Shown here in pieces: positions 1 to 64,000 of a stretch of DNA of 64,000 nt. The DNA comes from Arthrobacter woluwensis. GTDB lineage: Bacteria; Actinomycetota; Actinomycetes; Actinomycetales; Micrococcaceae. The stretch's first letter is position 1. Every line of letters begins with the position of its first letter. The DNA lies in the NCBI RefSeq assembly GCF_030816155.1, contig NZ_JAUSXR010000001.1, positions 1,054,001-1,118,000 on the forward strand. Direction: 5' to 3'. Both the position numbers and the translations under genes were made by a program. Under the pieces are notes generated by a model, which worked only from the letters and a program-made list of their open reading frames with translations, was not told the DNA's origin and did not search any database.

Positions 1-104
1 TCCGGGCGGATCCCCGGATCCACTGGCTGGACTGGACCGCGCCGGACCTCGTGGACCAGGCCCTGCGCCGGGTGGAGGAGGAGTTCCCGGGTTCGGTCGC
101 TTAG
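1..104 (+). CDS. miaA: tRNA dimethylallyltransferase MiaA, C-terminal end only
   Basis: Reading from base 3, the frame encodes about 33 residues ending ...RIHWLDWTAPDLVDQALRR... and stops with TAG at 102-104. MiaA, which prenylates A37 of UNN-decoding tRNAs, typically ends in Actinobacteria with a DPRIHWL-type motif followed by a short helix, and it commonly lies directly before dapF. Only the tail is inside the window, so no catalytic motif can be checked. The call rests on the tail motif and the neighbour. Confidence 0.75.
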   Translation, partial: RADPRIHWLDWTAPDLVDQALRRVEEEFPGSVA

Positions 105-127
105 ATGAACATCTGTACGCTGGAAAC

Positions 128-1072
128 ATGACTGAGACGCTTTCCGCTCCCGCCGCCGTCGTCCTCGCCGGGCTGAGCGGCCTGGAGTTCGCCAAGGGCC
201 ACGGCACGGGCAATGACTTCGTGCTGATCGCGGACCCTGACGGCCTGCGTCCTCTCACGGCGGAGCAGGTGGCCGTGCTGTGCGACCGGCACCAGGGCAT
301 CGGCGGTGACGGACTCATCCGCGCCATCCCCTCCCGCCTTCTGCCCGAGGGTCAGGAGCTGCTCGCCTCCGAGCCGGACGCCGAGTGGTTCATGGACTAC
401 CGCAACAACGACGGCTCCATCGCCGAGATGTGCGGCAACGGCGTCCGAGCCTTCGTGCACTTCTTGCTCGACTCCGGGCTCGCCCGTCTCGATGACAACT
501 CCCTCCTCAAGATCGGCACGCGGGCCGGCGTCAAGGTCGTCACGCTGGTGCCGGAGGGCTACGCGGTGGACATGGGGCCGTGGGCCTTCATCCACCCGGA
601 GGAGGCCGCCGAGCGCGCCGTTGATTCTCTCGTCACCGCGCGCGGTCTGGACGGCGAACGCCCGGCACTGTCGATCACGATGGGCAATCCCCACACCGTC
701 CTGGCACTTGCCGGGCTGGATGAGCTCGCCGCGCTTCCGCTCACCGAGATCCCCGCGGTGCACCCGACCCCGCCGAACGGCACGAATGTCGAGTTCGTGG
801 TGCCCGCGGAGCCGCTCGTGCAGGACGGCAAAGGCCATGTCACCATGCGGGTGCACGAGCGCGGCGTCGGGGAGACCCAGTCGTGCGGCACCGGCGCGTG
901 TGCGGCCGCCGCGGCGATCCGGTACTGGGCCGGTGCCGGCGCACCGTCGCGCTGGGATATTCAGGTCCCCGGTGGTGTGGTCGGCGTCGAGTTCCTGCCG
1001 GCCGCTGCCGATGGGGAGCACGTGGTCCTCAGTGGTCCTGCGACGATCGTGGCACGCGGCCGCCTGGCCTGA
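128..1072 (+). CDS. dapF: Diaminopimelate epimerase DapF
   Basis: This cytosolic enzyme converts LL- to meso-diaminopimelate, for lysine and peptidoglycan synthesis. The 314-residue product has both catalytic cysteines in their family motifs: EMCGNG (Cys102) and SCGTGAC (Cys253). It begins with a short extra N-terminal stretch before the conserved FAKGHGTGNDFV. ATG at 128 follows a weak purine-rich site (GGAAA) and lies 23 nt after miaA, so the two are probably co-transcribed, as in other Arthrobacter-like genomes. Nothing unusual is seen. Confidence 0.96.
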   Translation: MTETLSAPAAVVLAGLSGLEFAKGHGTGNDFVLIADPDGLRPLTAEQVAVLCDRHQGIGGDGLIRAIPSRLLPEGQELLASEPDAEWFMDYRNNDGSIAEMCGNGVRAFVHFLLDSGLARLDDNSLLKIGTRAGVKVVTLVPEGYAVDMGPWAFIHPEEAAERAVDSLVTARGLDGERPALSITMGNPHTVLALAGLDELAALPLTEIPAVHPTPPNGTNVEFVVPAEPLVQDGKGHVTMRVHERGVGETQSCGTGACAAAAAIRYWAGAGAPSRWDIQVPGGVVGVEFLPAAADGEHVVLSGPATIVARGRLA

Positions 1073-1114
1073 GAACCCCGCCGCGGCTGAGCGGAGGATA
1101 TGCACACCGTACGT

Positions 1115-1143
1115 CGACGACGGCGGGCGGCCCCGGCGTCGTC
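1115..1143. terminator. Possible bidirectional hairpin between dapF and the methyltransferase gene
   Basis: CGACGACG at 1115-1122 can pair with CGTCGTCG at 1136-1143 around a GC-rich loop, between two convergent genes. There is no clear T-tract, so the call is tentative. Confidence 0.4.
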
Positions 1144-1175
1144 GTGCTCAAGGAACATGGCCGGGGTGAAGAGCG

Positions 1176-1787
1176 TCAGCTTTCGCGGACGACCCGCAGG
1201 ACGCGGAACGACTTCGCGGTCGAGAACCGTGAGACAGCGAACCCGGTGGGCAGGGTCTCCGCGAGCCATTTCTGCAGGGAGTCTGAGCCGAGGTTCTTCT
1301 GGACCACCAGGAAGGCCTCGCCGCCCGGGTTGAGCCGGGGAAGCCACAACTGCAGCAGGTCGTGGAGTTCCGCCTTGCCGATCCGGATGGGCGGGTTGGA
1401 CCAGATGAGGTCGAAACCGAGGTCCGGGTCGACGTCCTGGGGGAGCGAGGCGCTCAGGTTGTCCAGCCCCAGCGTGGCCGCATTCTCCGTGGTCAGCGCG
1501 ATGCAGCGCTGGTTGACGTCCACGGCGGTGACGTGCGCGTCCGGGGACTTGAGCGCCAAGGTCAGGGCGATGGGTCCCCAGCCGCAGCCGATGTCGAGGA
1601 ACGAGCCTTCCGGAGCCGGTTCGGGCACTTCGTCCAGGAGGATCCTGGTGCCCTTGTCGATGGCGTCGGGGCTGAAGATGCCCGTGGAGGTGTGCAGGGA
1701 ACGTTCCCGGCCGTCCAGAACGACGCTGAGCGGCTTGCGGATGAACTCGCCTGCGGGCTCGCTGCTGAAGTAGTGTGCGGACTCCAT
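1176..1787 (-). CDS. Class I SAM-dependent methyltransferase (RsmC/MTS family)
   Basis: The product has 203 residues from the ATG at 1787. It contains the SAM-binding motif I DIGCGWGPIAL, an acidic motif II (AVDVNQ) and the SNPPIR motif IV typical of N-directed methyltransferases of the MTS family (RsmC-like, guanine-N2 of rRNA). The protein is short and matches only the catalytic half of E. coli RsmC, so the substrate is not certain. A longer frame upstream is possible. I prefer 1787 because TAAGGT lies 7 nt before it, the spacing of a leaderless start, and because MESAHYFSS is the first well-formed segment. It is convergent with dapF. Confidence 0.82.
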   Translation of the reverse strand: MESAHYFSSEPAGEFIRKPLSVVLDGRERSLHTSTGIFSPDAIDKGTRILLDEVPEPAPEGSFLDIGCGWGPIALTLALKSPDAHVTAVDVNQRCIALTTENAATLGLDNLSASLPQDVDPDLGFDLIWSNPPIRIGKAELHDLLQLWLPRLNPGGEAFLVVQKNLGSDSLQKWLAETLPTGFAVSRFSTAKSFRVLRVVRES

Positions 1788-2111
1788 GCGTGCAACCTTA
1801 GTGGGCCGTGGGCAGGCGCGGGAGCTGGTAGAATGGTGCAATGCTGTCTTTCCTGTAATGAGTCCCGGACCCGCGCGCCGCTTCCCTGATCGATCCGCTG
1901 TTCATGCTGATCCCGGGTGAAGCCTGCCAACGCGTGGCACCGGTCGACCCCGTAACCCTGACCCCAGCGGTGCGGTAGTACAGGAATTCCTTCCAGACTG
2001 ATCATTCGAGATCCCGGAAGACGTGTTTTTCCTTTCCGCACCTCCTTTCACCACTTGCCCGTGTTGTCGGAGCCTCCGGCTAGCATGGGACTCAACGCTT
2101 TGAGGGAGACC
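1788..2111. other. Divergent intergenic region between the methyltransferase gene and hflX
   Basis: This 324-nt region has no supported gene. It carries the minus-strand -10-like TAAGGT (1795-1800, top-strand coordinates) for the methyltransferase. On the plus strand, TAGCAT (2083-2088) could be the hflX -10, with no convincing -35. I could not fold any part of it into a tRNA. Confidence 0.5.
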
Positions 2112-3677
2112 ATGACTGAACAGACTCATTCTGGTTCTGAACTGAGCCCGGAGGAGATGCAGGCCGTCATCGACCGCATCCTCGCCACCGATTCCGACGC
2201 GGTGGAACCGGAAGCGGGGGCCGGCTCCGGCACCCCCCGCGGTACCGTGCTGGGCTCCAAAGCCCAGGCCCTGTCCACGCTGGACCGGGAACACAGTGAA
2301 TTCGACGGCTTGCAGGAGGACCTCGCCGAAAGGCACGCCCGGCGCCGTGTGGCCGGTCTGTCCACCGAACTCGAGGACGTCACCGAGGTCGAGTACCGGC
2401 AGCTCCGCCTGGAGCGCGTGGTCCTGGCCGGGCTGTGGACCGAAGGCACACTCGCCGATGCGGAGAACTCCCTGCGGGAGCTCGCCGCGCTGGCCGAGAC
2501 CGCCGGTTCCGAGGTGCTGGACGGTCTGGTCCAGAAGCGCCTCAAGCCGGACCCCGGGACGTTCCTCGGCTCCGGCAAGGCGCTGGAGCTCCGTGACATC
2601 GTCATGGCCACCGGCGCCGACACCGTGGTGGTCGACTCCGAGCTGGCGCCTTCGCAGAGGCGGTCCCTGGAGGACATCGTCAAGGTGAAGGTCATCGACC
2701 GCACCGGCCTCATCCTGGACATCTTCGCGCAGCACGCGAAGAGCCGGGAGGGCAAGGCGCAGGTCGAACTGGCACAGCTGGAGTACCTGCTGCCGCGTCT
2801 GCGTGGCTGGGGTGAATCCATGTCCCGTCAGGCCGGTGGCCAGGTGGGCAGCGCCGGCGCCGGCATGGGATCCCGTGGTCCCGGTGAGACGAAGATCGAA
2901 TTGGACCGCCGGAAGATCCGCACTCGCATGGCGAAGCTCCGTCGTGAGATCGACGGCATGAAGCCCGCCCGTGAGGCCAAGCGTGCCAACCGCAAGCGCC
3001 ACGAGGTCCCTTCGGTGGCGATCGCCGGCTACACCAACGCCGGCAAGTCCTCGCTGCTGAACCGTCTCACCGACGCCGGAGTCCTGGTGGAGAACGCGCT
3101 GTTCGCCACCCTGGACCCCACGGTGCGCAGAGCGCAGACGCCGGACGGGATCACCTACACGCTGGCCGACACGGTCGGGTTCGTGCGGTCCCTGCCGACG
3201 CAGCTCGTGGAGGCGTTCCGCTCCACGCTGGAGGAAGTGGCCGATTCGGACCTCATCCTGCACGTGGTGGACGCCTCGCACCCGGATCCTGAGGGCCAGA
3301 TCGCGGCGGTCCGGCAGGTGTTCACCGAAGTTGATGCGCGCAAGGTCCCCGAGATCATCGTGCTGAACAAGGTGGACGCCGCGGATCCGTTCGTGGTGGA
3401 GCGCCTGAAGCAGCGGGAGCCTCGCTGCCTGGAGGTGTCGGCCCGTACCGGCGCCGGCATTCCGGAACTGCTGGCGGAGATCAGCCGTTCCATCCCGCGA
3501 CCCGATGTGCGGATGGAACTGCTCGTGCCGTATCAGCGCGGAGATCTGCTGAACAAGCTGCACGAGGGTGAATCCGAGATCCTCAGCCTCGAACACACCG
3601 GGGAGGGCACCCGCGTCACCGTGGTGGTCCGTGAGTCCCTGGCCGCGGAACTGGAGCAATTCGCCATCCATGAGTGA
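2112..3677 (+). CDS. hflX: GTPase HflX
   Basis: HflX is a ribosome-associated GTPase that splits or rescues stalled 50S/70S particles under stress. The 521-residue product has the HflX N-terminal domain, then a helical glycine-rich linker (GSAGAGMGSRGPGETKIELD, just after LPRLRGWGESMSRQ). The G domain follows, with G1 GYTNAGKSSLLNRL, G3 DTVGF and G4 NKVD. ATG at 2112 is preceded by GAGGGAGA. An upstream in-frame ATG at 2085 has no such site. The gene ends overlapping dinG by 8 nt, so the two are translationally coupled. Confidence 0.93.
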   Translation: MTEQTHSGSELSPEEMQAVIDRILATDSDAVEPEAGAGSGTPRGTVLGSKAQALSTLDREHSEFDGLQEDLAERHARRRVAGLSTELEDVTEVEYRQLRLERVVLAGLWTEGTLADAENSLRELAALAETAGSEVLDGLVQKRLKPDPGTFLGSGKALELRDIVMATGADTVVVDSELAPSQRRSLEDIVKVKVIDRTGLILDIFAQHAKSREGKAQVELAQLEYLLPRLRGWGESMSRQAGGQVGSAGAGMGSRGPGETKIELDRRKIRTRMAKLRREIDGMKPAREAKRANRKRHEVPSVAIAGYTNAGKSSLLNRLTDAGVLVENALFATLDPTVRRAQTPDGITYTLADTVGFVRSLPTQLVEAFRSTLEEVADSDLILHVVDASHPDPEGQIAAVRQVFTEVDARKVPEIIVLNKVDAADPFVVERLKQREPRCLEVSARTGAGIPELLAEISRSIPRPDVRMELLVPYQRGDLLNKLHEGESEILSLEHTGEGTRVTVVVRESLAAELEQFAIHE

Positions 3678-5775
3678 GATGCCCGCGGCCCCGCAGGAGC
3701 CGGAGGAGGAGACCAGGGGGGACAGCCCCGCCATCCGGCGGGCGCTGTCCCTCCTGGACACCGCCGTCGGCAGCCTTGGAGGCCAGAACCGTCCCGGCCA
3801 GCACGAGATGGTCCGGCAGGTCGCCGCCTCCCTGGAGGAGCAGCGCCATCTGCTCGTCCAGGCGGGCACCGGCACCGGTAAGTCGCTCGGGTACCTCGTG
3901 CCCGTGATCGATGATGCCGTGCGCAACGGGCACCGTGCCGTGATCTCGACGGCGACGCTCGCGCTGCAGGCTCAGATCATGGGCCGGGATCTGCCCCGGC
4001 TGCTCGAGACCGTCACGCCTGAGCTCCCGCGTCCGGTGAAGACCGCGCTCGTGAAGGGCCGTTCGAACTATCTGTGCCTGCACAAGGTGGGCGGCGGCTT
4101 CCCCGAGGAGGACGCGTCGGACGATCAGCTCTTCGGCATGGGGGCGGACGGCGCGCTGTTCAGTTCGAACAACGGCCCGAGCCTCGGCAACGGGCCGGGC
4201 ACCCAGCTCGGCCGCGAGATCCTACGGCTGCGCGAGTGGGCACAGGAGACCGACACCGGTGACCGGGACGACCTGACCCCGGGTGTCTCCGAACGGGCGT
4301 GGCGACAGGTGTCCGTCACGGCGCTGGAATGCCTCGGCCCCGCGAAGTGCCCGATGTCCGAAGAGTGTTTCAGTGAGCGGGCCCGGGCCACCGCCGCCGA
4401 GTCGGACGTCATCGTCACGAACCACGCCATGCTCGCCATCAACGCTTTTGAAGGCGTCGCCGTGCTGCCCGAATACGACGTCGTGGTCGTGGACGAGGCC
4501 CATGAATTGCAGGACCGGGTCACCAGTGCCGTCACCGGTCAGCTGTCCGAGGCGATGGTGACCGCCGCGGCACGGGCCGCCCGCCGTCATGCCCACATCA
4601 AGGTCGAAGCGCTCGACGCGGCGGCCGGCGCTCTGGAAGCCGAACTGGGTCTGCTGTCCACCGGCCTTCTGCCACGCGGCCCCGAGGAGCCGCTCGGCCG
4701 GGCCATCGACGCCGTGCGTGAGGCCTGCCGTGCGGCGCTGTCCGACTCGAAGCCCGAGCAGGGGCAGCCGGCGGACGGCGCCTTGCAGGCTGCTCGCTCG
4801 CGCCTCACGCAGCTCCTGGAAGTCAGCGAACGTCTCCTCGTGGCGGCTGAGCGGAAAGAGGTCGTCTGGGTGACCCGCAGCGGCACCTTCGAGCCAGGCA
4901 CCGGCTATCGCCCCGCCGACGACGACGCCCCCGCCACCGTGACCGTGGCGCCTCTCAGCGTGGCCATGAAGCTCCGCGACGGACTGTTCGACGGCCACAC
5001 CGCGATCCTCACCTCGGCGACCCTCGCCATCGGCGCCGCCTTTGAGCAGGCCGCCGGCGATGTGGGTCTGCAGGGGCCGGGCGCCCCCGACTGGGTGGGC
5101 GTCGACGTCGGCTCCCCGTTCGACTACCCGCGTCAGGGCATGCTGTATGTCGCACGCCATCTGCCCAAACCGGGCCGCGGCATCTCGCCGGAGGCGCTGG
5201 ACGAGGTGGTGGACCTCATCAAGGCCTCGGGCGGTGGGGCCCTGGGCCTGTTCTCCTCACGGAGGGCTGCGGAGGAGGCGGCGGACTACGTCCGCGAACG
5301 GGTCGACGTCCCGATCCTGTGCCAGGGGGAGGCGACGATGAGTTCCCTCATCCAGGAATTCTCCGACGACCGGGACACGTGTCTCTTCGGCACGCTCACC
5401 CTGTGGCAGGGCGTGGACGTGCCGGGCGACTCCTGCCGGCTGGTCATCATGGACCGGATCCCGTTCCCGCGGCCGGACGACCCGCTCAACACCGCACGGT
5501 CCCGCGCCGTCGCCCAGAATGGCGGCAATGGGTTCATGGCGATCTCGGCCAGCAGCGCCGCGATCAAGATGGCCCAGGGCGCGGGCCGCCTCATCCGGTC
5601 CACGGGCGACAAGGGCGTCGTCGCCGTGCTGGATTCCCGGCTCGCCACGGAACGCTATGGCGGATTCATCCGGTCCACGTTGCCGCCGTTCTGGCCGACC
5701 ACCGACCGTCAGGTGGTGCTCTCGGCGCTCCAACGGCTGTCGGGACATGAGGAGCCCGCTGCGGCGAAGAGCTGA
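3670..5775 (+). CDS. dinG: ATP-dependent DNA helicase, DinG family
   Basis: This is a superfamily 2 XPD/DinG-type 5'-3' helicase acting on damaged or structured DNA. The 701-residue product has Walker A GTGTGKS (Lys71) and the DEAH box VVVDEAHEL near residue 275. Four cysteines (136, 221, 227, 233) are spaced as in the iron-sulfur cluster of this family. The C-terminal helicase half includes LFGTLTLWQGVDVPG and the QGAGRLIR motif VI. Its ATG (3670) lies inside the end of hflX. A strong hairpin follows. No LexA box was seen before the hflX-dinG pair. Confidence 0.93.
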   Translation: MSEMPAAPQEPEEETRGDSPAIRRALSLLDTAVGSLGGQNRPGQHEMVRQVAASLEEQRHLLVQAGTGTGKSLGYLVPVIDDAVRNGHRAVISTATLALQAQIMGRDLPRLLETVTPELPRPVKTALVKGRSNYLCLHKVGGGFPEEDASDDQLFGMGADGALFSSNNGPSLGNGPGTQLGREILRLREWAQETDTGDRDDLTPGVSERAWRQVSVTALECLGPAKCPMSEECFSERARATAAESDVIVTNHAMLAINAFEGVAVLPEYDVVVVDEAHELQDRVTSAVTGQLSEAMVTAAARAARRHAHIKVEALDAAAGALEAELGLLSTGLLPRGPEEPLGRAIDAVREACRAALSDSKPEQGQPADGALQAARSRLTQLLEVSERLLVAAERKEVVWVTRSGTFEPGTGYRPADDDAPATVTVAPLSVAMKLRDGLFDGHTAILTSATLAIGAAFEQAAGDVGLQGPGAPDWVGVDVGSPFDYPRQGMLYVARHLPKPGRGISPEALDEVVDLIKASGGGALGLFSSRRAAEEAADYVRERVDVPILCQGEATMSSLIQEFSDDRDTCLFGTLTLWQGVDVPGDSCRLVIMDRIPFPRPDDPLNTARSRAVAQNGGNGFMAISASSAAIKMAQGAGRLIRSTGDKGVVAVLDSRLATERYGGFIRSTLPPFWPTTDRQVVLSALQRLSGHEEPAAAKS

Positions 5776-5801
5776 GCCGGGCGGTGACCACCACGACAGA
5801 A

Positions 5802-5843
5802 ACGGCGAGGGCCTGAGCGGATTTCCGCTCAGGCCCTCGCCGT
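5802..5843. terminator. Bidirectional terminator between dinG and lexA
   Basis: A perfect 20-nt inverted repeat (5802-5821 with 5824-5843, core GCGAGGGCCTGAGCGGA) sits between two convergent genes, close to the dinG stop. It would stop transcription from both sides. Confidence 0.85.
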
Positions 5844-5893
5844 CTGCTGTTCGCCTTCCGGCACGTGTTCCGTAGGGGACGAGGCCGCTTTCC

Positions 5894-6613
5894 TCAGAGG
5901 GACCGCAGCACCGAGACCACCTTGCCCATGACGGTGGCATGGTCGCCGAGAATCGGCTCGTAGCGCGTGTTCTGGGGGAGCAGCCACGTGTGGCCGTCAC
6001 GCTGCCGGAAGGTCTTCACGGTCGCCTCATCGTCGAGGAGGGCGGCGACGATGTCCCCGTTCTCGGCGTTGTTCTGGCGCCTGACCACCACCCAGTCGCC
6101 GTCGCAGATGGCCGCGTCGATCATGGAGTCACCCGCCACCTGGAGCATGAAGAGTTCGCCATGGCCCACGAGCTGGCGGGGGAGCGGCATGACGTCCTCC
6201 ACTTGCTGGTCAGCCAGGATCGGGCCACCGGCCGCGATACGCCCGACCAGGGGGACCATGGCCGCGTCCGAGGACGTGCTGAGCTCCGCCACGATCGACC
6301 GGGGCTCGGGCAGCGACGCCACGCGGGGAGCCTCCCGGGAGTCCAGCGTCAGCGGAATGAGGATCTCCATGGCGCGGGGGCGCTTCGGGTCGCGGCGGAT
6401 GTAACCGAGCCGCTCCAGCTGGCTCAGCTGGTGCGTGACGCTGGAGAGGCTCGCGAGCCCCACCGTGTCTCCGATCTCCCGCATCGACGGCGGGTACCCC
6501 TTGGCCTCGACCGAGCGTTGGATGGTCTCCAGGATCTTCTTCTGACGGGGAGTGAGGCCACGGTTGGCCGGCGCCCTGCTGGGGCCGGCTTCGTTCGATG
6601 AACTCCTGGCCAT
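5894..6613 (-). CDS. lexA: LexA repressor
   Basis: LexA is the SOS master repressor, which self-cleaves when stimulated by RecA filaments. The 239-residue product has the N-terminal winged helix ([12 protein letters not shown], then YPPSMREIG). The cleavage site is Ala128-Gly129 (RIAAGGPI), with catalytic Ser163 (AGDSMID) and Lys200 (ATVKTF); the 37-residue Ser-Lys spacing equals that of E. coli LexA. The start at 6613 has an AGGGAG ribosome site. Two LexA boxes lie upstream, implying autoregulation. The LysM gene is divergent, as lexA and Rv2719c are in Mycobacterium. Confidence 0.96.
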
Positions 6614-6791
6614 CTGTCACTCCCTGGATCTCGTGTGGGGCCTTCCCGCCCTCCGGGGAGGCCGGGTCCTGCCGGTCGCTCTCGCCTGCCCCTGGTCCGG
6701 GCGGCTCGAAATTTTTGTCAGTGCCCCCTGGTGTGCTGTTCACCGAAGGAACTCTTCCTGCGTCCAACGCTAGGCCAGGAGGATGCCCGAA

Positions 6792-6807
6792 TCAAACATT
6801 TGTTCTA
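6792..6807. promoter_or_regulatory. LexA-binding SOS box 1 (lexA side)
   Basis: TCAAACATTTGTTCTA matches the actinobacterial consensus TCGAACNNNNGTTCGA at 10 of the 12 specified positions. It lies about 180 nt upstream of the lexA start, in the divergent promoter region, and fits LexA autoregulation. Confidence 0.78.
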
Positions 6808-6859
6808 GCGAGTCTTGACAGTGTTCGTAGGTATGTCCTAAAAATAGTAGTAACAAGGT

Positions 6860-6875
6860 TCGAATACATGTTCGA
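6860..6875. promoter_or_regulatory. LexA-binding SOS box 2 (LysM side)
   Basis: TCGAATACATGTTCGA is a near-perfect SOS palindrome, extended on both sides to GGTTCGAA...TTCGAACC. It lies 72 nt before the LysM gene and about 250 nt from lexA, so it is best placed to control the LysM gene. It may also co-repress lexA. Confidence 0.88.
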
Positions 6876-6947
6876 ACCGGGCTGGATGTACGGCGTATTG
6901 CCATCGAACGTAGATGCCAAGCGGCGTGATGGAAGCGAGGAAACGAA

Positions 6948-7298
6948 ATGTCAGCACAGGCTGTTGCGATCACCGGAACGCAGACTGCTCCGCGGATGCG
7001 GTTGACCCGCCGCGGGCGGTTCGTCTTCTTCGGCCTGCCGGCCGCGCTCCTGCTCGCCGCGATCATCACCGTCGCGCTGGGCATGCTGCTCACGCCGGCC
7101 ATCGCGAGCGACACGCACTCGGTGGGCTCGTCCCAGACCGTGGTCGTCCAGCCCGGAGACACGGTCTGGGCCATCGCTCAGCGGGTCGCTCCGGGCCGGG
7201 ACACCCGTGAGGTCGTCGGTGAGATCGCTCGCCTGAACGATCTGAAGGCTTCGGAGATCGTTGCGGGCCAGGACCTCTTCGTTCCTGCGCAGCGTTGA
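6948..7298 (+). CDS. Membrane-anchored LysM-domain protein, probable SOS-induced division inhibitor
   Basis: The 116-residue product has a basic N-terminus (RLTRRGR), one membrane segment at about residues 27-48 and an extracytoplasmic LysM domain at about 64-113 (VVVQPGDTVWAIAQRV...). LysM binds peptidoglycan. ATG at 6948 has a GAGGAAA ribosome site. The position opposite lexA and the near-perfect SOS box match Rv2719c (ChiZ) of M. tuberculosis and DivS of Corynebacterium, which halt division after DNA damage. Equivalence of function is inferred from position, topology and the box; this protein has no catalytic domain. Confidence 0.85.
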   Translation: MSAQAVAITGTQTAPRMRLTRRGRFVFFGLPAALLLAAIITVALGMLLTPAIASDTHSVGSSQTVVVQPGDTVWAIAQRVAPGRDTREVVGEIARLNDLKASEIVAGQDLFVPAQR

Positions 7299-7437
7299 TT
7301 CAAGCAGCGCTGATCCTGCCGCTCTGAACCCGCCGGCCGATCCGCCTGTCAGCGGCCTGCGCGTCCCTTTCGGTTCACGGGCCGGCCCAGGGGGCAACAA
7401 TTCAAGGCGGAGGAGCCGGGCAAACTAGACTGTACGG

Positions 7438-8544
7438 GTGAGCGAACAAATGCAGCGCTTGGCGAAGCTTCCCCTGCGAGACAATCTCCGGGGGATCAGC
7501 CCCTACGGTGCCCCCCAGATCGACGTCCCCGTGCTTCTGAACGTCAATGAGAACACTCATGGCGTTCCCGCTCCTGTCGTCCAGGCCATCACGGAAGCCG
7601 TGACCCACGCCGCCACGACCCTCAACCGGTACCCGGACCGGGAATTCACTGAACTTCGCACCGCGCTGGCCGACTACCTGGGCCACGGCCTCACCGCCGA
7701 GAACATCTGGGCCGCCAACGGGTCCAATGAAGTGCTGCAGCAGATCCTCCAGGCCTTCGGCGGCCCGGGCCGCACCGCGCTGGGCTTCCCCCCGACGTAC
7801 TCCATGTACCCCCTGCTGGCCAGCGGCACGGACACCGAATATGTGAAGGGCGTCCGCGACGCCGACTTCGAACTCTCCGCCGAGTCCGCCGCCCGGCAGG
7901 TGCGCGAGCTCGGACCGAGTGTCGTGTTCCTCTGCTCTCCGAACAACCCCACCGGGACCAAGCTCGGCCTCGACGTGGTCGAAGCCGTGTACGAGGCGGG
8001 CGAGGCCAGCCGGACCATCGTGATCGTCGACGAGGCGTACCACGAGTTCGCGCATGAAGGCACTCCGAGCGCCCTCACACTGCTGCCCGGCCGGGAGCGT
8101 CTGATCGTCAGCCGCACGATGAGCAAGGCGTTCGCCCTCGCGGGCGCCCGCCTGGGCTATCTGGCCGCCGCCCCGGAGATCACCGATGCCCTCCGCCTGG
8201 TCCGTCTCCCGTACCACCTCTCGGCGATCACCCAGGCCACCGCCCTGGCCGCACTGTCTCACCGGGAACTGCTTATGGCGGACGTGGAGGACATCAAGGT
8301 CCAGCGGGACCGCATCGTGGCGGAGCTCCGCGAAATGGGGCTGAAGCCCGCGTCCTCGGACTCGAACTACGTCTTCTTCGGCGGCATGGAGGACCCTGCA
8401 GCCATCTGGCAGGGTCTTCTGGACGCCGGAGTCCTGATCCGCGACGTCGGGATCCCGGGGCATCTCCGGGTCACCGCCGGCACGGAGCCGGAGACCACGG
8501 CGTTCCTCAACCGGCTCCGGGAGCTGCTCGGGCATTCCGCCTGA
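7438..8544 (+). CDS. hisC: Histidinol-phosphate aminotransferase HisC
   Basis: HisC is a PLP-dependent enzyme converting imidazole-acetol phosphate to histidinol phosphate. The 368-residue class I/II aminotransferase has the nucleotide-loop YPD motif, SPNNPTGT, IVDEAYHEF and the PLP lysine in TMSKAF (Lys230). The GTG start at 7438 is 6 nt after a TAGACT -10 box (7426-7431), so the mRNA is probably leaderless; no Shine-Dalgarno sequence is seen. It heads the his block. hisD, often beside hisC, is not found here, because the LysM gene lies immediately upstream. Confidence 0.95.
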   Translation: MSEQMQRLAKLPLRDNLRGISPYGAPQIDVPVLLNVNENTHGVPAPVVQAITEAVTHAATTLNRYPDREFTELRTALADYLGHGLTAENIWAANGSNEVLQQILQAFGGPGRTALGFPPTYSMYPLLASGTDTEYVKGVRDADFELSAESAARQVRELGPSVVFLCSPNNPTGTKLGLDVVEAVYEAGEASRTIVIVDEAYHEFAHEGTPSALTLLPGRERLIVSRTMSKAFALAGARLGYLAAAPEITDALRLVRLPYHLSAITQATALAALSHRELLMADVEDIKVQRDRIVAELREMGLKPASSDSNYVFFGGMEDPAAIWQGLLDAGVLIRDVGIPGHLRVTAGTEPETTAFLNRLRELLGHSA

Positions 8545-8679
8545 ACGGCATCCCGCCCGAAGGGCGATTCGCTTGAGGGCCGGGCCGCCGCCCTTCCGGA
8601 CCGCTGGACCCTCGCGGGGTCCGGAACGGCCGGAGACCATCGACATCCACACAGCACGTCATCAGAAGGAGTCTCCCGC

Positions 8680-9294
8680 ATGAGCGCAGCGAGCACGCCC
8701 CGCACCGCCAGCATGGAACGCAGCACGAGCGAGTCGAGCGTATTCGTCAGCATCGATCTGGACGGCACCGGTGTCGCCGAGATCAGCACCACGGTGCCGT
8801 TCTACGACCACATGCTCAATGCGCTCTGCAAGCACTCCCTGATCGACCTGACGGTCCGGGCCACCGGTGACACCCACATCGACGCGCACCACACCGTGGA
8901 GGACGTGGCCATCACGTTCGGCGAGGTGCTCAAGAAGGCGCTCGGCGACAAGGCCGGCATCCGCCGCTTCGGCGACGCCACGGTGCCGCTCGATGAAGCG
9001 CTCGCGCGGGCCGTCGTCGACGTCTCCGGGCGTCCGTACCTGGTCCACGAAGGTGAGCCGGCCGGCCAGGAGTACCACCTGATCGGAGGGCACTTCACCG
9101 GCTCGCTGACGCGCCACGTCTTCGAGGCCATCACCCTGCACGCCGGGATCTGCCTCCACATGGATGTGCTGCGCGGCCGCGATCCGCACCACATCGTCGA
9201 GGCTCAGTTCAAGGCCTTCGCCCGTGCCCTGCGCGCGGCGATCGAACCCGATCCCCGCGTCGAGGGCATCCCGTCCACCAAGGGAGCACTGTGA
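8680..9294 (+). CDS. hisB: Imidazoleglycerol-phosphate dehydratase HisB
   Basis: HisB makes imidazole-acetol phosphate. The 204-residue, monofunctional product has the paired metal-binding motifs [11 protein letters not shown] and, near the C-terminus, [15 protein letters not shown], plus SIDLDGTG and PFYDHML near the start. The ATG follows an AGAAGGAG ribosome site. The 135-nt gap after hisC holds a GC-rich hairpin (TTCCGGAC...GTCCGGAA near 8594-8625) that could attenuate read-through. Its stop overlaps the hisH start by 4 nt. Confidence 0.96.
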
Positions 9295-10085
9295 GCGAGC
9301 AGGAGAACACGACGGCGGGCCCCGCGCAGTCCCTGGAGGACGGCGCGGTCCGCGACGCCCACACCGGCCGTAAGCCGGAGAGCCCGGAGGGCAAACCGAC
9401 CGTCACCGTGCTGGACTACGGTTCCGGCAATGTGCGGTCCGCCGTGCGCGCCCTCGAGGCGGCAGGCGCCCAGGTGACATTGAGCGCCCGGCCCGAGGAC
9501 GTCCTCAATGCGGACGGCCTGGTCGTCCCCGGCGTCGGCGCCTTCGCGACCGTCATGAAGGAACTCAAGGACGTCGACGCGATCCGTCTGATCGGCCGTC
9601 GCGTGGCCGGTGGACGTCCGGTGCTGGCCATCTGCGTCGGTCTCCAGGTGCTTTTCGAAAAGGGCGTCGAGCACGGTGTGGAAGCCGAGGGCATGGGCGA
9701 ATGGCCCGGCACGGTGGAACTGCTGCCGGCCTCTGTGGTGCCGCACATGGGCTGGAACACCGTCAAAGCCCCTGAGGGAAGCCTCCTGTTCGAGGGCGTG
9801 GAGGACGAACGGTTCTACTTCGTGCACTCCTATGGCGTGCAGACCTGGGACTTCGACGTCACGCAACCGCACATGGCTCCGCCGAAGGTCACCTGGTCCG
9901 AGCACGGCGCCCCGTTCGTCGCCGCGGTGGAGAACGGTCCGCTGAGCGCCACCCAGTTCCACCCGGAGAAGTCCGGGGAGGCCGGGGCGCGGCTGCTCTG
10001 CAACTGGGTCGGTTCCCTCCGCAAGGGCCGTGCCGCATCCTCCACGGAGCCCGCAGCGACCCCGGAAGCGGGTGCGGATTCCTGA
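9291..10085 (+). CDS. hisH: Imidazole glycerol phosphate synthase, glutaminase subunit HisH
   Basis: HisH releases ammonia from glutamine for HisF. The 264-residue class I amidotransferase has the nucleophile Cys115 ([10 protein letters not shown]) and the dyad His224/Glu226 (QFHPEKSG). GTG at 9291 overlaps the hisB stop (GTGA). The first ~36 residues, before [11 protein letters not shown], are a polar extension absent from most HisH proteins, so a later start cannot be excluded. The tail after the HPEKS region is also Ala/Pro-rich. The partner hisF is not in the window. Confidence 0.94.
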
Positions 10086-10243
10086 TGTGGTCCATTCTGC
10101 TCATGGGCCTCGGCGGCCTGCTGATCGGTGGGGGGATCTCCTTCATCCAGCAGAAGAAGCCCCGCTGGCTCAGCATCGCGTTCTTCGTCCTGGCCGCCAT
10201 GGCCTTGGTCGCCGCTTACCTGTTCACCCTTGACTCGAAATAG
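10085..10243 (+). CDS. Small two-helix membrane protein inside the his operon
   Basis: A 52-codon gene starts on the last base of the hisH stop (TGATG) and ends 27 nt before hisA. The product begins [17 protein letters not shown], has a short basic turn (IQQKKPRW) and then a second hydrophobic helix ending YLFTLDSK. This predicts a hairpin of two membrane segments with the loop inside. The tight coupling and clean codon use argue that it is real. I know no function for it; I recall similar small hypothetical proteins between hisH and hisA in related genera. Confidence 0.72.
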   Translation: MWSILLMGLGGLLIGGGISFIQQKKPRWLSIAFFVLAAMALVAAYLFTLDSK

Positions 10244-10270
10244 GCGCCCCGCGCGCCGCCCGGAGGGATC

Positions 10271-11017
10271 ATGACCCAGACCCAGCTTCCCGTCCTTGAG
10301 CTGCTGCCCGCCGTCGACGTCGTCAACGGCCAGGCCGTGCGGCTCGTCCAGGGCGAGGCCGGCAGCGAGACCAGCTACGGCACGCCGCTGGAGGCCGCGC
10401 TCAACTGGCAGCAGAACGGCGCCGAATGGGTGCATCTGGTGGACCTGGACGCCGCCTTCGACCGCGGCGACAACGCGGAGATCCTCCGTGAAGTGGTGAC
10501 GTCGCTCGATCTGAAGGTCGAACTGTCCGGTGGTCTGCGGGACGACGCCAGCCTGGAACGCGCCCTGGTCGACCTCGGCGTGGCCCGCGTGAACCTCGGG
10601 ACCGCCGCGCTGGAGAATCCCGAATGGACCGCCCGCGCGATCGAGCGGTTCGGTGACCGGATCGCCGTCGGGCTGGATGTCCGCGGCACCACGCTCGCCG
10701 GCCGCGGCTGGACCAAGGAGGGCGGCGACCTCTGGGAGGTGCTCGCCCGCCTGGAGGACGCCGGCTGCGCACGGTACGTCGTCACGGATGTGACGAAGGA
10801 CGGCACGCTCCAGGGCCCCAACGTCGAGCTTCTGCGTCAGATGGTGGAGAAGACCGGGAAGCCGGTCGTCGCCTCGGGCGGCATTTCGAGCCTCGCCGAT
10901 CTGGAGGCGCTCCGTGCGCTGGTCCCGCTCGGCGTCGAAGGCGCGATCATCGGCAAGGCACTGTACTCCGGCGCCTTCACGCTGCCCGAAGCCCTCGACG
11001 TCGCCGGACGCCGCTGA
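10271..11017 (+). CDS. hisA: Phosphoribosyl isomerase HisA/PriA
   Basis: The 248-residue (beta-alpha)8 barrel isomerises ProFAR in histidine synthesis. In actinobacteria that lack trpF it also isomerises phosphoribosyl anthranilate (PriA). The N-terminal [18 protein letters not shown] carries the catalytic Asp and a phosphate contact. The [20 protein letters not shown] loop is of the PriA type, and [12 protein letters not shown] is the second phosphate site. ATG at 10271 follows CGGAGGGATC. Whether this genome needs the TrpF activity cannot be told from the window. Confidence 0.94.
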
Positions 11018-11024
11018 GGCCGGC

Positions 11025-11885
11025 ATGACGGAACGTCGCGAACTTCCCGGGCACATCGCCGCGGCTCTCGCCGGGGCGGGCGGCCCGACCGACTCCGCGG
11101 GGCGCCCCTGGGCCGGCCGCTCGCTGGCCGGTGAGGACTCCCACATCCACAACTTCGAGAACGACGACGGCGAGGCGAACCCCGGTCTGACGGCGGCGCT
11201 GAACGCCCTGCGCACCGGCACCGGGGGAGAGGACGGCGTCCTCGACGCCTTGGCGACCTCCCGGGTGTTCATCCCGATCGTGGCTCAGCTGGCCGAGGAA
11301 GGCGAAGGGCACGACGGCCTGCACGCCGACAAGCAGGCCGACATGGCCATGGTCACCATGCAGGCCCCGGACGGCCGGATCGCCATGCCCGTCTTCAGCT
11401 CGGCGCGTGCGCTCGAGGCCTGGCACCCCGAGGCCCGTCCCGTGGCCGCCTACGCCGCCCGCGCGGCGCTGTCGGCGGTCTCGGAGAAGGCGCAGCTGCT
11501 CGTGCTCGATCCCGGCAGCGATTTCACCTTCGTGGTGCGCCGGGCCCCGCTGTGGGCGCTGGCTCAGCAGAAGCCGTGGATGCCGTCCTACCTGGACCCT
11601 GATGTCGCCGAGGCGTTCCGCGCCAGTGCCGTGGGGCACCCGGAGGTCGGGGACATCCAGGTGCGCCGGGGCTCCGGCGTCGCCGCCCGTGACGCGCGAG
11701 GGGAAGAGGTTCCCGGTGGCGGCCTCGGACCGGAGCTGTGCGTGATCCTCGCGCTGAAGCCCGGACTGGAATCGGCCCAGGTCAGTGCAGTGGTGTCCGC
11801 TTTACAGCAGAGCTGGGCGGGAAATGAAACACTTGCTGAGGGTGTTGACTCGATCGAGGTCAAAGTCACCCTCCATCAAGCCTGA
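11025..11885 (+). CDS. SseB family protein
   Basis: The 286-residue product has an SseB N-terminal-type fold: ...LATSRVFIPIVAQ, then a GRIAMPVFSSARALEAWHP stretch that is the family hallmark. A C-terminal half resembles the SseB C-terminal domain. It starts 7 nt after hisA and is almost certainly co-transcribed. SseB proteins have no established biochemical role. The hisA-sseB-MFS order is conserved in Arthrobacter-type genomes as far as I recall, but no link to histidine synthesis has been shown. Confidence 0.8.
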   Translation: MTERRELPGHIAAALAGAGGPTDSAGRPWAGRSLAGEDSHIHNFENDDGEANPGLTAALNALRTGTGGEDGVLDALATSRVFIPIVAQLAEEGEGHDGLHADKQADMAMVTMQAPDGRIAMPVFSSARALEAWHPEARPVAAYAARAALSAVSEKAQLLVLDPGSDFTFVVRRAPLWALAQQKPWMPSYLDPDVAEAFRASAVGHPEVGDIQVRRGSGVAARDARGEEVPGGGLGPELCVILALKPGLESAQVSAVVSALQQSWAGNETLAEGVDSIEVKVTLHQA

Positions 11886-11939
11886 TCCTCCGTGCCGGGA
11901 AGCGCGGGGTGATCACGACTCGCGCAAAGGAACAGAGAC

Positions 11940-13268
11940 GTGAACTTCGCACGCTACAAGGAGCTCCTGGCTGAACGGGAGGTCCGCTGGCTGCTGCTCG
12001 TGGGGATGATCGCGAGGATTCCGCACTCCGCGTCGGGCATCCTGCTCACCCTGCACATCGTGCTGACCCTCGGGAAGGGTTTCGCCGAGGCGGGGGTCGC
12101 GGCGGCGCTGTTCACCATCGGCATCGCGGTCGGCGCTCCGTGGCGCGGCCGCCGGGTGGACGTCGCGGGACTCCGCGTCGCCCTGATCCCGTCGATCATC
12201 TCGGAAGCCGTCATCTGGACCGTCATCCCGCACGTGTCCTACGAATGGATCCTCCCGCTCGCCCTGGTGGGCGGGGCTTTCAGTCTGCCGATCTTCAGTG
12301 TGATCCGTCAGTCGCTGGGCGTCCTGGTGCACGGCGAGCGGATGCGCACCGCCTATGCGCTCGACTCGATCGCCACGGAACTCGTCTTCATGATCGGCCC
12401 GGCCGCCGCCGCGGTGCTGGCCACCACCTGGTCGACCGTTTGGGGTCTGACCCTGGTCGGCTGGCTGACGGCTCTGGCCGGCCTGTTCCTGGTCTGGATG
12501 AACCCGCCCACCCGTCGCGAGGGAGTGGCGACGGCGGACGAGGAGCAGGAGCAGCGCGCCGCGGAGTGCGAAGCGGCCGAGCATGCGGTGGCCGACACCG
12601 CGGCCGGCAACCCCCAGGGCGCGGCGGGCGAACTGCTGGAGGTCGCCACCCGTCCTCCGGGACCGGCCGTGGCGGAGCGCGAGAACGCGCGGCGCCGGCT
12701 GGTGAAGTCGTTCTCCTGGATCAGCGGCGCACTCGTGGCCGTGTTCCTGACGGCTGCCGGGGCTGGGCTCGTGCTCAGCGGCACCGATGTGTCGATCGTC
12801 GGCCTGCTGCGTCAGCACGGCAACGAGGCCGAGCTGGGGATCGTGTTCTTCTTCTGGTGCGCGTCTTCGATGGTGGGCGGAATCCTCTACGGGGCCATGA
12901 AGCGCAAGGTCTCGCCCATGCTGCTGCTCCTGGCGATGGCCGTGCTGACCATCCCGATGGGCTTCGCACAGGACACCTGGTCCCTGGCGCTGCTCTCCAA
13001 CCTGCCCGGTCTGCTCTGCGCCCCCGTGCTGTCCTCCGCCTCGGAGTACGTGGCCGACCTGGTGGACGAAGACCGGCGCGGCGAGGCCATGGGCTGGTAC
13101 GGCTCGTTCCTCACCGCCGGGACCGCCCTGGGTTCGCCGATGACGGGCCTCTTCATCGACCGCATCGGACCGTGGTCGGGATTCGTGGCGATCGGCGTGG
13201 CCGGCGTGCTCCTCGTCGTCGTGGCGACGGTGGCCCGCGTCGTCCGCCGACGGCTCGCCTCGGTCTGA
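11940..13268 (+). CDS. MFS transporter
   Basis: The 442-residue, 12-helix membrane carrier has a long hydrophilic central loop (about residues 195-250, rich in Glu/Ala). The halves begin WLLLVGMIARIPHSASG and WISGALVAVFLTAAGAGL, and a GAPWRGRRVDVAG stretch lies at the loop-2 position. It starts with GTG, 54 nt after sseB, with weak AAAGGAAC upstream. The substrate is unknown. Position suggests co-transcription with the his block, which does not prove histidine export. A very strong terminator follows. Confidence 0.85.
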   Translation: MNFARYKELLAEREVRWLLLVGMIARIPHSASGILLTLHIVLTLGKGFAEAGVAAALFTIGIAVGAPWRGRRVDVAGLRVALIPSIISEAVIWTVIPHVSYEWILPLALVGGAFSLPIFSVIRQSLGVLVHGERMRTAYALDSIATELVFMIGPAAAAVLATTWSTVWGLTLVGWLTALAGLFLVWMNPPTRREGVATADEEQEQRAAECEAAEHAVADTAAGNPQGAAGELLEVATRPPGPAVAERENARRRLVKSFSWISGALVAVFLTAAGAGLVLSGTDVSIVGLLRQHGNEAELGIVFFFWCASSMVGGILYGAMKRKVSPMLLLLAMAVLTIPMGFAQDTWSLALLSNLPGLLCAPVLSSASEYVADLVDEDRRGEAMGWYGSFLTAGTALGSPMTGLFIDRIGPWSGFVAIGVAGVLLVVVATVARVVRRRLASV

Positions 13269-13302
13269 ACGAGAGGCACGCTGTCCCTCACCGCTCCCGG
13301 AC

Positions 13303-13353
13303 ACGACGACGGCGGGGCGCCACCTTCTCCAGGTGGCGCCCCGCCGTCGTCGT
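13303..13353. terminator. Perfect 23-bp hairpin, bidirectional terminator
   Basis: Bases 13303-13325 and 13331-13353 are exact reverse complements (core GGCGGGGCGCCACCT) around the loop TCTCC, between the convergent MFS and DUF1844 genes. It is one of the longest perfect stems in the window. Confidence 0.9.
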
Positions 13354-13368
13354 GATGGATGTGCCGCG

Positions 13369-13746
13369 TCAGTTGACGGGGCCGGTGAACTTCTCGCCGG
13401 GGCCCTTGCCGGGCTCATCCTTGATGAGGGAGGCTTCGCGGAACGCGAGCTGCAGGGTGCGCAGGCCGTCACGCAACGGGCCGGCGTGCTGGGAGCCGAT
13501 CTCCGGGGCGGCCGCCGTGATGAAGCCTGCCAGCGCGGTGATGAGCTTGCGGGCCTCGTCGAGGTCCTTGAGGTCCTCGGCGTTCGGATCGTCCGCGAGG
13601 CCGAGCTTCACGGCGGCGGCGCTCATGAGGTGGACGGCCGCGGTGGAGATGACCTCGACCGCGGGGACTTCGGCGATGTCGCGGGTGTGCCCGGCGGCGG
13701 GGTCGCCCGCAGCGGTGCCGTGGTCTTCGTGTTCAAAAGTGCTCAT
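13369..13746 (-). CDS. DUF1844 domain protein
   Basis: The 125-residue, mostly helical soluble protein has an acidic, His-rich N-terminus (EHEDHGTAAGDPAAGH). The conserved core VEVISTAAVHLMSAAAVKLGL is followed by DLDEARKLITALAGF. This matches DUF1844, usually encoded next to infC in Actinobacteria. Function is unknown. It is transcribed divergently from infC, sharing a roughly 315-nt region. Confidence 0.85.
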   Translation of the reverse strand: MSTFEHEDHGTAAGDPAAGHTRDIAEVPAVEVISTAAVHLMSAAAVKLGLADDPNAEDLKDLDEARKLITALAGFITAAAPEIGSQHAGPLRDGLRTLQLAFREASLIKDEPGKGPGEKFTGPVN

Positions 13747-13836
13747 TTGATAAGCTTGGCACAGACCAACTGGGAGTCGTTACCCGACGCGAGCACTGTG
13801 TGGGCGCGCCGTTCGCATTCGTGTGCCGGAGTCGTG

Positions 13837-14061
13837 TAAGATTTACTCTTAGTTTGCAAGTGGAGATTTCTCCCACCCGCGTCGACCGCCGTTCGGCCAG
13901 GGGCTCAGGCCCCCGGAACAGGACACTGAAGGTCGCCGGGTCAGAATAGGACGGCAGTCCTGTGCAGGGCCATCACTCCGGTGATGTTCCGGCACTGTGA
14001 TCTTTGTCCGACTCAGTTTCCTGAGGCCTCCGCTTGCACTGGCAAGAGGAGGCCTTTCTCA
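13837..14061 (+). promoter_or_regulatory. infC promoter and structured 5' leader with sequestered ribosome site
   Basis: TAAGAT at 13837-13842 is a plausible -10, giving a leader of about 210 nt. Its last element is a stem of 14024-14037 (AGGCCTCCGCTTGC) with 14042-14055 (GCAAGAGGAGGCCT), one mismatch, loop ACTG, then TTTCTC. The infC ribosome site AAGAGGAGG (14044-14052) lies inside the stem. The hairpin could block translation or act as an attenuator. In Firmicutes and E. coli, ribosomal protein L20 represses this operon through its leader; a similar loop here is inferred, not shown. Confidence 0.6.
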
Positions 14062-15150
14062 TTGCCAGTGGAACAAGGCAACGAGCAACAGGAGCTACAC
14101 ATTAGCGATCCACGTATCAATGAGCGTATCCGCGTCCCCGAGGTGCGGTTGGTCGGCCCAGCCGGTGAGCAGGTGGGTATCGTCCGCATCGAGGACGCCC
14201 TCCGTCTGGCCGCAGAAGCAGACCTTGATCTCGTTGAGGTTGCGCCTCAGGCCAAGCCGCCTGTCTGCAAGCTGATGGACTTCGGCAAGTACAAGTACGA
14301 AGCCGCGGTGAAGGCACGCGAGGCCCGGAAGAACCAGACCAACACGGTCCTGAAGGAAATCCGGTTCCGCCTGAAGATCGACAAGCACGACTACGAGACC
14401 AAGCGCGGTCACGCGCTGCGCTTCCTCGGCGCCGGTGACAAGGTCAAGGCCATGATCCAGTTCCGTGGCCGTGAGCAGCAGCGTCCCGAGATGGGCATCC
14501 GCCTTCTCCAGCGCTTCGCCGAAGACGTGGCCGAGGTCGGCGTCATCGAGTCCACCCCGCGCATCGACGGCCGCAACATGGTCATGGTGATCGGTCCGCT
14601 CAAGAACAAGGCCGAAGCGAAGGCCGAAGCCCGTCGCGCCGCACAGCGTGCCGAGGCCAAGGCTCAGAACGAGGCCAAGGCCCAGGCCGAGTCGGACCGT
14701 GTGGACACGGACAACGCCACTCCGCTGAGCAACAACCTCGGCGAGCAGCTCGCCGAGGCTCTGAAGGCGAGCGAGTCCGTAGCGGTGGAAGCGCCGCTCG
14801 AAGACGTCGCAGCTGACGAGGCCGTCGTCGTGGAGGCTCCCGTCGAGGAAGCCTCCGTCGAAGAGGCTCCTGTCGAGGAAGCCCCCGTCGCGGAGGCTCC
14901 CGTGGAGGAGGCTCCGGCCGAGGAAGCCGTCGTCGAAGAGGCTCCCGTGAAGGAAGCCCCGGTGGAGGAGCGGAAGCCGGCTGCGAAGCCTGCGGCTGCC
15001 AAGCCCGCCGCGGCCAAGCCTGCGGCTGCCAAGCCTGCGGCTGCCAAGCCTGCCGCGGCGCCGAAGCCGGCTGCCAAGCCTGCTGCCGCGCCGAAGCCGT
15101 CCATGCCGAAGCCGGGCACTCCCAAGCCCGGTGCCCGCAAGGCCAACTAG
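14062..15150 (+). CDS. infC: Translation initiation factor IF-3 with long C-terminal extension
   Basis: IF-3 monitors start-codon choice and keeps 30S subunits apart. The 362-residue product has the IF3-N domain ([20 protein letters not shown]), linker ([15 protein letters not shown]) and IF3-C domain ([16 protein letters not shown]...[10 protein letters not shown]) in roughly the first 185 residues. An extra ~170 residues follow: an acidic segment of repeated APVEE units, then a basic AAAKP repeat tail ending in RKAN. I start it at TTG 14062, 9 nt after AAGAGGAGG; IF-3 genes often use rare starts. An internal ATT upstream of SDPRIN is an alternative. Confidence 0.93.
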
Positions 15151-15283
15151 ACACCCGTCCTTCGCCCGACGGCCCTCCGATGACGAGGGCTCAGGGCGGA
15201 AAGCCCAACGGCTTCCGTCAGGATGCCGGAATGTGATTCGCAGGCCCGCCAGGGCCTGTGGCAACGTAAGGAGATCGGTCCCC

Positions 15284-15478
15284 ATGCCGAAGATGAAGAC
15301 CCACAGTGGTGCCAAGAAGCGCTTCAAGCTGACCGGCAGCGGCAAGCTCAAGCGCCAGCAGGCCAACCGCCGCCACTACCTGGAGCACAAGCCCAGCACC
15401 CTGACCCGCCGCCTGGCCGGCGACCGCATCGTCGCCAAGGGCGATGCCAAGGTCATCAAGAAGATGCTGGGCCTCTAA
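15284..15478 (+). CDS. rpmI: 50S ribosomal protein L35
   Basis: The 64-residue, very basic product has the L35 signature [14 protein letters not shown] near the start and ends KKMLGL. ATG at 15284 follows a GTAAGGAGAT ribosome site. It is the second gene of the infC-rpmI-rplT operon, coupled by a 133-nt spacer that itself could fold. Confidence 0.97.
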
Positions 15479-15570
15479 GTTCCATTTCCCGGCCGGATGG
15501 CCAACCACTTAAGGCCCTGAGCCGCCCGAGAGGGCGAGCCGAGCGGGCCAATGATTGAAGGAGTACGCAC

Positions 15571-15951
15571 GTGGCACGTGTGAAGCGGGCGGTCAACGCC
15601 CACAAGAAGCGTCGGGTTGTTCTTGAGCGCGCCAAGGGTTACCGCGGCCAGCGGTCCCGCCTGTACCGTAAGGCCAAGGAGCAGCTGCTCCACTCGTTCG
15701 TTTACAGCTACGGCGACCGCCGTAAGCGTAAGGGCGACTTCCGCCGCCTGTGGATCCAGCGCATCAACGCCGCGTCCCGCGCCAACGGCCTGACCTACAA
15801 CCGTCTGATCCAGGGCCTCAAGGCCGCTGAGGTCGAGGTTGACCGCCGTATGCTCGCCGAGCTGGCCGTGTCCGACGCCGCCACCTTCGCCGCTCTGGTG
15901 AAGCTCGCCAAGGACGCCCTGCCGGCTGACACCTCCGCCCCGAAGAACTAA
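15571..15951 (+). CDS. rplT: 50S ribosomal protein L20
   Basis: The 126-residue product begins [19 protein letters not shown] and continues with [18 protein letters not shown]. It has the long basic N-terminal helix that binds 23S rRNA and is essential for early 50S assembly. The GTG start has a GAAGGAG ribosome site. L20 is the known autoregulator of this operon in other bacteria and may act on the leader upstream of infC. Confidence 0.97.
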
Positions 15952-15967
15952 GTAAGTCCTTCTCAGC

Positions 15968-16882
15968 GTGAGCTTTTCCGAGCGCCCCCAAGCCGCCATC
16001 ATGTCCAATCCCCGGGCCGACCGGGTGAGAGACGTGGCCCGGCTTGCGGGGCGCTCGGCGCGTTCCCGGCAGGGTCTGTTCCTTGCCGAAGGACCGCAGT
16101 CCGTGCGTGAAGCCCTCGTGGCCCACCGCGAACGCCTGTCCCGGGGGGAGGAGGGTCTGGTCACCGAGCTGTACGCCAGCCAGGCCTGTCTCGACCGCTA
16201 CCCGGAACTCGCCGCAGGCGCCGAAGGCGTCCGGACCAGGATCGCCACGGACGAGGTGCTGGCCGCCATGGCCGACACCGTCAATCCGCAGGGCATCGTG
16301 GCCGTCTGCCGCTTTCTGCACCGCCCTCTGGACGAAGTGCTCGACGCCGGCCCGCGCCTTCTCGCGGTGCTGTGCCAGGTGCGGGATCCCGGCAATGCCG
16401 GCACCGTCCTGCGGGCCGCGGACGCCGCGGGTGCGGACGCCGTGATCTACTCCGGCTCCAGCGTCGACATCTACAACCCCAAGGCCGTGCGTTCAACCGC
16501 CGGCTCGCTCTTCCACCTGCCCGTGGTGACCGGCGTCGACGTCGAGGATCTCGCGGCGCGCTGTGCCGAGCGGGGGATCTGCATCCTGGCGGCTGACGGT
16601 TACGGTTCCCTGGACCTGGACGAGCTGCAGGACGCCAGCGCGGCTCGCCGCCTCGGAGCGTCCGGTGCCTCTGCCCTGTCCGGTGAGCAGGCGCCGTCGT
16701 ACGATCTGGCGTCACCCACCGCCTGGTTCTTCGGCAATGAGGCCCAGGGCCTCGCCCCCGAGGAGCTCGCCCTGAGCGACCACCGGGTGGCGGTCCCCGT
16801 CTACGGTTCGGCGGAAAGCCTGAACCTCGGCACCGCTGCGACGGTCTGTCTCTACGCCAGCGCCCGCGCACAGCGCCGCTGA
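15968..16882 (+). CDS. TrmH-family (SpoU) RNA 2'-O-methyltransferase
   Basis: The 304-residue product has an N-terminal substrate-binding domain (SNPRADRVRDVARLAGRSAR...LFLAEGPQ). The SPOUT catalytic domain follows, with motif 1 NAGTVLRAADAAGADAV, motif 2 WFFGNEAQGL and motif 3 VPVYGSAESLNLGTAATVC, which form the SAM-binding knot. Members methylate ribose in 23S rRNA or tRNA; the exact site is unknown. I take GTG 15968; ATG 16001 (MSNPRAD) is an alternative. The gene lies 16 nt after rplT and probably reads on from the ribosomal operon. In Actinobacteria this gene usually precedes pheST, but here pheST is about 6 kb away. Confidence 0.88.
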   Translation: MSFSERPQAAIMSNPRADRVRDVARLAGRSARSRQGLFLAEGPQSVREALVAHRERLSRGEEGLVTELYASQACLDRYPELAAGAEGVRTRIATDEVLAAMADTVNPQGIVAVCRFLHRPLDEVLDAGPRLLAVLCQVRDPGNAGTVLRAADAAGADAVIYSGSSVDIYNPKAVRSTAGSLFHLPVVTGVDVEDLAARCAERGICILAADGYGSLDLDELQDASAARRLGASGASALSGEQAPSYDLASPTAWFFGNEAQGLAPEELALSDHRVAVPVYGSAESLNLGTAATVCLYASARAQRR

Positions 16883-17006
16883 GCACCGCTCCGGCCTGGC
16901 CTTCTCCGGTGCCACGGGGCGTCAAAGATCTCGTTCCGTCCCCGGGATCCGCCGCGTGCGACTAGCCTTGGAATGATTTGTCACTCCAACTCATTCAAGG
17001 GGAATC

Positions 17007-17924
17007 ATGTCCGCAAGTGGCGGAAACAAGGCCGTAGTGGCCGCTTTGTCCGCGAATCTCGCCATCGCCGCGATGAAGTTCGTGGCGTACGCCTTCACTC
17101 TCAGCAGCTCGATGCTGGCCGAGGCGATCCACTCCGTGGCCGATTCCGGGAACCAGCTGCTGCTCCTGCTCGGCGGGAAGCGTGCCAAGCGTGCCGCCGA
17201 TGCCGAACATCCCTTCGGGTACGGGCGCGAGCGGTACATCTACGCGTTCATCGTCTCGATCGTGCTGTTCAGTGTCGGTGGTCTGTTCGCCCTCTATGAG
17301 GCGTACGAGAAGTTCCACGATCCGCACGGCATCGAGGGGCCGTTCTGGTGGGTCCCGCTCGCCGTCCTGGTGGGCGCGATCATCGCCGAAGGCTTCTCCT
17401 TCCGCACCGCGATCCGCGAAGCGAATCACATCCGTGGCCGTCAGGGCTGGGTGCGGTTCGTCCGCAACGCGAAGCAGCCTGAGCTGCCCGTGGTGCTCCT
17501 CGAGGACTTCGGTGCGCTCATCGGTCTCGTGTTCGCCCTCTTCGGCGTCTCCATGACGCTCGTGACGGGCAATGGCGTCTGGGATGCCCTCGGCACCGCG
17601 ATGATCGGTCTCCTGCTTGTGGCCATCGCGATCGTCCTCGCGCTCGAGACGAAGTCGCTGCTGATCGGCGAGTCCGCCACCGCGACGGATGTGGCCGCGA
17701 TCGAGCGGGCCATCCAGGAGGACGGCACCCGCATCATCCACCTCAAGACCCTGCACCTCGGACCGGAGGAACTGCTGGTGGCCGCGAAGTTCAGTGTCCC
17801 GGAAGGCGCCACGGGCGCAGCGATCGCCCAGGCCATCGACGACGCCGAGAACCGGATCCGCACCGCCGTCCCCACGGCGCGGGTGATCTATCTGGAACCG
17901 GACATCTACCGCGCCGCCGTCTGA
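17007..17924 (+). CDS. Cation diffusion facilitator family transporter
   Basis: The 305-residue inner-membrane H+/metal antiporter has six predicted helices. The metal site residues lie in EAIHSVADSGNQ (helix 2, HxxxD) and again in the later PVVLLEDFGALIG segment. The intracellular-loop signature HPFGYGRERYIYAF follows helix 2, and a cytosolic C-terminal domain follows the last helix. It resembles the SLC30A9-like branch, usually Zn2+/Mn2+ exporters. ATG at 17007 follows AAGGGGAATC. TAGCCT upstream (near 16963) could be its -10. Confidence 0.88.
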   Translation: MSASGGNKAVVAALSANLAIAAMKFVAYAFTLSSSMLAEAIHSVADSGNQLLLLLGGKRAKRAADAEHPFGYGRERYIYAFIVSIVLFSVGGLFALYEAYEKFHDPHGIEGPFWWVPLAVLVGAIIAEGFSFRTAIREANHIRGRQGWVRFVRNAKQPELPVVLLEDFGALIGLVFALFGVSMTLVTGNGVWDALGTAMIGLLLVAIAIVLALETKSLLIGESATATDVAAIERAIQEDGTRIIHLKTLHLGPEELLVAAKFSVPEGATGAAIAQAIDDAENRIRTAVPTARVIYLEPDIYRAAV

Positions 17925-17947
17925 CGGAGGCCGGGAAACTCCGTCAC

Positions 17948-17985
17948 ACGGCGAAGGCCGGGCCATGAGGCCCGGCCTTCGCCGT
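17948..17985. terminator. Bidirectional terminator, CDF / MFS
   Basis: ACGGCGAAGGCCGGGCC (17948-17964) pairs exactly with 17969-17985 around ATGA, between convergent genes. Confidence 0.88.
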
Positions 17986-18017
17986 CTCCGTCGCGGGATC
18001 GTCCGGCGTCGGGTGCG

Positions 18018-18066
18018 CAGTGCTTGGTGTTTCAGTGCTTGGTGCTCAGTGCTGGGTGCTCAGTGT
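18018..18066. repeat. Imperfect 14-15 nt tandem repeat over an MFS gene 3' end
   Basis: Three units, CAGTGCTTGGTGTTT, CAGTGCTTGGTGCT and CAGTGCTGGGTGCT, and a partial fourth (CAGTGTTC) run from 18018 to 18066. They cover the stop codon of the minus-strand MFS gene. Such a minisatellite can change length and so move the stop. Confidence 0.8.
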
Positions 18067-19295
18067 TCGACGTCGTGGTGCACCGACTGCACCGGGAAGC
18101 GGCGCTCCAGTCGTCCGCTCGTGAGCGCCACGCCGAGGCCCAGCAGCGCGAGGACCGCGCCCACGAGGGCGGGTGCCGTGTAGCCGTAGCCCAGGGCGAT
18201 CACGACGCCGCCCAGGAAGGCGCCGGCCGCGTTCGCCAGGTTGAGTGCGGCGTGATTGAGCGACGACGCCAGGCTGGGGGCGTCCGGGGAAGCGTCCAGC
18301 AGACGCGTCTGCAGGGGAGTGGTGAGGAGCGAACCGATGCCGCCGACCACGAAGACCATGATCAGGGCCGCGGGCGCCCACGGAGCGGCCACGGTGTAGA
18401 GCACCAAGGCGATGGCGATCGCGATGAGCGCACGGTAGATGGAACCCATCACGGACTTGTCCGCGAGGCGCCCGCCCACGATGGTTCCGATGACCATGCC
18501 CAGGCCGTAGATGGCGACCACCAGCGGGATCAGGCTCTCCGGAAGATGGCTCACCTCGGTCATGGTGTGCGAGATGTACGTGTAGGTGGCGAAGAACCCG
18601 CCGAACCCTATGGTGCCGATCAGCAGCGCCATCCACACCTGAACGCGCTTGAGGGCGCCGAGCTCCCGACGGATGCTGGCGCCCGGGGTGCTCGCTTCAA
18701 ACGGCACGAAGAGGGCGATGGCCCCCGCCGTGAGCAGGGCGATCACCGAGACGAGGGCGAAGAGCAGCTGCCACCCGAAGTTCTGGCCGAGCCACGTCGC
18801 GAAGGGGACGCCGATGACATTCGCCACGGTCAGGCCGGTCATCACCATGGAGATGGCCCAGCCACGCTTGGTGGCGGGCACGAGAGACGCCGCGATCACC
18901 GCCGCGATGCCGAAATACGCGCCGTGGGGCAGGCCGGAGATGAAGCGCGATAGGGCCATGGCGCCGTAGCTGTCCGCGAGCATGCTGGACGCGTTGGCGA
19001 CGGCGTAGAACAGCATGAGACCGATGGCGAGGCGCTTCCTCGGAAGCCGTGCGCCGAAGGCCGCCAGGAGGGGAGCGCCCACGCAAACGCCCAGGGCATA
19101 AGCCGAGATGAGCGTTCCCGCCTGGGGCGTGGTCAGGTGCAGTCCATGCTCGACTTCCCGGAGCAGGCCCATCATGGCGAATTCCACGGTGCCGATGGCG
19201 AAGCCGCCCATGGCGAGGGCGACGATCGCCCGGGTGAGGGCGGCGGAGGTGAGGCGAGGACGTGCGATGGTCCCGGCCGGGGGAGAGGTGGTCAC
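18060..19295 (-). CDS. MFS exporter, DHA1 (AraJ/SotB-like)
   Basis: The 411-residue, 12-helix carrier starts with IVALAMGGFAIGTVEFAMMG. It has the DHA1 motif A-like segment GARLPRKRLAIGLM between helices 2 and 3, and motif C-like sequences in helix 5 (GLTVANVIGVPFATWLG). These features mark the arabinose/drug efflux branch (AraJ, SotB, PbuE). The substrate is unknown. Its 3' end lies in a tandem repeat, and it is divergent from mutT. Confidence 0.88.
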   Translation of the reverse strand: MTTSPPAGTIARPRLTSAALTRAIVALAMGGFAIGTVEFAMMGLLREVEHGLHLTTPQAGTLISAYALGVCVGAPLLAAFGARLPRKRLAIGLMLFYAVANASSMLADSYGAMALSRFISGLPHGAYFGIAAVIAASLVPATKRGWAISMVMTGLTVANVIGVPFATWLGQNFGWQLLFALVSVIALLTAGAIALFVPFEASTPGASIRRELGALKRVQVWMALLIGTIGFGGFFATYTYISHTMTEVSHLPESLIPLVVAIYGLGMVIGTIVGGRLADKSVMGSIYRALIAIAIALVLYTVAAPWAPAALIMVFVVGGIGSLLTTPLQTRLLDASPDAPSLASSLNHAALNLANAAGAFLGGVVIALGYGYTAPALVGAVLALLGLGVALTSGRLERRFPVQSVHHDVEH

Positions 19296-19446
19296 GGAGG
19301 GTCCTTGACTGAGGGGTGGGCTGGTCTGTGATCACGACGTCGGGACCAATGTTTCCATTGTCGCAACGTGAGAGCCCTGGGCGCTATTTCCTTCCGCCTC
19401 CGCGCGCCGTGACCTGCCGCGAAGGAGGGACCTAGACTGGTCCGCG

Positions 19447-19878
19447 ATGACTATCGCACCTCGCCTCGTGGTCGGCGCCGCCGTCCTGGATTCCCTCACC
19501 CGGCCCCGTTCGTTGCTCTGTGCCCGGCGCAGCGCCCCCGCAAGCCTGGCAGGGCTCTGGGAGTTCCCCGGCGGAAAAGTCGAACCAGGTGAGGAACCGG
19601 AGGCTGCTCTGCACCGGGAACTCCGTGAAGAACTCGGGATCTCGGTGGTGCTGGGACCCGAAGTCCTGTCCGGTGCTGAGCACGGCTGGGTGCTCAACGA
19701 GAAGGCGACCATGAGGGTGTGGCTCGCGGAGGTGAGCGAGGGCGAGCCGCAGGCGCTCGAGGACCACGATGAACTGCGGTGGATTCCCCTAGAAGAGGGC
19801 GCCCTGCACGCCCTGCCGTGGATTCCGGCGGACTTCCCGATCGTGGACGCCGTCCTCCGCCGGGCGAACGGTTCCTGA
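19447..19878 (+). CDS. mutT: NUDIX hydrolase, MutT-like 8-oxo-dGTP diphosphatase
   Basis: The 143-residue protein carries the full NUDIX box GKVEPGEEPEAALHRELREELGI (pattern GX5EX7REUXEEXGU) after GLWEFPGG, the MutT-type prelude. MutT cleans oxidised dGTP from the pool to limit A:T to C:G mutation. The start at 19447 is 8 nt after TAGACT (19433-19438), so a leaderless mRNA is likely. Its last 90 nt overlap the 3' end of the convergent radical SAM gene. Confidence 0.88.
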   Translation: MTIAPRLVVGAAVLDSLTRPRSLLCARRSAPASLAGLWEFPGGKVEPGEEPEAALHRELREELGISVVLGPEVLSGAEHGWVLNEKATMRVWLAEVSEGEPQALEDHDELRWIPLEEGALHALPWIPADFPIVDAVLRRANGS

Positions 19879-21324
19879 CAGGCTCCGTCCGGGGAGCCGG
19901 TGACCTCTTTCCGAGCCGGGGGCCGGGAGCATCTCCTGGGCGCCGATCCCCGCGGGGTTCCAGCGGGTGCGCCACGTCGGCGGACCGGCGAACCGTGACG
20001 TGACGCCGGTGGGAGCCTGGCCGGTGCCGTTCGTGCCGGCCTGCGACGGCCTGCTCTGGGCCGGCTTGCTCTGTGCCGGGCTGCTCTGTGACATCTTGAC
20101 CTGCGACGGCGGGGTCCAGTTCTTCAGGGACGCCATGCTGCCTTCGGGGTAGCGGGCCTCCTCGACCCGCGGGTCCGGGTGGTACTCGGTGACCGCGCCG
20201 TCCGTGCTGCGGGCCGCGGCTAGCCCTGCAGGCACCTTCCGGTTCAGGGCTGGGCCGGACGTAGGTGAAGAGTCCTGCCCTTCGGCCTGCTGCCCTTCGG
20301 CCTGCTGCCCTTCGAACTGCTGCAGCTCGGAATGCGCGAACCCGTTGGACGTCGGGAAGCCGTGCTTCCTCTTGAAGAAGGCGACCCGCTGGGCGAGCCA
20401 CTTCCGGTAGCCGGGATCGGCGTATGAGCCCTGGCCTTTCGGGCCAGCGTACAGCCGACGGTATTTCCCGACCAAGGCGGGGTGTTCGCGGGCCAGCCAG
20501 GACATGAACCACTCGCGGGTGCCCGGTCGCAGGTACAGCGCGCCGGCGGTGACCCCCGTGGCCCCGGCCGCCGCGAGTGAGGAGAACAGGGCGTCCAGAT
20601 CATCGTCCGAATCGCTCAAGTAGGGCAGGATCGGCATGGCCATGACGCCGCACGGGAGCCCGGCCTCGCGAAGCCGGGACACCAGGCGCAGGCGGGCCCG
20701 CGGACCGGGGGTCCCCGGTTCGATAGCGGCCTGAAGTTCCTCGTTCATCATCGCCAGCGAGATCCCGAGCCCGATCGGCACCGCCTGGGCGGCTTCGCGG
20801 AGCAAGGGGATGTCCCGGGACAGGAGCGTTCCCTTGGTCAGGATCGAGAACGGGGTGCCGGACTCGGCCAGCGCCTCGATGATCCCCGGCATGAGCTGAT
20901 ACCGCCCCTCGGCCCGCTGGTACGGGTCCGTGTTGGTGCCGAGTGCCACGTGATCGTGCTTCCACGACGGGCGGGCCAGTTCGGCCCGCAGCACCTCCGC
21001 CGCATTGACCTTGACCACCACCTGCGAATCGAAGTCGAGGCCCGAGTCGAAGTCCAGATAGGTGTGGCTCTTCCTCGCGAAGCAGTACACGCACGCATGG
21101 CTGCAGCCCCGATAGGGGTTGATGGTCCAGGAGAACGGCATGGTCGACTGAGTCGGGACCTTGTTGAGCACCGATTTCGCGGTGACCTCATGGAAGGTGA
21201 TCCCCGCGAACTCGGGCGTAGAGATGGAACGCAGCAGGCCTGCCATCGGCAACAGTGGGGCGGCCGTCGGGGCAGTGGCGGTGTCCACCAGTGCCGGCTG
21301 GAGTGCCTGTGCGTTCCATCTCAT
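19789..21324 (-). CDS. Rv2578c-family radical SAM protein, SOS-boxed
   Basis: The 511-residue product, from ATG 21324, has the radical SAM cluster motif Cys74-X3-Cys78-X2-Cys81 (CSHACVYCF) after NPYRGC. A TIM-barrel body contains ALGTNTDPYQRAEGRY. This is the spore-photoproduct-lyase-like Rv2578c family, whose reaction is unknown. The C-terminal ~170 residues are low-complexity (EGQQAEGQQ, PAQSKPAQS) and the final part overlaps mutT. A perfect LexA box ends 9 nt before the start codon, so the gene should be damage-inducible. Confidence 0.88.
   Translation of the reverse strand: MRWNAQALQPALVDTATAPTAAPLLPMAGLLRSISTPEFAGITFHEVTAKSVLNKVPTQSTMPFSWTINPYRGCSHACVYCFARKSHTYLDFDSGLDFDSQVVVKVNAAEVLRAELARPSWKHDHVALGTNTDPYQRAEGRYQLMPGIIEALAESGTPFSILTKGTLLSRDIPLLREAAQAVPIGLGISLAMMNEELQAAIEPGTPGPRARLRLVSRLREAGLPCGVMAMPILPYLSDSDDDLDALFSSLAAAGATGVTAGALYLRPGTREWFMSWLAREHPALVGKYRRLYAGPKGQGSYADPGYRKWLAQRVAFFKRKHGFPTSNGFAHSELQQFEGQQAEGQQAEGQDSSPTSGPALNRKVPAGLAAARSTDGAVTEYHPDPRVEEARYPEGSMASLKNWTPPSQVKMSQSSPAQSKPAQSRPSQAGTNGTGQAPTGVTSRFAGPPTWRTRWNPAGIGAQEMLPAPGSERGHRLPGRSLSGTVRPAEDGVHDREVRRNPRQGVQGALF
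20277..20321. repeat. 15-nt tandem repeat inside the radical SAM gene
   Basis: GCCCTTCGGCCTGCT occurs twice (20277-20291, 20292-20306), then once with two changes (20307-20321). On the coding strand it encodes EGQQA-type repeats in the disordered tail. It keeps frame, so copy-number changes would only alter tail length. Confidence 0.85.
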
Positions 21325-21332
21325 GCAAGTAT

Positions 21333-21348
21333 TCGAACATATGTTCGA
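21333..21348. promoter_or_regulatory. Perfect LexA-binding SOS box before the radical SAM gene
   Basis: TCGAACATATGTTCGA is a perfect 16-nt palindrome matching the actinobacterial SOS consensus. It ends 9 nt upstream of the ATG at 21324 (minus strand), where LexA would block initiation or early elongation. Confidence 0.9.
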
Positions 21349-21449
21349 ACGGAGTTCAAGGGGTGCGCTCAGGGAGGGTGCGATCAAGGGGGTGTGATCA
21401 CCGGAGAGCGTTCACCTCGAGGTGCGGAAGCGCGCGCCGGGAGGGCGCT

Positions 21450-22088
21450 TCAGTCCACGGACCAGGACACGCTGAGCGACACCTGGACGTCCTGTTCGCC
21501 CGCCTGAATGGCGCCGTCCGCCTGCGGTGCGGCAGCGACCCGGGCGAAGGCGATGGGAGGAAGCCCGCCACCGGCGGAGCCTTCCTCGATGCGGAGGACG
21601 TGGCCGAGCGTGACACCCGACGATGCCGCGAGCTGGGACGCCCGGGCGAGGGCGTCCTGCCAGGCGGCCTCCCGCGCCTGCGACCGGACCGCGGTGGGAT
21701 CGGAGACGTCGAGGGAGAATCCTTCGAGCCGGGCCTGTTCCCCTCCGGCGGCGATGGCGCTCTGCAGGATCCCCGCCGCGGCGGGCAGGGAGCGGAGCGT
21801 CACGCGCACCGTGCCACGTGCGACGTAGCCCAGCAGGCCGTCGTCGTGCCCGTCGCGCCATTTCCGCTCGGCGCGAAGTGAACGGTCGGTGGTGGCGATG
21901 TCGCGCGGTTCGACGCCCGACGAGTGCAGGGCGTCCCGCAGTGCGTCCATGGTGCGTCCGGACTGGGCGAACGCCTCCTCCACCGTGCCGGCCAGTGTTT
22001 CGATGCTCAGGTGAGCCGTCGCGACGTCCGGCACCGCGGGGGCGCTCGCGTGCCCGGTGACGGAGATGGTCCGTGTCGGTGATTCCAT
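21450..22088 (-). CDS. SIMPL domain protein (DUF541)
   Basis: The 212-residue product starts MESPTRTISVTGHASA, the usual SIMPL opening with a beta strand of ISVTG type. It contains EPRDIATTDRSLRAE and GYVARGTVRVTLR, the periodic strands of this BP26-like fold. Most homologues are secreted, but I see no signal peptide here, so this one seems cytosolic. The ATG at 22088 has an AGAGGAAC ribosome site. Function is unknown; related proteins form channel-like oligomers. Confidence 0.82.
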   Translation of the reverse strand: MESPTRTISVTGHASAPAVPDVATAHLSIETLAGTVEEAFAQSGRTMDALRDALHSSGVEPRDIATTDRSLRAERKWRDGHDDGLLGYVARGTVRVTLRSLPAAAGILQSAIAAGGEQARLEGFSLDVSDPTAVRSQAREAAWQDALARASQLAASSGVTLGHVLRIEEGSAGGGLPPIAFARVAAAPQADGAIQAGEQDVQVSLSVSWSVD

Positions 22089-22122
22089 GCCGTTCCTCTC
22101 GTCGTGTCCCCGAAGGGAGCGG

Positions 22123-22539
22123 TCAGAACCGATCCTGGTCCTGCGGCCCAATATAGCCACCCGCCTCAAGGCCCGCGTCCCGTTCGAATGGATTCGACAG
22201 CGCCGGACTGCCGGTCCGCCAGACGGAATACGCGGCACAGAGGCCGTAAAGCGGTAGGAAGGGCAGGCCCAGGCAGGCCGTGTACTGCCAGGAGTGCCGA
22301 GCCTCGTGGGCGAGCAGCCGTGCATCACTCTCGACGCGCAGACCGGGCCGCGAGAGGATCACGGATCCTATGGTGAAGGCGCCTCCGGTGGGGAATGCCC
22401 AGGGGTAGTCTCGGGCCAGCCACAGGCCTTCCGGACCGCGGTCGACGGCGCAGCGTGCGGCCCGCGCCACGGCGAGGCCGAGGGGCGTGCTCAGGTTCAC
22501 CCAGTTGAGGGCGGCCCGGGTTTTCCACATGCCAGACAT
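22123..22539 (-). CDS. Small protein with HExRH motif, function unknown
   Basis: The 138-residue product contains LAHEARHSWQYTACLGLPFLP, in which HEARH resembles the zinc-binding HExxH of minimal metalloproteases and a hydrophobic, probably membrane-associated segment follows. I see no clear third ligand. The start at 22539 is 6 nt from TAGGCT (top strand 22546-22551), a leaderless signature. The gene lies just upstream of SIMPL on the same strand (34 nt apart), so the two may form an operon. It is conserved-looking but I do not recognise a named family. Confidence 0.7.
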   Translation of the reverse strand: MSGMWKTRAALNWVNLSTPLGLAVARAARCAVDRGPEGLWLARDYPWAFPTGGAFTIGSVILSRPGLRVESDARLLAHEARHSWQYTACLGLPFLPLYGLCAAYSVWRTGSPALSNPFERDAGLEAGGYIGPQDQDRF

Positions 22540-22626
22540 GGGCCCAGCCTACGACGGCCTGCGTACTAGACTTGTGCAGGGCCATGATTGGCCCATCACC
22601 ACCCCTTCGACCCGAAAACACGGTAC

Positions 22627-23688
22627 ATGTCTGAGACCACTAAGGAAGTCATGGCCCCCAGCCCGTTGGATGAGGCCGCTCTCCAGAACGCTGTCGCAGA
22701 AGCCCTGGCAGCCTTTGAGGAGGCCGCCGATCTTGAGGAACTCAAGACCACACGGCTGGCGCACACCGGTGAGAAATCACCCCTGAGCCAGGCGAACGCG
22801 GCCATCCGCGATCTGCCCAAGGATCAGAAGAGCGCCGCCGGCAAGCTCATCGGCAGTGCCCGCGGACAGGTGAACAAGGCGCTCGCCGCCCGCACCGTGG
22901 TGCTGGAGGAGGAAAACGACGCGCGGATCCTCCTCGAGGAGACCGTGGACGTCACCGCCGCGCCGCGCCGTCGCCGTGCCGGCGCCCGGCACCCGCTCTC
23001 CGTGCTCCAGGAGCAGGTCTGCGACATCTTCGTCGGCATGGGCTGGGAGATCGCGGAAGGCCCTGAGCTCGAGTCCGAGTGGTTCAACTTCGATGCCCTG
23101 AACTTCCAGCCGGACCACCCGGCGCGCGAGATGCAGGACACTTTCTTCGTGGAGCCCCCGGAGGCCCACTTGCTGCTGCGCACCCACACCTCGCCGGTCC
23201 AGGTCCGTTCCATGCTGGAACGCGAACTGCCGGTCTACGTGCTGTGCCCGGGCAAGGTGTTCCGCACAGACGAGGTCGACGCCACCCATACGCCCGTGTT
23301 CCACCAGTTCGAAGGGCTGGCCGTCGACAAGGGTCTGTCCATGGCGGACCTGCGCGGCACGCTGGAGCACTTCGCCCGGCAGATGTTCGGCGCGGAAGCC
23401 AAGATCCGGCTGCGCCCCAACTACTTCCCCTTCACCGAGCCGAGCGCCGAACTCGACATCTGGCACCCGGGCGCCAAGGGCGGTCCGCAGTGGATCGAGT
23501 GGGGTGGCTGCGGCATGGTCAACCCGAACGTGCTCCGCGCGGCCGGGATCGACCCGGAGGTGTACTCCGGTTTCGCGTTCGGCATGGGCATCGAGCGCAC
23601 CCTCATGTTCCGCAATGAAGTTCCTGACATGCGGGACATGATCGAGGGCGACATTCGTTTCAGCGAGCACTTCGGGATGGAGATCTAA
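22627..23688 (+). CDS. pheS: Phenylalanyl-tRNA synthetase alpha subunit PheS
   Basis: The 353-residue catalytic subunit of the (alpha-beta)2 enzyme has an N-terminal coiled coil (residues ~10-90, ending [17 protein letters not shown]). The class II core follows, with [38 protein letters not shown] (motif 2) and [13 protein letters not shown] (motif 3). ATG at 22627 was chosen because its N-terminus fits the family; TAGACT at 22566 could be the -10, giving a ~50-nt leader. pheT starts 2 nt after the stop. I found no T-box. Confidence 0.96.
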
Positions 23689-23690
23689 GC

Positions 23691-26234
23691 GTGCGCATTC
23701 CACTTTCCTGGCTCCGTGAGTACACGGAGCTCCCTGTAGGCGCGTCCTCCGAGGACCTGATGGCGGATCTGGTCCGCGTCGGCTTCGAAGAGGAGGACGT
23801 GCACCGTCCGGCCGATTCGATCTCCGGCCCCGTCGTGGTGGGTCAGGTCCTGTCCCTCGTCAAGGAACCGCAGAGCAACGGCAAGACCATCAACTGGTGC
23901 CAGGTCCGCGTGGTCCCGGAAGGCCAGGAGCAGACGCTGGACGGCAAGGGCATCGAGCCCTCCGGCATCCAGGGCATCGTCTGCGGCGCCCACAACTTCG
24001 TGGAGGGTGACAAGGTGGTGGTGACCCTCCCGGGCGCCGTTCTGCCGGGTGACTTCCACATCTCGCCGCGTAAGACCTACGGTCACGTCTCCGCCGGCAT
24101 GATCGCCTCGGCGCGCGAACTGGGGCTGGGGGATGAGCACGATGGGATCATCGTGCTGTCCACCCTCGGCCTGGACCCGGAGCTCGGCACCGACGCCCTC
24201 GAACTGTTCGGTCTGACCGACGAGGCGGCCGAGATCAACGTGACCCCGGACCGCAGCTACGCCTTCAGCATCCGGGGTGTGGCCCGTGAGTACGCGCATG
24301 CCACCGGCACCGCCTTCACCGATCCGGCCTCCCAGGTCTCCGTGCCGTCGACGCTCGCCGAGGGCTACCCGGTCACGCTGTCCGACCAGGCGCCGATCTA
24401 CGGTGTGCCCGGCTGCGACCGCTTCGTGGCCCGCGTGGTCCGCGGCGTGGACGCCAGCCGTCCCACCCCGCAGTGGATGGTCTCCCGGCTCCGGCTTGCC
24501 GGCATCCGTTCCATCAGCCTGCCGGTGGACATCTCCAACTACGTCATGCTGGAGCTCGGGCAGCCGAACCACTGCTATGACCTCGACACCCTCGAGGGCG
24601 GCATCGTGGTGCGCCGTGCCCTCCCGGGCGAGCGCATCCTCACGCTGGATGAGAAGGACCGTGCGCTCGACGCCGAGGACCTGGTCATCGCGGACGACTC
24701 CGGAGCGATCGGGATCGCCGGCGTGATGGGCGGCGCCCGCACCGAGGTGTCCGCGAGCACCAAAGACATCCTGGTGGAGGCGGCCCACTTCGACACGATC
24801 TCCATCGCGAGGGCCCGCCGTCGCCACAAGCTGCCGAGCGAAGCGTCCAAGCGGTTCGAACGCGGTGTCGACTGGTACCTGGCGCCCGTCGCCGCACAGC
24901 GCGTGGTGGATCTCCTCGTGGAACTCGCCGGTGGGACCGCAGACGAGGCGGGCACTGATGTGGGCACGGCCCCGGAGACGGTGAACATCTTCCTGCCGTC
25001 CGGTTTCGTCTCCGCACGGATCGGGGTGGAGTACACCACCGAGCAGATCGTGAACAGCCTGACGGACCTCGGCGCGACCGTGACCGAAACCGAGGGCGGC
25101 TGGACCGTCACGGCTCCGAGCTGGCGCAATGATCTGGAGACCAAGGAGGACCTCTCCGAGGAGATCGCCCGCCTGGTCGGCTACGACAAGATCCCTGCCA
25201 CCCTTCCGGTGGCGCCTCCCGGACGGGGCCTGAGCCGCGTCCAGAAGCAGCGCCGTCGCGTGATGCAGGCCCTCGCGGACTCCGGTCTGGTGGAGGTTCT
25301 CGCCTACCCGTTCGTCACGAAGGCGTCCAATGACGTGTTCGGAACGCCGGAGGCCGGTGCCGCGGTGCCTGCCATCAAGCTCGCCAACCCGCTGAGCGAG
25401 GAGTTCGGCTGGCTGCGGACCTCCGTGCTCCCGGGCCTGATCGACACCGCCAAACGCAACATCTCGCGTGGTTTCCGTGACCTGGAGCTGTATGAAGCGG
25501 GTCTGGTGTTCCTCCCGGGAGGTGAGCTGGGCTCCGCAGGCATCCCGCCGCTGGGTGCCAAGCCTTCTGACGAGGTGTTGGACGGGCTGAACCAGGGCAT
25601 CCCCGCGCAGCCGCAGCACCTTGCCGGCGTCTTCACGGGCAAGGACAGCCCCGCCGGGCCGGGTCACGCCCCGCGTGCCTGGGACTGGGCCGACGCGGTC
25701 GATGCCGCACAGCTCGTGGCCGATGTCCTCGGCGTCGAACTCGTGGTGGAACAGGGCGCGCACCAGGCCTTCCACCCCGGCCGCACCGCCGTGCTGCGTC
25801 TGCGGTCCGGGGACCTCGTGGGCTACGCGGGCGAGCTCCACCCCAAGCTCGTGAAGTCCCTCGACCTGCCGGCCCGTACGGTCGCGTTCGAGATCGATGC
25901 CGATGTCCTCTTCGACGCCGCGGCCGACGTCGTGGTGGCAAAGCCGATCTCCACCTTCCCGGTGGCGACGCAGGATGTGGCGTTGATCGTCGACGGCGAT
26001 CAGCCGGCCGCCGCCGTTCAGGACGCGTTGCGTGAAGGAGCCGGTGAGCTCTTGGAGGATGTCGCGCTGTTCGATGTCTACGTGGGCACCGGGATTCCGG
26101 AGGGCAAGAAGTCCCTCGCCTTCGGTCTGCGGTTCCGCGCTGACGACCGCACCCTGACCGCTGACGAGGCTTCCGAGGCGCGTGCCTCGGCGGTCGCGCT
26201 CGCGGCGGAGCGTTTCGGGGCCGTCCAGCGCTGA
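23691..26234 (+). CDS. pheT: Phenylalanyl-tRNA synthetase beta subunit PheT
   Basis: The 847-residue product begins MRIPLSWLREYTELP. Next come a tRNA-binding OB domain (residues ~40-150), the B3/B4 editing domain (SIRGVAREYAHATG...VDISNYVMLELGQPNHCYD), B5, and the catalytic-like core. The C-terminal ferredoxin-fold anticodon-binding domain includes PISTFPVATQDVALIVDGD. The GTG start is 2 nt after pheS, so translation is coupled. Length and domain order are normal. Confidence 0.96.
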   Translation: MRIPLSWLREYTELPVGASSEDLMADLVRVGFEEEDVHRPADSISGPVVVGQVLSLVKEPQSNGKTINWCQVRVVPEGQEQTLDGKGIEPSGIQGIVCGAHNFVEGDKVVVTLPGAVLPGDFHISPRKTYGHVSAGMIASARELGLGDEHDGIIVLSTLGLDPELGTDALELFGLTDEAAEINVTPDRSYAFSIRGVAREYAHATGTAFTDPASQVSVPSTLAEGYPVTLSDQAPIYGVPGCDRFVARVVRGVDASRPTPQWMVSRLRLAGIRSISLPVDISNYVMLELGQPNHCYDLDTLEGGIVVRRALPGERILTLDEKDRALDAEDLVIADDSGAIGIAGVMGGARTEVSASTKDILVEAAHFDTISIARARRRHKLPSEASKRFERGVDWYLAPVAAQRVVDLLVELAGGTADEAGTDVGTAPETVNIFLPSGFVSARIGVEYTTEQIVNSLTDLGATVTETEGGWTVTAPSWRNDLETKEDLSEEIARLVGYDKIPATLPVAPPGRGLSRVQKQRRRVMQALADSGLVEVLAYPFVTKASNDVFGTPEAGAAVPAIKLANPLSEEFGWLRTSVLPGLIDTAKRNISRGFRDLELYEAGLVFLPGGELGSAGIPPLGAKPSDEVLDGLNQGIPAQPQHLAGVFTGKDSPAGPGHAPRAWDWADAVDAAQLVADVLGVELVVEQGAHQAFHPGRTAVLRLRSGDLVGYAGELHPKLVKSLDLPARTVAFEIDADVLFDAAADVVVAKPISTFPVATQDVALIVDGDQPAAAVQDALREGAGELLEDVALFDVYVGTGIPEGKKSLAFGLRFRADDRTLTADEASEARASAVALAAERFGAVQR

Positions 26235-26249
26235 CGTTTCCCGCACCAC

Positions 26250-26321
26250 CATCGACTGCTCCATACGATGTCGAAATCCCGAGAATATCCGGGAAATCGG
26301 CTTCGTATGGAGCAGTCGATG
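26250..26321. repeat. 72-nt palindromic repeat, copy 1
   Basis: CATCGACTGCTCCATACGA (26250-26268) is exactly complementary to 26303-26321, and the 34-nt centre continues as an imperfect stem (CCCG...CGGG). The whole element forms one long hairpin after pheT. A diverged copy of the same length and ends lies at 26851-26922. Confidence 0.88.
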
Positions 26322-26363
26322 TTTAACGGCGTCTAACGGCGGGGTTTGACGGCGGGCAGAGGT

Positions 26364-26795
26364 TCAAGGACGGGCGAAGAGTGCCCGGACAGCCATCCTC
26401 ACGCAGACGACCAGGGTGTCCTCCGTGACCCGGAAGCCCGGATCTCCGATGGATTCGCGGAATTCGGCTGAGTGCCAGAACTCCTCATGGGCGGCGCGCC
26501 ATTCGGCGACGTTTCCGAAGCCTTCGCCCTCGGCCAGGGCATGCTCCATCGTCACAGCATCCAGACGGCACACCTCTACCGCGGTCACCGTCTCTATGGC
26601 GACCGGCACACCCGCTGAATCGACGACGACGGCGTGCTCGCCCGCGCGCGGCACCGGCTCCTTCGCGGAGTACTCGAGAAGCAGCGAGGACGTGGACGTT
26701 TTCGTCCCGTCAAGCAGCGCGGCCACGAGCCGATCCCGCAGCGGCCCAGGGAACGCATACTCGGAAACGGGCCAGGCAGGATCGATCGCGGTCAT
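26364..26795 (-). CDS. ASCH domain protein
   Basis: The 143-residue protein has the ASCH pattern: FPGPLRDRLVAALLDGTKTSTSSLL at the start, the KTSTSS loop of the beta-barrel, PRAGEHAVVVDSAG, and an AEWRAAHEEFW motif towards the end. ASCH domains (PUA-like fold) are thought to bind RNA; some are RNases or amidohydrolases of modified nucleosides such as N4-acetylcytidine. The role here is unknown. TAGACT lies 6 nt before the start (top strand 26802-26807), so it is probably leaderless. Both flanks carry the 72-nt palindrome. Confidence 0.85.
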   Translation of the reverse strand: MTAIDPAWPVSEYAFPGPLRDRLVAALLDGTKTSTSSLLLEYSAKEPVPRAGEHAVVVDSAGVPVAIETVTAVEVCRLDAVTMEHALAEGEGFGNVAEWRAAHEEFWHSAEFRESIGDPGFRVTEDTLVVCVRMAVRALFARP

Positions 26796-26850
26796 CCGGT
26801 CAGTCTAGAGCGGCGCGGGGCCTTCATCGTCCGGGCTTCGTCCCAGACGT

Positions 26851-26922
26851 CATCGATTGCTCCATAGGATGCCGTTTCTCCCTGATCTTCGCCGAAAACG
26901 GCATCGTACGGAGCAGTCGATG
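26851..26922. repeat. 72-nt palindromic repeat, copy 2
   Basis: The element starts CATCGATTGCTCCATAGGAT and ends GTACGGAGCAGTCGATG. Its arms (26851-26877 and 26895-26922) pair with three mismatches. The outer ~20 nt match copy 1 while the centre is unrelated, as expected of a mobile palindrome rather than a local duplication. Confidence 0.85.
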
Positions 26923-27010
26923 GTGGGTCCACGCAGGCAAGGGGCCGTGCGAGAAGGGTGAGGGGGGAAGGGCGGAGCGGGGAGGGGCGAAGGGTGGGGG
27001 AGGTTGGAGC

Positions 27011-27919
27011 CTAAGCCGCCGGGTGTTCTCCGTCTTCGAAGATGCGCGAGGCCGGGCCCACGATCAGCGGGTCGGGGGCGGTGGCTAGTTCGGGGTCCTT
27101 GCCGTCGTAGTCGAACAGGTCGAGCACGTGGCGCATGGCCTCGAGGCGTGCGCGCTTCTTGTCGTTGCTCTTGACCACGGTCCACGGGGCATGAGCGGTG
27201 TCCGTCGCCAGGAACATCGTCTCCTTGGCCTCTGTGTAGGAATCCCACTTGTCGAGGGAGGCCAGGTCCATGGGGGAGAGCTTCCACTGACGCACCGGAT
27301 CGACCTGGCGGATGGTGAAGCGTGTCAACTGCTCCGAGCGGGAGACCGAGAACCAGAACTTCACGACGTCGATGCCGTCCTGGACCAGGAGTTCTTCGAA
27401 CAACGGCACCTGGCGCAGGAACACCTGGTACTGCTCGTCGGTACAGAATCCCATGACCCGCTCGACACCGGCCCGGTTGTACCAGGAGCGGTCGAAGAGG
27501 ACCATGTCGCCGGCCGCCGGCAGGTGCTTCACATAGCGCTGGAAATACCACTGGCTCTGCTCGGTGCTACTGGGTTTCTCCAGCGCCACCACCCGGGCGC
27601 CACGGGGGTTCAGATGCTCCGTGAAGCGCTTGATGGTGCCGCCCTTGCCCGCGGCGTCGCGGCCTTCGAACACCAGGAGCAGCCGGCGGCCGTTCCCCTT
27701 GACCCACTTCTGCAGCTTCAGGAGTTCGATCTGCAGGAGACGCTTCTCCATCTCGTACCGGGGCCGGTCCAGACGTTCGCTGTACGGATAGCCTTCCCGC
27801 CAGGTGTCGAGCGGCACGCCGTGGGCGTCCAGCAGGACGGGATCGTCGTCATCATCGTCCAGCACGGAGTAGCCGAGCGGCGGCTGGATCCCCGCGAGCG
27901 AGTGGTTCAGGATGCTCAT
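27011..27919 (-). CDS. ppk2: Polyphosphate kinase 2 family protein
   Basis: PPK2 enzymes transfer phosphate between polyphosphate and nucleotides. The 302-residue product has the Walker A loop FEGRDAAGKGGTIKR (near residues 85-100), Walker B LFDRSWYNRAG and lid PVRQWKLSPMD, in a single PPK2 domain. The N-terminus has an acidic run (DDDDDDP). A start at 27919 fits a leaderless TACGGT-N6-ATG signature. Whether it favours ADP, GDP or AMP cannot be told from motifs. It is divergent from the phosphopantetheinyl transferase. Confidence 0.92.
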   Translation of the reverse strand: MSILNHSLAGIQPPLGYSVLDDDDDDPVLLDAHGVPLDTWREGYPYSERLDRPRYEMEKRLLQIELLKLQKWVKGNGRRLLLVFEGRDAAGKGGTIKRFTEHLNPRGARVVALEKPSSTEQSQWYFQRYVKHLPAAGDMVLFDRSWYNRAGVERVMGFCTDEQYQVFLRQVPLFEELLVQDGIDVVKFWFSVSRSEQLTRFTIRQVDPVRQWKLSPMDLASLDKWDSYTEAKETMFLATDTAHAPWTVVKSNDKKRARLEAMRHVLDLFDYDGKDPELATAPDPLIVGPASRIFEDGEHPAA

Positions 27920-28000
27920 GGCGTCACCGTAGACGCGGCCGATGAACGGCGGTTGAACGGGATGCGGAGGCCGAGCCGCCGCACCGGGGACAATGGAACC

Positions 28001-28819
28001 ATGCGCGTTTTCACCTGGCTGGGCTCTCTCGATGATGCCGCGCGCGATGCCGGCCTTCCGCCCCTCGACGCCGCCGAACAGGAACGGGCGCGCGCCTTCA
28101 CCTCGGGCACCGCGCGAGCGCGCTTCGGCGCCTTGCGCCGGGTGCAGCGACAGCTCCTGGGGGACATCCTCGACGTCCACCCGGGACGACTGGTCAGTGC
28201 CTACGAATGCCCTGATTGCGGCCGGGGGGCGGGACACGGCAGGCCGGGATATGCGCTGACGGGAGTGGGCCCGGAAAACTCAAGCCCACAGATTTCAGTC
28301 CCACAGAACCCCCGCCCACAGAGCCTCCCCGGCGTGGCACTGTCCGCCAGCCGTGCTGGGGAGTGGGGCGCCGTCGTCGTCGTGACGGGAGCCGATCCCG
28401 ACTTCCGCATCGGTCTAGACCTGACCCTCGAACGGGAGATCTTCGACGGCTTCGACGACGTCGCCGTCAGCGGGCCGGAACGCGACTGGCTCCGGACACA
28501 GGAACCTGGAGCAAGGAACGCCGGCCGGGCCGCGCTGTGGGCCGCGAAAGAGGCCGTGGCCAAGCGCGACGGCCACGGCCTGAGAACGGATCCGTCTGGT
28601 ATCCCGGTCCTGGCCGCGCGCGGACACCGGCGAACGCCCGCGGGCGACGCGACGGCCTATGCGCCAGGAGTGGTATGGCTGGAGGCCCGTGCGGAGGGGC
28701 TGCCTCCGCACGTGCTCACGGCAGCGGTGCCGGCAGCGGCGGAAGGTGCTTTTCGTGCAGCCATGGCCGGAGTAGACCGGCCGCGTCGAGCCCCGGCGCC
28801 AGTGAATCCGCGAGGGTGA
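28001..28819 (+). CDS. 4'-phosphopantetheinyl transferase superfamily protein
   Basis: The 272-residue product opens with VFTWLGSLDD and has the Sfp-type pieces: RRVQRQLLGD, CPDCGRGAGHGRP, the metal-binding GLDLTLER (catalytic Asp of GxD) and the WAAKEAVAKRDGHGL (WxxKEA) motif. A Pro/Gln-rich insert (ENSSPQISVPQNPRPQ) splits the usual HGRP-LSxS region. These enzymes activate carrier domains with the CoA arm. The most obvious local client is the NRPS-like protein at 30114-34106, whose Ser573 needs this arm. Its last 104 nt overlap the convergent M1 gene. Confidence 0.84.
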   Translation: MRVFTWLGSLDDAARDAGLPPLDAAEQERARAFTSGTARARFGALRRVQRQLLGDILDVHPGRLVSAYECPDCGRGAGHGRPGYALTGVGPENSSPQISVPQNPRPQSLPGVALSASRAGEWGAVVVVTGADPDFRIGLDLTLEREIFDGFDDVAVSGPERDWLRTQEPGARNAGRAALWAAKEAVAKRDGHGLRTDPSGIPVLAARGHRRTPAGDATAYAPGVVWLEARAEGLPPHVLTAAVPAAAEGAFRAAMAGVDRPRRAPAPVNPRG

Positions 28820-30080
28820 AGAGTTCCTGCGGCGTGACCGCGGCGTGGCGGTGTTCGCGGGTCCACTCCCGCAGGAGGGTGAAGAACTGCTCGTCGCCCA
28901 TGGCGGTCCGCAGCACGTGGAGGGCCAGGGCGCCCCGCTTGTACACGCGGTCATCGAACATGTCCCGGGGGCCGGGATCGCCGATCACCAGGTCCTGGGC
29001 CTGATCCGCGAGTTTGCGCCAGGCCGCGAGCACCCGCAACTGGGTGCTGAGCGTCCCACTGGCCTCGCTCCACAGCCATTCGGCGTAACAGGCGAACCCT
29101 TCGTGCAGCCAGATGTCCTTCCAGCTGCCGACCGTCAGGGAGTTGCCGAACCACTGGTGGCTCAGTTCGTGAGCCACGAGGCGCTGAGCCTCCCACTCGG
29201 TGGCGAGGTGGTTGCGCCCGATGATCGACAAGGCCTGCGCCTCGAGCGGGATCTCGAGCTCGTCTTCCGTGACCACGACGCTGTATTCGCCGAAGGGGTA
29301 CGGGCCGAAGCGGTCCTCGAAGAGGTCCATCATCTCGCGCTGCCGGGCCAGCCCCGTCTCGGCCTGACCGCGGAGCGACGGCGGCACCGCGACGTGGATC
29401 GGGACCGCGCTCGCGGCGCCGTCGACATCGAACGTGGTGTACCGCCCGATCTGGAGTGTCGCCAGGTAGGTGGCCATCGGCTCCTTCTGCTCGAACACCC
29501 AGGTCTCGCGGCTGGACTTCCGGCGGTGCTCGACGAGGCGGCCGTTGCACACCACGCGGTAGCCGGCGTCGGTGGTCACTGTGAAGCGGTAGGAGGCCTT
29601 CTGGCTCGGGTGATCATTGCACGGGAACCACGACGGCGCGCCGTCCGGCTGTCCGGCGACCAGCACGCCGTCGCGCAGCTCCTCCCAGCCGACCTCACCC
29701 CAGGTGCCACGGCGCGGCCGCGGATTGCCCTCGTAGCGCACCTCCAGAAGGAAGTCCTCGCCCTTGGCGATGCTGTGCGGGGCGTTGACGACGAGCTTGT
29801 CCCCGCGCTGGGCGAACTTCGCCACGCGGGATCCGTTGAGCTGGATCTTGGTCGGCTTGAGACCAGCCAGATCCAGCGAGATCTGGGACAGCTTCGCATT
29901 CGCGCGCCCCCGGAGGATCGCCACACCCTGCAGCCGGTTGCTCGCCAGCCGGCAGTCGAGTTCCAGATCGTAGTGCCGGACGCTGTAGTCCGCGCTCCCG
30001 TGCCCGGGGGTGTACGGGTCCGGGATCGTGGAGGCCGGGTGCTTCTTGCCGTGGTGCTCAGACATGGGAGAGAGGGTCAT
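28716..30080 (-). CDS. M1 family zinc aminopeptidase
   Basis: The 454-residue product has the M1 beta-saddle N-terminal domain and a gluzincin domain with zinc motif HELSH (His304, His308) and the third ligand Glu327 in WLHEGF, the M1 spacing of 18 residues. It lacks the long C-terminal helical domains of PepN, so it is a short M1 enzyme. No signal peptide is visible. ATG 30065 (MSEHHGK) is an alternative start; neither has a good ribosome site. It lies 33 nt after the NRPS-like gene on the same strand. In epsilon-poly-lysine producers a poly-lysine-degrading M1-type aminopeptidase sits beside pls (from memory), so a matching job is plausible. Confidence 0.88.
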   Translation of the reverse strand: MTLSPMSEHHGKKHPASTIPDPYTPGHGSADYSVRHYDLELDCRLASNRLQGVAILRGRANAKLSQISLDLAGLKPTKIQLNGSRVAKFAQRGDKLVVNAPHSIAKGEDFLLEVRYEGNPRPRRGTWGEVGWEELRDGVLVAGQPDGAPSWFPCNDHPSQKASYRFTVTTDAGYRVVCNGRLVEHRRKSSRETWVFEQKEPMATYLATLQIGRYTTFDVDGAASAVPIHVAVPPSLRGQAETGLARQREMMDLFEDRFGPYPFGEYSVVVTEDELEIPLEAQALSIIGRNHLATEWEAQRLVAHELSHQWFGNSLTVGSWKDIWLHEGFACYAEWLWSEASGTLSTQLRVLAAWRKLADQAQDLVIGDPGPRDMFDDRVYKRGALALHVLRTAMGDEQFFTLLREWTREHRHAAVTPQELFTLADSLAPGLDAAGLLRPWLHEKHLPPLPAPLP

Positions 30081-30113
30081 CCAGGGTCGGGGACGGGGAC
30101 GGTGCGGGGGCTG

Positions 30114-33100
30114 CTACGGTCCGCGCCAGGGGCTGACCGGATTGCCCATCCAGTAACTCCCGGCCGGGACCGCTTCACCCCGCATCACGAGGGACGCGGG
30201 ACCGACCGTGGCCCCGCTGCCCAGGGATGCCTGGGGCAGGATCACGCCGTGCGGCCCCATGGTGGAACCAGCCTCCAACGTTACGGTATCGATCGCCATG
30301 ATGCGGTCGTGGAAGAGGTGAGTCTGCACCACGCAGCCGCGGTTCACGGTGGAACCGTCGCCCAGGGTCACCAGGTCCGCCTCCGGCAGCCAGTAGCTCT
30401 CGCACCAGACGCCGTGACCGATCTTCGCGCCGAGCGCCCGGAGCCACCAGACCAGGGCGGGAGTGCCCGCTGCGGCCCGTGCGAACCAGGGTGCGGCGGC
30501 CATCTCGATGAAGGTGTCCACCACTTCGTTCCGCCAGATGAAGGAACTCCAGAGCGGGTGCTCGCCTTCGCGGATCCGCCCCACCAGGACCCATTTGGCG
30601 ACGACGGCGCTCGCGGCCGCGACCGCTCCGGCCAGCAGGACCACGAGACCGCCGAGCAGCGCGGCCAGCCAGTAGCCGGTGCCGCGGGCGATGGCGTCGA
30701 GAAGGACCATGACGCCCACCGCCAGGTAGCCCGTCAGCAGGACCGGGAAGACGCGGCACAGCTCCCAGAGGGCGCGTGCCACCTTGAGACGGGTGGGCGG
30801 TTCGAAGGTGCGGCTCGCGTCGGTGCTCTGTGCCACGCGCCGCAGCCGGACCGGGGGACTGCCGAGCCAGGAGCTGCCCGACTTGGCCTTGCGCGGTGTG
30901 GCGGAGAGGACCGCCACGAGGGAGTTCTTCGGCACACTGCGGCCGGCCGCCGTCATCCCGGAGTTGCCGAGGAAGGCTCGCTTGCCCACCTTGGCCGGGG
31001 CGACTTTGAGCCAGCCGCCGCCCAGCTCGTAGGAGGCGACCATCGTGTCGTCGGCCAGGAACGCGCCGTCGCCCACGGTGGTCATGCTCGGCACCAGCAG
31101 GACGGTGGAGGCCTCCACGTTCTTGCCGATCGTGGCGCCCAGCAGCCGGAGCCAGATCGGGGTGAAGAGGCTGGCGTAGATCGGGAATAGGAGGTCGCGG
31201 GCCATGTCCAGAACACGCTCCGTGGCCCAGACCTGCCAGCCGACCCGGCTGCGCACGCGGTGATGCCCTTCCACGAGGCCGATCGCCAGCGCCCGCGTCG
31301 TCCCGAGGATCAGGAGCGCGTTGCAGAGGAACCAGACCACGGAGGCCAGCGGCACGGACCAGGCGAGTGCGCCGAGGGACTCGGAGAGCGATGCCGCGCC
31401 GTGCAGGGCGCCCACGACCACGAGCCCGGCCACCGCGGCCGAGATGAACGGGATGCACGCCAGGAGCCCGGAGGCCGCGGCGAAGGCGGTGAACCAGCTG
31501 AACTCCCGGACGCCCTCACTGACGCCACCGTACTCGGGCCAGGCCGGCTTGGCCTTGCCGGTCCGGCCGGCCGGGGATCCGGCCACGGTGGTGCCCGCCT
31601 TGACCTTGCCGGTCACGGCGGAGCCTGGCTCGACGATCGCGTCGGCGCCCACCTTCGCGCCGGGCATGAGCGTGCTGCGCGCGCCGATGGTGGCGCCGGG
31701 ACCGATCGAGACGGAGCCGATGTGGACCTTATCGCCGTCGACCCACCAGCCGGAGAGGTCCACCTCGGGCTCGACGTTCGCGCCGCGGCCGACGGTCAGC
31801 AGACCGGTGACGGGCGGCACGGAGTGGAGGATCACGTCGCGGCCCAGCTTGGCGCCCAGGGCACGGGCGTAGTACGGGACCCACGGAGCGCTGGCCAGGC
31901 TGACCGCGCTCGCGGCGTCCTGGATCTGCTCCGCGAGCCAGAGCTTGAGGTGTACGCGGCCGGAGCGGGGGTATACGCCCGGGGTGACCCCTCGCAGGAG
32001 CACCCGCGCGGCCACCACGGCGATGCCCATCCGGCCCAGGGGGCTGACGAAGACGGCCCAGGACAGCAGGACCCACCACCAGGAGACGGTGGGCGCCGCG
32101 TGGAGGACGCGCCAGGCGGAGAGCAAATTGTTGACGGCCATGAGGTACGTCAGCCAGCGCATGCCCACCAGGATGAACAGTGGCACGCCCATGAGGGTCT
32201 GGAACACCTGGGTCTTCCGGGCGGTCCGGCGGACCACACGCTCCTTCGCCACGACGGCCTCGCCGTCCGGGACGGAGGCGCGGCAGGCTTCGACGAGGGC
32301 TCCGACGCGGGGGTTGGCGTAGATGTCGGCCACGGTGACGGTCGGGTAGCGGCGGCGCAGGGCGGAGACCAGCTGCGCGGCGGCGAGGGAACCGCCGCCG
32401 TGGGCGAAGAAGTCGGCGTCGAGGCTCGTGGCCTGGGCGCCCAGCACGGCGCTCCAGGTGTCCACGATCCACTGGGCATCGTCGGGAAGATTCAGTGGGG
32501 CGGCGTCCGCGGCGTCGGCAGAGCCTCCGGCCAGCGGCCACGGCAGGGCCTTGCGGTCCACCTTGCCGCTCGTCTTGGTCGGCAGACTGTCGGTGGTGGT
32601 CAGGAGGGGGATGAGCGGAGCGGGCAGGGACTCGCCCAGAATCTCCCGCAGCCCGCCCAGGTCCGGCTCGGCGTCCCCGGCCGGCACGAGGTAGCCGACC
32701 AGGACCTGGTTCCCGGCCGCCGTCGTCTGCACGGCCGCCGCGGCGCCGGCGATGCCCGGAAGCGCCTGGAGGGCCGCGTCGACCTCGCCGAGTTCGATAC
32801 GGCGTCCGCCGAGCTTGACCTGTTCGTCCGCACGGCCCTGGAAGATGAGGCCCGCGGCCTCGTAGCGGACCAGGTCGCCGGAGCGGTAGGCGCGTTCCCA
32901 GCCGAGGCTGGGCATCGGCGCGTACTTCTCCGCGTCCTTCGCGGGATCCAGGTAACGCGCCAGGCCGACACCGCCGATGATCAGCTCGCCGATCTCGCCT
33001 TCCGTCACCGGCACGCCCTCGGCGTCGACGACGGCGAGGTCCCAGCCGTCCAGCGGCAGGCCGATGCGCACGGGGCCGGGTCCGCCGAGGGGAGCGGCGC

Positions 33101-34106
33101 AGGCCACGACCGTGGCCTCCGTGGGCCCGTACGTGTTCCAGACCTCGCGCTCGTCCACGGCGAGGCGCTCGGCCAGCTCGGGCGGGCACGCTTCGCCGCC
33201 GAAGATCAGCAGGCGCACGTTCTCCAGCGCTTCGGCGGGCCAGAGCGCGGCGAGCGTCGGGACGGTGGAGACAACGGTGATGCCGTGGTTGATGAGCCAC
33301 GGCCCGAGGTCCATGCCGGTGCGGACCAGGGCGCGCGGTGCGGGGACGAGGCAGGCGCCGTGCCGCCAGGCGAGCCACATCTCCTCGCAAGAGGCGTCGA
33401 AGGCGACCGAGAGCCCAGCGAGCACGCGGTCGTCGGTGCCGATGGGCTCACCCTGGAGGAAGAGCCGCGCCTCGGCGTCCACGAACGCGGCCGAATTGCG
33501 GTGCCGCACGGCGACGCCCTTCGGAGTTCCGGTGGAGCCGGAGGTGAAGATGACCCAGGAATCGTCCTCGGGCAACGGCATGCGGGGAGCCGGGAAGGGC
33601 TTGGGGCGCTTCTTGTCCACCACGATTTCGCCCTTGGCTTTGAGGATGCCGGCCACCTTGGCTTCGCTGAACACGAGGCGGGCGCGTTCGTCCGGGTCGT
33701 CGGCGTCCACCGGCACGTAGGCGGCGCCCAACAGGAGGATGGCCAGGATGGCGATGTAGAGCTCATTGGTGCCGGAGGGGATCCGGATGCCGATCTTGTC
33801 CCCGGCGCCGAGCCCGGCCCGGTGGAGCTTGCGGGCGTAGCCACGCACCTCGTCGGCCAGCTCGGCGTAACTGAGCGACTTCTTCCCGTCATCCAGAGCC
33901 GAGGCCTCGGGGTTCGCCTCGACCGTGGCGAGGAAGATGTCCACCAGGGTGCGCTCCGGGGGCGCGAGAACGCCGCCCGGCATCTGAGGTTCGTGGACGG
34001 TCCCCGTGGACGACGGCGCGCCGCCGGCCTTCACCGCGGGCTCGGGGCCGGGGGCCTCCGGAGCGGGGGAAGGGTCATGCGGGGAGGATTCGGGATGCTC
34101 GGTCAC
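30114..34106 (-). CDS. Pls/PosA-type single-module NRPS (A-T-membrane-LbH x3)
   Basis: The 1330-residue product has an adenylation domain at ~50-540, with A3 FTSGSTGTPKG (near 186), A5 NTYGPTEATV, A7 YRSGDLV and A10 KTSGKVDRK. A carrier domain follows, with Ser573 in GGGSLAA. Three pairs of membrane segments (~634-714, 865-949, 1112-1179) alternate with three left-handed beta-helix domains (~765-840, 975-1067, 1202-1330). This is the layout and length of epsilon-poly-lysine synthetase Pls (about 1319 residues). Hand alignment to GrsA gives the pocket code DAESIGTVVK; Glu at 239 suggests a basic substrate such as Lys, Orn or Dab. The GTG start (34106) follows AAAGGA. Confidence 0.9.
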   Translation of the reverse strand: MTEHPESSPHDPSPAPEAPGPEPAVKAGGAPSSTGTVHEPQMPGGVLAPPERTLVDIFLATVEANPEASALDDGKKSLSYAELADEVRGYARKLHRAGLGAGDKIGIRIPSGTNELYIAILAILLLGAAYVPVDADDPDERARLVFSEAKVAGILKAKGEIVVDKKRPKPFPAPRMPLPEDDSWVIFTSGSTGTPKGVAVRHRNSAAFVDAEARLFLQGEPIGTDDRVLAGLSVAFDASCEEMWLAWRHGACLVPAPRALVRTGMDLGPWLINHGITVVSTVPTLAALWPAEALENVRLLIFGGEACPPELAERLAVDEREVWNTYGPTEATVVACAAPLGGPGPVRIGLPLDGWDLAVVDAEGVPVTEGEIGELIIGGVGLARYLDPAKDAEKYAPMPSLGWERAYRSGDLVRYEAAGLIFQGRADEQVKLGGRRIELGEVDAALQALPGIAGAAAAVQTTAAGNQVLVGYLVPAGDAEPDLGGLREILGESLPAPLIPLLTTTDSLPTKTSGKVDRKALPWPLAGGSADAADAAPLNLPDDAQWIVDTWSAVLGAQATSLDADFFAHGGGSLAAAQLVSALRRRYPTVTVADIYANPRVGALVEACRASVPDGEAVVAKERVVRRTARKTQVFQTLMGVPLFILVGMRWLTYLMAVNNLLSAWRVLHAAPTVSWWWVLLSWAVFVSPLGRMGIAVVAARVLLRGVTPGVYPRSGRVHLKLWLAEQIQDAASAVSLASAPWVPYYARALGAKLGRDVILHSVPPVTGLLTVGRGANVEPEVDLSGWWVDGDKVHIGSVSIGPGATIGARSTLMPGAKVGADAIVEPGSAVTGKVKAGTTVAGSPAGRTGKAKPAWPEYGGVSEGVREFSWFTAFAAASGLLACIPFISAAVAGLVVVGALHGAASLSESLGALAWSVPLASVVWFLCNALLILGTTRALAIGLVEGHHRVRSRVGWQVWATERVLDMARDLLFPIYASLFTPIWLRLLGATIGKNVEASTVLLVPSMTTVGDGAFLADDTMVASYELGGGWLKVAPAKVGKRAFLGNSGMTAAGRSVPKNSLVAVLSATPRKAKSGSSWLGSPPVRLRRVAQSTDASRTFEPPTRLKVARALWELCRVFPVLLTGYLAVGVMVLLDAIARGTGYWLAALLGGLVVLLAGAVAAASAVVAKWVLVGRIREGEHPLWSSFIWRNEVVDTFIEMAAAPWFARAAAGTPALVWWLRALGAKIGHGVWCESYWLPEADLVTLGDGSTVNRGCVVQTHLFHDRIMAIDTVTLEAGSTMGPHGVILPQASLGSGATVGPASLVMRGEAVPAGSYWMGNPVSPWRGP

Positions 34107-34214
34107 GCCAGCATCCTTTCTGTCGTGAGTGAACCACTGATGAAGTTCCGCTGAAGGCCCCGGTGTCCGGTCCGCGGGAGACCGTATCCTGGCCCATCGT
34201 GGGCCGCGGACGTG

Positions 34215-35186
34215 TCAGTCGCCATCGGGGATCAGCAGCACCTTGCCCGTGGTCCGCCGCGCGGCGAGGTCACGGTGGGCGTCGGCGGCGCGGGAGAGCG
34301 GGTACCGGGCGCCGATGCGCACCGACAGGCCGCCGTCGGCCGCCGCGCCGAACACCTCGCCCGAGCGCCAGCGCCGTTCTTCGGCGTCCTGGAGGTGGTG
34401 TCCGAGCGTCGGCCGGGTGAGGAACAGGGAGCCGCCCTGGTTGAGCCGCTGGGGATCGACGGGCGGGACCGGCCCGGAGGCCGCGCCGAAGAGCACGAGC
34501 GTTCCGCGGACACGGAGGCTCTGCAAGGAGGAGTCGAAGGTGTCCTTGCCGACGCCGTCGTACACCACGTCCACGCCGCGGCCGTCCGTGAACTGCCGCG
34601 CCTGGGTGGCGAAGTCCGAGTAGTCGACCACCAGATCGGCGCCCGCGAGGCGCGCGAGGTCGGCCTTCTCCGGCGTGGACACCGTGGTGATGACCCGTGC
34701 GCCGCGGGCCTTGAGAAGCTGGATGAGGAGCAGCCCCACGCCGCCGGCCCCGGCGTGCACCAGGGCGGTGGTGCCCTCGCCGGCCGGGAAGCTGGAGGTC
34801 GCCAGGTAGTGGGCGGTCATGCCCTGCAGAGGAAGCGCCGCCGCGGTCTCGAGGTCCAGGCCGTCGGGGACGGGCAGGGCCTTGTCCGCGTCGACGATCG
34901 CGTACTCCGCGTAGCATTCGGCGGCCTCGGCGGTGGCGATCCGGTCGCCGACCGCGAAGCCGGTCACTCCCTCACCCACGGCGTCGACCACTCCGGACGC
35001 CTCCGCCCCGGGGGTCCAGGGGAACGGCAGGGGATAGATGCCCTCCCGCTGGTAGGTCTCGATGAAGTTGACCCCGGTGGCGGCCACGCGGAAGCGGAGC
35101 CGGCCGGGTCCGGGCTGGGGGACGTCCGTCTCGGTGTACTCGAGCACCTCTGGTCCGCCGGTCTCCCGGGCGATGATGGCGTGCAT
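34215..35186 (-). CDS. Quinone oxidoreductase, zinc-free MDR family
   Basis: The 323-residue product has the GroES-like N-terminal half (GVNFIETYQREGIYP) and a Rossmann domain with VHAGAGGVGLLLIQLLKA. It lacks the structural-zinc cysteine cluster, as in NADPH:quinone reductase QOR of E. coli. It probably reduces quinones or alkenals with NADPH in the cytosol. GGGAGG lies upstream of the ATG. The gene is divergent from argC and unrelated to it by function. Confidence 0.9.
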   Translation of the reverse strand: MHAIIARETGGPEVLEYTETDVPQPGPGRLRFRVAATGVNFIETYQREGIYPLPFPWTPGAEASGVVDAVGEGVTGFAVGDRIATAEAAECYAEYAIVDADKALPVPDGLDLETAAALPLQGMTAHYLATSSFPAGEGTTALVHAGAGGVGLLLIQLLKARGARVITTVSTPEKADLARLAGADLVVDYSDFATQARQFTDGRGVDVVYDGVGKDTFDSSLQSLRVRGTLVLFGAASGPVPPVDPQRLNQGGSLFLTRPTLGHHLQDAEERRWRSGEVFGAAADGGLSVRIGARYPLSRAADAHRDLAARRTTGKVLLIPDGD

Positions 35187-35267
35187 GGTGTGTGCCTCCC
35201 GTGTCCCTCTCGATTACCGTCAGGGACATCTTATGCAGTGGCTCCGGAGCGGTCACCGCGCCATGCC

Positions 35268-35305
35268 GATGCATAAATATTTACAACAATGCATATTCTT
35301 GCTTC
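35268..35305. promoter_or_regulatory. ArgR operator region before argC
   Basis: Two AT-rich boxes in a GC-rich context, ATGCATAAATATTTACAA (35269-35286) and AATGCATATTCTTGCTT just after it, resemble tandem ARG boxes centred about 20 nt apart. ArgR, encoded in the same operon, would bind here when arginine is high. Confidence 0.72.
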
Positions 35306-35323
35306 GAGGTGTAGAGTGTGCGC

Positions 35324-36355
35324 ATGAGCATATCCGTCGCCGTTTCCGGAGCCAGTGGTTACGCAGGGGGAGAGGTGCTGCGCCTGCTCGCCACCCACCC
35401 CGGAGTGACCATCGGCGCCATCACCGCCCACAGCAACGCCGGGGCCCGCCTGGGCAGCGTTCAGCCGCAGCTTCACACCCTCGGTGACCGCATCCTGGAA
35501 GAGACCAGCGTGGAGAATCTGGCCGGGCATGACGTGGTGTTCCTGGCACTGCCGCACGGCGCGTCCGCCGAGATCGCCGCGCAGCTGCCCGAAGGCACCC
35601 TGGTGATCGACGCCGGCGCGGACCACCGTCTCGAGGACGCCGCGGCGTGGGAGAAGTTCTACGGCTCGCCGCACGCGGGCACGTGGCCGTACGGCCTGCC
35701 CGAGCTCCCCGGCCAGCGGGAGAAGCTCCGCGGCAGCAAGCGCGTCGCCGTGCCGGGCTGCTACCCGACGTCGGCCCTCCTCGCGCTCACCCCGGGCTTC
35801 GCGGCCGGCCTCCTCGAACCGCAGGACGTGGTGATCGTCTCCGCCTCCGGCACGTCCGGCGCCGGGAAGGCCGCCAAGGTCAACCTGCTCGGCTCGGAGG
35901 TCATGGGCTCCATGTCGCCGTACGGCGTGGGCGGTGGGCACCGCCACACCCCGGAGATCGAACAGGGACTCGGCAACGCTGCGGGCGAGCCCGTCACGGT
36001 CTCCTTCACCCCGACGCTCGCCCCCATGAGCCGCGGCATCCTGACCACCGCGACGGCGCGGGTGAAGCCGGGCGTCGGCGCGGAGGAGCTGCGCGCGGCC
36101 TGGCAGGACGCCTACGAGAACGAGACGTTCGTGCACCTCCTGCCCGAAGGCCAGTGGCCGACCACCAAGTCCGTGCAGGGTTCCAACCACGCCGTCCTCC
36201 AGCTGGCGTACGACGCGCACACGGGAAGGGTGATTGTCAGTGCGGCAATCGATAACCTGACCAAGGGCACCGCAGGCGGTGCCGTGCAGTCCATGAACAT
36301 CGCCCTGGGTCTCGACGAATCCCTGGGTCTCGCCCAGCTAGGAGTCGCCCCGTGA
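35324..36355 (+). CDS. argC: N-acetyl-gamma-glutamyl-phosphate reductase ArgC
   Basis: The NADPH-dependent third step of ornithine synthesis. The 343-residue product opens [20 protein letters not shown] (Rossmann) and has the catalytic Cys146 in VPGCYPTS, with HRHTPEIEQ further on. I use ATG 35324; an in-frame GTG lies 6 nt upstream. Its stop overlaps the argJ GTG start by 4 nt. It is first gene of the arg operon. Confidence 0.95.
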
Positions 36356-37518
36356 GTGTCACCCTTCCCCTCGGATTCCGTGCAGCAGGCATCACCGCAG
36401 GCCTGAAAGCCAGCGGCAAGCCGGACATGGCCCTGGTCATCAACGACGGGCCGACCAAGCACGCCGCCGGGGTGTTCACCTCGAACAGGGTGGCCGCGGC
36501 TCCCGTGCACTGGTCCCGCCAGGTCCTCGCGGACGGCCGCGTGGACGCGGTGGTCCTGAACTCGGGCGGCGCGAACGCCTGCACCGGCCCGCAGGGTTTC
36601 CAGAACACGCACGCGACGGCGGAACGGCTCGCCGCGCTGCTCGGCGTCTCCGCCGGGGACGTCGCCGTCTGTTCCACGGGCCTGATCGGCGAGCAGCTGC
36701 CCATGGACAAGATCCTGCCCGGTCTGGAACTGCTGGTGGACAACGCCGGTCCGGATGCCGGGTCCGCCGCGGCCGAGGCCATCATGACCACGGACACCGT
36801 GAGCAAGGAAGCCAGCTACATCGGTTTCGATCCGCTCGGCACCGGCTTCACGATCGGCGGCATGGCCAAGGGGGCCGGCATGCTCGCCCCCGGCCTGGCC
36901 ACCATGCTCGTGGTTATCACCACGGACGCGATCGTCAGCCCGGAACTCCTGGACGCGGAGCTGCGGGAGGCCGTGCGTCTGAGCTTCAACCGCGCCGACT
37001 CGGACGGCTGCATGTCCACCAACGACACCGTCCTGCTGCTCGCCTCCGGCGCCTCCGGGTCCTACCCGGCCGGCGAGGAGTTCGGCAAGGGACTGCAGGA
37101 AGTGTGCAAGAACCTGGCCCGCCAGCTCATCGGCGACGCCGAGGGCGCCGCGCATGACATCGCCATCCGCACCTTCAACGCCGCCAGCGAGCTCGACGCC
37201 GAGACGGTGAGCCGCGCCGTCGCGCGCTCGAATCTCTTCAAGACCGCGATCTTCGGCAAGGACCCGAACTGGGGCCGCGTGCTCTCGGCTGTGGGCACCA
37301 CGGATGCCGTCTTCGACCCGGACCGGCTGAACGTGGCCATCAACGGGGTGCAGATCTGCCGCAACGGCGGGATCGGCGAGGACCGTTCCCTGGTCAGCCT
37401 GGAGGACCGGGAGGTGCTCGTGGAGATCGACCTGAACGCCGGCGAGGACGAGGCCACCATCTGGACCAACGACCTCACCCACGACTACGTGCACGAAAAC
37501 AGCGCCTACTCCAGCTGA
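36352..37518 (+). CDS. argJ: Bifunctional glutamate N-acetyltransferase / ornithine acetyltransferase ArgJ
   Basis: ArgJ recycles the acetyl group from N-acetylornithine to glutamate. The 388-residue proenzyme cleaves itself before Thr184, seen in [16 protein letters not shown], the family's ATML motif. With ArgJ the pathway is cyclic, which explains the absence of argA or argE here. Whether this ArgJ also uses acetyl-CoA (bifunctional) is not visible in the sequence. The GTG start is coupled to argC. Confidence 0.95.
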
Positions 37519-37548
37519 GTAGCGCACCACCCACGCCTTAGGAGAGAC

Positions 37549-38490
37549 ATGACCTCCAGCATGACGAGGGATCTCAGCCAGGCTCAGTCCAAGGCCGAGA
37601 CCCTCATCGAAGCCCTGCCCTGGATCCAGCGCTTCGCCGGGAACACCATGGTGATCAAGTACGGCGGCAACGCCATGATCAACGAGGAACTGCGACGGGC
37701 TTTCGCGGAGGACATCGTCTTCCTGCACCACGTGGGCGTGCGGCCCGTGGTCGTGCACGGCGGCGGTCCGCAGATCAACTCCATGCTGGCCCGGCTGGGC
37801 ATCGAGAGCGAGTTCAAGGGCGGACTGCGCGTCACCACGCCCGAGGCGATGGACGTCGTGCGCATGGTCCTCACGGGTCAGGTGGGCCGTGAGCTGGTGG
37901 GCCTCATCAACAACCACGGCCCGTACGCCGTGGGACTCTCCGGTGAGGACGGCGGCCTGCTGCAGGCCATCCGGACGGGCACCGAGGTGGACGGCGAGGC
38001 CGTGGACCTGGGCCTCGTGGGTGAGGTGGTGGGCGTGAACCCCCGCGCCATCCACGACCTCCTGGAGGCCGGCCGGATCCCGGTCATCTCCACGGTCGCT
38101 CCCGAGATCGGGCCGGACGGCTCCCCGACCGGGGATGTGCTGAACGTCAATGCGGACACCGCCGCGGCGGCCCTGGCCGAAGCGCTGGGCGCCAGCAAGC
38201 TCGTGATCCTGACCGACGTCGAGGGCCTGTACGCGAACTGGCCGGACAAGGACTCGCTCATCTCCACCCTGACCGCCGATCAGCTGAGGGCCATGCTGCC
38301 GAGCCTGCAGTCCGGCATGATCCCCAAGATGGAGGCCTGCCTCAAGGCGGTGGACGGGGGAGTGCCGCAGTCCCACATCGTGGACGGCCGCCTGCCGCAC
38401 TCCATGCTGCTCGAGGTCTTCACGACGGCTGGCATCGGCACCCAGGTGGTCCGCGACGCGGACGCCGACCTCACCACGGAAGGGCTGTGA
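37549..38490 (+). CDS. argB: Acetylglutamate kinase ArgB
   Basis: ArgB phosphorylates N-acetylglutamate and is the usual feedback-controlled step. The 313-residue amino-acid-kinase fold has the phosphate loops VIKYGGNAM and [10 protein letters not shown], and [16 protein letters not shown]. The N-terminal helix ([20 protein letters not shown]) is of the type that lets arginine-sensitive ArgB form hexamers, so arginine inhibition is likely. ATG 37549 follows AGGAGAG; 37561 is an alternative start. Confidence 0.95.
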
Positions 38491-39767
38491 CGCGCATGGC
38501 GAAGCACGCTGACATCACCCCCGCGCAGGAGGAAGGCCTCCTGGACGCCCGCACGGCGAGCGGCGCGGAGTGGCTCTCGCGCTACTCCGGAGCCCTGCTC
38601 AACGTCTTCGGCACGCCGCAGCGCGTGCTGGTCCGCGGCGCGGGCGCCGTGGTTTGGGATGCCGACGGCAAGGAGTACCTGGACCTGCTGGGCGGGATCG
38701 CGGTGAACGCGCTGGGCCACGCCCACCCGTTCGTCACCTCGGTGATCTCGAGCCAGCTGGCCACCCTCGGCCACGTCTCCAACTTCTTCGCCTCCCCGCC
38801 GCAGATCGCGCTCGCGGAGAAGCTCCTGGAGCTCGCGGGCGCGCCCGACGGCTCCAAGGTGTTCTTCTCCAACTCCGGCACCGAGGCCAATGAGGCGGCG
38901 TTCAAGCTCGCGCGCCGCAACGCGGACGGACCGGAAGGGCCGCGCCGGAAGATCATCGCCCTCGAGGGAGCCTTCCACGGCCGCACCATGGGCGCTCTCG
39001 CCCTCACCGCCAAGCAGGCTTACCGTGAGCCGTTCGAGCCGCTGCCCGGCGGAGTCGTCCATCTTCCGTTCAACGATCAGCAAGCGCTTCGCGACGCCGT
39101 CGACGGCCAGACCGCCGCCGTGGTCCTGGAGCCGATCCAGGGCGAGGCCGGTGTGCGTCCGCTCGATCCCGAGTACCTGCGGCTCGCCCGGGAACTGTGC
39201 ACCGAGCACGGCGCCCTCCTCATCCTGGACGAGGTCCAGACCGGCGTGGGGCGCACGGGCCAGTGGTTCGCCTTCCAAGAGAGCGGCGTGCTGCCGGACG
39301 CCATGACCCTGGCGAAGGGTCTCGGCGGTGGCTTCCCCATCGGTGCGCTCGTCACGTTCGGCGAGAAGGTCTCCGCCCTGCTGAACCCGGGCCAGCACGG
39401 CACCACGTTCGGCGGCAATCCGGTGGCGACGGCCGCGGCCCTTGCTACCCTGCACGTGATCGAGCAGCAGGGCATCCTGGCTCAGGTCCGCGCCACGGGT
39501 GAGCGCCTGGCGCGCGGCCTGGCCGCGGTGCCCGGCGTGACGGAGGTCCGCCAGCGCGGCCTGCTGATCGGGATCGACCTGGACGCCGACGTCGCGCCCG
39601 CTTTCATCACCGCGGCGCTCGACGCCGGTTTCATCCTCAACGCGCCCGGCCCCCACACGCTGCGCCTGGCGCCGCCCCTCATCCTCAGCGATGCCCAGGC
39701 GGACGCGTTCCTCGGCGCGTTCCCCGGCATCCTCTCCACGGCCAAGGCCGCCTCGGCGGCAGAGTAG
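38487..39767 (+). CDS. argD: Acetylornithine aminotransferase ArgD
   Basis: The 426-residue class III PLP aminotransferase makes N-acetylornithine; its PLP lysine is Lys277 in [25 protein letters not shown] holds the cofactor-contacting Asp. GTG at 38487 overlaps the argB stop (GTGA) and has GAAGGG before it; ATG 38496 is an alternative. It may also act in lysine synthesis as DapC, as many actinobacterial ArgD proteins do. Confidence 0.94.
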
Positions 39768-39773
39768 GTTCCC

Positions 39774-40742
39774 ATGACTTCCGTACGTCACTTCCTCAAA
39801 GACACCGACCTCAGCCCCGCCGAGCTGAACGAGGTCCTGGACCTTGCGGTGCGGCTCAAGGCCGAACCGGACTCCCTGGCCGTGTACGCGGGCGAAGGCC
39901 GGGCGCGCAAGACGGTCGCGGTCATCTTCGACAAGACGTCCACCCGGACCCGCGTGTCGTTCAGCGCCGGCGTGTCCGAGCTCGGCGGCAGCCCCCTCAT
40001 CATCAATCCCGGGGAGGCGCAGATCGGCCACAAGGAGTCCGTGGCCGACACCGCCCGCGTGCTCGAGCGCATGGTCTCCACGATCGTGTGGCGGACCGGC
40101 GCGCACCAGGGCCTGGTGGAGATGGCGGAGAACTCCCGAGTGCCCGTGATCAACGCGCTCTGCGACGACTACCACCCGTGCCAGCTGCTGGCCGATCTGC
40201 TCACCATCCGCGAGCACAAGGGCACGCTGGCCGGCCTCACCCTGACCTACCTGGGCGACGCCGCCAACAACATGGCGAACTCCTACCTCCTGGCCGCCGT
40301 CAACGCGGGCATGCACGTGCGCATCGCGGGCCCGGAGGGGTACCTGCCGGCGCCGGAGATCGTCGCCGCGGGTGAGGAGCGCGCCGCCCAGACCGGCGGC
40401 AGCGTCCTCGTCACGAGCGACGCGGCCGAGGCTCTGACCGGCGCCGACGTCGTCGCCACGGACACCTGGGTGTCCATGGGGCAGGAGGCCGAGAAGGAGT
40501 CCCGCATGACGCTCTTCCGTGACTACTCGGTCACCGAGGAGGCCATGGCGCAGGCCGCGCCGGATGCCATCGTGCTGCACTGCCTGCCCGCGTACCGCGG
40601 GTACGAGATCGCCGCGGACGTGATCGACGGCCCGCAGTCCGTCGTGTGGGACGAGGCTGAGAACCGTCTGCACGCCCAGAAGGCCGTGATGGCGTGGCTC
40701 ATGCACCGTTCCGGCCTGTCCGTGGTGCCGGGTCTGGACTGA
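39774..40742 (+). CDS. argF: Ornithine carbamoyltransferase ArgF
   Basis: The 322-residue product makes citrulline from ornithine and carbamoyl phosphate. It has the carbamoyl-phosphate motif [23 protein letters not shown] and the ornithine-binding HCLPAYRG. It begins 6 nt after argD and shares its stop (TGATG) with the argR start. Confidence 0.96.
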
Positions 40743-41269
40743 TGACGTCCTCGCAGCCCGGGGCCACGAGCCCCGCCACCAAGACGGCCCGCCAGGCGCG
40801 CATCAGCGCGATCCTGCGGGGCGAGAGCGTGCGCTCACAGGCGGAGCTGGCCGCTCTCTTGGCCGACGACGGCGTGCAGGTCACGCAGGCGACGCTCTCC
40901 CGGGATCTCGTGGAGATCGGCGCGGTCCGGGTCCGGGGGAGCGACGGCGGCCTCGTGTATGCCGTCCCCGGCGAGGGCGGCGACCGTGGCCCGACGAGCG
41001 CCGTCGCCCAGGAGATCCTGGACGCCCGCCTGGAGAAACTCTGCGGTGAACTGCTGGTCACGGCGGAGGCGTCGGCGAATCTCGTGGTGCTGCGGACCCC
41101 GCCTGGCGCCGCGAACTTCCTGGCCCTGGCCATCGACCACTCCGTGATGCCGTCCGTGCTGGGCACCATCGCGGGGGATGACACCGTGCTCCTGGTCGCC
41201 CGGGACCCCCAGGGCGGGGAGGCTCTCGCCGCCCGGTTCCTGGCCATGGCGGACAGCAATCCGAATTGA
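40742..41269 (+). CDS. argR: Arginine repressor ArgR
   Basis: The 175-residue product has a winged-helix N-terminus ([11 protein letters not shown]...[14 protein letters not shown]). A C-terminal arginine-binding oligomer domain includes [15 protein letters not shown] with the GDDT(V) motif. It represses arg genes when arginine is plentiful. The ATG overlaps argF by 1 nt. It divides the cluster: likely operators before argC and argG show that both parts can be controlled separately. Confidence 0.95.
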
Positions 41270-41280
41270 TCCAGAAGGCT

Positions 41281-41318
41281 ATGAATACTTACTCATAGTC
41301 ATGTATAGTTTTACATAC
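41281..41318. promoter_or_regulatory. Tandem ArgR boxes before argG
   Basis: ATGAATACTTACTCATAG (41281-41298) and the palindrome CATGTATAGTTTTACATAC (41300-41318) match the ARG-box pattern of TNTGNATN4-type half-sites. They lie just before the argG ribosome site (GAAGGAGA, 41329-41336). Confidence 0.8.
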
Positions 41319-41343
41319 ACCACTTCCTGAAGGAGATACTCAC

Positions 41344-43976
<2,633 letters not shown>

Positions 43977-43996
43977 GCCGTCATCGCCGTGCCCCG

Positions 43997-44034
43997 AGAG
44001 GCCGGGTTCCGCACTCCTGCGGAACCCGGCCTCT
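43997..44034 (+). terminator. Terminator of the arg operon
   Basis: AGAGGCCGGGTTCCGCA (43997-44013) pairs exactly with 44018-44034 around CTCC, 20 nt after the argH stop. Confidence 0.88.
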
Positions 44035-44104
44035 GGCGCGTCCGGCACGGATTCCGGTTCATGGCCACTCACTGAAACGGTCGTCCCTGGCCTAGGATGG
44101 CGGC

Positions 44105-44869
44105 ATGAGCCAGATCACTTCCGGGTCCTCGGACCACGCCTCCGCCGACGACACCCTGCTCCACGATCTCCGGTCCGCCGCGGACCTGGTGAACAAGCTG
44201 GCGGCCTCCCTGGACGATGAGGCCGTGAAGGCGCCGTCAGTCCTTCCCGGATGGACCCGGGGTCACGTCCTGGCCCACGTCATGGGCATCAGCGAGGCGA
44301 TGGCGCGGCAGATCGAGCACGCGAAGCGCGGCGAGCGGATCGACCTGTACGACGGCGGCTACGAGGGCCGCACGGCGCGCATCGAACTCGCCGCGGGCCA
44401 CACCGCGGAGGAGCACCGCGAAGACGTCCAGGCCGCGACGACCCGCGCACTGGACGCCCTCGCCAGCCTGGAACCTCAGGAGTGGGACGTCCCCATCAGC
44501 TACCGGGACGGCGTGGTGCGGGACGGCGCCTTCGCGCTCTGGCGTGAGCTCACCATCCATGGCACGGACCTCGGCCTGGATTACGGGCCGGAGACCTGGT
44601 CCAAGGCCTTCTGCCTGCACCTGCTGGACTTTCTCGCCGCGCGGGTACCGGAAGGCCGGCACCTCGTGCTCCAGCCCCTCGGCCTGCCGCCCCGGACACT
44701 CGGCCACGGGGGCGACGGAGTGGTGGTGAGCGGCATGCTCACGGACATCGCCGCGTGGCTGGCGGGTCGTGAGCCGAGCCTGTCGTCCCTGCGCGCCTCG
44801 GCCGCCGCGGACGACGTCGACCTGCCGGAGCTGCTGCCCTGGCCGTCCGGCGTCGCACCCACGAAGTAG
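44105..44869 (+). CDS. Maleylpyruvate isomerase family mycothiol-dependent enzyme
   Basis: The 254-residue product has a DinB-like four-helix bundle. LPGWTRGHVLAHVMGISEAMAR carries the His of the metal site, and the rest matches the MDMPI N- and C-terminal pattern. The family uses mycothiol in isomerisation or thiol transfer; the substrate is unknown. TAGGAT (44093-44098) lies 6 nt before the ATG, so the mRNA is probably leaderless. It supports a mycothiol-making actinobacterium. Confidence 0.82.
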   Translation: MSQITSGSSDHASADDTLLHDLRSAADLVNKLAASLDDEAVKAPSVLPGWTRGHVLAHVMGISEAMARQIEHAKRGERIDLYDGGYEGRTARIELAAGHTAEEHREDVQAATTRALDALASLEPQEWDVPISYRDGVVRDGAFALWRELTIHGTDLGLDYGPETWSKAFCLHLLDFLAARVPEGRHLVLQPLGLPPRTLGHGGDGVVVSGMLTDIAAWLAGREPSLSSLRASAAADDVDLPELLPWPSGVAPTK

Positions 44870-44894
44870 CCGCCCGGCCACTCAAGAGCGTCAC

Positions 44895-44945
44895 GGGGTC
44901 AGATGATGTCCCGTCCGGAGCGACCGGGGGACATCATCTGACCCC
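44895..44945. terminator. Bidirectional hairpin between the isomerase and ogt
   Basis: GGGGTCAGATGATGTCCC (44895-44912) pairs exactly with 44928-44945. It separates convergent genes and has no long T-tract. Confidence 0.82.
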
Positions 44946-44952
44946 GCATTCG

Positions 44953-45450
44953 TCAGGACGCCGCGGCCTCCCGGGCCAGCAGGCTCTCCTTGACCGGAAG
45001 ACCCCAGCGGAAGCCGCCCAGGGAACCGTCGGTGCGGACGATCCGGTGGCACGGGACGAACAGCGCTGCCGCATTGAACGCGCACGCGCTGGCCGCAGCC
45101 CGCACGGCTTTGGGGTTCCCCGCGGCCAGGGCGTAGCCGGCATAGGTCAGGGGGCTGCCCGCCGCGACCTCCCGCAGCACGTCCCAGGCGTGTTCGCGGA
45201 ACGGACCGGACTTCTGGTGCACCGGCACGGTCATCGGCGCGGTCAGGTCGCCGTCGTAATACGCCACCACGGCATCCGTCAGCGCGCCGAGAGTCTGAAC
45301 GCGGCGCAGCTCCGCGGGCCGCAGGCTCAGGTGCACCTGGGGGAGCAGCTCGCCCAGATCGGCGGTCCAGCCCGACGCGAGGACTGCGCCGTCCTGGGCG
45401 ATGACGGTGAAGGGGCCGTCGGGCGTGGTGAGGGTGGTGTAGTCAGCCAT
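44953..45450 (-). CDS. ogt: Methylated-DNA-[protein]-cysteine S-methyltransferase Ogt
   Basis: This suicide repair enzyme removes the alkyl group from O6-alkylguanine. The 165-residue product has the acceptor Cys134 in the exact active-site motif VPCHRIV and the DNA-binding wing AVRAAASACAFN. Its ATG overlaps the stop of the upstream ada-alkA gene by 8 nt, so both are made together. The short N-terminal domain is normal for Ogt. Confidence 0.95.
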   Translation of the reverse strand: MADYTTLTTPDGPFTVIAQDGAVLASGWTADLGELLPQVHLSLRPAELRRVQTLGALTDAVVAYYDGDLTAPMTVPVHQKSGPFREHAWDVLREVAAGSPLTYAGYALAAGNPKAVRAAASACAFNAAALFVPCHRIVRTDGSLGGFRWGLPVKESLLAREAAAS

Positions 45451-46975
45451 GATGCGGTGCTTTCCTCTCGGGGTTCGCGGGCGTTGACGTGGTGGTGGCG
45501 CGCGGCAGGGCCGCCAGGCGCCAGAGGTGCAGGGTGGCGTAGGAACGCCAGGGGGAGACGGCGGTGAACGTCGGGTCTCCGGCGTCTTCGCCGAGTGCGC
45601 GGATCCCGTTGCGCACGGCGGCGTCCCCCGACAGGAAGACGTCCGGGGCGCCGAGGATCCTCATGGAGAGGTACCCGACGGTCCAGGGCCCGATCCCCGC
45701 CTGTGGCAGCAGTGCCGCCGCGAGCGTCTCCGGGGTGTCGCCGAAGCCGAAATCCAGCTCCCCGGACGCCATGGCCGCGGCCGCCGCTTGCAGCGATGCC
45801 GTCCGGCGGGCCGGTCCCCGCAGCAGCTCCGGAACATGCTCGGCCAGCGACGACGGCGCCGGGAACAGCCGCGTGATCCGCGCCTCCGGGTGGGGGATCG
45901 CCTCAGCCGTGGCGGGCCCGGGCGCGGACGTCTCGAACGGCTCCCCGCAGACGGAGAGCCCCGCCAGGGCCGTCCGGGCCGCGGACACGGTGATCTGCTG
46001 ACCGACCATGGCCCGCACGAGCATCTCCTGTGGGTCGAGGGCGCCCGGCAGCCGGAGCCCGGGGACCTCCGCCACGGATGCCGCCAGTCGAGGGTCCTCC
46101 GCAAGAGCCGCGTCGATGGCCTGGGGGTCCGCGTCGAGGTCGAAGAGCCTCCGGACCCGGGTGATGAGCCGGTGGAGGTCCTTCAGGTTCACGGAGTGGA
46201 TCTGCAGTTCCAGATACCCCCGGCCGGTGGCCGACACCCGGAAATGCGCCACACCGTGCGGCAGGGCGAGGGCCCGCTCATACGTCGTCTCGTCCGCGAT
46301 CTCCACCCCGGGGATCGCACGGACTGCCAGGAAACGGAACACCCCGGGGTCGAACGGTTCCCGGTACGGCAGGCGCAGGGTCAGGGTGCCGGCCGGGGCG
46401 TCGGCCGCGTCGCGGCGTCCGTTCGCGGTGGCCCGGAGCTGACCTGGCGTCTTGTCGAACACGGCGGAGATGGTCTCGTTGAACTGCCGGACGCTGTTGA
46501 AACCGGAGGCGAAGGCGACATCAGCCAGGCTCATCCCCGTGGACACGAGCAGCTGCCGGGCCGTCTGCGCACGGGCCGCGCGGGCCAGGGCCAGCGGGCC
46601 GGCGCCGAGTTCCTGGCTCAGGATGCGACCGAGCTGCCGCGTCGAATAGCCGAGCCGGCCGGCGAGGGCGGGGACGCCGCCGTCGTCCACCAGACCGTCA
46701 TTGATCAGGCGCATGGCGCGCGCGGCGATATCGGAGCGGACGTTCCAGGCGGGGGTGCCCGGCACGGCCTCGGGAAGGCAGCGCTTGCAGGCGCGGTAAC
46801 CGGATTCGTGCGCGGCGGCTGAGGTTTCGAAGAACTCGACGTTCTCCGGTTTGGGGGTGCGGGCCGGGCAGGAGGGACGGCAGTAGATGCCCGTGCTCTT
46901 GACGGCCGTGTAGAACTGCCCGTCGAAGCGGGCGTCCCTCGTGTCGATCGCCCGGTAGCGCTGCCAGAAGTCCAT
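45443..46975 (-). CDS. Ada-AlkA fusion: methyl-phosphotriester sensor, AraC HTH and 3-methyladenine glycosylase
   Basis: The 510-residue product joins three domains. The Ada zinc domain has Cys32, Cys36, Cys63 and Cys66 (E. coli Ada uses 38, 42, 69, 72), of which the first accepts methyl from phosphotriesters. An AraC-type HTH pair follows (LADVAFASGFNSVRQFN). The AlkA half has the helix-hairpin-helix GIGPWTVGYLSMR and catalytic Asp in FLSGDAAV. It should sense methylation, activate transcription and excise alkylated bases. An 11-residue longer start (47008) is possible. It is followed by ogt with overlap. Confidence 0.93.
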   Translation of the reverse strand: MDFWQRYRAIDTRDARFDGQFYTAVKSTGIYCRPSCPARTPKPENVEFFETSAAAHESGYRACKRCLPEAVPGTPAWNVRSDIAARAMRLINDGLVDDGGVPALAGRLGYSTRQLGRILSQELGAGPLALARAARAQTARQLLVSTGMSLADVAFASGFNSVRQFNETISAVFDKTPGQLRATANGRRDAADAPAGTLTLRLPYREPFDPGVFRFLAVRAIPGVEIADETTYERALALPHGVAHFRVSATGRGYLELQIHSVNLKDLHRLITRVRRLFDLDADPQAIDAALAEDPRLAASVAEVPGLRLPGALDPQEMLVRAMVGQQITVSAARTALAGLSVCGEPFETSAPGPATAEAIPHPEARITRLFPAPSSLAEHVPELLRGPARRTASLQAAAAAMASGELDFGFGDTPETLAAALLPQAGIGPWTVGYLSMRILGAPDVFLSGDAAVRNGIRALGEDAGDPTFTAVSPWRSYATLHLWRLAALPRATTTSTPANPERKAPHHG

Positions 46976-47092
46976 GGCTTCATTCTGGCAGTTTCCGGAC
47001 ATGTCCACTGGCGGTTTTCGGACACGACAGTGGAAGGGCAGCGTGCGGGCGGTGTGCGGCCCGTGTCAGAGGCGGATGCTAGCGTCGGGGCC

Positions 47093-47776
47093 ATGACGGA
47101 GATGGCTGCAGCGGACCGCGAGGAGGACTTCCTGAGCCCCGGGGAGGTCCGCGAACTGCTGAGCGGGGATCCCGTGGAGCTGGCGCCCCGGTTGCTCGGC
47201 TCGGTGATCAGCCACACCACGCCGGAAGGCACGGTCGCGATCCGGCTGACCGAGCTGGAGGCGTACCGCGGTGAGCGGGACTCCGAGTTCCCCGATCCGG
47301 GCGCGCACAGTTTCCGCGGCAAGACGGCGCGGAACGCCGCCATGTTCGGCCCGCCCGCTCATCTCTACTGCTACTTCACCTACGGGATGCACTACTGCGC
47401 GAACCTGGTGTGCGGCCCGGACGGCCGGGCCTCAGGAATCCTCCTGCGGGCGGGCGTCGTCGTCGAGGGCGCCGCCCTCGCGTGGAGCCGCAGGCCCGCC
47501 GCCCGCAAGGAGAGCGAACTCGCCCGCGGCCCGGCCCGGCTGGCCACCTGCCTGGCCCTCACGACGGCGGACACTGGCGCGGACCTGCTCGCGCCGCCGC
47601 TGGACCTCAAGGTGCCACGCAGCGCGCTCGCGGACCGGATCGCGGATGCCCGGACGGTGCTCTCGGGTCCGCGGGTAGGGGTCTCCGGGGCAGGCGGCAG
47701 CCTGGAGTATCCGTGGCGGTTCTGGCTCGACGGCGAACCGAGCGTCTCCGTGTACCGCCCGGCGAAGCCGCGCTGA
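47093..47776 (+). CDS. 3-methyladenine DNA glycosylase, AAG/MPG family
   Basis: The 227-residue product has the AAG fold motifs LGSVISH, TELEAYRGERDSEFP with the catalytic Glu in ELEAY, and YFTYGMHYCANLVC. It removes 3-methyladenine, 7-methylguanine or hypoxanthine without lyase activity. TAGCGT (47080-47085) lies 7 nt before the ATG, again suggesting a leaderless mRNA. It is divergent from ada-alkA, making a compact alkylation-repair group with two unrelated glycosylases. Confidence 0.92.
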   Translation: MTEMAAADREEDFLSPGEVRELLSGDPVELAPRLLGSVISHTTPEGTVAIRLTELEAYRGERDSEFPDPGAHSFRGKTARNAAMFGPPAHLYCYFTYGMHYCANLVCGPDGRASGILLRAGVVVEGAALAWSRRPAARKESELARGPARLATCLALTTADTGADLLAPPLDLKVPRSALADRIADARTVLSGPRVGVSGAGGSLEYPWRFWLDGEPSVSVYRPAKPR

Positions 47777-47857
47777 CCGTCGCACCCCCGCGCTCCGCGC
47801 GCCGGTGCCTCGGCGGCACTGCCTCTGACGAACCGGCCCGCACGGTCCCTTGCCAGG

Positions 47858-48484
47858 TCAGCCGGCGAGCGTGCCGGGTGCCAGTCCCAGGACCCGTTCC
47901 GCCGTCCGCGCGCTGAGATCGGCCAGGCTGGCGTGCCAGTAGTCGCTCGTGTCATTGGCATAGGAACCCAGGCCGTCGACCACCACCAGGATCTCCAGCG
48001 TCGCTCCGAGGGGATCCGGGCACGAGAAGAGGTTCTGCTCCTTCCCCTCGGTGATGATCGTCAGGAGCCGGTCCCGCATGATCGCCTCCTGCTTCTGGAC
48101 GGCATCCTGCAAGGACGGCCGGAAGCGGCTGGTGTGGCGGGCATTGAGCCAGAGGCGGCTGAGGGCCAGGTAATCGTCCCCGGCAGAGCGGCGGAAGAAG
48201 TCCCGGAGGCGTTCCAGCGGTGTGCCCGTGGCCGGCTCCGCCGGCAGAAGGGTCTCCAGCTCGGCGTGGGCGGCGCGGGCGAAGGCCTCGCTCACCATCT
48301 CCTCCGCGGACGGGAAGTAGTGACCGATGAGTCCGGGGCGCACTTGGAGGTCCTCTGCCACGCGCCGGACCGTGACGATTTCAAGTCCTTCGGCCAGCGC
48401 GATCCTGGCAGCTGCATCGAGGATCTCATCGCGTCGTTCCGCAGGGTTCTTCCGGATCCGCGGAGTGGGGGCTCTTGACACCAT
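47858..48484 (-). CDS. TetR family transcriptional regulator
   Basis: The 208-residue product has an N-terminal TetR HTH (RRDEILDAAARIALAEG, then VRRVAEDLQVRPGLIGHYFPS) and a variable ligand-binding half. The HTH resembles the BetI/RutR-type group. It is divergent from the NCS1 permease and amidohydrolase genes, so it is likely to control them; the ligand may be their substrate. TAGTGT lies 7 nt before the start. The 91-nt intergenic region holds an imperfect palindrome (ACAATTATTGG...). Confidence 0.85.
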   Translation of the reverse strand: MVSRAPTPRIRKNPAERRDEILDAAARIALAEGLEIVTVRRVAEDLQVRPGLIGHYFPSAEEMVSEAFARAAHAELETLLPAEPATGTPLERLRDFFRRSAGDDYLALSRLWLNARHTSRFRPSLQDAVQKQEAIMRDRLLTIITEGKEQNLFSCPDPLGATLEILVVVDGLGSYANDTSDYWHASLADLSARTAERVLGLAPGTLAG

Positions 48485-48575
48485 GACCTCCACACTATTA
48501 GATGGATCACAATTATTGGACAAGTGACCAATAGCACTCGTGCTAGCTGGAGACTGTGATCGCGAAGGATTTCCC

Positions 48576-50066
48576 ATGGCTGTCATGCACAGCACTTCCG
48601 AGGTGGACGGCGCCACGCGCAGCGGCGAAGAAGCCTCTGCCGCCGCCCCCTGGGGCACCGGCGCCCCAGGCCCGGAGACCGCCGTCCGGCTCGAAGCCCA
48701 CGGCATAGACCACATTCCGGAAGGGGAACGGCACGGCAAGGCCCGCAGCCTCTTCTCCGTCTGGGCCGCCCCGAACGTCAGCTACCTGAGTCTGGTGGTC
48801 GGCGCCGCCCTCGTCCTCATGGGCCTCAGCCTCGAGCAGGCGCTCTGGGTGATCGTGGTGGGCAACCTCTTCTGGGCTTTCACGGCCTTCATCTCGATCA
48901 GTGGGCCGTCGGCAGGCACCACCGGCTCCGTGATCTCGCGGGCCATGTACGGGATCCGGGGGAACAAGGTGGTCCTCGTGGTCACCGGCTGGCTCATCGC
49001 CGCCGCCTACCTGGCCCTGAACTGGTCCGCGGCATCCGTGGCCGGCATCGGCCTGGCGGGTCGGTTCGGCCTGGAAGCCTCACCGCTCGTCAATTCCGCG
49101 GTGATCGTCCTCATCGCCGCCGCCACCATCGCGCTGGCCGTCTATGGACACGGCGCCATTCTGCGTCTCTACGGGCCGCTCAGCATCCTGCTCACCCTGG
49201 TTTTCATCGTGGTCGGCGCCTTCATCCTGGGGCACGTGGACTGGTCCTACCAGCCGCCCGAGGCGCTGGAAGGTGCGTCCCTGTGGGCCGCTCTCGCGGG
49301 AGGGTTCGCCATCGTGGCGTCCGCTCCGCTCTCGTACAGCAACAGCCCCGACCTGGCCCGGTACCTGCCCAGCAGGACCCATCCCTCCGCCGTCGCCGGC
49401 TGGACCTTCCTGGGTGCTTTCCTGCCCAGCGTGGTGTTCACCGCGATGGGCGCCTTCGCGGCGACCTCCCTGGACATGGGTGACCCGGAGAAGGCGCTGG
49501 AAGGAATCATGCCGGGCTGGTTCGTGCCGGTCTTCGTGGTGGCGGTGGTTCTGAACACCGTCAGCAACAACGGACTGACCGCTTACAGTGCCGGCCTCAC
49601 CCTTCAATCCATCGGCCTGCGGATCAGCCGCGTGTGGGCGGTGCTCGTGATCGGCGTCCTGGGCACGGCGATGACCCTGTACTCGATTCTGGTATTCGAC
49701 TTCCTCACGAGTGTCAGCACCATGCTGGAACTCGTCACCATACTCACCGGGCCGGCCATGGCGGTGTTCGTGATGGACATCATCATGCGCCGCAACCACT
49801 ACGACGGAAAGCAGCTCCTGGATCAGGACCGCGGCGGCCCCTTCTGGTACGACGCCGGATTCAACTGGGCCGGGATCTCCGCCATGGTGCTGGGCGGACT
49901 GGTGGCGGCGCTCTTCGTGGGAACCACCTTCTGGACGGGCCCCTGGGCGGCCGCCGTCGGAGGGCTCAGCCTGTCCATTCCGGCCGGAATGACGGTGGCC
50001 GCATTCGTGTACTGGCTGGTGGGACGCTCGCCGCGCGCCGGCCTCTTCCGTGGGAACCACGCATGA
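48576..50066 (+). CDS. NCS1 family cytosine/purine permease-like transporter
   Basis: The 496-residue, 12-helix transporter has the NCS1 signatures SVWAAPNVSYLSLVVG, GNLFWAFTAF and PLSYSNSPDLARYLP. CodB/allantoin/hydantoin-type permeases of this family import nucleobases or related amides using Na+ or H+. ATG at 48576 follows GAAGGAT. Its last 4 nt overlap the amidohydrolase gene, so uptake and hydrolysis are coupled. The substrate is not visible from the sequence. Confidence 0.88.
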   Translation: MAVMHSTSEVDGATRSGEEASAAAPWGTGAPGPETAVRLEAHGIDHIPEGERHGKARSLFSVWAAPNVSYLSLVVGAALVLMGLSLEQALWVIVVGNLFWAFTAFISISGPSAGTTGSVISRAMYGIRGNKVVLVVTGWLIAAAYLALNWSAASVAGIGLAGRFGLEASPLVNSAVIVLIAAATIALAVYGHGAILRLYGPLSILLTLVFIVVGAFILGHVDWSYQPPEALEGASLWAALAGGFAIVASAPLSYSNSPDLARYLPSRTHPSAVAGWTFLGAFLPSVVFTAMGAFAATSLDMGDPEKALEGIMPGWFVPVFVVAVVLNTVSNNGLTAYSAGLTLQSIGLRISRVWAVLVIGVLGTAMTLYSILVFDFLTSVSTMLELVTILTGPAMAVFVMDIIMRRNHYDGKQLLDQDRGGPFWYDAGFNWAGISAMVLGGLVAALFVGTTFWTGPWAAAVGGLSLSIPAGMTVAAFVYWLVGRSPRAGLFRGNHA

Positions 50067-51733
50067 CCGGCTGCGCTCCGCAGCCTGCGGACGCCGTGTA
50101 CCGGGTGGCGGAGGTCGAGACCTTCGACGACGGCGCCACTACCCGCCCGCCCGTCACCGCGGCGGACCCGCTGGGCGCCTTCGTCGCGGTGCGGGACGGC
50201 CGGGTGGTCGCCGTCGGCGCCGATCCGGCCGCATGGATCGGAGAGGGGACCGAGGTCCATGAACTCCCGGGCGCCACCCTGATCCCCGGGCTGGTGGACC
50301 CTCATGCTCACCCGGTCTGGGGCGCCATCGAACAGGGGCAGGGGGTGGACCTGGCCCCTGCGGGGACACTGGCGGAGGTCCTGGAACTGCTCGCGGACCG
50401 GGTCCTGGAGAGCCCGGACGGAGCCTGGGTCACGGGCTACGGTCTGGATGTCAATGTCTTCCCCGCCGTGCCGGAAGGGCGGTTCCTGGGGGAGAGCTTC
50501 CCGGGCGTCCCGGTGTCCCTCATGACGGCAGATGCTCACAGCCTGGTGATCAGCCCGGCGGCGGTGGCGCTCGCGGGCCTCACCGGCGCCGAGGTGTTCG
50601 ATGACAAATCATCCGTGGAACTGGCCGCGGACGGCACCCCGAGCGGCTACATCCTCGAACTGCAGGCCATGGATCTCGTCTTCGCGCACTACCCGGAGGC
50701 GCCCCTCGAGGAGTCCGCCGGATACGTGCTGGCGCAGCTGGAGGCGTTCGCTTCGTGGGGTCTGACGGGCGTCCATGCCCTGGACTTCGCAGAACCGGGG
50801 GAGGAGGTCTACCGCTGGATCGAGGAACACGGGGAACTGCCGGTGCGCGTGCGCTGCTCACCGCTGGTCCCGGCGGATTCCACTCCGGAGGTGTGGGCGG
50901 ACACGGCGGCACTCATCGGGCGTCATGGCCGCCGCTGGAGCGTGGAGGGCGTGAAATTCATGCTGGACGGCACGGCGGACAACGGGACCGCGTGGTTCGA
51001 GCACGCGGACAGCCATGGCGAGAATCAGGATGCCCTCTGGCGCGATCCGGAGGCCTATGCGGCCGCCGTCGCCTTCTTCACCGCCCACGGCATTCCCACG
51101 GCCACCCACGCGATCGGCGACCGTGCGGTGCGGCACGCCCTGGATGCCATTCAGGCTGCGGGGACGGCTGCGGGCGGTCCGCACCGGATCGAACACGTGG
51201 AGTCGATCCCCGATGCTCTGCTGCCGAGGTTCGGGGAACTGGGGGTGGTGGCGAGTCTGCAGCCGAGCCATGGCGCGCGGATGACCGCCGCGGACGGCAG
51301 TGACAACTGGTCCCGGCGGATCGGGAGTGAACGCGCTGCCCACGGCTGGCGCACCCGGGATCTGCTGGAGGCCGGAGCCGCCGTCGCGCTCGGCTCGGAT
51401 TGGCCGATCGGGCCGGGTGATCCGCGTGTCGGGCTCGCCGACGCCCAGCTCCGGCGTCCGGTCGAAGACGCGAGCATCAGGCCGGTGCAGGAGCGCCAGG
51501 CCGTCGATGTCCGTCAGGCATATCGGGGCATGACCTCGGTCGCCGCGCTTGCCGGCGGCCGAGGGGACTCCGCCGGGAGGGTGGAGCCGGGCCGTGTGGC
51601 TGACTTCACGCTCCTCGGCGCCAACCCGGTGAGCCTGACCCCTGAAGAGCAGGCGGCGAATCCGGTCCTCGGCACGGTGATCGGGGGAAATAGGGTGTTC
51701 CGCGCGGTCCAGGCGGTCCCGGCCGGCGCCTGA
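50063..51733 (+). CDS. Amidohydrolase family protein, YtcJ-like
   Basis: The 556-residue metal-dependent hydrolase has the metal-binding LVDPHAHPVWG near the N-terminus and the YtcJ-like body TADAHSLVISPAAVALAGL. Later motifs are GIPTATHAIGDRAVRHALD, then PHRIEHVESIPD and GSDWPIGPGD. The family cuts cyclic or acyl amides. ATG 50063 overlaps the permease stop. With TetR and NCS1 genes it looks like a catabolic cassette. No aldehyde dehydrogenase or further catabolic genes follow, because apt comes next. Confidence 0.88.
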   Translation: MTGCAPQPADAVYRVAEVETFDDGATTRPPVTAADPLGAFVAVRDGRVVAVGADPAAWIGEGTEVHELPGATLIPGLVDPHAHPVWGAIEQGQGVDLAPAGTLAEVLELLADRVLESPDGAWVTGYGLDVNVFPAVPEGRFLGESFPGVPVSLMTADAHSLVISPAAVALAGLTGAEVFDDKSSVELAADGTPSGYILELQAMDLVFAHYPEAPLEESAGYVLAQLEAFASWGLTGVHALDFAEPGEEVYRWIEEHGELPVRVRCSPLVPADSTPEVWADTAALIGRHGRRWSVEGVKFMLDGTADNGTAWFEHADSHGENQDALWRDPEAYAAAVAFFTAHGIPTATHAIGDRAVRHALDAIQAAGTAAGGPHRIEHVESIPDALLPRFGELGVVASLQPSHGARMTAADGSDNWSRRIGSERAAHGWRTRDLLEAGAAVALGSDWPIGPGDPRVGLADAQLRRPVEDASIRPVQERQAVDVRQAYRGMTSVAALAGGRGDSAGRVEPGRVADFTLLGANPVSLTPEEQAANPVLGTVIGGNRVFRAVQAVPAGA

Positions 51734-51808
51734 GGAACCGGTCGGAGGGGCGGGCGTGGGAGTTCCTGCGCACGTCTCCTGCGGCCTGCCCGTACTACCC
51801 TGGAGGGC

Positions 51809-52363
51809 GTGCCTGAAACAGCCCATGAATCCGCCATCGCCCTTCTCGACCGGCTCTGCGCCGTCATCCCGGATTATCCGGAACCCGGCATCGTCTTCCG
51901 TGACCTGACGCCGGTCTTCGCCGACGGCGAGGGGTTCCGCACCGTGGTGGACGCCCTGGTGGAGCCGTACGCGGGCCGTTTCGACGTCGTGGCAGGCGTG
52001 GAGGCGCGCGGCTTCCTGCTCGCCGCGGCCGCCGCTTACGCCTCCGGCAAGGGTGTCGTCGCCGTGCGCAAGGCCGGCAAGCTCCCGCGCGAAACCTATG
52101 CGCAGGAGTACGCCCTCGAGTACGGCACGGCCACGCTGGAGATCCACCGGGACGACCTCGCCCCCGGCACCCGCGTCCTCCTGCTCGACGACGTCCTCGC
52201 CACCGGCGGGACGCTCGCCGCCGCGCATGAACTCTTCTCCCGCGCCGGCGTGGAGGTCACGGGGATCGGCGTCGTCATGGAGCTTGACGGCCTCCCGGGC
52301 CGGGAGCGCCTGGCCGCGGCCGGCATCGACTTGGACCTTGTGCACGCCCTCCAGAAGGTCTGA
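51809..52363 (+). CDS. apt: Adenine phosphoribosyltransferase Apt
   Basis: Apt salvages adenine to AMP. The 184-residue product has the PRPP loop VLLLDDVLATGGTLAA and GVEARGFLLAAAAAYASG for base binding. GTG at 51809 is 7 nt after TACCCT (51796-51801), a leaderless signature. In many actinobacteria apt sits before relA; here it is followed by a terminator and helD, so it is monocistronic. Confidence 0.94.
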   Translation: MPETAHESAIALLDRLCAVIPDYPEPGIVFRDLTPVFADGEGFRTVVDALVEPYAGRFDVVAGVEARGFLLAAAAAYASGKGVVAVRKAGKLPRETYAQEYALEYGTATLEIHRDDLAPGTRVLLLDDVLATGGTLAAAHELFSRAGVEVTGIGVVMELDGLPGRERLAAAGIDLDLVHALQKV

Positions 52364-52379
52364 CCCGGATGCACGGGCC

Positions 52380-52413
52380 GAGCAGCCTCTGAGGGCTCCC
52401 TCAGAGGCTGCTC
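52380..52413 (+). terminator. apt terminator
   Basis: GAGCAGCCTCTGAGG (52380-52394) pairs exactly with 52399-52413 around GCTC, 16 nt after apt. Confidence 0.88.
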
Positions 52414-52597
52414 CGCCGGGCGCGCCGAGTCCCGCCCGGCGCCCTCTGGCAGTCGCCTCCGCCGGTCAGCCCGGCACCCTCTGGCAGCCGCCTCCGCCGG
52501 TCCGCCGGGACGTTCCCTTCCGTTCACCCGAATGGCTGTAGAATGGACGGTCCGTTATCGACAATGGCGGGGAACCTTGGCGAAGAGGAGTTGCTTG

Positions 52598-54830
52598 ATG
52601 CTCGAGGCTGAGCTGGCGCGTGAACGGGACTATGTCCACGGCCTGTACCACCGGCTGGATGAACTCCGCGAAGAGAAGCGCGGGCAGCTCGCCCGTGTGC
52701 GCCGGGGTGGACCCGTGGGGAGCATGCAGAACGTGTCCGAGCGGGACGCGTTCGCCGCGCTGTATGAGGACCGGCTGGCCCAGCTGGACGCGGTCGAGGA
52801 CCGGCTCGTGTTCGGGCGCCTGGACCTCGACGGCGGTGAGGCCCAGTACATCGGCCGCATCGGCCTGTCCACGGAAGACCTGCAGCGGCTCATGGTCGAC
52901 TGGCGTGCCCCCGAGGCCGGCCATTTCTACCAGGCCACGGCGTTTGACCGGCAGGGGGTGCGCCGTCGTCGTCATCTGATCCTGTCCGGCCGCGACCTCA
53001 AGGCCATGGAGGACGACGTTCTCGACCCCGGCATGCTGGGGGAGCAGACCGGTCATCAGGGGGAGGGCGCCTTGCTCGCCGCCCTGAACTCGAAGCGCAC
53101 CGGACAGATGTCCGACATCGTCAGCACCATTCAGGCCGAGCAGGACCGCATCATCCGCAGCTCCATGTCCGGGGCACTCGTGGTCCAGGGCGGTCCTGGC
53201 ACCGGCAAGACCGCCGTGGCCCTGCACCGCGCCGCGTACCTGCTGTACACGCACCGTGAGCGGCTGAAGTCCGCGGGTGTGCTGCTGGTCGGCCCCAGCA
53301 CGTCCTTCATGAAGTACATCGAGCGCGTGCTGCCGTCCCTGGGTGAGACCGGCGTGGTCATGGCCAGCCTCGGCAAGCTCATGCCGGGCATCGACGCCGT
53401 CCCGGAAGCCGATCCGCAGGTGGCGGCCCTCAAGGGACGCCTGGCCATGGCGATCGTCGTGGCCAACGCCGTGGCGCAGCGCCAGCGCACCTTCCGCTCG
53501 CCGCGGACGCTCGAGGTCGAGGGCTACCGCCTGACCCTGAGCCCCAAGCAGGTCTCCCGTGCCCGGGAGAAGGCCCGCCAGTCCGGCAAGCCGCACAACG
53601 AGGCGCGCGGGACGTTCGTCAAGATCCTGCTGCGCGAGCTCACGGAGCAGCTCACCGAGAAGGTCCTGGCCGCCAACCCGGGCAACAGCGCGGACCGCTC
53701 GTACCTGGCGGAGGACGTCCGGTCCTCCGCCGACGTCCGGGTGGCGCTGAACCTCGCCTGGATGCCGATGACGCCGGAGAAGCTCCTGTCCGAGCTCTTC
53801 TCCCGTCCGGAGATCCTGAAGGCCTGCACTCCGGGGTTCACCGAGGCGGAGCGCACACTCCTGCTCCGCCCGGCGGACGCGCCGTGGACGGAGGCGGACG
53901 TGCCGCTCCTGGATGAGGCCGCCGAACTCCTGGGCGACTACGACGTCCACGCCGGCCGCAACGCCGCCCTCGCGGAGCAGGAACGCCAGCGCGACGTGGA
54001 GAACGCCAAGGCGACCCTGCGGAACATGGAGCACATGGGCATCGACCCGCTGTTCACCGCCGAGGAGCTCGCGGAGCGGAACGCCGAGCAGCACCACCGG
54101 CTGAGCGCCGCGGACCGTGCGCGTGGAGACCGCAACTGGGCCTACGGCCATGTGGTGGTGGACGAGGCGCAGGAGCTCTCGCACATGCAGTGGCGCCTGC
54201 TGGCCCGTCGGTGCCCGCTCAAGTCGTTCACGATCGTGGGTGACATCGCCCAGACCAGCTCCGCTGCGGGCGCACTGTCCTGGGCCTCGGCGCTGACCCC
54301 CGAGTTCGGTGATCACTGGCGCCTCGAGGAACTCACGGTCAACTACCGCACCCCGTCGCAGATCGCCGAGGCCGCGGTCCGGATGGCGAACGCCGCCGGT
54401 CAGATCGTCTCCGCCCCGAAGGCGGTCCGCGAGGGCCGCTGGGCGCCGCAGATCGACCGGGTGTCCGCGTCCGACGTCGTGCCCCTATCTGGTGCGCGCC
54501 GTCCCCGAAGAGCTCGAGATGCTCGACGGCGGCCTGCTCGCCGTCATCAGCGGCCCCCGCCACCGCGCCGCGGCCGAGGCGGCCCTGCGCGCCGAGTACG
54601 GGAGCCGCGTCGGCACGGGGTCGGGCAGCTACGACCAGGACATCGTGGTGATCAGTCCGCAGGAGGCGAAGGGCCTCGAGTTCGACGGTGTCATCATCCT
54701 CGAACCCCAGGAACTCCTGGACGAGGCGGACGGGCGCGTGGGCGATCTGTACGTCGCCATGACCCGCCCCACGCAGCGCCTCCGCCTGATCGCCTCCGGG
54801 CGGATCCCCGAGGGCATCGAGAAGGCCTGA
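52598..54830 (+). pseudogene. helD: HelD-like RNA polymerase-associated ATPase, split by a +1 frameshift
   Basis: The normal-length reading frame (743 residues) is recovered only if one C is removed from CCCC at 54482-54485. Then ...SDVVPYLVRAVPEELEML joins cleanly to the downstream frame ending GIEKA. HelD is a UvrD-like factor that removes or recycles stalled RNA polymerase. Visible parts are the N-terminal coiled coil (DYVHGLYHRLDELREEKR), Walker A GGPGTGKTAVAL and VVDEAQELSHMQW. The unshifted frame continues with unrelated sequence. ATG 52598 follows GAGGAG. Confidence 0.85.
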
Positions 54831-54857
54831 ACCCGTGGAGAATGCTAATTTGGAGGG

Positions 54858-56183
54858 GTGTCACAGCTGAGCGAAACCATCGAGGGCTCCGCCCTCGCCA
54901 AGCAGAAGAACGATTCCGCCTTTGCCAACGTCTGGCAGGAGCTGAAGTGGCGTGGCCTGGTCCACGTGTCCACGGATGAGGCGGAACTGGAGAAACTCCT
55001 CGCCGGCGAGCCTGTGACCTACTATTGCGGCTTCGATCCCACGGCGCCGTCCCTGCACCTCGGCAACCTGGTGCAGCTCCTGGTGATGCGCCGTCTCCAG
55101 CTGGCCGGCCACAAGCCGCTGGCGCTGGTGGGCGGTTCCACGGGGCTGATCGGTGATCCGCGCCAGACGGCCGAGCGGGTGCTCAACACCCGGGAGACCG
55201 TGGCCGAGTGGGTGGAGAAGCTCCAGGCGCAGGTCTCGCGCTTCCTCTCGTTCGAGGGGGAGAGCTCCGCGCGCTTGGTGAACAATCTGGACTGGACCGC
55301 GCCGCTGTCCGCGATCGACTTCCTGCGCGAGGTGGGCAAGCACTTCCGTGTGGGCACGATGATCAAGAAGGACATCGTCGCGAGCCGTCTGAACTCCGAC
55401 GAGGGCATCAGCTACACCGAGTTCAGCTACCAGATCCTCCAGGGCATGGACTACCTCGAACTGAACCGCGCTTACGGCTGCGTCTTGCAGACCGGCGGCA
55501 GCGACCAGTGGGGCAACCTGACCAGCGGCACCGAGCTGATCCGCAAGGTGGAGGGCCGCAGCGTGCATGCGCTGGGCACCCCGCTGATCACCAACTCGGA
55601 CGGCACCAAGTTCGGCAAGAGCGAAGGCAACGCCATCTGGCTGGACGGCGACATGTGCTCGCCGTACACCTTCTACCAGTTCTGGCTGAACACGGCAGAC
55701 GCTGATGTGGTGGACCGGCTGAAGGTGTTCACCTTCCTGAGCCGTGCGGAGATCGAGGAGCTGGCCGTGTCCGTGGCCGAGCGTCCGTTCGCCCGTGAGG
55801 CGCAGCGCCGTCTGGCGTGGGAGGTCACCGGTCTGGTGCATGGTGTCGAGGCGACCGAGAAGGTCATCGCGGCGTCCGCGGCCGTGTTCGGCAACGGCGA
55901 TCTGTCGGTGCTGGACGAGGCCACGCTCCTGGCCGTGTCCGCGGAGCTCGCCTCCGCGACCGTGCCGGCCGACGGCCTCGCGGTGGTGGATCTCCTGCTC
56001 GCGACCGAGCTGGTGAAGTCCAAGTCCGATGCCCGCCGCACCATCACCGAGGGCGGCGCCTACGTCAACAACGTCAAGGTGACGGATGTGGACTTCGTGG
56101 TGCCGGCCGAGGAGCTGCTGCACGGCAAGTACCTGCTGCTGCGCCGCGGTAAGAAGAATCTCGCGAGCGTCACGGTCGCCTGA
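54858..56183 (+). CDS. tyrS: Tyrosyl-tRNA synthetase TyrS
   Basis: The 441-residue class I enzyme has PTAPSLHLGNL (HIGH variant) and KFGKSEG (KMSKS variant). A C-terminal S4-like domain follows (SKSDARRTITEGGAYVNNVKV). The conventional body begins near DSAFANVWQELKWRGLV, about 18 residues in. GTG at 54858 follows TGGAGG; TAATTT 6 nt upstream of it may give a leaderless start instead. Confidence 0.95.
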   Translation: MSQLSETIEGSALAKQKNDSAFANVWQELKWRGLVHVSTDEAELEKLLAGEPVTYYCGFDPTAPSLHLGNLVQLLVMRRLQLAGHKPLALVGGSTGLIGDPRQTAERVLNTRETVAEWVEKLQAQVSRFLSFEGESSARLVNNLDWTAPLSAIDFLREVGKHFRVGTMIKKDIVASRLNSDEGISYTEFSYQILQGMDYLELNRAYGCVLQTGGSDQWGNLTSGTELIRKVEGRSVHALGTPLITNSDGTKFGKSEGNAIWLDGDMCSPYTFYQFWLNTADADVVDRLKVFTFLSRAEIEELAVSVAERPFAREAQRRLAWEVTGLVHGVEATEKVIAASAAVFGNGDLSVLDEATLLAVSAELASATVPADGLAVVDLLLATELVKSKSDARRTITEGGAYVNNVKVTDVDFVVPAEELLHGKYLLLRRGKKNLASVTVA

Positions 56184-56210
56184 CCTTCCGCCCTTTCCGC
56201 GGCGTACGAC

Positions 56211-56271
56211 GACGGCCCGCCCTCCCTGGGCGGCTCACCTTCACGGTGGGCCGGGGGAGTGGCGGGCCGTC
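56211..56271. terminator. Bidirectional hairpin between tyrS and the nitrilase-family gene
   Basis: GACGGCCCGCC (56211-56221) pairs with 56261-56271, and CTCCC pairs with GGGAG with one bulge. It separates convergent genes. Confidence 0.75.
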
Positions 56272-56288
56272 GCCGTTTCCGGAGGGGT

Positions 56289-57102
56289 TCAGAACTCCAC
56301 GCGATTGGCGAGCACCGGAAGGACTTCCCTGGCCCGGCGGACCACGTCAAGGTCGAGCTCGGCGAACAGCAGCTGCACGGCGCCGTCGGCGCGCGCCACA
56401 TCCTGTCCGAACGGATTCACGACGCCGGAGTGCCCCACCCCGGTAGGGAGACCCTTCGGATTCTCCACGCCGACGGACGCGGGATCGCGCCTGGCCGCAG
56501 GCCAGCAGGTAGCTCGTGGTGTCGAGTGCGCGGGCGCGCGTGAGGAGTTCCCACTGTTCGACCTTCCCCGGGCCGGGTCCCCAGGAGGCGCAGACGATCT
56601 GCACGGTGGCGCCGGCCAGGGCGTTCGCGGTGAACAGGGCGGGAAAGCGGACGTCGTAGCAGGTGGACAGGCCGAACGTCACGCCGTCGAGTTCGAACGT
56701 CACGGCCACGTCGCCCGGCTCGACCGTGTCCGACTCCGCGAAGCCGAAGGCGTCGTAGAGGTGGATCTTCGTGTAGGAGGCGGAGACTTCAGGTCCCGCC
56801 ACCAGCAAGGTGTTGCGGACCTTGGCCCGGGCATCGCCCGCGGGCTCGGCGCCCGGGGTGAACATGCCGGCGACGATGGTGATGCCGTATTCGTGGGCGA
56901 TTCCTTCCACCTCGCGGGCCCAGGGACCGTCCAGTGGCTGGGCGATGTCGTGGAGTGGATTGCCGAACGCGCGCATCGTGGCTTCCGGGAACACGATCAG
57001 ACGGGCTCCGGCCTCGGCCGCCCGAGCGGTGAACTCCCTGACCGATTCGAGATTGGCGGAGAGATCGGCGCCGCTGTGGATCTGGGCGAGAGCGATGAGC
57101 AT
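56289..57102 (-). pseudogene. Nitrilase-superfamily carbon-nitrogen hydrolase, split by a +1 frameshift
   Basis: The expected product is about 270 residues, with the catalytic Glu in VFPEATM, Lys in YTKIHLYDAFG and Cys in STCYDVRFP. Past LACGQA the frame runs into RSRVRRRGESEG. Dropping one base near 56487-56490 restores DPASVGVENPKGLP and a typical end NRVEF* (stop 56289-56291). The family (deaminated glutathione amidase / omega-amidase type) hydrolyses amides; the substrate is unknown. Whether this is a true mutation or a sequence error cannot be told. Confidence 0.85.
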
Positions 57103-57363
57103 GCGTACTCCTGGTCCGAGGGAGGGGCCGGCGTCTTCCGGCACTGACCACTCCAGCATCTGCCGCGAGGAACGCCGAGTCCAGTCCTTCCGTGACCGTA
57201 CTGAGCGTTCTAGCGCGCCCTAGCGCGTTGACGCGGCACTGATGTGGCCGGGTTCACAGAATCGTCTGCCGGGAACGATGACCCGATCCGGGGCCCGCGA
57301 ACCCACGAAACCCCCGGGATTCCGCGGAAGTTCCGGGCGTGGAGGCACCCCTGGGTGCTGAAT

Positions 57364-57392
57364 TTGCGCGGACGCCGGAAGGTGCGTATAGT
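57364..57392 (+). promoter_or_regulatory. rrn promoter
   Basis: TTGCGC at 57364-57369 and TATAGT at 57387-57392 are separated by 17 nt, close to the sigma-70 consensus and about 230 nt before 16S. No second promoter of this strength was found nearby. Confidence 0.75.
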
Positions 57393-57515
57393 TGATCCAG
57401 TCGCCGCGACGGAGACGGAAAGGGTCCTGAAGGATCCGGAACCGCCCGAAGGCGGCAAACAACCTTCCTCATCGTCCTGGAACCTTCGTGTCCGGGATAG
57501 ACGGTTGGATGTCTG

Positions 57516-57535
57516 TTGTTTGAGAACTCAATAGT
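57516..57535 (+). promoter_or_regulatory. boxA antitermination element in rrn leader
   Basis: TGTTTGAGAACTCAATAG at about 57518-57535 is the conserved actinobacterial rrn leader sequence, recognised by NusB/S10 and NusA to stop early termination. A second copy lies in the 16S-23S spacer. Confidence 0.75.
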
Positions 57536-57625
57536 GTGTCATGTTTTTTTGATACCAATGTTTTTTTGGTAATCACTGATTCGCCGCCCCTGTGGTGGAT
57601 TGGTGTTTGCTGGGTTTTGAATTTC

Positions 57626-62819
<5,194 letters not shown>

Positions 62820-63048
62820 CACCACACCCCACCCGGGTGTGGATCAAAAAAACTGTGCTACGCGTCCACCATGCGGTCCCCAAACAACAAACCCACCAGG
62901 TTTGACACGAGGGAACCACCACAACTAAATAAGCAACACCACCACCCCGCCACAACTGGGGAACCAATGGATCGGTGTTGCGTGTCACGGAAACGATCCA
63001 GTGACCCTTACAAACCAACCCCCACCCACGGGCGGGGTGTTTGAAAGA

Positions 63049-63165
63049 GTTACGGCGGTCATAGCGTGGGGGAAACGCCCGGTCCCATTCCGAACCCGGA
63101 AGCTAAGACCCACAGCGCCGATGGTACTGCACTCGCGAGGGTGTGGGAGAGTAGGACACCGCCGG
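63049..63165 (+). rRNA. rrf: 5S ribosomal RNA
   Basis: The RNA begins GTTACGGCGGTCATAGCG and ends near GTAGGACACCGCCGG; the terminal stem GGCGGT/ACCGCC closes it. The core motif CCGAACCCGGAAG is present. The 229-nt gap after 23S is AC-rich and has no other feature. Ends are uncertain by a few bases. Confidence 0.93.
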
Positions 63166-63182
63166 ACACAACCACACAGGAA

Positions 63183-63210
63183 CGGCCCCGAGCAACGACG
63201 CTCGGGGCCG
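63183..63210 (+). terminator. Intrinsic terminator after 5S
   Basis: CGGCCCCGAGC (63183-63193) pairs with 63200-63210 around AACGAC, followed by CTCGTCATTT. Confidence 0.88.
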
Positions 63211-63249
63211 CTCGTCATTTAACCACCAACACCAACACCAACCACCACA

Positions 63250-63345
63250 GGGGGCTACCCCCGATTAACCACCACCAACAGCCCCACACACTGGGGGCTG
63301 TCCCCGATTAACCACCACCAACAGCCCCCACACACAGGGGCTGTT
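63250..63345. repeat. Tandem hairpin repeats after the rrn operon
   Basis: CCCCGATTAACCACCACCAAC... occurs at 63259 and again at 63302 (43-nt period, 27 nt identical). Each copy ends in a hairpin: ACAGCCCC (63278-63285) with GGGGCTGT (63294-63301), then AACAGCCCC (63320-63328) with GGGGCTGTT (63337-63345). A smaller GGGGG-CTA-CCCCC stem precedes them (63250-63262). They probably serve as extra terminators. From 63346 to the next gene (63503), I see nothing more. Confidence 0.8.
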
Positions 63346-63502
63346 CGTGTTTGAGGGCACCCGCACAACTCCATCGGAAGTCTCAGCCCTCTAGACCAGA
63401 AAACGGATCCACCCCGACCGAGGCGGGGGACTGGGCCTTTGATCAGCAGTGCTGGGTGACCGGCGTAGGGGATCTTGCTTGTTGCTCTGGCTCTGACAGG
63501 CC

Positions 63503-63988
63503 TCAGACGCGCCGAAACATCACATGCAGGCCGACCAGGCCGTCGACAGGGTGATCGAAGGCCTCCGGGACTGTTCCGATGATCTCGAACCCGAGAGACT
63601 GCCACAGATGCACGGCCGGCCGGTTGGCGGCGACGACCGCATTGAACTGGATGCCGTGGTAGCCCTCGGCACGGGCCCACTCGATGACGTGTTCGCCGAG
63701 GCGCCGGCCTGTCCCACGATTGCGGTATCGGGGGTTGACCAGGAACGATGCGGTGGCGATGTGGCTGCCTCGACCGGGCCTGTTGGGGCCCATCTTGGCT
63801 GACCCGATGATGGTGCCGTCCTCAACGGCGACGACGGTCTGCCCAGGTTCGGTCTCCATCCACCAGGGACGCGCTTCGTCGAGCGTCTGTCCGGCGGGGA
63901 AGGCATACGTGAATCCCTCCGCCATGATGTCGCGATAGAACTCGTAAATCGCGGGCCAGTCCTCGTCGGTGGCTTTCCTGATGTCCAT
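63503..63988 (-). CDS. GNAT family N-acetyltransferase
   Basis: The 161-residue single GNAT domain opens MDIRKATDEDWPAIYEFYRDI. It has the acetyl-CoA loop YRNRGTGRRLGEHV (R/Q-x-x-G-x-G/A) and the NAVVAANRPAVHLWQSLGFE segment common in phosphinothricin-acetyltransferase-like members. The substrate is unknown. TAGTGT lies 6 nt before the start (top strand 63995-64000), a leaderless signature, and the window ends there. Confidence 0.9.
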   Translation of the reverse strand: MDIRKATDEDWPAIYEFYRDIMAEGFTYAFPAGQTLDEARPWWMETEPGQTVVAVEDGTIIGSAKMGPNRPGRGSHIATASFLVNPRYRNRGTGRRLGEHVIEWARAEGYHGIQFNAVVAANRPAVHLWQSLGFEIIGTVPEAFDHPVDGLVGLHVMFRRV

Positions 63989-64000
63989 GGCGCCACACTA

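Follow-up and report, generated by a model that had tools for sequence, protein, structure and literature searches.

A probable epsilon-poly-L-lysine cassette with a predicted cytosolic M1 peptidase in Arthrobacter woluwensis

A three-gene locus of Arthrobacter woluwensis was identified as a probable epsilon-poly-L-lysine cassette, in which a cytosolic M1 peptidase would serve the self-protection of the cell (probability about 0.8). The three genes very probably make epsilon-poly-lysine, activate the synthetase and cut stray polymer. The locus lies in a window of 64,000 nt, the whole stretch of DNA that was analysed (GCF_030816155.1, contig NZ_JAUSXR010000001.1, forward-strand positions 1,054,001-1,118,000). 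The following features were assigned, with coordinates in window numbering:

23685..26264, minus strand: 859-aa protein, flanking gene that delimits the cassette on the left in relatives
28001..28819, plus strand: convergent Sfp-type 4'-phosphopantetheinyl transferase (PPTase), 272 aa, PF01648
28716..30080, minus strand: PldII-like M1 zinc peptidase, 454 aa, PF01433 and PF17900
30114..34106, minus strand: pls, probable epsilon-poly-L-lysine synthetase (A domain, T domain, three TM pairs, C1-C3), 1330 aa, GTG start
30117..32207, minus strand: Pls C-terminal membrane/condensation region, residues 634-1330, by hydropathy, AlphaFold2, fold matches, hhalign and conservation
32286..32474, minus strand: Pls T (carrier) domain, residues 545-607, PF00550 with 45 bits, motif GGGS
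32529..33962, minus strand: Pls A domain, residues 49-526, by alignment to 7WEW
34215..35186, minus strand: quinone-oxidoreductase-like protein (QOR), flanking gene that delimits the cassette on the right in relatives

The M1 gene follows pls on the same strand after a spacer of 33 nt (30081-30113), and its 3' end overlaps the 3' end of the PPTase gene by 104 nt. The first-pass annotation had described a 1330-residue protein with A and T domains, an M1 gene 33 nt downstream and a converging PPTase; its coordinates and lengths were right in the sequence check. None of the confirmed features (genes, domains, motifs, pocket) is at chance level. For the 859-aa flanking protein no Pfam match was obtained at E up to 1e-5. 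On the other side lies an arg operon, which begins 1.2 kb ahead of pls with argC at 35318, followed by argJ, argB, argD and argF.

Both profile searches suggested beforehand gave matches. Pls matched TIGR02353 (Pls/PosA family NRPS) at residues 634-1324 with 675.2 bits (cut-off 423.1), and the peptidase matched the N-terminal and catalytic M1 Pfam families. The Pfam content of Pls comprises AMP-binding, PP-binding and Hexapep/Hexapep_2; no C or TE domain was found in this search. Alignment with 7WEW chain A, the epsilon-poly-L-lysine synthetase of Streptomyces albulus, scored 644 bits. The pocket code DAESIGTVVK, formerly read by hand, was exact and agrees with the code of 7WEW at all ten positions. 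The residues aligned with the lysine contacts are D237, E241, S280, T325 and K515; in Pls_A these are D213, E217, S256, T301 and K495 (PMC11253843). Of 116 full-length Pls rows (the window and 115 loci; 5 of 120 loci were left out as partial), 104 have the same code, and in the remaining 12 a V-to-I exchange at position 9 is the sole difference. At code position 2, Ala is the lysine state, Met that of ornithine and Phe that of Dap/Dab (PMC10522769). Thus, the alignment indicates that the monomer is very probably L-lysine. From the former proposal of Lys, Orn or diaminobutyrate, lysine is retained owing to the pocket identity, and Orn and Dab are unlikely because of the Ala at position 2. The reading as a Pls-type synthetase of a cationic homopolymer is supported by TIGR02353 and the pocket code.

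In the C-terminal region, hydropathy revealed three hydrophobic pairs at about residues 634-658/679-697, 880-898/910-945 and 1122-1140/1147-1165. Pls has the six TM segments in three pairs and the three homologous soluble domains that characterize an epsilon-poly-L-lysine synthetase. The domains C1, C2 and C3 are mutually homologous (hhalign 99.4, 97.9, 99.3%). AlphaFold2 models of the region (mean pLDDT 85.8 and 90.1) resemble left-handed beta-helix (LbH) acyltransferases, and the C-terminal region of PosA was modelled as a pseudo-threefold beta-helix domain (PMC10522769). Hydropathy, hhalign and models agree with the three membrane-segment pairs and three beta-helix domains annotated before. 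The motif QTHLFHDR (residues 1261-1268) is present in C3 only.

The PPTase matched ACPS PF01648 with 30.7 bits (cut-off 25). In the alignment it carries GxD and WxxKEAxxK, the latter being what we take to be the motif of Sfp-type PPTases. At the place of D-x-E, presumably the metal motif of Sfp, D-L-T was found; the second acidic position varies among relatives. The genome contains two PF01648 matches, this PPTase and an AcpS-sized one, and two PF00550 carriers, the T domain of Pls and an ACP-sized one.

According to the proposed mechanism, the neighbouring PPTase would prime S573, the phosphopantetheine site of the T domain. L-Lysine would be adenylated by the A domain and then loaded onto S573. 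C1-C3 may assemble into one pseudo-trimeric acyltransferase that sits on the cytosolic side of the six membrane helices and has only one active site, located in C3 (QTHLFHDR, H1263/H1266). There, the epsilon-amine of lysine or of the chain would repeatedly attack the lysyl thioester. The chain would be passed outward by the membrane part of Pls, and the cytosolic M1 peptidase would hydrolyse epsilon-poly-lysine remaining inside, so that the cell is protected. As each residue of epsilon-poly-lysine has a free alpha-amine beside the scissile amide, an aminopeptidase could in principle attack any bond.

Pls was detected in 158 of 295 genomes of the host family (in all counts Micrococcaceae; best E 0). 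Homologues in Arthrobacter, Glutamicibacter and Micrococcus have been listed, with identical or highly similar pockets in the coryneform set (PMC8117764). The novelty claimed at first was therefore overstated. In the open-licence literature search no report of the polymer isolated from an Arthrobacter-type host was found. Conserved neighbours flank the genes pls, M1 and PPTase, which behave as one cassette: of 19 Pls-negative loci of relatives, 6 lack all three and have the flanks 60-118 nt apart. The M1 gene is directly downstream of pls in 26/27 type-1 loci of the host family and in 60/61 other type-1 loci, which were picked by similarity or by hand and grouped by hand. A silent or decaying cassette without product is the strongest alternative, yet a doubtful one. 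Native Corynebacterium variabile gave no polymer (PMC8117764), a pls remnant of 84 residues was found at locus L243, and stop codons were counted within the matched Pls frame in 8 rows among the matches listed. Against this, all three frames of the window are intact, and pls is kept in the three other genomes of the genus with 97, 97 and 88% identity.

The M1 peptidase possesses the HEXXH-18-E site noted before (HELSH-18-E, from residue 304), and HExxH and EG(F/L)A are present in 96/96 aligned M1 rows (the window and 95 others). The N-terminal check of the window M1 revealed neither a hydrophobic or Tat-like N-terminus nor upstream room for a signal. In contrast, within the S. albulus-type Streptomyces clade a Tat-like export signal was found in 8/8 Pls-linked M1s; outside this clade it occurs in 0/87 others. 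PldII itself is located outside of the membrane, as stated in its description (PMC9223678). Lacking an export signal, the window M1 is filed as PldII-like, not PldII, and it appears to work within the cell rather than outside.

The first-pass annotation had assumed that the peptidase trims the product. That it trims secreted polymer and so sets the chain length is unlikely. The S. albulus study reports longer chains, above 40 residues, upon repression of pldII (PMC9223678). However, the missing export signal in the window M1 and the 87 others does not support trimming of secreted polymer. Furthermore, inactivation of both degrading enzymes (Pld/PldII) in Streptomyces left yield and length unchanged, according to a review that cites Yamanaka 2010 (PMC8506220). 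Judged from the N-terminus, cytosolic clean-up and self-protection fit the M1 peptidase better.

It is still less probable that the M1 peptidase is a general aminopeptidase standing there by chance. Public records name its relatives M1 family metallopeptidase or aminopeptidase N, and the matched M1 profiles are generic. However, the genome has two further M1 genes (open frames of 873 and 886 aa), and the short M1 disappears together with pls and PPTase at the six empty sites. A close homologue occurs in 149/158 Pls-positive versus 0/137 Pls-negative genomes of the host family, with cut-offs chosen after the tables had been seen; counting all M1 matches to 1e-30, the values are 150/158 and 7/137. 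Both the PldII-like partner and the dedicated carrier activator of the former reading are upheld.

Poly-ornithine or poly-diaminobutyrate is the least probable product: Glu at code position 3 suits any diamino acid, the adjoining arginine operon would provide ornithine and argC is close to pls in 22/120 loci, but the ten pocket positions are those of the lysine enzyme, and the QOR-argC pair in 19/19 Pls-negative loci marks the arg operon as an old neighbour outside the cassette.

Tentatively, and with less than even odds, poly-lysine synthetases may be divided by the self-protection of their makers, into a cytosolic-M1 lineage with a cassette lost as a unit and an acetyltransferase-linked sister lineage. 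The window would then belong to the former, with an own PPTase in Micrococcaceae, and the move of the M1 peptidase to the outside would be a later step confined to the S. albulus-type Streptomyces clade. The sister lineage, with the pocket code mostly DAESIGTVIK, is accompanied by a membrane N-acetyltransferase-like gene (HGSNAT type), and often also by dapA for lysine supply and a secreted protein of YkuD-like type. These accompanying genes suggest a poly-lysine that is acetylated or attached to the wall. Epsilon-poly-lysine is approved as a food preservative and commercially obtained from Streptomyces (PMC8117764). A compact intact cassette with a dedicated activator in a non-filamentous host is a possible alternative source. 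Furthermore, the cytosolic place of the M1 peptidase makes the purpose of the degrading enzyme directly testable, as self-protection inside or product trimming outside.

The arrangement of pls and peptidase gene is known from S. albulus and C. variabile, and the kind from many actinobacteria. New are the loss of the cassette as a unit, the co-occurrence of M1 and Pls, the lone pairing of carrier and transferase and the clade-limited Tat-like signal of the M1. PDB 6a8z, presumably from Deinococcus, is likewise a short M1 (474 residues) with an HExxH zinc site, but scored only 187.8 bits with the window M1. The S. albulus pls-pldII locus shares the domain order, the ten-residue pocket and the peptidase gene directly downstream (PMC9223678). 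Its proxy, the Streptomyces locus L086 (A domain 93% identical to 7WEW), is about 54% identical to the window in Pls and 43% in M1. A tblastn search of S. albulus-type Streptomyces loci revealed no PPTase gene convergent with the peptidase gene, whereas the window has one. C. variabile, compared by its published description, is also a non-filamentous actinobacterial host with an operon of pls and peptidase gene, and its pls makes epsilon-PL when expressed in S. coelicolor (PMC8117764). PosA, the delta-poly-L-ornithine synthetase of Acinetobacter baumannii, has the same architecture as the window Pls, but the ornithine pocket DMEHNGTVSK (PMC10522769).

The 1330-residue protein was assigned to the Pls/PosA family by profile search (TIGR02353, 675 bits, cut-off 423). 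Its two companions were placed in the M1 family and the ACPS superfamily, so that the first-pass annotation of a Pls-like synthetase with M1 peptidase and carrier activator was borne out by profiles. These three genes, called the cassette here, and their neighbours are:

28001-28819, plus: phosphopantetheinyl transferase (PPTase), 272 residues
28716-30080: M1 peptidase, 454 residues, 33 nt downstream of pls (which is on minus)
30114-34106, minus: Pls-type synthetase, 1330 residues
23685-26264, minus: 859-aa protein without Pfam match, conserved neighbour of the cassette site
35318-40739, plus: arginine biosynthesis operon argC, argJ, argB, argD, argF, from Pfam domains

The PPTase and peptidase genes overlap at their ends by 104 nt. 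In several annotated plasmid records a gene of this kind already bears the name "Pls/PosA family non-ribosomal peptide synthetase", hence such genes can be found by automatic annotation. For five Mycobacterium plasmid records (H14-H18) the Pls match spans residues 48-846 of the window protein only.

The best solved match of the A domain was 7WEW, the A domain of S. albulus epsilon-poly-L-lysine (epsilon-PL) synthetase, with 644 bits. Comparison with this characterised enzyme had been proposed for the hand-read pocket code, and DAESIGTVVK was found in both proteins by pairwise and multiple alignments; the code positions follow the mapping to GrsA. The same code was carried by 104 of 116 full-length Pls rows and DAESIGTVIK by the other 12; the rows comprise the window and 115 of 120 loci, five partial ones being left out. 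The residues D213, E217, S256, T301 and K495, described as lysine contacts of 7WEW (PMC11253843), correspond to D237, E241, S280, T325 and K515 of the window protein. According to PMC10522769, Ala at code position 2 denotes lysine, Met ornithine and Phe diaminopropionate or diaminobutyrate. More distant Pls-like synthetases of the Micrococcaceae (L210, L211, L215, L217, L219, L220) carry DFECLSVVTK; with Phe as its second residue, this code points to a diamino acid shorter than lysine as putative monomer. An HGSNAT-type neighbour was also seen at L217 and L219.

The window M1 carries HExxH-18-E, and HExxH with a subsequent EG(F/L)A was present in all 96 aligned M1 rows (window and 95 Pls-linked M1s). 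An M1 gene lies immediately downstream of pls in 26/27 type-1 loci of the Micrococcaceae, 60/61 other type-1 loci, 8/18 Streptomyces-group loci and 0/14 type-2 loci, counted in 120 loci picked by similarity or by hand, with hand-assigned groups. Pls was detected in 158 of 295 Micrococcaceae genomes (best E 0; 165 at 1e-60). A close M1 occurred in 149/158 Pls-positive versus 0/137 Pls-negative genomes, and any M1 match to 1e-30 in 150/158 versus 7/137; these cut-offs were chosen after the tables were seen, and related genomes are non-independent. Six of the seven Pls-negative genomes hold a longer M1 (open frames of 727-767 aa), and the M1 of the seventh, G235, is 36% identical. Counter to the pattern, nine Pls-positive genomes, all coded DAESIGTVIK, lack a close M1. 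A further exception is Rhodococcus opacus plasmid pROB01 (L250), with a pls 62% identical to that of the window and no M1 within 5 kb on each side by annotation and tblastn. Longer M1s of this size range (727-767 aa), 34-41% identical to that of the window, were located at L227:2613-4532, where a sister-clade pls lies some 6 kb away, and at L229:5779-7689 and L230:5194-7128, where no pls was found within the fetched stretch.

No export signal was detected on the window M1 by a simple hydropathy criterion rather than a trained predictor. There is no space for one either, the frame being closed upstream at the pls stop, 11 codons away. With the upstream frame (up to 90 codons) included, a hydrophobic N-terminus (15-residue mean hydropathy >= 1.3) with preceding twin arginines was seen in 8 of the 95 other Pls-linked M1s, all from the S. 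albulus-type Streptomyces clade, and in none of the remaining 87, including three out-of-clade Streptomyces loci (L111, L124, L126). The signal in that clade agrees with the placing of PldII, the type II epsilon-PL-degrading enzyme of S. albulus, outside the membrane by PMC9223678. The peptidase of the window is therefore most likely a cytosolic enzyme. Trimming of the polymer, proposed earlier for this locus, is unlikely here. For Streptomyces itself the reports that bear on trimming are in conflict: yield and length were unchanged after loss of both degrading enzymes (PMC8506220), but chains were longer when pldII was repressed (PMC9223678).

Two PF00550 matches were found in the genome, the Pls T domain and a separate 111-residue open frame, presumably the fatty-acid carrier by its size. 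Likewise there are two PF01648 matches, the window PPTase and a 126-residue open frame, AcpS as judged by size. With two carriers and two transferases, Pls is the evident client of the window PPTase. At least two PF01648 matches occurred in 148/158 Pls-positive versus 48/137 Pls-negative Micrococcaceae genomes. The window PPTase possesses the WxxKEAxxK motif; the second acidic residue of its metal motif is absent, a position that is variable among relatives.

Twenty Pls-negative relatives were searched for argC and 19 loci were fetched. All 19 contained argC and the quinone-oxidoreductase-like gene (QOR) that borders the cassette on the right. Hence, the arginine operon was rejected as a sign of an ornithine polymer; its constant presence shows it to be an old neighbour of the cassette. 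The 859-aa gene was present in 15/19 of these loci and 17/120 Pls loci, within the stretches fetched. At six Pls-negative loci (L231, L233, L236, L240, L246, L248) it is separated from QOR by 60-118 nt, and pls, M1 and PPTase are all missing; weak matches resembling A domains (26-27%) occur elsewhere in L246 and L248. The remaining 13 showed a wider gap or a left flank beyond reach. Among 12 compared Pls-positive loci the order M1-pls-QOR-argC was kept in all and the PPTase in 11. Together, empty sites and kept order support a joint function of pls, M1 and PPTase. The PPTase alone is retained at Pls-negative L241 and L249. An 84-residue pls fragment at Pls-negative L243 (L243:7763-8014) and stop codons counted within the matched Pls frame of 8 listed relatives hint at repeated loss.

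In the tree, 20 of 125 rows form a Pls clade of their own (support 0.989), in which pls has no adjacent M1. It includes L085:4015-11207, L079:3987-11579 and L072:4110-11465, and further L059, L071, L073-L078, L080, L081, L132 and L221-L226. An HGSNAT-type membrane acetyltransferase gene was found near pls in 14/14 of its loci, and L221-L226, six more members, have one too. DapA-like and YkuD-like genes lie on either side of pls in 11/14 each. Profile checks covered few of these neighbours: two proteins were compared with PF07786, one with DapA and one with YkuD, the last scoring below the cut-off. In 6/14 an M1 follows 3.4-3.9 kb downstream. In place of the adjacent M1 there is the HGSNAT-type gene, often with a DapA-like one (lysine supply) and one for a YkuD-like secreted protein. 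This gene set may represent a second way of handling poly-lysine, and the clade is worth separate study.

In the open-licence papers searched, no report of a polymer from an Arthrobacter-type host was found. PMC8117764 already describes the pls-peptidase operon and records homologues of Pls from several genera, among them Arthrobacter, Glutamicibacter and Micrococcus. According to the same paper, no epsilon-PL was obtained from native C. variabile, and its Pls yields epsilon-PL in S. coelicolor. Clusters of this type are also mentioned in genome papers on further actinobacteria (PMC12067966, PMC10628120). The locus is of an already known kind; of lasting value are the cassette, the PPTase with probably one client and the presumably cytosolic peptidase.
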